DNA from: Nitrososphaerota archaeon | GTDB lineage: Archaea > Thermoproteota > Nitrososphaeria > Nitrososphaerales > Nitrosopumilaceae | Length of the DNA: 35,047 nt | Reading direction: 5' to 3' | NCBI GenBank assembly: GCA_029782475.1 | Contig: JARPSM010000078.1 | Coordinates: 1-35,047, forward strand | Shown: positions 1-35,047 of the stretch, piece by piece | How positions within the stretch are numbered: position 1 is the first letter of the stretch | Layout of the letters: each line of letters begins with the position of its first letter | Translations under genes and position numbers: made by a program | Notes under the pieces: model-generated | Told to the model about the DNA's origin: nothing | Database searches by the model: none | The model's input: the letters and a program-made list of their open reading frames with translations, nothing else

Positions 1-175
1 TTTTCTGGACTTTGATATATTCCTCTAAGACACTATGGCAATTCCTACAAATTAGAATTATCTTTTTAATTTGTTTATCATGGTGTTTGGTTAAAGGCAA
101 AAATTTTTTACAACATGGACATTCGCCCAGCATACCTCCCCACGATTCTGTATTATAAGAGACATTTAAAGCCAT
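1..175 (-). CDS. Partial HNH-like/zinc-ribbon small protein (3' end outside window)
   Basis: The reading frame is open from an ATG at 175 down to the left edge of the window, giving 58 residues with no stop, so the C-terminus is missing. The visible protein starts MALNVSYNTESWGGMLG. It has a CPCC cluster, then KHHD, then LICRNCHSVLEEY. Two cysteine pairs flanking an HH and ending in CRNCH is the usual layout of an HNH endonuclease fold (Zn-bound Cys pairs plus catalytic His). An internal ATG at 133 preceded by GGGGAGGT is an alternative start, but the upstream residues look like protein. It lies downstream of the helicase gene on the same strand, 128 bases away, so it may belong to the same defence locus. 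It could equally be a plain zinc ribbon, because the diagnostic C-terminal part is cut off. Confidence 0.55.
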   Translation of the reverse strand, partial: MALNVSYNTESWGGMLGECPCCKKFLPLTKHHDKQIKKIILICRNCHSVLEEYIKVQK

Positions 176-303
176 TAATGAAGATTCAATTTGAATCTTT
201 ATCAATCTTGTGCAAGTTGCATAAAGAAATAGATTAACTCATACAACTATGAATAGTCAACACATGCTAAAGAAATACTGCGCACAACATATTCAATTTA
301 ATA

Positions 304-3300
304 TCATTTATCTGATGTTGTGATGAGCTCATTTCTATCCAGTTTTTCCTTGATTGTTTTCCAATTTTCAATATGGTATCTTGTAGTAGTCTCTTCTACA
401 GATTTGATGACATCTTTTAGTGTTTCATATGGATCCTGAATTGGTGTGATCTTTTCCTGTATGGATTTACTTGTATCTTTAACGTACTCTACAACATATA
501 ACCAATAATCTTTTCCGATACGACGTGCAGTTTCCCATTCATGACTTGTAAGTTTTGGAATTCCTGTGGTCTGAAATGATTTGACTTCAATGCATTTGTC
601 ATAAGATTCAATATCAAAACCTGTATCCCGTTCTGAAACATCTCTAATCATTGACTTTTGTTTGTCTGTATCTGCTAGATCCTGCTCATATCTCATTACA
701 ATTTCCATTCCTGCCAACTCTACATTTCTTCTTTCATTTGCATCAGTTTCGGGAATCACTATAGCAATTGCAATAGGTTCCGTACTTGTAACAGAGTTAA
801 AATCATGCTCTATCGTATCTTTTCGTTTTTCCATTTCTCGTTTCAAGCCGCCTATCTTGTTTTTCTCTCTTGTAATTAATTTTGAATAGTGTGGCGATGT
901 ATTTTTCTTTATCTCATATGAGTCGATATTTTCATTGCATTGATCGATTTTTACAATCGCATGTCTGTCAACAGCATCCTTTGTCTTCTTTTTGATCTTA
1001 TTTAATTTCTCAAAATTCTTTTCGTGGAAACCCTTCTTGATTTTCTCTAGCTCATTTTCAATCCTTTCTTTTGAATTAATGACAAATTGTGTATTTGGGC
1101 TTGTTTTACCTTCATCATATGACCACAAGCTTCTAGGTTCAATTTCAAAGATTTTACCATCCTCATTATGAAATATTGAAACGATCTTACAATCTCGTTC
1201 TCTGCCTTTTCCGTCAATGGTAGATATTTTGTAAACACAAATCAATCCACTTTTAGTAGGATGGGACAAGACGGTAACAGGTCTGGATTCAGATGTATGG
1301 TTGAGGATTTTTTGAATTTGCTTGTTCCCTAAAGCCAAATAATTATAGTTCTTGGATTGAGCTATTTTTCCATCAAATGTACCCTGTAAAATACCTCCTA
1401 TTTTTGCTGCCAGATGTGATGGTGGAATAATTTTTACCAATTGTAATTTTTTGTTTTGCTCCTCAAATTTTCCCTCATTTGATCCAGACCAAACTTCCAA
1501 AAATCGCTTCACTTCTCCCGAATCAACTGCATCTCTCTTAATTTTGGAGTAATCTTCCAGTACTGTATGATCTAATTTGTGTCCTTCTAAGAGCTGTTTT
1601 GTTTTGTTTAGGATGTCTGTTTTCTTTTCATCAATCTTGTCTAGTTCTATCATAATTCTTGTTTCCCAATGTTCTTTTGGTATGCGTAATAATTCTTCAT
1701 ACATTTTGGCAATAGTATCAGAACTGATTAATCTGCCAAGTATGTCAAAGATAGAATTCCCCATAGCTTCTTGTATATGTTTAATCTTATCAAATAATTT
1801 ATTTAGAATATAACCATCAATTGAATTTTCCTTATCAATTATGAGATTATAATAATGAACGGTTCTAGTTTGACCAATTCTGTGAATTCGTCCCATTCTC
1901 TGTTCTAATCTGTTTGGATTCCAAGGAATATCATAGTTAAATTCAACATTACAAAATTGCATGTCTATTCCTTCACCTGCTGCATCCGTACATACAAGTA
2001 TTTCAAATCCCTCATCCTTTGAAAATTCTATCAATTCTTCTTTTCTTTCTTGTATTTGCATGGTACCGTCAATCTTTCCCGTGGAATAATGTTTATCTAA
2101 TCTTGTAATTAGATAATCCAATGTATCTCGATATTCTGTAAATAAAAGAATTTTTGCCTTGGAATCTACAGTTTTTATTTTTTTAAATGATTCTAAAAGA
2201 AGCTCAAATTTTGAATCTTTATCTTTTAATTCTTTGATCTTTGTAATTATCATTTCAAGATCTTGTTTTTCTTTACTGGTGTCACCTTTACCTATGGTTA
2301 TACCTTCAGCTTCGTCTATGAGATCTTCATAGTCTGCATCATTGTCTTCCTCTGCATTATCTAGTTTATTTTGGGCATTTTGAATTGTATTATCTGAAAC
2401 TGTTCCCAGTTTGTTCATTCTTCGTGCCAGTGATATCTCTAATGCCTTTAGTGATGATGCAGCTCTCTTTTTTAGTATGATTGATAGAAAACGAACTGCG
2501 TTGGTTTCTTTTGGGTTTTCTGCTTGTTCGTATCTGTCTCTAATGTAATTGTCAATTGATTCATTAATCTCACGCTCTTGATTGGTTAATTCAATATCTA
2601 CAGTATTGCTATAACGTTCAGGAAATACTTGTTCTCCTTTCATATTTATGACATTTTCTTTGATATGTCTTTTCCAGAGATATGTAGAGGATGCAATATC
2701 GGGAACAAATGGATCCAGCAATTTCATTCGTGCCATAAAATCCTCATCTCTGCCATCGTGAGGTGTTGCAGTGAGAAATATCATATAATCTGATTTTTCA
2801 CTTAGAACTGTGCCTAATTGATATCTGTCAGTGTTTATCTTAAATTTATGAGCTTCATCTACTACTACTAAATCAATTTTATCTTTGATTAATTGATAGT
2901 TTCCCTCACGCTTGAGAAAATCCATTGATGTAATATAGTCATAATGATCTTTTGAGAAAGGATCACTGTCTTGTTTGATATACTCTGAATCAAGAATTGT
3001 TGTTTTTGTATCAAATCTGCCCTCTAACTCATCTTGCCATTTTAGGACAAGTGATTTGGGAACAACGTATAGCGTTTTATCTGCTAGTCCTCTGGCCTTT
3101 AACTCAGTTGCAATCAATGCTGCAATGATGGTCTTTCCCAATCCCACTTCGTCTGCAATCATTATGCGAGGATTTTCAAGACCCCAGCTTACCTCGTCTA
3201 TCTGATGTGGAAAAATTGTAATTTTTGTAGATGATGCCAGGACATATGGATTAAATTTATACTCATTTAGTAAACGATTTGCATCCACAGCAAGAATAAA

Positions 3301-3495
3301 GTCTATTACATCATCAAACTGTCCCTGAATAATTTTGTTTATTTGTTCATCTGACACATCTGTTAGATCATCAAGTGGAAACCACTGTTTTTTTGAATCA
3401 ATACTAATTTCAGCAAAATTATCTTTTACAGATAATACTATTCCTTGTTTATTGTCATATCCCTTGATTAGAACATTGTTTCCGGATTTAATCAT
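304..3495 (-). CDS. SNF2-family helicase with C-terminal DUF3883/PD-(D/E)XK-like domain (antiviral cassette)
   Basis: 1063-residue superfamily 2 helicase/translocase. Visible motifs are Walker A DEVGLGKT (residues 115-122), DEAH (213-216), LTATPHDG (241-248), and motifs V/VI around 504-543 (TDAAGEGIDMQ, then RMGRIHRIGQTR). This is the SNF2/HepA-type arrangement used for ATP-driven tracking on double-stranded DNA. The middle (about 380-430 and 560-950) is charged and partly coiled. Near the C-terminus, GFD (959-961), followed nine residues later by EVK (970-972), then SHEWETARRIGKDYWLYVV, matches the DUF3883 domain. D961, E970 and K972 are placed like a PD-(D/E)XK nuclease triad. I infer that this subunit is the DNA-translocating and possibly cleaving part of a restriction-modification-like system. 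Its ATG lies one base after the methylase stop, so the two are probably co-translated. No key helicase residue appears to be missing. Confidence 0.85.
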   Translation of the reverse strand: MIKSGNNVLIKGYDNKQGIVLSVKDNFAEISIDSKKQWFPLDDLTDVSDEQINKIIQGQFDDVIDFILAVDANRLLNEYKFNPYVLASSTKITIFPHQIDEVSWGLENPRIMIADEVGLGKTIIAALIATELKARGLADKTLYVVPKSLVLKWQDELEGRFDTKTTILDSEYIKQDSDPFSKDHYDYITSMDFLKREGNYQLIKDKIDLVVVDEAHKFKINTDRYQLGTVLSEKSDYMIFLTATPHDGRDEDFMARMKLLDPFVPDIASSTYLWKRHIKENVINMKGEQVFPERYSNTVDIELTNQEREINESIDNYIRDRYEQAENPKETNAVRFLSIILKKRAASSLKALEISLARRMNKLGTVSDNTIQNAQNKLDNAEEDNDADYEDLIDEAEGITIGKGDTSKEKQDLEMIITKIKELKDKDSKFELLLESFKKIKTVDSKAKILLFTEYRDTLDYLITRLDKHYSTGKIDGTMQIQERKEELIEFSKDEGFEILVCTDAAGEGIDMQFCNVEFNYDIPWNPNRLEQRMGRIHRIGQTRTVHYYNLIIDKENSIDGYILNKLFDKIKHIQEAMGNSIFDILGRLISSDTIAKMYEELLRIPKEHWETRIMIELDKIDEKKTDILNKTKQLLEGHKLDHTVLEDYSKIKRDAVDSGEVKRFLEVWSGSNEGKFEEQNKKLQLVKIIPPSHLAAKIGGILQGTFDGKIAQSKNYNYLALGNKQIQKILNHTSESRPVTVLSHPTKSGLICVYKISTIDGKGRERDCKIVSIFHNEDGKIFEIEPRSLWSYDEGKTSPNTQFVINSKERIENELEKIKKGFHEKNFEKLNKIKKKTKDAVDRHAIVKIDQCNENIDSYEIKKNTSPHYSKLITREKNKIGGLKREMEKRKDTIEHDFNSVTSTEPIAIAIVIPETDANERRNVELAGMEIVMRYEQDLADTDKQKSMIRDVSERDTGFDIESYDKCIEVKSFQTTGIPKLTSHEWETARRIGKDYWLYVVEYVKDTSKSIQEKITPIQDPYETLKDVIKSVEETTTRYHIENWKTIKEKLDRNELITTSDK

Positions 3496-3496
3496 T

Positions 3497-6058
<2,562 letters not shown>

Positions 6059-6080
6059 GATATTTAGAAAATGAATCTCT

Positions 6081-6090
6081 TTATAATTAT
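6081..6090 (-). promoter_or_regulatory. TATA-like box ahead of the methylase gene
   Basis: TTATAATTAT is centred about 27 bases before the GTG start at 6058. That is the archaeal TATA-to-start spacing, with transcription beginning at or next to the start codon. It would let the methylase and helicase be expressed apart from the ATPase gene. No experimental support. Confidence 0.45.
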
Positions 6091-6094
6091 AACA

Positions 6095-6448
6095 CTAGTT
6101 TTTGTAGAATGCTCTCCATGCCTTGAGGGAATTATTATTTGTAAGAAATTTGTTTGCCCAAAAGTGAATTTCCATGTTTCCAAGTGATTTCACCTGTTCA
6201 ATATACTGCATTGCCTCAAATTTATCCTTAGCTGCCTTGAGTACATGTAATCCTACAAATTTTCTAACAACAACATCATTCCATTCATCTGTCTCAAAGG
6301 AGAGATATTTTGTTGCAAGTTTTGCTCTCCAACCAGTAACAGAAGAAAAGTTAATTGTTTGCTCTCCAAACACATCATCTACTGTAATCTTGAACATAAC
6401 TGATTTTCCACTTTTGCTTACCGTTAAACAGTGATTAAAATTTCTCAA
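6095..6448 (-). CDS. 117-residue unknown subunit of the methylase/ATPase cassette
   Basis: Short protein encoded between the ATPase and the methylase. Its TTG start overlaps the ATPase stop (TTGA at 6448-6445), a coupling that supports this start over the internal ATG at residue 18. The first 40 residues look like beta strands (VMFKITVDDVFGEQTINFS). The rest is mostly helical, with tryptophans at spaced positions and the C-terminal stretch EIHFWANKF ... LKAWRAFYKN. There is no catalytic motif, signal peptide or membrane segment. In related bacterial cassettes the slot between the DUF499 and DUF1156 genes is often filled by a DUF3780 protein. The WA...W spacing at the C-terminus is loosely reminiscent, but this protein is shorter and I cannot show homology. 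Its role as an adaptor within the complex is inference from position only. Confidence 0.75.
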   Translation of the reverse strand: MRNFNHCLTVSKSGKSVMFKITVDDVFGEQTINFSSVTGWRAKLATKYLSFETDEWNDVVVRKFVGLHVLKAAKDKFEAMQYIEQVKSLGNMEIHFWANKFLTNNNSLKAWRAFYKN

Positions 6449-9135
6449 ACCTTTTTCACATTTATGTTGTTTTTATTAAGAATTTCTTCCATGTTTACTG
6501 TTGAATTTATAATCAGATATCCAGTCCCTGAGGGATTTTTTTCCTTAATCGAATTAAGAACACCCTTGAGCATCATATAATCATTCAATTTACTTTCAAT
6601 AAAGATCACTGTATCGCTGACATTGACCTTTGCGTTAAATTGTTTTTGTGAATTTTTCCAAATATCCTCTAAATTAACCAAGGCAAGTCTGAATACACAG
6701 TCAGAGATCTCTGTAAAACTCTCAAAATCAATTTGATATTTAAACGAGTTGACATTTTCAAATGTTTGTTGGGTTACTATAGATGTATCACTAGTATGTG
6801 ATTTGTCTGGCAGGTCTGGGATGTGAATTTTATCTTTGTTTACGATGTAACCATCCCAATTAAAACATTCTTTGTTAATTTCTGCAATATACTTTTCATC
6901 ACTCATCTTAATTTCATTGCAAAATCCAAATTTTCCTGCACCTGTACCATCTTTGATAGCATCTGCAATACTTTCTGAACGAAGAAGAAATGGTTGAGAT
7001 TTGTCTTCCTTGAAATTTTTGTATATTGAACTTATCTTTTGAGTGGTTTCTGGAATTTTAATGCCATCCACACTAATATCTTCTACTAGCTTTCCTTTTT
7101 TTATTAATAATTCTATCATTGATTCAGTTATTGTATTCTTTTTTGATTCCAAAAATCTAATTTCATCCAAACGAGGATGAACACCATTGGGATATCCAAT
7201 TTTACAGTAAACTGTCATGCAACTATTTTCTAACTGAGATTTTGCATTGGATTCTTTACTGCTTACTTGTTTTAGAAATGATTCATTGGCACAGACTGTT
7301 TCATCTTTTCTTGTTTTTTTAACTGCTGCTAGATATTTGGCCTGATCCTCAAGAATATATGCGGAATCTTGATCAACGTAAACAAAAACAATTGTATTTT
7401 TATTAGTTCTAATTCCTCCATTGCTAGTTCGATCAATGATTTGTGTCATGTAATCAATTGCAATAGCATCTGTAGATAATTTTTTAGCATAGTCTATTAT
7501 GAAAATTTTGAGATTCACAGTATCATCAAGTTCATGCTCATCCCAAACAACTGGAGAAAAACCCTTTGAGGGCAGGAGATTTTTTAATGAATTTCCAATT
7601 TCAACTCGTATCTCATTACTTGTCACATCCTTCTTATGTTCAAATATTATCGCATTAATATTTGGAGCCTGTACAAAATAAAATTCTTGATTATCCTTGT
7701 CTTGAATATACCAAAAATTCTCTGAAATATCTTCTTCTAAAGATTTGTCAACTAATGCAGGTTCTATTCCAGGCCTTCCTACGGACAGTTTGATTTGATT
7801 GCGTCTAATTCCAGATTTTTTATTTTGTCCATGCAACGAGAATACATAAATTGTTCTGGCTATGGATTCTACAATTTTTGTAGATTTGGATTCATCTAAT
7901 TTTTGGGCATGATTTATACAATCTGTATCAATTACTGTGCGCAAATTCATATCTATTTTTGCAGTTAATTCATCTGCAATCTCGTGATTGGTTAATTGTA
8001 TGTCTCCAAGACTAATGATCTTGCAATCTGGTTGTTCTGCAGTAATTTGCCTAATTACACGTCCCAACAAGCGAAGCATGCCTCTAGTTTGATTAAATTT
8101 TGAGATTGTTGATACACGATCGTATAATGTATCAATTAAAAATGGGTGAAAAGGATATGATCTTTTCAGTTTTTCCTCAAAATCAGGTTCTAATACAATT
8201 CCATTGTTTTGGTAATATTGAAAATATTCTTTGACTATTATATCTCGTTGAGTGTCATCAATTTTTTTGACCAGTCGTGCTCTTACTACATCATAAATCT
8301 GATTTCTTTCCACAGGAGTCACAATCTGAGTTTGTCTGGAAATTCCCTCTCTTAATTTGTCATCAATCTCATCTACCACATAATCCTGTATCGATTTTGA
8401 TCCTGAAATAATTTTTGATGTATACTTTTCATACAATGTTTGTTTATCAGTTAATGTCAGAATTAGACATGATTTATCTGATGCAGAAATTGCACTGATT
8501 AAATCCATCAAAAATACAATAGTCAAATCTGCCATTGTTCGATTTCCTTGTTTTTCTCCATCTGCCTTTAGGAGATAGTGTGGCAGTTCATCAATTAACA
8601 ACAGAGTTGGTTGTTCAAACAATGATTTTATTAATGAAATATCATTGATTGGTTTTTTCTCAACATCAAATTCCTTAAATTTGTCATACTGTCCTAACTG
8701 ATCTGCGATTTCTCCCCATAGAGTATTCTTGGAGATTTTTCTGCAATCAAGTGCAAGCATTTTAGCTTTAGGTATTTTCTCAATTCCATATTCTGAGGAC
8801 AAGTTGATTTTTTTAATGAATTCTAGACCCTTCTCTGGATTGTTTATGATATGATGCAATAATAGAATGGAGTGTGTTTTTCCTCCTCCAAAACCTGTAT
8901 TAATTACAGTTACAGGCTGTCCTCTTCCAGATTCTAATCGTATCAAAGAATCTTTTACTAGATATTTCATCTGATTTGTTGGAAATGTGTTCTCAAAGAA
9001 TAGTTCTGGATCTTGATATACAGATCCTGCTGTTTTGTCTAGAAACTCATGTAATTCAACTGCAAATTTTGCTCTGTTAAAATCAGATGATATTATTTCA
9101 TCACTAAAAGTACACGTTTCCCAGACATTTTTCAT
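6445..9135 (-). CDS. DUF499-type AAA+/P-loop ATPase of antiviral cassette
   Basis: 896-residue P-loop ATPase resembling COG1483/DUF499. Walker A is GFGGGKTHS (81-89). Walker B is LLLIDELPHYLL (178-189), with D182 and E183 as the Mg/water-polarising pair. A sensor-like segment, CLILTLTDKQTLYEKY, follows. The C-terminal third (about 560-896) is mixed alpha/beta with no motif I recognise. The family is known from restriction-like defence loci, where it travels with a DUF1156 methylase and a helicase. A direct biochemical role is not settled, so a motor or loader role is inference. It is the first gene of the minus-strand operon. A TATA-like box lies 28 bases before its ATG and the next gene overlaps its stop. 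The protein is complete, with no frame breaks. Confidence 0.85.
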   Translation of the reverse strand: MKNVWETCTFSDEIISSDFNRAKFAVELHEFLDKTAGSVYQDPELFFENTFPTNQMKYLVKDSLIRLESGRGQPVTVINTGFGGGKTHSILLLHHIINNPEKGLEFIKKINLSSEYGIEKIPKAKMLALDCRKISKNTLWGEIADQLGQYDKFKEFDVEKKPINDISLIKSLFEQPTLLLIDELPHYLLKADGEKQGNRTMADLTIVFLMDLISAISASDKSCLILTLTDKQTLYEKYTSKIISGSKSIQDYVVDEIDDKLREGISRQTQIVTPVERNQIYDVVRARLVKKIDDTQRDIIVKEYFQYYQNNGIVLEPDFEEKLKRSYPFHPFLIDTLYDRVSTISKFNQTRGMLRLLGRVIRQITAEQPDCKIISLGDIQLTNHEIADELTAKIDMNLRTVIDTDCINHAQKLDESKSTKIVESIARTIYVFSLHGQNKKSGIRRNQIKLSVGRPGIEPALVDKSLEEDISENFWYIQDKDNQEFYFVQAPNINAIIFEHKKDVTSNEIRVEIGNSLKNLLPSKGFSPVVWDEHELDDTVNLKIFIIDYAKKLSTDAIAIDYMTQIIDRTSNGGIRTNKNTIVFVYVDQDSAYILEDQAKYLAAVKKTRKDETVCANESFLKQVSSKESNAKSQLENSCMTVYCKIGYPNGVHPRLDEIRFLESKKNTITESMIELLIKKGKLVEDISVDGIKIPETTQKISSIYKNFKEDKSQPFLLRSESIADAIKDGTGAGKFGFCNEIKMSDEKYIAEINKECFNWDGYIVNKDKIHIPDLPDKSHTSDTSIVTQQTFENVNSFKYQIDFESFTEISDCVFRLALVNLEDIWKNSQKQFNAKVNVSDTVIFIESKLNDYMMLKGVLNSIKEKNPSGTGYLIINSTVNMEEILNKNNINVKKV

Positions 9136-9158
9136 TGTTAGATGATTACCTACCTAGT

Positions 9159-9166
9159 CTTAAAAT
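9159..9166 (-). promoter_or_regulatory. TATA-like box for the antiviral operon
   Basis: ATTTTAAG on the minus strand is centred about 28 bases before the ATG at 9135, consistent with a leaderless operon transcript. A second AT-rich candidate (TTATTATAACG, near 9176-9186) would give a leader of about 20 bases. The choice between them is open. Confidence 0.4.
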
Positions 9167-9442
9167 GAATTACTTCGTTATAATAACATATTTTATCAGA
9201 TATTAACTAAAAACGATATTCTAGCTATTTCAAACATTTTAGAGAATAAACAGTGCTCTAAATAAGAATCAAATAAAAAAATTGTCAATAAATTGGAATC
9301 TTATATCAATTGATAGAGTAATTTTATTATCAAATCACCTCAAAAAATAATTGAGGGATTATCGAATAGTCAAAATATACCAATTTATCTCAACGTTTTA
9401 AGCTTAGTTGAATTTGATTATTGTACAAGCTATTGTTTAATG

Positions 9443-9507
9443 CGTTGGATAAGTCTACAATTACGCATTGGTATAACGATTCAGCTAGTTTAAACCCACA
9501 TCCAACG
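9443..9507. repeat. 8-bp inverted repeat CGTTGGAT / ATCCAACG
   Basis: CGTTGGAT at 9443-9450 and its exact reverse complement ATCCAACG at 9500-9507 bracket a 49-base segment that holds one ATTACGCATT element. The left arm overlaps another element of that family (TAATGCGTT). Confidence 0.5.
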
Positions 9508-9598
9508 AGTTATAATGCGTTAGTAGAGTGTTGAGGGATATTTTTCAATTCTGTCAAGCTTGATGGATTCAACGTTATATAACGCATAAATTCACTTC

Positions 9599-9636
9599 AT
9601 AATCCGAAAAGGGATTAAGAAAGTTATACGGATTAT
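9599..9636. repeat. 8-bp inverted repeat ATAATCCG / CGGATTAT
   Basis: ATAATCCG at 9599-9606 pairs exactly with CGGATTAT at 9629-9636. A nested GGATTA at 9612-9617 could pair with TAATCC at 9600-9605 instead, so two alternative stems are possible. Confidence 0.5.
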
Positions 9637-9743
9637 ACAATTATTCCAAGTCAAAAAATTTCCAACCTTTTTTAATCAAGTATGAATCAACCCTAGTTAA
9701 TTGAATCAAATTATGCCAGATGAACCAGTGAATTATAGTATAT

Positions 9744-9771
9744 GATGAATAGCTTTGGATGAATAGCTTTG
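9744..9771. repeat. Tandem 14-mer, two copies
   Basis: GATGAATAGCTTTG is present twice head to tail (9744-9757 and 9758-9771), followed by a partial GAT. It looks like a recent slippage duplication in noncoding DNA. Confidence 0.8.
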
Positions 9772-9826
9772 GATAACCTTTTTTGTTACGCACAAAAAAA
9801 GCTAGAATTACGCATAACTTTTGATT

Positions 9827-9850
9827 ATATCGTTATGCCATGCGTAACAT
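9827..9850. repeat. 24-base direct repeat, copy 1
   Basis: The segment begins ATATCGTTATGC and ends CATGCGTAACAT. An identical 24-base copy lies at 9893-9916, 66 bases away. Within it GTTATGC and GCGTAAC form a 7-bp inverted repeat around CAT (one G-T wobble). The sequence between copies also shares an AAAAAAAGAGCTAG-like stretch with the region just before copy 1 (AAAAAAAGCTAG), so the repeat unit may once have been longer. Confidence 0.85.
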
Positions 9851-9892
9851 AGAGCTACCATTCAAAAAAAGAGCTAGATCTATTTGTAGCAA

Positions 9893-9916
9893 ATATCGTT
9901 ATGCCATGCGTAACAT
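9893..9916. repeat. 24-base direct repeat, copy 2
   Basis: Exact second copy of the 9827-9850 repeat, with the same internal inverted repeat. The period of 66 bases is not a CRISPR-like array, as there are only two copies and no cas genes nearby. Confidence 0.85.
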
Positions 9917-9920
9917 TATT

Positions 9921-9942
9921 CTTAATCCTAAATAGGATTAAG
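9921..9942. repeat. Perfect 10-bp inverted repeat with 2-base centre
   Basis: CTTAATCCTA at 9921-9930 is followed by AA and then TAGGATTAAG, its exact reverse complement. It lies 4 bases after the second 24-base repeat. It could be an operator, a cruciform, or a hairpin. It is not followed by a T-run, so a terminator is unlikely. Confidence 0.8.
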
Positions 9943-10175
9943 AGGATTATTAGATTATAACAGTCTCAAAAATAAGGTCTAACCTTTTTTTGAATCATCA
10001 TTTTGTAACAATTAGCAGCAAATAGCATGATAACTGTACGTTATCAACCGACATTTAACGCCTGATTTGATCAATTGCAAGTTAACAGAACCGTTTTTGT
10101 CTTAGCCTTCAATGGTTCTACAAAATATCCTAGATATAGTAGATATGGCCAAAAAATAAAAATTGTCCACAAAAA

Positions 10176-10183
10176 TTTAAAAG
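10176..10183 (+). promoter_or_regulatory. TATA-like box for the zinc-finger membrane protein gene
   Basis: TTTAAAAG is centred about 26 bases before the ATG at 10206. This fits a leaderless transcript. There is no purine-rich ribosome-binding site before the ATG, in agreement. Confidence 0.45.
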
Positions 10184-10205
10184 CAACAATACGAACAATT
10201 TTCTC

Positions 10206-10763
10206 ATGGGACTAAGAGGCCGTATAATAGCCTTGATTTGTGTGACTTTATTCCTAAATATGCCATTGTATAGTTCAGTTCCTTATGGTGAAGGATTGGT
10301 TGAATACGCGGATCGGGCTTATTCAACTAGTTGGTATAATGCAACTACCCATATACCTGAATGTGTGTTGTCAGGTAACTCTTGCTTTGAAGGATTTGCA
10401 GACGGTATGGCTGTATTCGTTATCTTCTCGGCCAGTTTCTGGATTCCAAGCATTATAATTATTTTCATAATCCGTGGAGAGATAAAATATCGTATTTGTA
10501 AGATATGTAACAAGAAAATGAAAGGTAGTAGTAGTATTATATCCCATATGAAACGTGATCATCCTTTATGTTGTCCCATTTGTATTACTCAATTCAACGA
10601 TTCTATTTCACGTACTTGTCATGATCTAATTCAACATTCTGGCACAAAAAATCAATTAAACTGCCCAATATGTGGACATCTGTCATGGTCTGGAGGTGGT
10701 GGACTTGCATCAGCTCACCTTTATAATCATATTGTTACTAGACATCCAAAAATTTTTGGGTAA
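10206..10763 (+). CDS. Membrane-anchored protein with three C2H2-like zinc fingers
   Basis: 185 residues. The N-terminus (6-22) is a hydrophobic signal or anchor. A second hydrophobic segment at 67-89 (MAVFVIFSASFWIPSIIIIF) is followed by RGEIKYR, so the C-terminal half is probably cytoplasmic by the positive-inside rule. That half carries three Zn-binding units: C98/C101/H114/H119, C123/C126/H139/H144 and C153/C156/H175/H180. The first two have ordinary C2H2 finger spacing; the third has a longer glycine-rich loop. The loop between the two membrane segments has two cysteines (C53, C60) that could form a disulfide. The gene sits next to the repeat-rich region and reads away from it. I do not know a named family with this layout. 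A membrane-tethered DNA- or RNA-binding sensor is a reasonable inference. Confidence 0.75.
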   Translation: MGLRGRIIALICVTLFLNMPLYSSVPYGEGLVEYADRAYSTSWYNATTHIPECVLSGNSCFEGFADGMAVFVIFSASFWIPSIIIIFIIRGEIKYRICKICNKKMKGSSSIISHMKRDHPLCCPICITQFNDSISRTCHDLIQHSGTKNQLNCPICGHLSWSGGGGLASAHLYNHIVTRHPKIFG

Positions 10764-10859
10764 TATAGTAAGCACAAGTTTGTGAGTTATTTTCAAGATA
10801 ATCTCATCAGTCATAATTGCCTAGGTAAAATTTTTCAATCTCTAGTTTTTTGATGATTT

Positions 10860-10964
10860 TTAATTCGTGAACTTTATCTTTTGGCTATAAATTATGATAA
10901 TTGCTCCAATTACTGTAATAACCACTAGTGCAATAATCCACAAAGTAATAAAATTAATTTCCAC
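10860..10964 (-). CDS. Small single-pass membrane peptide (34 residues)
   Basis: A GTG-started frame encodes VEINFITLWIIALVV, continues through about 23 uninterrupted hydrophobic residues, and ends YSQKIKFTN. An acidic/polar start, one membrane helix and a basic tail make a sensible small membrane protein, and the rest of the gap is noncoding. There is no ATG upstream before an in-frame stop. It lies just after the recombinase gene on the same strand (51 bases). It could be a chance frame, so confidence is moderate to low. Confidence 0.4.
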   Translation of the reverse strand: MEINFITLWIIALVVITVIGAIIIIYSQKIKFTN

Positions 10965-11014
10965 AATATACGGGAAAATTTGAAATGTTAAACATTAAAC
11001 ACAGTTTAGATTAA

Positions 11015-11971
11015 TCATTTGAAATTAAGGTATAATGAGGATTCAACCTTATCATATTGTCGCCTTAATGATTCAGGGGAATAATCAGTATAGTGTTTTG
11101 ATATAATTTGTTGATTAATTCGGCCACAAAAAGCGTTAATGTATTTGTCCTGAATTTTTACATCCGTACATTTTTCAGTAAATGCAGTTCTTAATAGATG
11201 AGGATTAATCTTAACCCCTGATTCTAATGAGATTCGTTTAAACTCTTCCTGGATTAACTTGTAGGAAATCTCAAAGAGTATAGAGTCATTATCAAGATTA
11301 TATCTGTCAATATGTTCGGTTAAAAATCTAGCCGTTTGTTCAGTAAAGAAACTAATCCATGATTCCTTAATGTTGGATTCGTGAATTTCAGTGGCATTAA
11401 TCATATTTGTTTCAAAGTCAATATTAGAGACTTTAAGGGCTAAAATTTCACTTATTCTCAATCCTGAATTATACATTAAGAGAAATATTAACCACGTTGG
11501 ATAATTTAGAGAAACGCAAAAATTCGTTAATTCCTGAACATTAGGAATTTTCTTAATTTTTGCCTTTTCTTTTTTGAATTCAAACTCATTAATCCAATTT
11601 CCTAAATTTAGATAATCTCTAAGATATTTCCTTAATGCTTTTACCTGATTTGACTTCCAAGAATTCTTGTCATTTGAATCTAAATAATTTTTGACAGTAT
11701 CTGGATCTATGATCCCTTTTGAGAATGTTAAGAATCCACGAATAACGGATTTATGATTATTAATTGTGGTTTGAATTAATTTCTTTTGAATCGCGTATTT
11801 TTCATACTCATTAATGCTATTTTCAATATCTGAAATTTCAAGAAATTTATCAGGTAAAATGTTGAGTGATTTTTTGATTAAATTGATATCATCCTGCAAA
11901 TTATCTATTTTTTGATTTTGATTTTTCACTGTATCTCTAATTGAATAGAGTATATTTTCTATATTAGACAT
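11015..11971 (-). CDS. Tyrosine recombinase/integrase (318 residues)
   Basis: Phage-integrase-type site-specific recombinase. The catalytic domain shows the first Arg in NSGLRISEILAL (about 169-180), the HLLR box (about 258-261) and the nucleophilic tyrosine in KHYTDYSPESLRRQY near 297-300. The third-position His/Trp box is poorly conserved (FCGRINQQIISKHY). A SAM-like N-terminal core-binding domain precedes it (about 55-135). The first 40 residues form a predicted coiled coil (NQKIDNLQDDINLIKK). The ATG overlaps the end of the upstream HNH gene by 8 bases, so the two are one transcript. It acts on DNA by strand exchange, integrating or excising an element or inverting a segment. Its target is unknown. 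Confidence 0.85.
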   Translation of the reverse strand: MSNIENILYSIRDTVKNQNQKIDNLQDDINLIKKSLNILPDKFLEISDIENSINEYEKYAIQKKLIQTTINNHKSVIRGFLTFSKGIIDPDTVKNYLDSNDKNSWKSNQVKALRKYLRDYLNLGNWINEFEFKKEKAKIKKIPNVQELTNFCVSLNYPTWLIFLLMYNSGLRISEILALKVSNIDFETNMINATEIHESNIKESWISFFTEQTARFLTEHIDRYNLDNDSILFEISYKLIQEEFKRISLESGVKINPHLLRTAFTEKCTDVKIQDKYINAFCGRINQQIISKHYTDYSPESLRRQYDKVESSLYLNFK

Positions 11972-12587
11972 TTTGAATTAATGGATTCTTTTTTATGATG
12001 TATTTTTTACCCTCGATTTTAGTTATTTCATAACTTCCTCTTGAGCTTGCTAACATAGCTATATGTTTTCTAATGGTAGTTTGTGATCCATGTCCTACTT
12101 CCTCTTGGCATAATAGAGCAATTGAATCCAAAGTATCCTGATATTGTAATTTGTCAATTTTTGATAATTCAGATTCTAAATAATTTTTTGTTATGTGAAA
12201 AAATCTAGTATTTGATTCTATTTCTGGATGTTGAAAATCTTCATTATATCTCTCGATTTTTTGAGGTTTGATTTTCTCTCTCTCACTCACTAAAACCCCA
12301 GTTCGTTCATTTTCTTTTAATTGGTCTTTTGCCATTATCTGCCAGTCAGAAAAATTCTTTTTTCGTTGGTTGCATATTTTATGACATAATACTATATTTT
12401 CAATTCTGTTATCGTATTCTTTATTATTTAGATGGTCATATTCCATGAAATAAGGATTTTTGTGTCCATTATGCTCATGTACATTCTCTCTAAATGCTTC
12501 TTTACAGTAAAAACATAATTCACCATGCACTCTTTTTAATATGGGTATCCATTTTCTTTTTTGCTTTGTAGTTATTCTATTAGTCAT
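11964..12587 (-). CDS. HNH endonuclease with C-terminal helical/winged-helix-like domain
   Basis: 207 residues. The N-terminal third is an HNH nuclease domain: C25/C28, the DH of MEYDHLNN (D51, H52), the Asn-rich segment EYDNRIENIVLC, and C68/C72 as the second Zn pair. The middle is polar. The C-terminal 60 residues (DSIALLCQEEVGHGSQTTIRKHIAML, then EITKIEGKKYIIKK) read like a winged helix with a beta hairpin. The gene overlaps the downstream tyrosine recombinase by 8 bases and follows a small Cys-containing gene by 42 bases. It probably nicks or cuts DNA. Coupling to a recombinase suggests a mobile-element function, but a role in defence or regulation is possible. Confidence 0.8.
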   Translation of the reverse strand: MTNRITTKQKRKWIPILKRVHGELCFYCKEAFRENVHEHNGHKNPYFMEYDHLNNKEYDNRIENIVLCHKICNQRKKNFSDWQIMAKDQLKENERTGVLVSEREKIKPQKIERYNEDFQHPEIESNTRFFHITKNYLESELSKIDKLQYQDTLDSIALLCQEEVGHGSQTTIRKHIAMLASSRGSYEITKIEGKKYIIKKNPLIQNV

Positions 12588-12629
12588 GGTATTTTTTTCC
12601 TATGAGAGAGAAAATTTTATTATCAAAAT

Positions 12630-12773
12630 TTAACATGATCTAACCTCTTGATTTTTTCTAGTTATTTCGTATAAACAAAACTGGAGTTCTTTGTCAGTAT
12701 GGATTTTTAGCAATTTATCACAATTACCACAAATTTTATCTCTATTTTTCTGGATTATTTTATTTTGAATCAT
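12630..12773 (-). CDS. Small Cys-containing protein (47 residues) upstream of the HNH gene
   Basis: An ATG-started frame encodes a basic protein with CGNC at residues 15-18 and further cysteines at 33 and 47, flanked by lysine-rich helices. This is enough for one zinc knuckle. It lies 42 bases ahead of the HNH nuclease on the same strand and fills an otherwise empty gap, which supports it being real. The first residues, MIQNKIIQKNRDK, are typical of small DNA- or RNA-binding proteins. No family is recognised. Confidence 0.5.
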   Translation of the reverse strand: MIQNKIIQKNRDKICGNCDKLLKIHTDKELQFCLYEITRKNQEVRSC

Positions 12774-12838
12774 TTTGTTTCTTCACTTATAATACTCAAA
12801 GCTACCCTTTTTACCCAACTCTACCATTTTCTAACTAA

Positions 12839-13537
12839 ATGAAAGATGAATTAGCCTTGTTGGATAAGAAAATAGTCGACTTGATTTTATCACGTTATAA
12901 GCTCCTTAGACAAAATGGTAGACAAAATATCCAAGAGACTAAAAGAATATCCAAGTCCAAGCGTGACGTTATATCTAAAATGAAAAGTGTATTGTCTGCA
13001 TATGATAACATCGGGGAAATTATGAAAGTAGGAATGATTACACCAGAAAAAATCTCTGAGCCTCGATACAATGTTAAAGATAATCTTGAATATATTAGAG
13101 AAATACATTCTAAACTAGATAAAAAAATTATAATTAATACGTTAGAGTTTAATTTAATTCAAAGAAAAGATGATCTAGAATATTTTAAGAACATACAAAG
13201 AGAAATAACATTTGGAGTTTTCGATGAAAAGTCTTTGAATAAATTATTGGATTCCATCTTTATGTTCCATCCAAAAAAATCAATTAATGTCATAGGGGAT
13301 CAAGACATAGTTAACAACGAAAATGAACTAACATCTGAATACTATCAAGAAATACATAAAGCAAAATATCACGAATTGGCTTATTTGCTGGTCAAACGTG
13401 GCATGGATGAAATTATTAAAAATCTTGATTCTAAAGAAGATAAATTAATCATTGAAAATTTTTTGTATACTGTGAACATAGTAAAAAGATTGAGCTATAG
13501 AACAGACATTAAGACATCGCCACAAACAGAAGATTAA
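12839..13537 (+). CDS. Unknown helical protein (232 residues) converging on the second integrase
   Basis: A lysine- and isoleucine-rich, almost wholly helical protein. The first 50 residues (KDELALLDKKIVDLILSRY, then RISKSKRDVISKMKSVL) look like a coiled coil with a basic face. The C-terminal part, HELAYLLVKRGMDEIIKNL, is again amphipathic. No catalytic motif, signal or membrane segment is seen. The stop codon overlaps the stop of the facing tyrosine recombinase by 3 bases, so the two genes end back to back. The start is the first ATG. No TATA box stands out clearly. It could be an accessory factor of the integrated element. I do not recognise the family. Confidence 0.7.
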   Translation: MKDELALLDKKIVDLILSRYKLLRQNGRQNIQETKRISKSKRDVISKMKSVLSAYDNIGEIMKVGMITPEKISEPRYNVKDNLEYIREIHSKLDKKIIINTLEFNLIQRKDDLEYFKNIQREITFGVFDEKSLNKLLDSIFMFHPKKSINVIGDQDIVNNENELTSEYYQEIHKAKYHELAYLLVKRGMDEIIKNLDSKEDKLIIENFLYTVNIVKRLSYRTDIKTSPQTED

Positions 13538-14658
13538 TTTTTACATTTAATTTCTCTAAGATTTAATTCTTCAATAATATCTAGGACATCAGAATATCTT
13601 TTTTCTAATTTTCCATAATCTTTTTGTTGTCTATCATTTTGATATTTCAAAGCCTCTATTATTTCATCTTGTTTTTTGTCTTTTTCATCATCATAAATTA
13701 ATAAATCTGATTCATATTTCATATAGTAAGATAATTTTTCATCATCAGTTAATTTATCATACATGGCTAAATCTTTAGAATTTCCTTGTCCTGCAAAATA
13801 TTTAGCTAAAATTGGGTCATGACGATTAAATCTAGTAATAAAATATGCTCTAAGACTATGTGAGGATATCATGCTTTTACCAGTTTCAGATTTTTTATAT
13901 AGATTGCATTTTTTCAAGTATCTAACTATAGCTTGCTGATAAGGCTCTCCAATATTGATGGCATTAGGTTTTCCGGTGGAAAATATCAAATCTTCATCAT
14001 CTTTAGTTTTCAGCAATTCTATGATCTTGGATGTTATTTCTCTACTTAGAAAAATAGTCCTTGCTTTTTTCCTCTTTGTTATGCTAGATGGTATTTTTAC
14101 CATAATTCTTTTTTTAGATGTATCAAAATGTTTTTTTCGTAACTGCAACATCTCCCCCCGTCTCATGCCTCCTGATAACTGAGCCAATATTCTCAATCGA
14201 TTAAGATGACTAGCATGACTTAGAATTTGCTTAATTTCATATTTTGTAAGTGCATATCCTTCCTTAGTTTCAGTAATTGGAAAATCTAGATTATCCTTAA
14301 CATCCTCAGAATATAGTTCAATTTTCTGATATTTTAGATATTTTTTAACACATGAAAAATACATACGAATCATATTAGTTGGGTGTTTCCGTTCAACGTT
14401 CCAATTTATCCAATCTTGTAGAGAATCAAATAATTGATCTTGTGTGGCTATTCTATATTCTTCAATCATTTGTTTTTCTGAAACTTTGTATTTTTCAAGG
14501 CAAAATCTATCAAAATTCTTTATTGCATTATTGATATTTTTTTGATAGTTGAGAGATTTGGATTTTATTTTTTGATCAAAACTAACTCTGTTCCTAGTTG
14601 TGGATAAAATTGTCGACATCATAGAATTATCGACTAATTTATTACTTAAACCTATCAT
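13534..14658 (-). CDS. Tyrosine recombinase/integrase (374 residues)
   Basis: Integrase family protein with an intact catalytic domain: SGGMRRGEMLQL with the first Arg (about 163-174), a beta-hairpin lysine near ITKRKKARTIFLS, the HSLRAYFITRF box (about 268-278), GQGNSKDLAMYDKL holding the tyrosine nucleophile (near 299), and a long charged coiled-coil tail (about 325-374). The position after HxxR that is usually His/Trp reads GQG. Residues 30-130 form the core-binding domain. The ATG (14658) lies inside the spacer of a 7-bp inverted repeat and 43 bases from the divergent Lrp-like gene, so the gene sits at a likely chromosome/element junction. It differs enough from the 318-residue recombinase nearby that the two are not a recent duplicate. 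Confidence 0.87.
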   Translation of the reverse strand: MIGLSNKLVDNSMMSTILSTTRNRVSFDQKIKSKSLNYQKNINNAIKNFDRFCLEKYKVSEKQMIEEYRIATQDQLFDSLQDWINWNVERKHPTNMIRMYFSCVKKYLKYQKIELYSEDVKDNLDFPITETKEGYALTKYEIKQILSHASHLNRLRILAQLSGGMRRGEMLQLRKKHFDTSKKRIMVKIPSSITKRKKARTIFLSREITSKIIELLKTKDDEDLIFSTGKPNAINIGEPYQQAIVRYLKKCNLYKKSETGKSMISSHSLRAYFITRFNRHDPILAKYFAGQGNSKDLAMYDKLTDDEKLSYYMKYESDLLIYDDEKDKKQDEIIEALKYQNDRQQKDYGKLEKRYSDVLDIIEELNLREIKCKN

Positions 14659-14670
14659 TTTTCATAGGTT
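14649..14670. repeat. Inverted repeat over the integrase start codon
   Basis: AACCTAT (14649-14655) and ATAGGTT (14664-14670) are exact reverse complements separated by 8 bases, and the integrase ATG (14658-14656) is in the spacer. Such a site could be an operator for autoregulation or a core recombination site. TCGA-containing words (GTCGACAT, ATCGACTA, AGTCGATT) recur at 14613, 14630 and 14681 around it. Confidence 0.6.
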
Positions 14671-14701
14671 TATTGATATAGTCGATTTATCTAATTTCTG
14701 T

Positions 14702-14941
14702 ATGGCAACAGCTTATGTTTTAATAAACTGTGAACTAGGTTCTGAAGAAGCTATTATCCAGCAACTAAAGGGCTTAGAAGGTGTGAAAGAAGTTCATGGA
14801 ACTTTTGGTGCATATGATATTTTGGCCAAGATCGAATCTGACACTGTTGAAAAACTTAGAGAAACAATTACCTGGAAAATCAGGAAAATTGAAAAGATTC
14901 GCTCAACTCTTACCTTGATGGGTATTGAAGGTCAAACATAA
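14702..14941 (+). CDS. Stand-alone Lrp/AsnC effector (RAM) domain protein
   Basis: 79 residues beginning MATAYVLINCELGSEE. The pattern alpha/beta with ...GVKEVHGTFGAYDILAKIES... and RKIEKIRSTLTLMG is that of the Lrp/AsnC ligand-binding (RAM) domain, with no helix-turn-helix. Such single-domain members are frequent in archaea and bind small effectors or pair with full-length Lrp regulators. The ATG at 14702 is chosen over an upstream in-frame TTG (14600) because the family starts here and a TATA-like TTTATTGATATA lies about 27 bases before it. Read divergently from the integrase, it looks like the first gene of the conserved chromosome to the right. Confidence 0.88.
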   Translation: MATAYVLINCELGSEEAIIQQLKGLEGVKEVHGTFGAYDILAKIESDTVEKLRETITWKIRKIEKIRSTLTLMGIEGQT

Positions 14942-14959
14942 ACACCCTTTTTTCTTATT

Positions 14960-15529
14960 ATGATTCTACATTTTATTTTTGTAGTACCTGAGGAAGATCG
15001 TGAAAAACGGCAGTTAGAATTTGAATATGTTAAAAAAATGAGTAAGTTTTTTCAAGTTTGGTTAAAAGAAAAATTTGGCCAAGATTATGAGATTCAATGT
15101 GATGAGATGATTACATCTCCTAGAAGTATTCTTCAACGTCTTGATACACACACGTTAGTACGAGATCATTATCAACGTGGTGATGATATTTACCATTTCT
15201 ATCTAACTCATTTCAAACCTTGGTGGACTGATTGTACTTGTGATGGATATCATGCTGAAAATTTTGGAATGGCATTTTGGCAATCTCCAAAAGAACCTAA
15301 TGATACTTTATTTCTTGCAGAAAAAAATTGTACAACTGTATCACATGAACTAGTTCACGAAATGTTGAGAATTACTGGACATAAAAAATTCATTCAGGAT
15401 GTACATGATGTATGGACTAAACATCTTTTTGAAGAGTTAGAATTTGAACAATACGGTGAAGATTTTAAAAAAACTAATGACAAACCAATGTTTTTAGCAA
15501 TGGATACTTTACAATTTAATTTAAAATAA
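14960..15529 (+). CDS. Putative HExxH zinc metalloprotein, unknown family
   Basis: 189 residues, no signal peptide or membrane segment. The segment VSHELVHEMLRITGHKKF contains HELVH (129-133), the gluzincin/zincin-type Zn-binding motif with E130 as general base. Candidate third ligands are H141, H149 (in QDVHD) and H155. Aromatic and Cys residues cluster before it (YHFYLTHFKPWWTDCTCDGYH, split here by position 78-98), which may shape a substrate pocket. The gene follows the Lrp-like gene by 18 bases on the same strand. A cytosolic metallopeptidase or related hydrolase is inferred from the motif alone. The family is not recognised. Confidence 0.75.
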   Translation: MILHFIFVVPEEDREKRQLEFEYVKKMSKFFQVWLKEKFGQDYEIQCDEMITSPRSILQRLDTHTLVRDHYQRGDDIYHFYLTHFKPWWTDCTCDGYHAENFGMAFWQSPKEPNDTLFLAEKNCTTVSHELVHEMLRITGHKKFIQDVHDVWTKHLFEELEFEQYGEDFKKTNDKPMFLAMDTLQFNLK

Positions 15530-15540
15530 AATATTTACAA

Positions 15541-16173
15541 TTAACATTTGGTAACTGAATAAATATTGTTTTCAAAATTTGCAGTTTTAAAATCTAGTTT
15601 GTTTTCTGGATCATTAGTTCTTGATTTACTTAATGTTTCAAGTTCTACAAGGGCATCTCCTCTGAATCCTACTGAAGAACCATAAATCCCATCAGTTAAC
15701 ATGGTGCCGTGATCTCCTTTTTTGATATCATCTACCATATCATAAAACCTGGTTGTTTCTTTTTTGTTTACTGGATTTCCTGTTGCTTTGTTGTATGCAA
15801 CTGCTATGTACATTCCATTGTTTTTTACTGCGACAGGAATTTTATGGTTTTTACCTGTAGCACCTGGAATTGTATCGTTGACTATAACTTCACATTTATG
15901 ATACATGCTTGATACATATGCAAAGAATCTGTATTGGGCATATTTTCCTGCAGAATCTTCTTCACATCCAACAAAAACTTTGTGTAATAATTCCAAAGCA
16001 TCATCATTCATACTTTGTAATCTATCATCTATTCTTCCTCTTTCAAGAAGCTCTGATTTGCATTCTTTTGCAACCAAAACTAAAATGAAATCTGGTAAAT
16101 TATAATTTTTGAGAGCTGCAACAAATGCACCTGCCTGTGACATGCCAAATTTTGGGAATCCTTTATTGACCAT
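15541..16173 (-). CDS. Unknown conserved-looking protein (210 residues), possible nuclease-fold
   Basis: Cytosolic protein with a helical N-terminal half (LVAKECKSELLERGRIDDRL, MNDDALELLHKVFVG) and an alpha/beta C-terminal half. The run IPVAVKNNGMYIAVAYNK, a helix (FYDMVDDIK), then GIYGSSVGFRGDALVELE has the order of a restriction-endonuclease-like (Mrr) core, beta-hairpin then helix then strand. The acidic residue expected in the first strand is not evident, so a catalytic role is doubtful. It converges with the HExxH gene (11 bases between stops) and diverges from aconitase. The start is ATG, with a TATA-like TTTTCTAAAT about 25 bases upstream. Function unknown. Confidence 0.7.
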   Translation of the reverse strand: MVNKGFPKFGMSQAGAFVAALKNYNLPDFILVLVAKECKSELLERGRIDDRLQSMNDDALELLHKVFVGCEEDSAGKYAQYRFFAYVSSMYHKCEVIVNDTIPGATGKNHKIPVAVKNNGMYIAVAYNKATGNPVNKKETTRFYDMVDDIKKGDHGTMLTDGIYGSSVGFRGDALVELETLSKSRTNDPENKLDFKTANFENNIYSVTKC

Positions 16174-16234
16174 AATTATACCTCAATTTAGAAAATTTAC
16201 TGCTCTCTAACACTGTATTGAAAAGCAGTATTTG

Positions 16235-16243
16235 GCTTATAAT
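16235..16243 (+). promoter_or_regulatory. Candidate TATA box upstream of aconitase
   Basis: GCTTATAATTG (about 16235-16245) is a good archaeal TATA match. It would start transcription near 16265, giving a leader of about 60 bases to the preferred GTG, or about 12 to the alternative TTG at 16278. A weaker AAATATTAAA at 16295-16304 sits about 30 bases before the GTG. Confidence 0.4.
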
Positions 16244-16328
16244 TGTTGAGAATTTACACGCCTATTGAAGGCATTTTTTGAATTTCTCAATTGTAAATAT
16301 TAAATTCGGGATTAATTTATTGCATTTT

Positions 16329-18596
16329 GTGGAAACTGACACTACTGCAGAACTTGTTTCTAATGTTTATTTGAAATTAAAAAACAATATTGTCAAATAC
16401 AGAAATTTGGTTGGAAGACCATTAACACTTTCTGAAAAAATCTTATCTGGACATCTAAATCAAATTGATGACACTGTTTTTACAGGAGGCAAAGATTATG
16501 TCTTTTTAAAACCTGATAGAGTTGCATTACAAGATGTTACAGGACAAATGGTTATGCTCCAATTCATGCAAGCAGGATTAAAACAAACAGCTGTACCAAC
16601 AACTGTACACTGTGATCATCTCATTAGAGCAGAAGTTCAAGGTGATATTGATATGAAAGTTTCACTTGATGAAAATAGTGAAGTTTTCAAATTTTTACAA
16701 TCCGCATCTGCAAAATATGGATGTGGTTTTTGGAAACCTGGTGCAGGTATTATCCATCAAGTAGTTCTTGAAAATTATGCATTCCCTGGTGGATTGATGA
16801 TTGGTACTGATTCTCATACTCCAAATGCAGGTGGTCTTGGTATGATTGCAATTGGTGTTGGTGGATTAGATGCTGCAGAAACTATGGCTGGCATGCCTTG
16901 GGAATTACTTTATCCTAAAAAAATTGGTGTAAAATTAACTGGAGAACTTAACGGATGGACTGCCCCTAAAGATATTATCTTAAAAGTTGCTGATGAGTTA
17001 ACTGTCTCTGGCGGTACTAATGCTATTGTAGAATATTTTGGACCTGGAACAAAATCTATCAGTTGTACAGGTAAAGCCACCATTACTAACATGGGAGCTG
17101 AAATAGGTGCCACTTGTTCTGTATTCCCATATGATGAAAGAATGGAAACTTATCTCAAATATACAAACAGAGAAGACATTGCTCAACTAGCAAATCAAAA
17201 TAAAGAATCATTGGTTGCAGATGTTGAGGTTGAATCAAATCCAGAAAAATTCTTTGATAGAGTAATTGAAATCAATCTTTCAACATTAGAACCACATATT
17301 GTTGGTCCTCACACTCCTGATTTGGCAAGAACCATAACGGAATTATCTGATGATGTAAAATCTAAAGACTATACTGATCCAATTTCTGTTGCATTAATTG
17401 GTAGTTGTACAAATTCTTCTTATGAAGATATGTCACGAGCTGCAAGTTTAGCTGAACAGGCAAAATCTAAAGGAATTAAAGCAAAAATCCCTCTATTGGT
17501 AACTCCTGGTTCTGAACAAATTCGTGGTACTATAGAACGAGATGGGCAAATGAATTCTCTTATTGATATTGGTGCAACTGTTTTAGCAAATGCATGTGGT
17601 CCTTGTATTGGCCAATGGAATAGACCTGAACTTGAAAAAGATCAACAAAATACTATTGTTACAACATTTAACAGAAATTTCCCAGGACGAAATGATGGTA
17701 AGCGAAGTACTCTAAATTTTATTGGAAGCCCTGAAATGATTATTGCATTAGCATTAGGTGGTAGACTTTCATTTAATCCGTTGAAAGATGATCTAATAGC
17801 ATCTGATGGAACAAAGTTTAAACTTGAACCACCTAAACCTGCACCTGAAGTTCCTGAAGAAGGTTTTATGAGACCAGAGGGAATTTTCATTGCACCTCCT
17901 AGTAATTCTGATGATATCAAAGTTCTCATTGATCCTAATAGTAAAAGATTACAGCGTTTAGAACCATTCTCAAAATGGGATGGTAAGGATTTTGAAAACA
18001 TTCCAATTATGGTAAAGGCTAAAGGTAAATGCACAACTGATCATATTTCTCCTGCAGGAGCTTGGCTTTCTTTAAGAGGACATTTAGATAATCTTAGTGA
18101 TAACATGCTTTTGGGAGCAGTTAATGCTTTTAATGATAAAGTTGGACAGGGAAAGAATGTTCTAAATAATAATCAAGAATCATTCTCACAAATCGCTAGA
18201 GAATACAAAGAAAAACAGATGAGATGGGTAATTGTTGCTGATAATAATTATGGTGAAGGAAGTAGTAGAGAACATGCTGCAATGACTCCTCGCTTTTTAG
18301 GATGTGCGGCAGTTATTACAAAAAGTTTAGCAAGAATTCATGAAACAAATCTAAAAAAACAAGGCATCTTGGCGTTGACATTTGATAATCCTGATGATTA
18401 TGAAAAAATTCTTGAAGATGATAAAATTAGCTTACTTGAATTAAATGAATTATCTCCGAACAAACAAGTTAGATGTGTTATCTCTCATTCTAATGGTGAG
18501 AAAGATGAAATTCTTTTAAATCATTCATACAATAAATCACAAATTGAATGGTTCAAGTCTGGTTCAGCACTAAACGTATTGAGAAATAATCAATAG
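16329..18596 (+). CDS. Aconitate hydratase
   Basis: [4Fe-4S] dehydratase that interconverts citrate and isocitrate via cis-aconitate. In a chemolithoautotrophic archaeon it serves the partial or complete TCA cycle for biosynthesis. The first [4Fe-4S] cysteine is in IGSCTNSSYEDM and the other two in NACGPCIGQW. The substrate segment GTDSHTPNAGGLGMIAIGVGG and the C-terminal swivel domain with GEGSSREHAAMTPRFLG are all present, as is TTDHISPAG. Length from GTG (16329) is 755 residues, normal for the mitochondrial-type family. A TTG at 16278 would add 17 residues (starting NFSIVNIKFG) that look unlike the family, so GTG is preferred. It is monocistronic, followed by a T-run. Confidence 0.93.
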   Translation: METDTTAELVSNVYLKLKNNIVKYRNLVGRPLTLSEKILSGHLNQIDDTVFTGGKDYVFLKPDRVALQDVTGQMVMLQFMQAGLKQTAVPTTVHCDHLIRAEVQGDIDMKVSLDENSEVFKFLQSASAKYGCGFWKPGAGIIHQVVLENYAFPGGLMIGTDSHTPNAGGLGMIAIGVGGLDAAETMAGMPWELLYPKKIGVKLTGELNGWTAPKDIILKVADELTVSGGTNAIVEYFGPGTKSISCTGKATITNMGAEIGATCSVFPYDERMETYLKYTNREDIAQLANQNKESLVADVEVESNPEKFFDRVIEINLSTLEPHIVGPHTPDLARTITELSDDVKSKDYTDPISVALIGSCTNSSYEDMSRAASLAEQAKSKGIKAKIPLLVTPGSEQIRGTIERDGQMNSLIDIGATVLANACGPCIGQWNRPELEKDQQNTIVTTFNRNFPGRNDGKRSTLNFIGSPEMIIALALGGRLSFNPLKDDLIASDGTKFKLEPPKPAPEVPEEGFMRPEGIFIAPPSNSDDIKVLIDPNSKRLQRLEPFSKWDGKDFENIPIMVKAKGKCTTDHISPAGAWLSLRGHLDNLSDNMLLGAVNAFNDKVGQGKNVLNNNQESFSQIAREYKEKQMRWVIVADNNYGEGSSREHAAMTPRFLGCAAVITKSLARIHETNLKKQGILALTFDNPDDYEKILEDDKISLLELNELSPNKQVRCVISHSNGEKDEILLNHSYNKSQIEWFKSGSALNVLRNNQ

Positions 18597-18598
18597 AA

Positions 18599-18606
18599 TT
18601 TTTTTT
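18599..18606 (+). terminator. Oligo-T terminator after aconitase
   Basis: Eight T residues directly after the aconitase stop codon, the simple type of terminator used by archaeal RNA polymerase. It also separates this gene from the oppositely oriented tRNA-Trp. Confidence 0.55.
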
Positions 18607-18610
18607 AAAG

Positions 18611-18684
18611 TGGGCCCGATCGGATTTGAACCGACGATCGATGGTTTTGGAGACCATCGCCCTACCAGGCTAGGCTACGAACCC
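18611..18684 (-). tRNA. tRNA-Trp (CCA)
   Basis: Reverse-strand cloverleaf of 74 nt. Acceptor GGGTTCG pairs with CGGGCCC (two G-U), discriminator A. The D arm is GCCT...GGGC. The anticodon stem ATGGT/ACCAT encloses CTCCAAA with anticodon CCA. The T arm is GTCGG TTCAAAT CCGAT. No intron and no encoded 3' CCA. A TATA-like AAATATTT lies at 18697-18704, about 16 bases upstream on its strand. Confidence 0.95.
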
Positions 18685-18760
18685 ACAAGAACCGAAATAT
18701 TTTGCTTGAATTTTAACCATTACTAAGATTTATTTGCAAATTGGCAGTATTTGCAGTAAA

Positions 18761-19294
18761 ATGGTAAAACCAATTTACATTGTATTGGGTGCAATTCCAG
18801 TTATTGTTGCTCTTTTACTTTCAACTCCACTATTACTAAAAAATGAAATTCCTACATCAGCTGCTAATTACACCGATAATGTAGAAATTGAATATACTAA
18901 ACATCAGCTAAAAAAAATCTCTTATGGTGTAACTGAACGTGTTGGTGCACAAAAAACTGAAATTCTTTACATCAAAAATAATGGTGACATAAAATACTCT
19001 GTAACTGAAAAAGGATATTTGAGACCTGATGTTAGCTCAAAATTAGATGAAAACAAACTAAATAAAATTAAAGCACTGCTTAAAGAAACTGGTTTCATTT
19101 CAATTCCATCTGAATCTTTTATGGTAATGGAAAATGCAACTGAATATCAAAAATCAAATGTCAAAGTTACACTAAACGGTCGTGTTAATCAAATTCATTG
19201 GCCACAACAAAATGTGACTGAAGATTTTATTCCACCTATAATTATTATGGTTGAATCTGAATTGGATTTGATTATGTCTGAATTTAGTGAATAG
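18761..19294 (+). CDS. Membrane-anchored or exported protein of unknown function
   Basis: 177 residues from ATG 18761 (an upstream TTG would add only MQIGSICSK, less likely). Residues 5-26 (IYIVLGAIPVIVALLLSTPLLL) form a signal anchor. The remainder (from about 35) is a polar extracytoplasmic domain with beta-strand-like segments such as KTEILYIKNNGDIKYSVTEKG and a helix, KLNKIKALLKETGF. No cysteine, catalytic motif or repeat is seen. The C-terminal NQIHWPQQNVTEDFIPPII is proline-rich. Placed between tRNA-Trp and pdxS, it may be co-transcribed with the vitamin B6 genes (30 bases before pdxS), but there is no functional link that I can name. Confidence 0.8.
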   Translation: MVKPIYIVLGAIPVIVALLLSTPLLLKNEIPTSAANYTDNVEIEYTKHQLKKISYGVTERVGAQKTEILYIKNNGDIKYSVTEKGYLRPDVSSKLDENKLNKIKALLKETGFISIPSESFMVMENATEYQKSNVKVTLNGRVNQIHWPQQNVTEDFIPPIIIMVESELDLIMSEFSE

Positions 19295-19324
19295 ATACAA
19301 ATAGTCTTTAGGAAAAATTAACCC

Positions 19325-20293
19325 ATGCTTCCCTTATCTGGTGAACGACTTGATGCTAAAGGAATAGTTTCTGATAAATTAAATTCAATTGATATTTTAC
19401 GTGGATCTTCTACTGTTAAACGTGGGTTTGCTCACATGCTCAAAAATGGAGTTGTAATGGACGTTACAACTGTAGAACAAGCTCAAATTGCTGAAGAAGC
19501 TGGAGCAGTTTCTGTTATGGTATTAGATAAACTACCCTCTGAGGTTAGAAAAGCTGGTGGTGTTGCACGAACTGCAAGTATTAGAATTATTGAAGAAATT
19601 ATGGACTCTGTAACAATCCCTGTAATGGCCAAGTGTAGAATTGGACATGTCAATGAGGCATTAGTTTTACAAGAAACTAATGTTGATATGATTGATGAAT
19701 CTGAAGTTTTGACACCTGCAGATGAACTTCGTCATATCTGGAAATGGGACTTTACTGCTCCAGTTGTTAATGGTGCAAGATCTTTAGCTGAAGCATTAAG
19801 GAGAATTGAAGAAGGTGCATCTATGATTAGAACAAAAGGGGAACCTGGAACAGGAAACGTTGCAGAAGCTATCAAACATATTAAAAAAGTAAATGATGAA
19901 TTGAGAACTATAAAATCAATTTATGATTCTGGAGATAATCAAGAATTAGTTAGAATGGCAAGAGAATTCAAAGTATCCTATGATATTGTTGAACAAACTG
20001 CAAAACTTGGAAGACTACCTGTTGTTAATTTTGCTGCAGGTGGAATTGCAACGCCTGCTGATGCCGCATATTTGATGTCTTTAGGTTGTGATGGAATATT
20101 TGTTGGCTCTGGGATTTTTCATTCTGATGATGCAAAAGAAAGAGCAAGAGCAATCGTTTTAGCTACTACCTTTTGGAATGAATCAGATAAAGTCAAAGAA
20201 GCACAAAAAATGATTGATGAAAGACAATCTATGATAGGGTTAGATGTTAATACTTTAGAATTACGTATGCAAGATCGTGGTGGCTCAGCATGA
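19325..20293 (+). CDS. pdxS: Pyridoxal 5'-phosphate synthase lyase subunit PdxS
   Basis: Synthase subunit of the DXP-independent vitamin B6 pathway. It condenses ribose 5-phosphate, glyceraldehyde 3-phosphate and ammonia to PLP in a (beta/alpha)8 barrel. Conserved blocks are [36 protein letters not shown] (with the pathway lysine in AKCR), [21 protein letters not shown], and the phosphate-binding [14 protein letters not shown] ... GSGIF near the C-terminus. 322 residues, typical for archaeal members. Its stop overlaps the pdxT start (ATGA at 20290), so both subunits are made together, as needed for the PdxS12:PdxT12 complex. Confidence 0.97.
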
Positions 20294-20907
20294 GTCTTAC
20301 TGTTGGTGTATTATCCATTCAAGGTGATGTCCAAGAAAATATTTTATCAGCTAAATCTGCCATTGATGAATTAGGACTAGATGGAAACGTTGTTGATGTT
20401 AGAACTCCTGAAGAAATTTCTCAATTAGATGGTTTGATTATTCCTGGCGGAGAAAGTACTACGATTGGCCAATTATCTCTAGTAAATGGTTCTCTAAAGG
20501 TACTAAAAGAAAAAATCCAGAGCGGCATGCCTGTTCTTGGAATTTGTGCAGGAATGATTATGTTATCAAACACTGCAAATGACAAAATAGTTGGTAAAAC
20601 TGATCAACCGCTTTTAGACATTTTGGATATTAAACTAGAGCGAAATTCATTTGGAAGACAAAAACAATCTTTTGAATCTGACATTTCTATGGATTCCATT
20701 AATATTTCAAAGTTTAATGGAGTATTCATCAGAGCACCATCTGTATCTGATGTAGGATCTGATGTAGAAGTTTTATCCAAATTTAACGAACGAATAGTTG
20801 CAGTCAAAAAAGGAAATGTAATTGCTACTGCTTTTCATCCAGAATTAACTAAAGACACCGCATTACACAAATATTTCATTAATCTTGTGAACACATCAAA
20901 AAATTAA
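20290..20907 (+). CDS. pdxT: Pyridoxal 5'-phosphate synthase glutaminase subunit PdxT
   Basis: Class I glutamine amidotransferase that hydrolyses glutamine and channels ammonia to PdxS. Seen motifs are [13 protein letters not shown] (oxyanion region), [11 protein letters not shown] with the nucleophilic Cys, [10 protein letters not shown], and AFHPELT with the His/Glu of the triad. 205 residues, full length. The start overlaps the pdxS stop by 4 bases. No paralogue or truncation is apparent. Confidence 0.97.
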
Positions 20908-20966
20908 TCGATAATGAGATGAATGCTGAGCAATTCTTTTAACTATAGTTTAATCCATCTTTTAAA

Positions 20967-21994
20967 ATAAACAAAAATTTTGTCTTTTTTTCTATTTTAG
21001 CCTCGATTTTAATTGATGGTTCTTTTGGACTGTTTCCAATTGGAAATTCATTTGCAGAAGATAATCTTTCTGTAAGTCGAGAAGATTCTAAAGCATATCA
21101 GAAACAGTTAGAAAAATTAGAAAAAGAAAAACAAAAAGCTGAGGAATGAAAACAAAAACTAGATGATAAACAAGATAAGCAAAAACAAAAAGCTGAGGAA
21201 TGAAAACAAAAACTAGAAGAAAAGAAAGCAAAATTAGATTTAGATCGAAAAAACTTGAGGAAAAACTATCTAAAAAAATAAACAAGTATGAAGAAAAATT
21301 AAAAGAAATTAAAACAAAATATCAAAATAAAATTGAATCTGGTTTTACAGGAGATGTTGAAAAATTTTCTGCTAAAACTGCAAAACTAGAAGATAAAATT
21401 GCTAAAAAATTTGACGAAATTCGTAAAAAATTATTAGAAAAACAAGAAAAATTAGATTCTAGAACTCAAAAAATCCTTGATAAAATTGACAATGGTGATT
21501 ACTTAGGCGATAAAATTTCATCTGTAAATTCATTTGAAATATACAAACTAACATTTGATTCAGTAAATATTACTGGAATTCATGATAAAACTCAATTATC
21601 TACTCTTGATGGTTTTATGATTTTCAATACTTTTGATAAAAGTGAATCTAATCTAAAATTAGAATTAGAAGAATGCAGTATTGCTGTAGATGGTATACCT
21701 TTCAACTGTGGATTTGGAAAAGCTAGAACAACTTCATCAGGTGATTCTGTCTTGAAATATTTCTTAGTGGTTCTAGCATTTTTAGAAGATGATGTATTGG
21801 AAAAAGTTCATTCTACACTTAAAATTTCATTGAATGCTGATTCTCCAATAAGTGAAATTACTGATTTAACTCAAGTTTCAATTTTAAGTCCACAAAGTAA
21901 AATTTCGGGCATGTGGTTTCTTGATGGAACTGGTACATTAACAAAAACTGTTCCAGTAACTGATGACACAACTGATGACACGACAGGAAATTAA
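20967..21994 (+). pseudogene. Decayed secreted coiled-coil protein gene (two in-frame TGA, one frameshift, lost start)
   Basis: From about 20967 one frame reads like a signal peptide: INKNFVFFSILASILIDG then LFPIGNSFAED. The expected ATG is ATA. That frame continues as a Lys/Glu-rich coiled coil (SKAYQKQLEKLEKEKQKAEE) but meets TGA at 21147 and again at 21201, and the coil reads on past both. At a run of six A (after GATCG, near 21242-21247) the coil sense moves to another frame (KKLEEKLSKKINKYEEKL). One extra A would restore it. The remaining open frame, 21200-21994 (264 residues, ATG overlapping the second TGA), holds the rest: a globular domain with one Cys pair and a TDDTTDDTTGN tail. The shorter frame may still be translated but would lack a signal peptide. 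CGA-to-TGA and ATG-to-ATA changes fit decay. Sequencing error is possible for the A-run only. Confidence 0.65.
21127..21217. repeat. 37-base direct repeat, 54-base period, carrying a stop codon in each copy
   Basis: Copies at 21127-21163 and 21181-21217 are identical, including AAAAGCTGAGGAATGAAAAC with its in-frame TGA. The period (54 = 18 codons) keeps the coiled-coil frame, so the duplication arose in a coding coil. As both copies share the TGA, the stop either predates the duplication or was spread by conversion. Confidence 0.85.
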
Positions 21995-22041
21995 ATTTCT
22001 GTAGAATTGGCAGAAGATATGGATTTGAATGGAAACTAAAG

Positions 22042-22581
22042 TTGAATCATAAAAATCCCACTTATCTTTTGAGTTCACTTTTTATTTTTATTCTTTTTAC
22101 ATCATTTCCATTCTCATATGGTGATGTTGGAACAGTCTCTGTTGATTCATTTGATGTAAATTATAAATATTGAAAATGGTATTTTTGATACAATTTTCTT
22201 AGATCCTGATTTTGTTGAATTAATCCTCACAATGGATCTATTTCTGATGGAACTGTTGAGATTACAATTCCAAGATCACTTTTGGATGCAAAATTTGACA
22301 CGATAGATGATGAATTTTTTGTTTTAGTTGATGGATTTGAAACCGATTATGGTGAAATAGATTCTACATCCAAGTATAGAACTCTTGTAATCCCATTTTT
22401 TGGTGGTGATTCTGTTATTGATATTATTGGAACTGATGCTCTCAATCCTTTTTCTCTAGAACCTGAAATTCCATCTTGGATTAAAAATAATGCTGGCTGG
22501 TGGGCAGATGGACAAATAGATGATACTGCATTCATTCAAGGAATTCAATATTTGATTACAAATGGAATTTCACAGGTATGA
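22042..22581 (+). pseudogene. Decayed secreted protein gene with C-terminal WIKNNAGWW motif
   Basis: The reading sense moves through three frames. A signal peptide (KNPTYLLSSLFIFILFTSF then PFSYGDVGTVSVDSFDV) runs from about 22042 to a TGA at 22171. NIENGIFDTIFLDPDFVELIL follows in a second frame (about 22168-22230). GSISDGTVEITIPRSLLDAKF and the rest run in a third frame to the TGA at 22581. The upstream ATGGAAACTAAAG looks like ATG AAA CTA AAG with an extra G, a further frame break. The C-terminus has PSWIKNNAGWWADGQIDD followed by GIQYLITNGI, a module I associate with exported proteins of ammonia-oxidising archaea. The last open frame alone (22282-22581, TTG start) has no signal and is probably not functional. 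It sits directly after another decayed secreted gene. Confidence 0.65.
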
Positions 22582-22586
22582 TAGGC

Positions 22587-24905
22587 TTAATCAAGCAAAT
22601 TATGCATGGATTTCAGATCTTTCTTAAACGGTTCTAACGATTCTGGAATTTCTATCTTGATTGAATCTTTTAATGATAAATTTTGAGATTTCTTTTCATT
22701 CCATACTTTAGAGTTAAATTCTGAAATTTCTTTTGTAACATTACTTTGTTCTTCAATATTTTCAGGTTCAGCATGTTTTTCTTTATGAATACTATCTTTT
22801 GAATACAATTCTTTCCAAAGATGTTCTGTGATAAATGGAGTAATTGGTGCTAATAATTTTAAAATTGTTGATAATGTTTTGTGCAGTGTAAATATGGCAC
22901 CATCTCTTTCCTCATCTGAAAATTCAATTCCATATGCTCTTGCTTTCACCATTTCAATGTAGTGGGCAGCAAATACATTCCATGTAAATTCTCTAATTGC
23001 AATTGCTGGAATGAAAAAGTTGTATGCTTCATATCCTTTTTTACATTCCTTAACTAATTTATCCAACTCTGATAAAATCCATTCATCTGTTGCAGAAGGT
23101 TTCCCTGATTCAATTACTGGAAAACTAGACAAAAATCTTGATACATTCCATAATTTACTGAGAAATTTTTTTGTCGTTTCAATTTTTTGCTCATTACATC
23201 TAAAATCATATCCATGATTAATTTCACTTGCACTCCAAAATCTAAAAGTGTCAGCACCTAATTTTTCAATTACAGGTAAAGGATCTATTGCATTTCCTTT
23301 ACTTTTACTCATTTTCATTCCTTTTTCATCTAAACCATAGCCCATGACCCAAGCTTCAGACCATGGTTTTTTTCCAGTTAGTTGTTCACATCTAAGAAGT
23401 GTATAGTACAACCATGTTCGAACAATATCTTTTGCTTGAGGTCTAATTGATGCAGGGTATACTTTTTTGAAAAATTCATCATCTCTGTTAAATTTACTAA
23501 TGAAAAGTGGAGATACACTAGAATCCATCCATGTGTCAAATGTTCGTTCTTCTCCGACAAATTCTGTGGAATCGCATTTGGTACAATTACTGATTGGGCA
23601 TTTTTCATTCCATGGTTTATAGTATTTTCCAGGCTCAGGAACATGGGGTTCTGAGCATTTTTTACAGTACCATATTGGGATTTCAGTACCATAGTATCTT
23701 CTCCTTGAAATTGGCCAGTCAATATTGATAGATTCTAGCCAATTCATCAGAATTTGTTTGTGCATTGGTGGATGAAATTCTATTTCTTGTCCTAAATCTT
23801 TCATTTTTGGAACTGCTTTTTTTTGCTTTAGATAATATTCTTCCATTGGAATAATTTCAATTGGTGCTTTACTTCTCTCTGATACTGGTGTTCTATGAAC
23901 AATATCTTCAGTTTTTTCTAAAAATCCTTTGGTTTCCAAGTCTTCTATGATTTTTGTCCTTGCTTGTTTTGGTTTTAATCCAGTATATTCACCTGCAACT
24001 TTAGTCATTCTTCCATCTAATCCAATTGCAACAATCTCTTCTAATTCTAATTCTCTAAATAATGCAACGTCATTTTGATCACCGTAACTACACACCATTA
24101 CAGCCCCTGAACCGAATTCTTGTTGAGCAGAATGATGTGTTCTCAATTCAACTTCTGCATTAGTGATTGGAACAATAATTTTCTCTCCAATGTATTGTGT
24201 GTATCTCTCATCTTCAGGATTTACAATGATCGTTTTACATGCACAAAGTAATTCTGGCCTTGTACTTGCAATGATTATTTCTTTGTCTGTATCTTTAATT
24301 TTGAATTTCATGTAAACTAGTTTTGTAGATAAATCTTCATAGATTATTTCCGCATCAGCTATTGTTGTACCTGATACCCAATCATAATTATTTGGTCTGT
24401 TTGCAAGATACACTTTTCCTTTTTTCCATAAATCAATGAATGTTGATTGAGTAAGAGTTCTGTATTCTTCTGAATCTGTTCTATAATAGTTTGTAAAATC
24501 ACCACTGAGACCTAAACTTTTCATGATGAGAATCATCTCAGCTTCCAAATCATCTAGTGCTTCTCTACATAGATTCAGAAATTCACCTCTTTCTGTTTCT
24601 CTCATTCGAATTTTGTGTTTTTTTTCAGTGTAGAGTTCTACTGGAAGTCCATTTCTGTCAATCCCTATTGGAAAATAGACATTTTTACCTGCCATTCTTG
24701 CAGTTCTTGCAATCATATCGATTTGTGAATAATGCGCTGCAGCGCCAATGTGCCAAGGTCTACCTGATGGATATGGAGGAGGTGTATCTATTGTAAAATT
24801 ATCGTCTTGCGGTGTAAAATCATAAATTTTTTCTTCATCCCATTGTTTTAGAATTTCTTTTTCTAATTCTGGATTCCATGCTTTCTCTGATATTTTAGGG
24901 TCCAT
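22587..24905 (-). CDS. valS: Valyl-tRNA synthetase
   Basis: Class Ia aminoacyl-tRNA synthetase that charges tRNA-Val. The HIGH signature is WHIGA (51-55) in TPPPYPSGRPWHIGAAAHYS. KMSKS is present in EKGMKMSKSKGNAIDP at about 525-530. Between them are the CP1 editing domain (STRPELLCACKTIIVNPED, the TRPE motif) and a Zn-knuckle CKKCSEPH...CPISNCTKC. The anticodon-binding helical domain follows (GYEAYNFFIPAIAIREFTWNVFAAHYIEMVKARAYG, split by position). 772 residues, a little short of bacterial ValRS because the C-terminal tRNA-arm coiled coil is reduced, which is common in archaea. It is downstream of the PTPS-fusion gene by 7 bases on the same strand. Confidence 0.95.
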   Translation of the reverse strand: MDPKISEKAWNPELEKEILKQWDEEKIYDFTPQDDNFTIDTPPPYPSGRPWHIGAAAHYSQIDMIARTARMAGKNVYFPIGIDRNGLPVELYTEKKHKIRMRETERGEFLNLCREALDDLEAEMILIMKSLGLSGDFTNYYRTDSEEYRTLTQSTFIDLWKKGKVYLANRPNNYDWVSGTTIADAEIIYEDLSTKLVYMKFKIKDTDKEIIIASTRPELLCACKTIIVNPEDERYTQYIGEKIIVPITNAEVELRTHHSAQQEFGSGAVMVCSYGDQNDVALFRELELEEIVAIGLDGRMTKVAGEYTGLKPKQARTKIIEDLETKGFLEKTEDIVHRTPVSERSKAPIEIIPMEEYYLKQKKAVPKMKDLGQEIEFHPPMHKQILMNWLESINIDWPISRRRYYGTEIPIWYCKKCSEPHVPEPGKYYKPWNEKCPISNCTKCDSTEFVGEERTFDTWMDSSVSPLFISKFNRDDEFFKKVYPASIRPQAKDIVRTWLYYTLLRCEQLTGKKPWSEAWVMGYGLDEKGMKMSKSKGNAIDPLPVIEKLGADTFRFWSASEINHGYDFRCNEQKIETTKKFLSKLWNVSRFLSSFPVIESGKPSATDEWILSELDKLVKECKKGYEAYNFFIPAIAIREFTWNVFAAHYIEMVKARAYGIEFSDEERDGAIFTLHKTLSTILKLLAPITPFITEHLWKELYSKDSIHKEKHAEPENIEEQSNVTKEISEFNSKVWNEKKSQNLSLKDSIKIEIPESLEPFKKDLKSMHNLLD

Positions 24906-24912
24906 TTTCTAG

Positions 24913-25728
24913 TTATCTTTCTATGTTTGAAATAATATGAGATCCTTTGTTGTAACCTTCATAGATGTAAACACCTACTGCCTCTACATTTGATGGCATT
25001 TTTGGTACTAATAATTTGATAATTTCACTTGAAAGATTTTCAACTGTAGCTTCACCTTCTAAAAGATATGTAGTGTTTTTTGGAACTTGTAATTCAAACA
25101 TTCCTTTAGGACCTTCGAATTGAATTTGATAATGTGAATCATCTTCTTTCTTTAGATATTTTCTGTTTATGAAGAATTTATGATCAAATACATTGACTAC
25201 TTTTTTGATGATTTTTTTAGCTTCTCCAAAATCTAAAAGAAGATTATCTTTCATCTGCCCTACAAGTTCAACCATTACAGAAGATGTATGTCCGTGTAGG
25301 ATGGAGCATTTTTCAACTAATGGAAGAATATGTGCATAATCAAATGAGAATGATGCATCCTCTAAAAATATAGATCCTGTTTGCGGAGTTTTATCATAAA
25401 ATACAACATCTTGTAATTCTTTAATTTGTGCAACATATTTTGCATGTCCTATTGCCATTACTTTATTTTCAGGAAAATCTTCTTTGACTTGTTTATATTT
25501 TTCAATATCATCATCTGTGTCAATAACTTCAATCAATCCTTTCTCAGTTTTAAAATCAATTACAACCTCGATTCCGTTTTTTAGCGTAACTTTGTGATTA
25601 TATTCATAATCTTGTTCAAGAAATGTAAGCATCTGTGCTACTGTTAATTCAGTTCTAGTTTTGAGCAAGTTCCCTTTCTTATCGATATATCGAAAATCTG
25701 AATCTAATATTGTGGGACTTGAAGCCAT
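24913..25728 (-). CDS. 6-pyruvoyl-tetrahydropterin synthase/QueD-like domain fused to an N-terminal nuclease-like domain
   Basis: 271 residues in two parts. The C-terminal part (about 122-271) is a PTPS/QueD fold: Zn ligands H133 (FDYAH), H145 and H147 (HGH), the nucleophile Cys C141 (KCSILHGH), and LLLDFGEAKKIIKKVVNVFDHKFF. It would act on dihydroneopterin triphosphate in pterin synthesis or on the related step to 7-deazaguanine (queuosine/archaeosine precursor). The N-terminal part (about 25-115) is unusual: VVIDFKTEKGLIEVIDTDDD then ENKVMAIG is laid out like a PD-(D/E)XK/TnsA fold, with D58 and E67. The expected Lys after the glutamate is replaced (EVID, not EVK), so it may bind nucleic acid without cutting it. 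The pterin dehydratase gene lies 69 bases upstream on the same strand. Confidence 0.82.
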   Translation of the reverse strand: MASSPTILDSDFRYIDKKGNLLKTRTELTVAQMLTFLEQDYEYNHKVTLKNGIEVVIDFKTEKGLIEVIDTDDDIEKYKQVKEDFPENKVMAIGHAKYVAQIKELQDVVFYDKTPQTGSIFLEDASFSFDYAHILPLVEKCSILHGHTSSVMVELVGQMKDNLLLDFGEAKKIIKKVVNVFDHKFFINRKYLKKEDDSHYQIQFEGPKGMFELQVPKNTTYLLEGEATVENLSSEIIKLLVPKMPSNVEAVGVYIYEGYNKGSHIISNIER

Positions 25729-25797
25729 GTGAAGTCAGCTGACTTTGGATATAATATAAATTCTGTAATGATTGGTGCCTAAAATTCTTGATTACAG

Positions 25798-26076
25798 CTA
25801 TTCCAAAGAATTTAGAATTTTAGCTAGATTGACATCATTTTTGGTGATACCGCCAGCATCATGAGTTGTTAATTCTATGGTGATTCTATTATACACATTA
25901 AACCACTCTGGATGATGATTCATTTTCTCAATTTCCATAGCTGCTCTAGTCATAAAACCAAATGCTTGATTGAAACTATCAAATTGAAATTCCTTGTGTA
26001 GTTTCCCATTAACGACACTCCATCCTGAGAGATTCTTTAATTGCTCTTCAACGTCTAATTGAGATAATCTCATCAT
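25798..26076 (-). CDS. Pterin-4a-carbinolamine dehydratase-like protein
   Basis: 92 residues, full length for the PCD/DCoH family. [24 protein letters not shown] shows the catalytic histidines of the HHPEW motif and the conserved THDAGGIT segment. The enzyme dehydrates 4a-hydroxy-tetrahydropterins and is widely kept even where no aromatic amino acid hydroxylase is seen, perhaps with Moco metabolism. Two ATG codons are adjacent at the start (26076, 26073). It lies upstream of the PTPS-fusion gene on the same strand, which makes a pterin cluster. Confidence 0.92.
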
Positions 26077-26148
26077 GCTGTCTTACATTTGATGTTAAAT
26101 TAAAAGATTGATTCATTACCCTTTATGGAATGTGTGGAGTAAGTCAAA

Positions 26149-26904
26149 ATGGATGATGTGAATAAGAAATTACTTGAGAATATCAAAACTTCTATTTCTG
26201 AAACTGTTCAAGTAAAGAAAATTGGAATTGCTTTTTCTGGTGGTGTCGATAGTACATTAATATCAAAAATTTGCTCAGACATGGATTTTGATGTTACACT
26301 ACTTACAATTGGATTTTCAGAATCACATGATATTTTATTTGCAAAACATGTTAATGAATTCTTAAAATACCCTCATCATGTTTTAGAAATTGATCCAGAT
26401 ACATTCCAATCCATTTCTTTAAAAATTAATCAAACAATAAAAACAGACAATCTATCTTGGAATGAAAATTGTATTGCTTTCCATTATGTTTCAAAACTGG
26501 CAAACTCTTTAGATCTTGATACTGTGATTACTGCTAATGGCGTAGATGAATTATTTTGTGGTTACAATGCATACAGAGAAGCATTTTCTGGTGGAGAGTC
26601 TCAAATCAATAAAGTAATGATATCTAAATTAGATAACGAATTAAAAATGATGAAGGCTGTTAATCAGGTTGCATCTGAATTTGGAGTAAAAATACTCCAA
26701 CCGTTACTCTCAGAAAAATTCATCGAATATGCAAAAACTGTTCCTATATCTGAAAAAATTCGCGATTCAGAAGATCTGTATCGTAAACACATTATTCGTA
26801 AATTAGCTAGTGAAGTTAATGTTCCAGAACTTTCTTGCACAAAACGAAAAAAGGCTTTACAATATGGTACTAAAATTCACAAGACTTTACTGAAAACTAG
26901 ATAA
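26149..26904 (+). CDS. Asparagine-synthase-type PP-loop ATPase lacking glutaminase domain
   Basis: 251 residues homologous to the synthetase half of AsnB. The PP-loop is FSGGVDST (29-36), the adenine/AMP segment VITANGVDELFCGYN (126-140), and KRKKALQYGTKI lies near the end. The enzyme class adenylates a carboxylate and transfers ammonia to it. The class II glutaminase domain usual in AsnB is missing, so it would use free ammonia (plentiful in ammonia oxidisers) or a separate donor, and the substrate is not certain. Just before the ATG, in another frame, ATG TGT GGA GTA reads MCGV, the hallmark start of a class II glutaminase. Its 3' end overlaps purB by 8 bases on the opposite strand. Confidence 0.8.
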   Translation: MDDVNKKLLENIKTSISETVQVKKIGIAFSGGVDSTLISKICSDMDFDVTLLTIGFSESHDILFAKHVNEFLKYPHHVLEIDPDTFQSISLKINQTIKTDNLSWNENCIAFHYVSKLANSLDLDTVITANGVDELFCGYNAYREAFSGGESQINKVMISKLDNELKMMKAVNQVASEFGVKILQPLLSEKFIEYAKTVPISEKIRDSEDLYRKHIIRKLASEVNVPELSCTKRKKALQYGTKIHKTLLKTR

Positions 26905-28258
26905 ATTTCTGAACTGTTTTTTTAACTGATTTCTCTACATTGCTAATGACTGCAGGTGACGCACCAAGATGTTTCTCTGGTGAAAATATGGCATCAATTT
27001 CTTTGTTTGTTAGCTTTGATGAAAATGCTTTGTCGTTTTTGATTGCATCCTTGTAGAACATCCCCTTGTCATTTGCCTCAAATGCAACTCTTTGAACATC
27101 TCTATATGCCTCAAATCTTGGAATTCCTTTTTTGATTAGTGCTTCTAAAACAAACTCTGCAAAGATTTGTCCTTTTGTGATGTATAGGTTATCTACAATT
27201 CTTTTCTCATTTACCATCAAGTTTGAAACAATTCTAGTCATAGTTTCTAACATTTCATCAACTAGAATTGAAACAGTTGGAAGAATAAATCTCTCGTTTG
27301 CAGAGTTTGAAAGATCTCTTTCATGCCATAATGGGATATTTTCAAATGCAACTGCAACTTGACTTCTTACTAATTTTGATAATGATGATACTCGTTCACT
27401 TTTAATTGGATTTCTTTTAACTGGAACTGCACTACTGCCCATCTGTCCTTTCTTGAATTGTTCTGCAACTTCCCCAATTTCAGTTCGCTGTAAATTTCTA
27501 ATCTCTATTGCAATTTTTTCTAATGTTGCACCAATTAATGCCAACTCAAATACATATTCAGCATATCTTTCTCTGGGAATAACTTGTGTTGTGACTTCAG
27601 CTGGGAATAATTTTAATCGTTTTGCAGCTCTTTTTTGTACTTCAAGTGATTTTGCACCCATTAGTGAGCCTGTACCAACAACACCTAATGTTTTACAAAT
27701 CAAAATTCTTTTCTTAATTTCTTCAATGCGTTCTACATGTTTTGCCATTTCTGCAGCCCAATTTGCAAATTTTAATCCAAATGAAATGATACTTGCATGC
27801 TGACCGTGTGTTCTACCAACTGCTGGAATCTTTCCATGTTTTACAGCTTTTTTTGCAAGGATTGATGCCATCTTTGCAACTTTTGGTTCAATAATTTGTA
27901 ATGCATCTCTCATTTGCATTGAGTTACTTGTGTCAACTAAATCATTACTTGTTAATCCATAATGTATCCAAGGTCTGGCGTTTTTACTACATTTCTCACT
28001 GAGTGATTCTACCAAAGCTGCAGTATCGTGATCACTTTTTGCCTCTAACTGTTTGATTCTTTTTGCAGTAATTTTCCCTGACATTGCTGCTCTGTGGATT
28101 TCTTTACCTATGCTTTTTGAGATCATTCCTATTTCACTTTGAGAAATAGCAGCGGCTCCCTCTATTTCCAATTGATAATCTACTTTCTTTTGCTCACCGA
28201 AAATATCCATCATTTCTTTTGTGCCGTAACGACCATTATCGATAGGTAAAATTGCCAA
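26897..28258 (-). CDS. purB: Adenylosuccinate lyase
   Basis: 453-residue fumarase/aspartase-superfamily lyase. It removes fumarate from SAICAR and adenylosuccinate in purine synthesis. Conserved elements are ILPIDNGRYGT at the N-terminus, WIHYGLTSNDLVDTS, the catalytic His region AVGRTHGQHA, and the signature loop GQMGSSAVPVKRNPIKSERV with the catalytic serine. The start is TTG at 28258. No ATG lies upstream in frame, and the LPIDNGRYGT block requires a start here. It is the last gene of a minus-strand run. Confidence 0.94.
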   Translation of the reverse strand: MAILPIDNGRYGTKEMMDIFGEQKKVDYQLEIEGAAAISQSEIGMISKSIGKEIHRAAMSGKITAKRIKQLEAKSDHDTAALVESLSEKCSKNARPWIHYGLTSNDLVDTSNSMQMRDALQIIEPKVAKMASILAKKAVKHGKIPAVGRTHGQHASIISFGLKFANWAAEMAKHVERIEEIKKRILICKTLGVVGTGSLMGAKSLEVQKRAAKRLKLFPAEVTTQVIPRERYAEYVFELALIGATLEKIAIEIRNLQRTEIGEVAEQFKKGQMGSSAVPVKRNPIKSERVSSLSKLVRSQVAVAFENIPLWHERDLSNSANERFILPTVSILVDEMLETMTRIVSNLMVNEKRIVDNLYITKGQIFAEFVLEALIKKGIPRFEAYRDVQRVAFEANDKGMFYKDAIKNDKAFSSKLTNKEIDAIFSPEKHLGASPAVISNVEKSVKKTVQKFI

Positions 28259-28308
28259 TATTTCTAATCGTTACACATCGAAAATAAATCTACTCATGAA
28301 TTCTGAAC

Positions 28309-28419
28309 TTAATTCATTCTGTCTCTTAATTGATGACAATCACACAAGCAACCCTTTTGACATTTTACTCGCTTGCAGTCCGAACAAATGTTTTTTCTCC
28401 AGTATGGGGCCGTATTCAT
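28309..28419 (-). CDS. Small Cys-rich, probably zinc-binding peptide (36 residues)
   Basis: A 36-residue frame reads MNTAPYWRKNICSDC then KRVKCQKGCLCDCHQL, with seven potential ligands: C12, C15, C20, C24, C26, C28 and H29. The ATG comes one base after the stop (TAG at 28423-28421) of the upstream membrane-protein gene, a tight coupling that supports expression. The pattern is dense enough to hold two zinc ions or one Fe-S cluster. I cannot place it in a family. It is easily missed because of its size. Confidence 0.6.
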   Translation of the reverse strand: MNTAPYWRKNICSDCKRVKCQKGCLCDCHQLRDRMN

Positions 28420-28420
28420 A

Positions 28421-28642
28421 CTAGTATCTCTGAGTTACCTTGAAAGTTCTTTTTTTCACTTGAAGGATAATTTTAATCAAATACAGCGTCCAAATCCCCA
28501 TTAAGATATAGTATAAGATGCTCATGTCTGGTTTCTCTGGAATTTCTTTTGGTTCGTCTTCTACTGGCAGATCATACGGAGGTATGTATACAATTCCAAG
28601 AAAAATAGGTATTGATACTAGAACAATAATTGGTACTACCAT
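28421..28642 (-). CDS. Small protein with two membrane segments (73 residues)
   Basis: Residues 2-20 (VVPIIVLVSIPIFLGIVYI) and 43-62 (LYYILMGIWTLYLIKIILQ) are hydrophobic helices, joined by an acidic proline-rich loop (PYDLPVEDEPKEIPEKP) and ending in a basic tail (VKKRTFKVTQRY). Both termini are probably cytoplasmic. It lies 5 bases after the CBS-domain gene and one base before the Cys-rich peptide gene, suggesting one transcript. Function unknown. Confidence 0.7.
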   Translation of the reverse strand: MVVPIIVLVSIPIFLGIVYIPPYDLPVEDEPKEIPEKPDMSILYYILMGIWTLYLIKIILQVKKRTFKVTQRY

Positions 28643-28647
28643 AATCT

Positions 28648-29109
28648 CTAATTGTATGGACTGTAATTTGTATAAATTTTTGCTACTGAATGAAAATACA
28701 TATCTCTCATGTCTTCCTCCACGGATACTGACAATAAATTGACAATGTCTGTTGCAGTAATTATTCCTACTACATTTCCATCATCGATAACTGGTAGTTT
28801 TCTTATTTTCCTTTCATGCATTAAATCTGCTGCAATTCTTACTGGTTCATCAGAATTAATTGAGAATAATGGGGATGACATTATTTGTTTTACATGTTCT
28901 GTAATTTGATATGCATGTGCTGCTACTTTAACTGAAAAGTCTCTGTCTGTGACAATTCCCACTGGGACATTATCCTCCATTACGATAACTGCTCCAACTT
29001 TTGCATCTTCCATCATCTTTGCAGTTTCATTAATGGTTAATGTTGCATCCACAGAAATAACTGATTTTGTCATTACATCTCCAATGTTGATTGTTTTAGC
29101 ATCTGTCAT
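28648..29109 (-). CDS. CBS-domain pair protein
   Basis: 153 residues holding two tandem CBS motifs: IGDVMTKSVISVDATLTINE ... AVIVMEDNVPVGIVTDRDF and IMSSPLFSINSDEPVRIAAD ... KLPVIDDGNVVGIITATDI. A Bateman module of this kind binds adenine nucleotides or related ligands and acts as an energy sensor for partner proteins. No other domain is attached. The partner is unknown; the downstream membrane protein is a candidate from adjacency only. Confidence 0.92.
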   Translation of the reverse strand: MTDAKTINIGDVMTKSVISVDATLTINETAKMMEDAKVGAVIVMEDNVPVGIVTDRDFSVKVAAHAYQITEHVKQIMSSPLFSINSDEPVRIAADLMHERKIRKLPVIDDGNVVGIITATDIVNLLSVSVEEDMRDMYFHSVAKIYTNYSPYN

Positions 29110-29195
29110 CTTAATTGATTATGTCTCTAATTCCATATTATATGGTCTACTCAAAAATCAAAGATGAGAATCATCTCAAGTAATTTTAATTGATT

Positions 29196-29396
29196 TTAAC
29201 TTCTTGTTCTCTTTTTTATGGCTGCAACTTTCTTTGATGATCTACTTTCTTTTGTTTTTGAACTTGCTTTACTTACTTTGCCTTCAGTTTTCATACTTTT
29301 GCCGCTTCTTCTAGCTGCTCTAGAAGCTTTTGCTCTTATTTTTTGCTCTTCTTTTTGTTTCTCAATCTCTTTTTCTGTTAATTGTTTTCTTACCAC
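29196..29396 (-). CDS. Small Lys/Arg/Ser-rich protein (66 residues)
   Basis: GTG-started frame. The protein is strongly basic: a helical N-terminal part (LTEKEIEKQKEEQKIRAKA) followed by an unstructured Ser/Lys-rich tail with repeats such as SKASSKTKESRSSKK. It might bind nucleic acid. There is no motif to define a family. The opposite strand also has an open frame of similar length, but its composition (Phe/Leu-rich) is what the complement of a Lys-rich gene gives. It lies 86 bases upstream of the CBS gene and may share its transcript. Confidence 0.55.
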   Translation of the reverse strand: MVRKQLTEKEIEKQKEEQKIRAKASRAARRSGKSMKTEGKVSKASSKTKESRSSKKVAAIKKRTRS

Positions 29397-29551
29397 AAAT
29401 AATGAAATGATTTAATCATAATTAAATTAGATGATTAATTCCATGTCTGGTTCATTTAACATATTTTTCATGAAATTCTATTTAATTTGAAATTATTTTA
29501 CAAATCTACTGATGATTTAAATTGGATTGAAGGGAATTTTTACTAATACCC

Positions 29552-31000
29552 ATGTCTTCTAGTATACCGAGAAAAATTGGAGAAAATCAATATCAGATTG
29601 ATGTTGATTCCAATCTTGGAATGAAAGTTCCTGTGAGAATCTGTGCTGATGAACCATTAATGCAAAAAATGCTCTCTGATAGAACAATAATGCAAGCAAA
29701 AAATGTCGCTTGTATTCCGGGTATTGTTGGCCATGGTGTGGTTTTACCTGATGGTCATGAAGGATATGGTTTTCCGGTGGGTGGAGTTGCAGCAATGGAT
29801 GCAGAAGAAGGAATGATTAGTCCTGGCGGTGTAGGTTATGACATTAATTGTGGAGTGCGTTTACTTCGTTCTAATTTATCTGAAGATTTAGTTCGTTCAA
29901 AACTAAAAGAATTGGTAACTGATCTTTTTAGCTCCATTCCTTCTGGTGTTGGTTCTAAAGGTGCAGTCAAACTAACTCCTTCTGAACTTGATGAAGTTTT
30001 GGTAAAGGGAGTGGATTGGGCAATTGATCATGGATATGGCTCATCTGATGATTCAGATGTTTGTGAAGAAAATGGACAAATTCAAAATGCTGATCCAAAC
30101 AAAGTTTCTGATAAAGCAAGAAAAAGAGGCGCGCCTCAACTTGGTAGTTTAGGTTCTGGTAATCATTTTCTAGAAGTACAAAAAGTTGCAGAAATTCATG
30201 ATGAAGAAGCAGCCAAGAGAATGGGAATAGAGGAAGGAACAATTACAGTTTTGATTCATTGTGGCTCTAGAGGATTCGGTCATCAGGTTTGTAGTGATTA
30301 TCTTAGAGTAGCAGAGCAAGCTATGGAGAAATATGATATCCATTTACCTGATAGAGAACTTGCATGTGTACCAAATAATTCTGAAGAAGGTGAATCTTAT
30401 AGAAAAGCAATGTTCTCTGCATTGAATTTTGCTTGGAGTAATAGACAAATGCTAACTCACTGGACAAGGAATTCTTTTCAACGCGTATTTAATCAATCAG
30501 AATCTGATCTTGATATGAAATTAGTCTATGACGTTTCTCATAATATTGCTAAAGTTGAAAAACACAAAATAGATGGAGCAGAACGTAATCTAGTAGTTCA
30601 TAGAAAAGGTGCAACAAGAGCATTTCCTGCGAATCGAAACGAAGTCCCATTCAAATATCGTGATTTAGGACAACCTGTTTTAGTTCCTGGTTCTATGGGA
30701 ACTGCTAGCTGGATTTTGCTTGGACAGCCAAATTCCATGAATTTGAGTTTTGGTTCTACTGCTCATGGTGCAGGAAGAACAATGTCTCGTTCAAAGGCTA
30801 GGAGAAATTTTACTGAAGATGATGTAAAAAAATCCCTAAATGACAAAGGCATATTTCTCAAAGCGTTAACTCAAAATGGAGTTGTTGAAGAAACTCCTCA
30901 AGCCTACAAAGATGTTGATTCTGTAGTTAATGTTTCTCATAATTTGGGAATTGCCACAAAAGTTGCAAAATTAGTGCCTATTGGTGTGATTAAAGGTTGA
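29552..31000 (+). CDS. rtcB: tRNA-splicing ligase RtcB
   Basis: 482-residue GTP/Mn-dependent RNA ligase. It joins 2',3'-cyclic phosphate and 5'-OH ends, mainly the exon halves made by the archaeal tRNA splicing endonuclease. Metal ligands are in YDINCGVRLL (Asp and Cys), HCGSRGFGHQV and SHNIAKVE. The guanylated histidine is in GSTAHGAGRTMSR. No intein interrupts the gene, unlike some euryarchaeal homologues. The ATG lies behind a TATA-like ATTTAAAT (29515-29522). Two small genes follow with overlapping starts. Confidence 0.97.
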   Translation: MSSSIPRKIGENQYQIDVDSNLGMKVPVRICADEPLMQKMLSDRTIMQAKNVACIPGIVGHGVVLPDGHEGYGFPVGGVAAMDAEEGMISPGGVGYDINCGVRLLRSNLSEDLVRSKLKELVTDLFSSIPSGVGSKGAVKLTPSELDEVLVKGVDWAIDHGYGSSDDSDVCEENGQIQNADPNKVSDKARKRGAPQLGSLGSGNHFLEVQKVAEIHDEEAAKRMGIEEGTITVLIHCGSRGFGHQVCSDYLRVAEQAMEKYDIHLPDRELACVPNNSEEGESYRKAMFSALNFAWSNRQMLTHWTRNSFQRVFNQSESDLDMKLVYDVSHNIAKVEKHKIDGAERNLVVHRKGATRAFPANRNEVPFKYRDLGQPVLVPGSMGTASWILLGQPNSMNLSFGSTAHGAGRTMSRSKARRNFTEDDVKKSLNDKGIFLKALTQNGVVEETPQAYKDVDSVVNVSHNLGIATKVAKLVPIGVIKG

Positions 31001-31413
31001 GCGAAAAAGATTCTGAATTAGAACGATTAAAGGCTAAACGATTAGCTGAAATGCAGAAAAATATCTCTACAAAACAAGAAACAGAACCAACCATTGATGC
31101 TGAAAAAGAAAAAGTTTCTGAAAATCCAAGAGACTCTGTTATCAAAATACTTGGATTCCGTGGACTGGAAGTTTTACAAAATGCAGAATCTCAATTTCCA
31201 AATGAAACAAAAATGGTTATTGAAAAATTATCTGAATTAATTAAAACTGGTGAAATGAATGAAAGTGTTGATGGGGGGAAATTATTGACATTGTTTAGAT
31301 CAGTTGGCATTAATGTTAGGATGGCTACAAAAATTAATGTAGAACAAGATGGAAAATTTGTTTCTTTAACTGATAAACTTAGTAATCAATCCACTGATGA
31401 CGGTGATGAGTAA
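30997..31413 (+). CDS. Possible PDCD5/TFAR19-like DNA-binding protein
   Basis: 138 residues with a TTG start that overlaps the rtcB stop (TTGA). The N-terminal helix SELERLKAKRLAEMQKN closely follows the PDCD5 pattern (ELE.IR.RKLAELQ). After a spacer there is a helical part, ETKMVIEKLSELIKTGEMN, that could match the family's three-helix core. The rest (GGKLLTLFRSVGINVRMATKINVEQ) is not typical, so the call is tentative. Archaeal PDCD5 homologues are small dsDNA-binding proteins. It overlaps the next gene by one base (TAATG), so the three genes are probably one operon. Confidence 0.6.
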   Translation: MSEKDSELERLKAKRLAEMQKNISTKQETEPTIDAEKEKVSENPRDSVIKILGFRGLEVLQNAESQFPNETKMVIEKLSELIKTGEMNESVDGGKLLTLFRSVGINVRMATKINVEQDGKFVSLTDKLSNQSTDDGDE

Positions 31414-31724
31414 TGAACATTGTTTTAGAAATTGGAACAAAAAATTATGCAGATGATCTACTAACAATCAAAAAAGCATTATCTCATATGGAAAGTCTTG
31501 TGTCTGGTTATAATGGATATATTCTAAGTGAACCTTCACCCAAATTTGGATGGACATTTTTCAAATTGGCTATTAAACCTAATTTACAAAATGGAATAGA
31601 AGAAAAATTTTCTGACATGATTGATAAATATCATGCAAATGATCCAGCAGGAAAATTTGTAGAATTCATGACAGATTATTTTGTTTCTAAAGGTTGTGAT
31701 ATTAAAATAAAAATATCTGACTAG
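31413..31724 (+). CDS. Unknown 103-residue protein, third gene of the rtcB run
   Basis: Small soluble alpha/beta protein ([21 protein letters not shown]... [18 protein letters not shown]...). No motif is recognised. It starts at an ATG overlapping the preceding stop by one base and ends overlapping the rps11 3' end by 4 bases on the other strand. The alternating strand/helix order suggests a ferredoxin-like fold, which is a guess. Confidence 0.75.
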
Positions 31725-32272
31725 ACTCTTCTTCCTCTTTTTCCACCTTTCTTTCTGGTGGTGTCATGAGGAATTGGTGTTACATCATCAATTCTTCCAA
31801 TTTTAAATCCGCCTCTTGCTAATGCTCTGATTGCAGCTTGTGCACCTGGACCTGGAACTCTAGAACCAACTCCACCTACAGCACGAACTCTGATGTGAAA
31901 TCCTGCAAATCCTTTAGTTCTTGCTGCATCAACTACTGCATTAGCAGCTTTCATTGCAGCAAATGGTGATGACTCGTATCTGTCGGCATTAACATGCACA
32001 CCACCAGAACTGATGGATACTGTTTCTGCACCTGTGAGGTCAGTCATGTGAATAATTGTATTATTATAACTACTGTAAATATGGGCAATTCCCCATTTTT
32101 CAGGACCTTCTTTTTTGGTCTCTGGTTGAGGTTTTGATTCTTGAACAGCTTCAGTTTGCACTTCTTGAACAGCTTCAGTTTGCACTTTTTCTACAACTTT
32201 AGTCTCTACTGCTGCTACAGTTTCAGTCTTTTCTACTGGTGCCTCTTGAACCTCAGTTTCTACTTTTGACAA
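31721..32272 (-). CDS. rps11: 30S ribosomal protein S11 with repetitive N-terminal extension
   Basis: Residues 59-183 are a complete S11 (uS11): [60 protein letters not shown], and the basic tail [14 protein letters not shown]. It sits on the 30S platform near the mRNA exit. The first 58 residues are an acidic, Val/Glu/Thr-rich tail with an exact 8-residue duplication (VQTEAVQE twice). The start is TTG at 32272: an in-frame TAG lies two codons upstream, and a TATA box is centred 27 bases before, consistent with a leaderless mRNA. A start further down inside the extension (GTG within the VQTEA copies) is possible. Confidence 0.93.
32138..32185. repeat. 24-base tandem duplication inside rps11
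   Basis: Two exact 24-base copies (32138-32161 and 32162-32185), each starting TTCTTGAACAGC on the plus strand, encode the doubled octapeptide of the S11 extension. In-frame and recent. Confidence 0.9.
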
Positions 32273-32294
32273 TGTCTAATCAGGTCGTAAAGGG

Positions 32295-32303
32295 TTTAAA
32301 ATA
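32295..32303 (-). promoter_or_regulatory. TATA box for rps11
   Basis: TATTTTAAA on the minus strand is centred 27 bases before the TTG start at 32272. It supports a leaderless transcript and the long form of S11. Confidence 0.5.
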
Positions 32304-32388
32304 CATTGATTTTTCGTGCTTGCCTTAATTTGGGCACTATTGCATATTCGATGACTATTCATATACTGTCATCTTCTGGATGCATTAA

Positions 32389-32709
32389 ATGGCATCTATT
32401 CTGTTCTTGGCAATTGGTGTGGCAGTTGCAACCGCATTAATGGTTTCAGTAGCAATTCATTTTTTGACTCCGATCGGAGATTCTGGTTTGTCCCCCCAAG
32501 AACAAAGCTGCCAACTAATTGCTAATGAAGGATATAGAATCCATGCAACGTATCCTGATTCTAGTCCTGACGAACTTCCTAATGATGATTTTAAACGCTT
32601 GATGCATCTTGATGAAATGTGGATCACTGAATGTGTGAATATTTTACCTGCAGAATCTGTTTTTAGTATTGTGAATAATGTTGAACGGGATTTTTCATAT
32701 GGGGAATGA
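32389..32709 (+). CDS. Small membrane-anchored protein (106 residues)
   Basis: Residues 3-27 (SILFLAIGVAVATALMVSVAIHFL) form an N-terminal anchor or signal. The rest is a short polar domain with two cysteines (C37 and C82) that may pair outside the cytoplasm, and an acidic middle (PDSSPDELPNDDFKRL). No family recognised. Its stop abuts the thiL stop with no gap. Confidence 0.75.
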   Translation: MASILFLAIGVAVATALMVSVAIHFLTPIGDSGLSPQEQSCQLIANEGYRIHATYPDSSPDELPNDDFKRLMHLDEMWITECVNILPAESVFSIVNNVERDFSYGE

Positions 32710-33660
32710 TTATTTGAAATGCTTCCAACCTTTATCTTTTAACTGAATCAAATCATCATCATTTTTAATATACACACTTTTTCCTAAAGTGACAAAACCT
32801 ATTTCTATAATTGGAATTTTCAATAACTTTGCATTTTTTATTATCGTTTTTTTATGGTTTGGAGGTACAGTGAAAACAAATTCATATTCTTCCCCTCCGT
32901 TGAATACTACGTTGTTTAAATCCAATTTATAGGATTTTACAAAGTTTTCCAAATCTTTCAAGGCTGGAATTTTAGTTATGATGAATTTATTTTTACTTTG
33001 CTTTGACATTTCATTTAATGTTGTAGATAGTCCATCACTGGAATCCATTGACGATGAAAAATATCTCTTGTTTTTTATTCCAAAATTAAGTCTAGGTTTT
33101 GGTTTAATGACTGAATTAATTGCTTTTTTTACAAATTCTGCTTTCCCTCTTTTTTTACCTAGAATCATGTTTAACCCAGCTGCTGTATACCCGAACGGAC
33201 CTGTGACAAATATCAGATCTCCTTTTTTTGAATCCTTTCTTGTAACTATTTTGTCTACAATTCCAAAAAGACATACGTTGAAAACAATTTCTTTTCCTTC
33301 GTTTGTATCTCCTCCTAAAATTGAAATATTGAATTCTTTGGATGCTTTTCTAAAACCAGAAACAATTTGGTTGATTTTTGAGCGTGAAACTGTCTTTGGA
33401 AGATTTATTGAAATCATTCCGTAATCTGGTTTGACACCTTTTGAGGCAAAATCACTTACACATGCTACAATACTTTTCCTTGCCGCATCCGATAATTTCA
33501 TTTTAGATGGAATATCTGTGCTTTGTACTAGTGTGTCAGTTTTTGCTACAATTTTGTTTTTACCTAAATTAAAAACTTCTACATCTTCTGAATCCAATTT
33601 CTTTTTACCTAACCCTTTTTGAAAAATTTCAATTATTGATGTTTCATCTAATTTTTTCAT
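32710..33660 (-). CDS. thiL: Thiamine-monophosphate kinase
   Basis: 316-residue AIR-synthase-fold kinase that phosphorylates thiamine monophosphate to the cofactor thiamine diphosphate. Seen features are an N-terminal NKIVAKTDTLVQSTDIPS (Mg/ATP site), ACVSDFASKGVKPDYG, ILGGDTNEGKE, FVTGPFGYTAAG and SSMDSSDGLSTTL. The position of the conserved Asp residues is normal for the family. Its ATG lies 17 bases inside the end of the upstream phosphohexomutase gene, so they are co-transcribed. There is no TPP riboswitch upstream. Confidence 0.93.
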   Translation of the reverse strand: MKKLDETSIIEIFQKGLGKKKLDSEDVEVFNLGKNKIVAKTDTLVQSTDIPSKMKLSDAARKSIVACVSDFASKGVKPDYGMISINLPKTVSRSKINQIVSGFRKASKEFNISILGGDTNEGKEIVFNVCLFGIVDKIVTRKDSKKGDLIFVTGPFGYTAAGLNMILGKKRGKAEFVKKAINSVIKPKPRLNFGIKNKRYFSSSMDSSDGLSTTLNEMSKQSKNKFIITKIPALKDLENFVKSYKLDLNNVVFNGGEEYEFVFTVPPNHKKTIIKNAKLLKIPIIEIGFVTLGKSVYIKNDDDLIQLKDKGWKHFK

Positions 33661-34942
33661 AACTCTGGTTCACCATTTTTATCGTATCTTTGACTATCTT
33701 CTTACATTTTTCTTCATTATTTGATTCTGCTGAAACTCTAATAATGTCTTCTGTATTTGATTTTCTGATTAATACCCAACTATCTTCATCTATAATTCCT
33801 TTAATTCCATCTAGTGTAGTAATTTCAGAATAGTCTTTTGAAAACTTTGATTTCACTTTTTCGATAACTTTGTCATGAAACTCTGAATCAATTTTAGTTT
33901 TATCTCTAATTTGATTATAACTTTCCATGTAATTTAATATTTCATTAAATTCTAAACCTCCCAACATTGATGCAATAAGACCACTTGTTAGAATCCCTTC
34001 TCTACAATAATTGAATTCTGGTAAAATAAAACCGCCACTACTGCCTTCACCTCCAGCTTGTGCATTATTTTTTAACATGAGATCTATTACGTTTGCTTCT
34101 CCTACTTTGGATCTTTGTATAATTCCACCTTTTTCTTTGATGAATTTTTCGACTGAGACACTTGTATCTGTACTTAGAACAAATTTTTTGTAACCTAACT
34201 CTAATGATTTTGCTACACCTAGTCCCAGTGTAACATCGGGCGTTTGTTTTTTTCCATCTTTAACAACAACTAACCGATCTCCATCTAGATCAAATGCAAA
34301 TCCGATGTCTTTTTTGTTGGTTGTAGTAATTAATTCTGATAAATTATCTGATGTTGGATCCGGCCCTCTTGAACATCCCGAAATATTTTCATTAATTACT
34401 TGAACATCACATCCGATCTCACTTAGTAATTCTGGAGCAAAGCCTTTAGCAGCACCACCTCCTATATCTACTATAATTTTTGGTTTATTTTCTAAATTTC
34501 CTATGATTTTTTTTGCATCTTCAATGTACGATGTAGTGATTTCAGTCTCAAAACCAATTTTTGTTTTTACAATATCTTGATGTTGGATAATTTGTGGAAG
34601 TTCACGTTCATTTATTCCTCGTCCGTCAATGATGAATTTCATACCATTCCATTTTAATGGATTATGTGATGAAGAAATTACCAATCCAGCTCCGTAATTC
34701 CTTGCTTCTCTGAAAACCACTGGAGTTGGAACTGTTTCTAAATTAAAAACATCTATTCCATTTTTCATCAATGCTGCACTTGCAGTATTTTTTACCATTG
34801 AACCTGTTGGTCTGGTATCTTTCCCAATAACGCATTTTTTTGATTTTATTAATGATGAAAAATTATTACAAAATTCTAATACATCTTTTAGGTTAAGATC
34901 TTCTCCAAATATTCCCCTGATTCCTGAAATAGTTTTTTTCAT
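33644..34942 (-). CDS. Phosphoglucosamine/phosphomannomutase family protein
   Basis: 432-residue alpha-D-phosphohexomutase. Phosphoserine loop ISSSHNP (89-95, S92 the phosphorylated residue), metal-binding loop FAFDLDGDRLV, sugar-binding loop AGGEGSSGGF, and a C-terminal phosphate-binding segment RVSAESNNEEKCKK. It interconverts hexose 6- and 1-phosphates. Archaeal members act on glucosamine- or mannose-phosphate for nucleotide sugars. Which substrate this one uses cannot be told by eye, so no symbol is given. Slightly shorter than the usual 445-455. It is the first gene of a two-gene run with thiL. Confidence 0.9.
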   Translation of the reverse strand: MKKTISGIRGIFGEDLNLKDVLEFCNNFSSLIKSKKCVIGKDTRPTGSMVKNTASAALMKNGIDVFNLETVPTPVVFREARNYGAGLVISSSHNPLKWNGMKFIIDGRGINERELPQIIQHQDIVKTKIGFETEITTSYIEDAKKIIGNLENKPKIIVDIGGGAAKGFAPELLSEIGCDVQVINENISGCSRGPDPTSDNLSELITTTNKKDIGFAFDLDGDRLVVVKDGKKQTPDVTLGLGVAKSLELGYKKFVLSTDTSVSVEKFIKEKGGIIQRSKVGEANVIDLMLKNNAQAGGEGSSGGFILPEFNYCREGILTSGLIASMLGGLEFNEILNYMESYNQIRDKTKIDSEFHDKVIEKVKSKFSKDYSEITTLDGIKGIIDEDSWVLIRKSNTEDIIRVSAESNNEEKCKKIVKDTIKMVNQSYEKIR

Positions 34943-34964
34943 TTAGTCCATTTCGGAAAGGCTT

Positions 34965-34972
34965 TTTATTAA
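34965..34972 (+). promoter_or_regulatory. TATA-like box for tRNA-Thr
   Basis: TTTTATTA is centred about 28 bases before the first base of the tRNA, the normal archaeal spacing for transcripts starting at or near the mature 5' end. Confidence 0.5.
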
Positions 34973-34995
34973 CTCTGATGGATTTATCCAAACGT

Positions 34996-35047
34996 GCCTT
35001 GGTAGCTCAGCCTGGTAGAGCGAACGCCTCGTAAGCGTTAGGTCGCG
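34996..35047 (+). tRNA. tRNA-Thr (CGT), partial (3' part outside window)
   Basis: Acceptor 5' strand GCCTTGG, then TA, D arm GCTC...GAGC, and anticodon stem AACGC/GCGTT around CTCGTAA with anticodon CGT. The variable loop and the first bases of the T arm are present before the window ends. No intron in the visible part. Confidence 0.9.

What the first reader, a model, noticed from the sequence alone, without database searches (positions are those of the whole stretch)
304..9135. Four-gene R-M-like antiviral cassette in a thaumarchaeal genome
The operon ATPase (DUF499-like), 117-residue protein, Zn-ribbon methylase (DUF1156-like), SNF2 helicase with DUF3883 is a defence-type arrangement known mainly as a predicted system. 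It lacks the DUF1998 protein and PLD nuclease that define DISARM and has no BREX-type PglX/PglZ. The helicase subunit itself may be the nuclease. Its mode of action is, as far as I know, not established.
Basis: partly seen in the sequence, partly recalled or inferred. Interest (0 to 1): 0.7.

Follow-up and report, generated by a model that had tools for sequence, protein, structure and literature searches.

The report
Archaeal four-gene restriction-like antiviral cassette
An archaeon carries, next to mobile-element genes, a four-gene DNA-marking and DNA-cutting set of a kind already predicted to defend against viruses, but with a small fourth protein that the published description of its nearest subtype leaves out and that proves to be a widespread, conserved partner of the ATPase gene.

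Summary
In detail: four minus-strand genes (ATPase 6445-9135, 117-aa protein 6095-6448, methylase 3497-6058, SNF2 helicase with DUF3883/NOV_C nuclease 304-3495) with Pfam families as named, intact motifs (K121, D464, E970/K972 all correct) and junctions of -4, +36 and +1 nt. The system is not unclassified: PADLOC calls it Hma and a 2026 paper calls the kind BREX-related (BR) RM-like systems. What is new concerns the 117-aa protein. It has no library hit, but profile comparison ties it to Pfam DUF7680, a family that I find almost only beside DUF499: 30 of 33 systems with the methylase downstream have it, against 2 of 49 with the methylase upstream. DUF7680 in turn resembles DUF3780, the marker of Type-2 BR systems, which occupies the same slot. 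In a DUF499 tree the window and 20 relatives (archaea plus one bacterium) form their own clade: Type-1-like nuclease plus Type-2-like small subunit, a combination not described in the paper that defines the types. Most likely function: methylation-dependent restriction, with the small protein as adaptor or sensor of the ATPase. Known kind, new variant. Function untested.

The parts
6445..9135 (-). DUF499 AAA+ ATPase (896 aa; HmaC / BR ATPase), first gene; Walker A GGGKT aa 83-87, Walker B LLIDE aa 179-183; no N-terminal HEPN domain found
   Evidence: Pfam DUF499 5.4e-37; PADLOC HmaC 1.3e-67; NCBIfam DUF499_antiphage 6.9e-68, below its cut-off; motifs
6095..6448 (-). 117-aa DUF7680-like subunit; TTG start overlaps the ATPase stop by 4 nt
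   Evidence: no direct library hit; hhalign of five close homologues vs canonical DUF7680 score 31.9, P 1.9e-4, controls at most 17.3; wider group score 63.5, P 7.8e-10; conserved slot beside DUF499; AF2 model pLDDT 74
3497..6058 (-). DUF1156 adenine-type DNA methyltransferase (853 aa; HmaB): DPFAGTG, DPPY (D464), zinc-ribbon-like CxxC...CxxC insert between them
   Evidence: Pfam DUF1156 7.2e-7, N6_N4_Mtase 3e-7; PADLOC HmaB 2.9e-59; NCBIfam DUF1156_antiphage 9.6e-62, below its cut-off; motifs
304..3495 (-). SNF2 helicase-nuclease (1063 aa; HmaA): small N-terminal barrel-like segment, SNF2 motor, C-terminal PD-(D/E)XK (NOV_C/DUF3883)
   Evidence: Pfam SNF2 1.4e-17, Helicase_C 8.9e-25, NOV_C 2.6e-11; PADLOC BrxH 5.9e-100, HmaA 1.3e-96
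469..720 (-). NOV_C nuclease domain (aa 926-1009) with D961, E970, K972
   Evidence: Pfam; motif positions and other NOV_C helicases for comparison
9136..10205 (.). 1.07-kb intergenic region upstream of the operon, with a 24-nt exact direct repeat (9827, 9893) and a 32-nt imperfect repeat (9596, 9919); presumed promoter region
   Evidence: function not tested
11015..14658 (-). context: two tyrosine recombinases (11015-11971, 13534-14658) beside the cassette; the syntenic flank in seven relatives holds other genes here
   Evidence: Pfam Phage_integrase 2.4e-13 and 1.4e-12; synteny

Best explanation
A methylation-dependent, ATP-driven restriction module of the DUF499-centred kind (Hma / BREX-related). 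The DUF1156 enzyme methylates adenines at a specific site in host DNA. The DUF499 ATPase, with the 117-aa DUF7680-like protein as its dedicated partner, assembles on DNA and licenses restriction where the mark is missing. The SNF2 helicase moves along that DNA and its C-terminal PD-(D/E)XK domain (D961, E970, K972) cuts it. Shown here: family assignments, intact motifs, operon structure, conserved position and co-inheritance of the small gene with DUF499. Inferred: antiviral role, adenine as target, self/non-self logic, the partner role of the small protein.
For: Family hits and motifs. The same ATPase - small gene - methylase - helicase order in archaea, proteobacteria and actinobacteria, with DUF7680 or DUF3780 in the small-gene slot. 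Small gene present in 30 of 33 systems with the methylase downstream of DUF499, 2 of 49 otherwise. DUF499 tree: window clade C 96, Type-1-like clade A 100, Type-2-like clade B 94; the helicase tree separates the same two nuclease types. Mobile setting and patchy distribution typical of defence: 13 of 300 genomes of the class have a DUF499 match, two recombinases lie next to it, and relatives have other genes at the site. BR systems are proposed as RM-like in PMC12839542.
Against: No virus challenge of this or any archaeal member is known to me. HmaB was called an m5C enzyme in PMC8565338 (DPPY argues against that here). Abortive infection rather than restriction is not excluded. The small protein's function is unsupported beyond its position and co-inheritance.
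Confidence: 0.65

Rival explanations
1. Plain Type-1 BR / Hma system of three working genes; the 117-aa ORF is an unrelated passenger.
For: Type-1 is described as ATPase, methylase and helicase only; the 117-aa protein hits no library family.
Against: Homologues sit beside DUF499 in 12 of 13 further archaeal loci and across clades B and C; profile link to DUF7680; the window's DUF499 lies outside the three-gene clade.
Confidence: 0.1
2. The cassette defends by abortive infection: the helicase-nuclease, once triggered, attacks host as well as viral DNA, and the methylase or the 117-aa protein restrains it, antitoxin-like.
For: PMC12839542 notes HEPN-bearing DUF499 variants proposed to act as suicide effectors; small regulators are common in defence operons (general knowledge).
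Against: No HEPN domain found in this ATPase; the methylase favours restriction; no toxin signature found.
Confidence: 0.2
3. It is a divergent DISARM or BREX system.
For: The helicase scores well with DrmD (3.7e-98) and BrxH (5.9e-100) profiles.
Against: DrmD score 330 bits against a cut-off of 610; no DUF1998, PLD, PglX or PglZ in the cassette, no PglZ in the genome.
Confidence: 0.03

Closest known systems
Hma (helicase-methylase-ATPase) candidate system, PADLOC (PMC8565338)
   Same: HmaA, HmaB and HmaC profiles all match (1.3e-96, 2.9e-59, 1.3e-67)
   Different: Hma is defined with three genes; here a fourth sits between ATPase and methylase
Type-1 BREX-related (BR) system (PMC12839542)
   Same: DUF499 + DUF1156 methylase + SNF2 helicase with C-terminal PD-(D/E)XK nuclease
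   Different: Type-1 is described as three genes; the three-gene members found here mostly run helicase-methylase-ATPase and their DUF499 forms a separate clade
Type-2 BR system (DUF3780, PLD/HKD helicase)
   Same: same gene order with a small protein in the same slot; that protein (DUF3780) is a probable distant relative of DUF7680 (score 38.3, controls at most 20.5)
   Different: nuclease is NOV_C at the C-terminus, not PLD at the N-terminus; the 117-aa protein does not match DUF3780 directly
Pfam DUF7680 (PF24728)
   Same: same slot, similar C-terminal sequence pattern (acidic residue, aromatic-W, then A-x-[RK] near the end), similar order of predicted secondary structure
   Different: the window protein is shorter and below detection by the Pfam model

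Membership tests
Hma / DUF499-centred BR systems | DUF499 ATPase, DUF1156 methylase and SNF2 helicase in one locus | tested here: met
Type-1 BR | helicase with C-terminal PD-(D/E)XK nuclease | tested here: met
   NOV_C 2.6e-11, D961/E970/K972 present; enzymatic activity not tested
Type-1 BR | only three core genes | tested here: not met
   fourth gene 6095-6448, conserved
Type-1 BR | N-terminal TUDOR domain on the helicase | tested here: inconclusive
   subthreshold SH3-type hit aa 6-44 (0.023); barrel-like N-terminus shared with L026, L170, L173; no structure
Type-2 BR | N-terminal HKD/PLD nuclease on the helicase | tested here: not met
   no PLD match; DUF7680-type helicases of other phyla do show weak PLD matches
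Type-2 BR | standalone DUF3780 protein | tested here: inconclusive
   PF12635 not found in G000 but that search rang in no control either; window group vs DUF3780 score 17.4, within controls; link only through DUF7680
Type-3 BR | PglZ in the locus | tested here: not met
   PglZ not found in the genome, controls positive
DUF7680 (PF24728) | match over Pfam's cut-off | tested here: not met
   no hit for the window protein
DUF7680 (PF24728) | homology by profile-profile comparison | tested here: met
   scores 63.5, 53.6 and 31.9 for three groupings, controls at most 17.3
DISARM | DUF1998 protein (DrmB), helicase DrmA and PLD nuclease DrmC beside the methylase | tested here: not met
   no such gene in the cassette; the contig ends 303 nt beyond the helicase, so a gene further out is not excluded
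BREX | PglZ together with BrxC and PglX | tested here: not met
   PglZ not found in the genome; BrxC profile only 0.032 on the ATPase

The most novel reading that the evidence does not exclude
The 117-aa protein, DUF7680 and DUF3780 are one superfamily: a core second subunit of DUF499 systems, lost or never gained only in the Type-1-like clade. The window belongs to an undescribed fourth lineage (clade C), mostly in archaea of its own phylum, that joins the PD-(D/E)XK helicase of Type-1 with the small subunit of Type-2.
Probability: 0.55. Interest if true: 0.6.

Novelty: new variant of a known kind. Interest (0 to 1): 0.47.

Why it matters
The 2026 survey that defines BR systems says Type-1 has three genes, DUF3780 is unique to Type-2, and no definitive DUF3780 homologues were found. 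If the small proteins are one superfamily, that classification needs a fourth type, and the proposal that DUF3780 merely stands in for a missing TUDOR domain weakens, since the window's closest group seems to have both. It also offers a small, tractable protein with which to test how these widespread systems (3592 taxa in that survey) recognise foreign DNA.

Tried and rejected
The 117-aa protein matches designed TIM barrels in the PDB sequence search (1.4e-7); treated as a chance match to designed repeats. Foldseek of its model against PDB: nothing under E 0.3. Model of a canonical DUF7680 (L050) against the viral library and a PDB second look: no convincing match, best Z 6.6 over 68 residues, within the range the tool calls common. 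A single-sequence scan of genome contigs with the ATPase found nothing; the alignment scan gave 80 loci, chosen by similarity to the query and so not a random sample. A PF12635 search over 14 genomes rang nowhere, controls included, so it says nothing. Direct comparison of the 117-aa group with DUF3780 failed. The Halomonas experimental paper is not held. DISARM and BREX readings were rejected as above; a housekeeping role was rejected because the cassette is patchy and lies at a variable site.

Full report
Observation. The window is the whole of contig C154 of a 1.92-Mb, 98.5%-complete genome. Four co-directional minus-strand genes occupy 304-9135: DUF499 ATPase, 117-aa protein, DUF1156 methylase, SNF2 helicase with NOV_C/DUF3883. 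The ATPase stop and the TTG start of the 117-aa gene overlap by 4 nt; the other gaps are 36 and 1 nt.

Identity. PADLOC profiles place the three large proteins as HmaA (1.3e-96), HmaB (2.9e-59) and HmaC (1.3e-67). NCBIfam anti-phage models match the DUF499 and DUF1156 proteins strongly but below their cut-offs. PMC8565338 named Hma as a candidate system; PMC12839542 (2026) treats the same systems as three BREX-related types: Type-1 with a C-terminal PD-(D/E)XK helicase and three genes, Type-2 with an N-terminal HKD helicase and DUF3780, Type-3 with PglZ. By its nuclease the window would be Type-1; by its fourth gene it would not.

The small gene. No library matches the 117-aa protein. Close homologues (51-55%) lie between DUF499 and the methylase in two relatives, and a 20% homologue is in the same slot in a third. 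A 127-aa protein in the same slot of G038 gave a subthreshold hit to DUF7680 (0.19), and the DUF7680 hit in G067 lies directly after its DUF499. On a Leptolyngbya plasmid the gene after DUF499 is a clear DUF7680 (4.1e-47), and plasmids of Natrinema, Aminobacter and Rhodococcus have the order DUF499 - DUF7680 - DUF1156 - SNF2, with the small gene annotated 'hypothetical protein'. No paper in the library mentions DUF7680.

Tests of the link. An iterated HMM search over 5235 ORFs from a cyanobacterial seed gathered 40 members, nearly all of them beside a DUF499 gene, the window protein included; its E-value there follows inclusion and is not independent. A model of canonical DUF7680 alone does not find the window protein (E 7.1) but finds its relative in L026 (1e-4). 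Profile-profile scores are the better test: the window group with L116, L026 and L036 against canonical DUF7680, 63.5 (P 7.8e-10); twelve new archaeal members, 53.6 (P 5.8e-8); the window and its four closest homologues only, 31.9 (P 1.9e-4); column shuffles and slices of unrelated families reach at most 17.3 with the window group. Canonical DUF7680 against ten DUF3780 proteins gives 38.3 over 173 columns (P 4.6e-5) against controls of at most 20.5, but the window group against DUF3780 directly is no better than controls (17.4). So window-DUF7680 is well supported, DUF7680-DUF3780 fairly, window-DUF3780 only through the middle. AF2 models agree in the order of elements: 117-aa protein, three strands then five helices (pLDDT 74); canonical DUF7680, three strands, helix, short strand, four helices (pLDDT 89). 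PMC12839542 describes DUF3780 as a four-stranded sheet with five helices and no definitive homologues.

Distribution. Among DUF499 loci where the methylase lies downstream on the same strand, 30 of 33 have the small gene; where it lies upstream, 2 of 49. The sample is of relatives of the query, so these are not population frequencies. A search of 398 genomes of the phylum with the small-protein alignment found 19 with a match; of 13 loci fetched, 12 have it beside a DUF499 gene. The thirteenth, L179, lies near a BrxL gene.

Phylogeny (FastTree, local support only, midpoint-rooted). DUF499: the window and 20 others form clade C (96), the NOV_C systems without the small gene form clade A (100), PLD systems with DUF7680 or DUF3780 form clade B (94). 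Helicase: all NOV_C helicases separate from all PLD helicases (100); C is next to A but not one clade there (it was one, at 81, with fewer rows). So C shares the nuclease with A and the small subunit with B. Which state is ancestral is not tested, for want of an outgroup. Long branches and uneven composition were flagged by the program.

Setting. The genes right of the cassette include two tyrosine recombinases. In seven same-genus genomes the block of an AsnC-type gene, two small genes and aconitase is conserved, while the DNA beyond it, where the window has recombinases and cassette, holds other genes; one relative has a fragment similar to the window's integrase at that spot. The left side is the contig end, so the island's extent is unknown. 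A truncated 117-aa gene near a contig start in G078 looks like a remnant.

Mechanism. The most likely scheme is restriction licensed by absence of a methyl mark: the methylase marks self, ATPase plus small protein sense and assemble, the helicase-nuclease cuts. The steps after gene identity are inferred from the families. In clade C the small gene occurs both with a barrel-like helicase N-terminus (window, L026, L170, L173) and without one (L036, L171 and others), which does not fit a simple replacement of TUDOR by the small protein; the barrel itself is only weakly supported (MSSS 0.023).

Verdict. Real, known kind, new variant. The novelty rests on the small subunit and clade C, not on the existence of the cassette.

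Noticed in passing
L034, L171, L172, L174, L177, L180, L181, L182: A subgroup of clade C with order methylase-ATPase-small gene-helicase; most fetched loci have a further gene of about 415-447 aa beside the helicase, and the two tested (L171, L174) are metallo-beta-lactamase fold with an RMMBL-type segment: a candidate extra nuclease.
   Followed up: partly
L179:976-3812 (G341 contig 75): DUF7680 gene (4.4e-9) about 1 kb downstream of a BrxL gene (9.4e-109), with no DUF499 in 12 kb: DUF7680 in a BREX-like setting.
   Followed up: partly
window 1-14600: Probable integration hot spot next to an AsnC-type gene; G558 (L186:10860-11228) keeps a fragment similar to the window's integrase at the same place.
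   Followed up: partly
window 9827-9916: 24-nt exact direct repeat ATATCGTTATGCCATGCGTAACAT, spacing 66 nt, upstream of the operon; possible regulator site.
   Followed up: no
L170:8821-11503: DUF499 gene appears split (776-aa and 194-aa overlapping ORFs), perhaps a frameshift.
   Followed up: no
L046:5574-11601 (Haloplanus plasmid): In this Type-3-like locus the slot between DUF499 and methylase holds a phosphatase-family gene with a weak PglZ match.
   Followed up: no
L047, L131 (cyanobacterial plasmids): Toxin-antitoxin, peptidase or endonuclease genes lie embedded between the small gene, methylase and helicase.
   Followed up: no

Follow-up and report, generated by a model that had tools for sequence, protein, structure and literature searches.

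A small gene in a Nitrososphaerota archaeon lies between an antiviral operon and an integrase module, and its predicted product joins two membrane segments to three C2H2-like zinc fingers. What is such a protein doing at this place? The gene was found in a 35,047-nucleotide stretch of contig JARPSM010000078.1 (assembly GCA_029782475.1), hereafter the window. A first-pass annotation had called the build odd for an archaeon and had proposed that the protein senses or holds DNA at the membrane, senses infection, or regulates the adjoining repeat array. Its statements on position were correct: the gene is divergent from the antiviral operon and reads away from the repeats. The gene and its surroundings are as follows.

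10206..10763, + strand: ORF of 185 aa with an ATG start, predicted to encode TM, outer loop, TM and three C2H2 fingers
10176..10181, + strand: TATA-like TTTAAA, a putative leaderless promoter 25-30 nt before the ATG
6445..9135, - strand: DUF499/HmaC-like ATPase, which opens the divergent defence operon (context)
9385..9993, + strand: repeat block (context, outside the gene), conserved in genome G087, where two stretches 3' of the integrase align with it at 68% and 59%
9994..10996, no strand: segment holding the zinc-finger gene, 1,003 bp vs 197 bp in G087 between the same conserved blocks
11015..11971, - strand: Int2, XerA-like tyrosine recombinase (context)

Membrane segments were assigned by Kyte-Doolittle hydropathy only, using 19-residue windows and a threshold of 1.6. 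The features of the N-terminal half are listed below.

10224..10280, + strand: hydrophobic segment 1, residues 7-25 (TM or signal peptide), from hydropathy
10281..10409, + strand: predicted outer loop, residues 26-68, with the topology taken from charge
10410..10472, + strand: hydrophobic segment 2, about residues 69-89, from hydropathy

Peaks were obtained at residues 7-25 (1.97) and 71-89 (2.54). By hydropathy only, the protein has two TM segments, where a membrane-tethered regulator (TTR) has at least one. Segment 1 is the weaker of the two and could be a signal peptide. The predicted outer loop is acidic and contains two cysteines (C53 and C60) and an N-A-T sequon at N45; between the segments, residues 24-66 include six acidic residues and one basic residue. 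Positive charge is found in the N-terminal MGLRGR before segment 1 and in RGEIKYRI after segment 2. Given these positive flanks and the acidic stretch between the segments, both ends of the protein are probably inside, and the charge distribution suggests that the fingers are cytoplasmic. The fingers were located as follows.

10497..10562, + strand: finger 1, residues 98-119, motif with C98, C101, H114 and H119
10572..10637, + strand: finger 2, residues 123-144, motif with C123, C126, H139 and H144
10662..10745, + strand: finger 3, residues 153-180, motif with C153, C156, H175 and H180 (alternative, H171)

These are three non-overlapping C-x2-C...H-x4-H motifs within residues 98-180, and their paired Cys/His ligands at finger spacing make the protein a C2H2 protein at the level of motifs. 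Among 20,000 composition-preserving shuffles of residues 91-185, three motifs appeared in 0, two in 5, and one in 1,193; a chance origin of the three motifs was thus rejected. With the hydropathy peaks and the complete sets of ligands, this confirmed the proposed architecture of two membrane segments followed by three C2H2-like fingers. The best Pfam match was zf-Di19 (PF05605; E 6.6e-6, residues 122-180), which at 26.7 bits is 0.8 bits short of the gathering cut-off of 27.5, and the protein was not assigned to that family. In Pfam, PADLOC, PHROGs, and NCBIfam, the protein had no match above a curated threshold: PADLOC left it unmatched at E 0.1, NCBIfam returned nothing, and PHROGs gave weak matches only, none better than E 0.012. 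The PDB sequence matches of the fingers were tandem C2H2 proteins, the best being ZBTB24 (E 1.1e-4 with the fingers alone), and the closest solved sequences were mostly DNA-binding C2H2 proteins. AlphaFold2, run on the single sequence, modelled the whole protein at a mean pLDDT of 42.0 and the fingers at 40.7; both values are low, and neither model had a recognisable finger fold. The models neither support nor exclude a C2H2 fold, and both were too poor for fold searches.

Residues 91-185 are net positive (12 K/R vs 4 D/E), which would allow DNA binding at the membrane. The gap between fingers 1 and 2, from H119 to C123, is three residues. The classical linker, which lets neighbouring fingers track the major groove, is longer than this, and C2H2 fingers often bind proteins or RNA. 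The short gap therefore argues against DNA tracking and makes a protein- or RNA-binding adaptor a serious rival to a DNA-binding regulator. Finger 3 is irregular, with 18 residues between C156 and H175.

The GC contents of the ORF by codon position are 0.40/0.44/0.25. Its frame has the best codon-usage score among the six frames, yet that score is near zero and lower than those of other genes scored alongside. TTTAAA at 25-30 nt before the ATG fits the expectation for a leaderless archaeal transcript. Among 12 starts inspected, TATA-like boxes at about this distance were found only for the zinc-finger, DUF499, and rps11-like genes (3/12).

Neither the 149 near relatives nor the 397 further genomes sampled from the phylum yielded a full-length homologue. 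The protein search of near relatives at E 0.01 gave matches in 5 of 150 genomes, the window's own included; the four foreign matches were short, three representing one soluble two-finger protein and the fourth locus L005. At E 0.05, 36 of 398 genomes in the phylum matched (own included), and no foreign alignment in this search spanned both membrane segments and all three fingers. The N-terminal half alone matched 7 of 150 genomes including its own (best foreign E 0.0216), and the frames read at these matches contained no fingers. Viral contigs (searched with the whole protein and with the fingers), GTDB contigs, phages, and plasmids yielded no homologue; the scans of viral and GTDB contigs were pattern-based and reach close relatives only. 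An Rfam scan of 9130-11020 returned a single match, far below the gathering score.

The claim of an odd build stood in part. C2H2 fingers as such are widespread: PF00096 matched 145 of 150 genomes of the lineage at E 0.05, and 68 of 150 above the curated cut-off. Two of the 30 loci read from this search join fingers to membrane segments, namely L076, in which two fingers follow five segments, and L097, which has a finger, a segment, and DUF929 in that order. Another two membrane-plus-C2H2 loci, L005 and L013, were among 30 read from the protein searches; in L005 a single finger accompanies a hydrophobic stretch, and L016 is similar but below the hydropathy threshold. In the Di19 search (29 loci read), two passed the threshold only marginally (1.61 and 1.65) and were left uncounted. 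Membrane-plus-C2H2 proteins are thus uncommon but not unique, and two segments with three fingers were encountered only in the window. In L005 (a 3,105-bp locus, minus strand) and at L016:1441-1590(+), very small ORFs place a single C2H2 finger immediately after a hydrophobic stretch; the two genomes belong to a different family within the order. Small soluble C2H2-like ORFs also occur near Int2 homologues, at L124:6101-6367(+) and at L128:4013-4240(-) and 4237-4458(-); they have a long Cys-His spacing as in finger 3, and their Pfam matches are below cut-offs or absent.

The operon at 304-9135(-) matches the HmaA, HmaB, and HmaC models of PADLOC, in agreement with its earlier description as antiviral. 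DUF499-methylase-helicase sets are treated as BREX-related systems in PMC12839542. The ATPase was present at E 1e-10 in 8 of 150 genomes including its own. The operon flank was read in three relatives, G018, G025, and G132, the G063 and G090 regions (L068 and L071) being left out, and ORF neighbours of compared loci were identified by eye. The zinc-finger gene was absent from all three flanks. In G018 and G025, a winged-helix-like gene is divergent from the DUF499 ATPase (39% mutual identity).

L065:4408-4782, - strand: winged-helix-like gene, candidate operon regulator, Pfam matches below cut-offs
L066:286-606, + strand: winged-helix-like gene, candidate operon regulator, Pfam matches below cut-offs

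The window had no match to these two genes, and G132 had no convincing divergent gene in the 1.15 kb to the contig end. The G025 operon flank carries a homologue of the 232-aa protein encoded at window 12839-13537, and on another G025 contig an Int1 homologue lies directly beside an apparent helicase gene end (by eye); a unit of Hma-type operon plus integrase therefore seems to exist without the zinc-finger gene. A role as a Hma/DUF499 defence component was rejected, since PADLOC gave no match and the gene was missing beside the operon in the relatives read. Within the operon itself, a 117-aa ORF (window 6095-6448, -) lies between the ATPase and the methylase as an extra gene. It has a distant counterpart at the same place in the G132 operon (L067:7212-7820, -; 20% over 101 aa, E about 5e-6) and, judging from its sequence and place, is possibly a fourth gene of the Hma-type operon.

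On the other side of the gene is a module (window 11015-14658; L069:9297-13587; L066:901-1584) made up of a pair of tyrosine recombinases, an HNH-like gene, and a 232-aa protein of unknown family. The cargo of this module varies by genome, being Hma-type in the window and Eco57I-type in G087. The G087 module resembles that of the window in Int1 (54%), the 232-aa protein (45%), and Int2 (72%); the gene lying between them looks HNH-like by eye but had neither a Pfam match nor a BLAST match to that of the window, and the module adjoins different cargo, an Eco57I-type restriction-modification gene. On the 3' side of Int2 in G087, one piece aligns collinearly with window 9385-9673 at 68% and a second with 9786-9993 at 59%; similarity to G087 resumes at window 10997, in the Int2 flank. 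The zinc-finger gene fills the excess of about 0.8 kb in the window over this otherwise collinear module. The extra DNA could be a gain in the window or, equally, a loss in G087; no convincing direct repeats marked the ends of the segment. As G087 keeps the block and the integrase without the zinc-finger gene, the repeats travel with the integrase and not with that gene. No gene for a protein with membrane segments plus three fingers was found in the eight other Int2 loci, G087 included, so the gene does not belong to the conserved part of the Int1/Int2 element. To the left, the island extends past the end of the contig.

The block contains two copies of TAATCC-N6-GGATTA (9600-9617 and 9923-9940), the only exact copies in the 1.92-Mb genome; the reversed control pattern occurred 0 times. 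Dyads with at most one mismatch were found 3' of Int2-type genes at the following positions.

L069:14648
L124:11641
L125:2472
L126:7873
L128:287
L129:9423
L130:8746

Of the 9 loci examined, 8 have a dyad 3' of the Int2 homologue, and in several of them the dyad arms reach about 11 bp. With one mismatch allowed, the nine Int2 loci contain 13 dyads, 9 of which lie in the 2.6 kb that follow Int2 on its 3' side, a region making up 12% of the sequence; this 2.6-kb limit was set after the dyad positions were known, and four of the nine loci come from one genome (G040: L124-L127). The dyads look like core sites of a tyrosine recombinase and are candidate dif-like sites of the Int2 family. The motif TTACGCAT occurs five times in the window against 0.47 expected, and four of the copies are inside the block. 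TTACGCAT/TTACGCA motifs surround the dyads at window 9461-9913, are also present in the G087 block, and are candidate arm-type sites of the recombinase. The TTACGCAT array was rejected as the target of the fingers because it is kept in G087 without the zinc-finger gene.

The earlier interpretation was thus partly supported, being borne out at the level of architecture only. Its proposed links to defence or infection sensing and to the repeat array or TTACGCAT sites have no support beyond position: the three relatives read have no counterpart beside the operon, and G087, which lacks the gene, has kept the array 3' of the same integrase. The homologue search that it had called for gave no full-length homologue, so its refuting case of scattered homologues did not apply. 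Since relatives keep the operon, integrase, and repeats without the gene, its position beside them is not functional evidence.

The reading that we favour, tentatively and as somewhat short of probable, is that this is a lineage-specific accessory gene of the mobile island, encoding a membrane-tethered nucleic-acid-binding regulator and standing outside the Hma-type operon. It is consistent with three motifs beyond chance, the charge pattern, the positive fingers, the tandem-C2H2 matches in the PDB, the absence of full-length homologues from the collections searched, and the placement of the gene in DNA missing from G087; the gap between fingers 1 and 2, too short for a classical linker, the weakly typical codon usage, and the equal chance of a loss in G087 count against it. 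The same short linker, together with the irregular third finger and its 18 residues between C156 and H175, would suit a membrane-anchored adaptor or scaffold whose fingers bind a protein or RNA partner at the cytoplasmic face, and L134, from the same order, joins a finger, a TM segment, and a DUF929 domain and is no obvious regulator. However, the finger region is net positive and the nearest solved sequences are mostly DNA-binding C2H2 proteins, and we regard the adaptor as possible but rather unlikely. That the ORF is a chance or decaying one is very unlikely: the gene is an orphan with a near-zero codon score, but it retains three intact motifs that were matched in 0 of 20,000 shuffles, a third codon position low in GC, and a TATA-like box at the correct spacing from the ATG.

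The neighbours of the gene suggest further roles. In place of the winged-helix regulator of its relatives, the zinc-finger protein might be the local regulator of the Hma-type operon, since two of three relatives (G018 and G025) have divergent winged-helix-like genes that are unmatched in the window, where the zinc-finger gene is the nearest divergent gene. We consider this improbable, because the two starts are 1,070 bp apart with integrase-linked repeats in between, the TATA-like box of the operon is more than 200 bp from the repeat block, the zinc-finger gene is missing from other operons, and the relatives' genes match winged-helix models in Pfam only at scores under the cut-offs. A place in the defence system, as infection sensor or membrane effector, would suit the membrane location and the adjoining operon; the lack of a PADLOC match at E 0.1, the lack of co-occurrence with the operon in the relatives read, and a promoter candidate of its own on the other strand make it one of the least credible proposals. 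Binding of the TTACGCAT/dyad array, by which the protein would regulate the array or tether it to the membrane, draws on the adjoining position of the gene and on the enrichment of TTACGCAT, mostly in the block. But G087 retains the block, the TTACGCA motifs, and one dyad without the gene, and the dyads track Int2 homologues (8 of 9 loci) while the gene is in none of the eight loci outside the window, so that we hold this to be highly improbable. Hardly credible, too, is a tether made of eukaryote-like fingers in an archaeal membrane: a membrane-anchored three-finger C2H2 protein, picked up by a mobile defence island, that would bind its integrase-site block, keep the element at the membrane, and couple excision or segregation of the element to a membrane signal.

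For the favoured accessory regulator, a working scheme can be outlined. The gene would be accessory and lie towards the integrase in a mobile island; the most economical reading makes the island a cryptic integrated element, a class described in PMC6563490. The encoded protein would be held in the membrane by one or two segments, with a short acidic loop outside and its three C2H2 fingers in the cytoplasm. A stimulus at the membrane or the loop would alter engagement of a promoter by the fingers, as in transmembrane regulators like ArnR. We infer the topology, zinc binding, DNA binding, and regulation of the protein. According to PMC10269533, 367 of 404 archaeal species have proteins that combine membrane segments with a DNA-binding domain; HTH is the commonest domain in the membrane-tethered regulators described there, and the word 'zinc' is absent from the main text. 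If the present protein binds DNA in the membrane, C2H2 fingers would join the DNA-binding parts of these mostly HTH-based regulators. The reach of the finding is small, as it concerns a single orphan gene.

Among known or comparable systems, the ORFs L133/L076, L134/L097, L005, and L013, which come from the same order or phylum as the zinc-finger protein, likewise combine one or more hydrophobic segments with one or more C2H2 fingers, but differ in the number and order of these parts; in L133, the one compared, the alignment was restricted to the fingers. In literature searches for archaeal membrane C2H2 proteins, no title or abstract opening described such a protein. AFV1p06, a C2H2-like finger protein of an archaeal virus that binds zinc and DNA (PMC3541406), and the SSV-type proteins likewise represent archaeal C2H2 fingers in mobile elements. 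They are short and mostly have one finger (PMC3541406), whereas the window protein has three and is without a homologue in viral contigs. Fingers 2 and 3 resemble zf-Di19 and classical C2H2 fingers in their Cys/His spacing and in the match to Di19, which remains below the Pfam cut-off, and the membrane segments lie outside the matched stretch. In layout the protein resembles TTRs such as ArnR and ArnR1 of Sulfolobus acidocaldarius, which combine a TM anchor and a cytoplasmic part, in our protein a candidate DNA-binding one, in one polypeptide. ArnR is a membrane regulator able to bind promoters and also has two TM segments (PMC6396743); its HTH is N-terminal, followed by HAMP/sensor regions and C-terminal TM segments, whereas the zinc-finger protein has N-terminal TM segments and, as its candidate binding part, C2H2 fingers.
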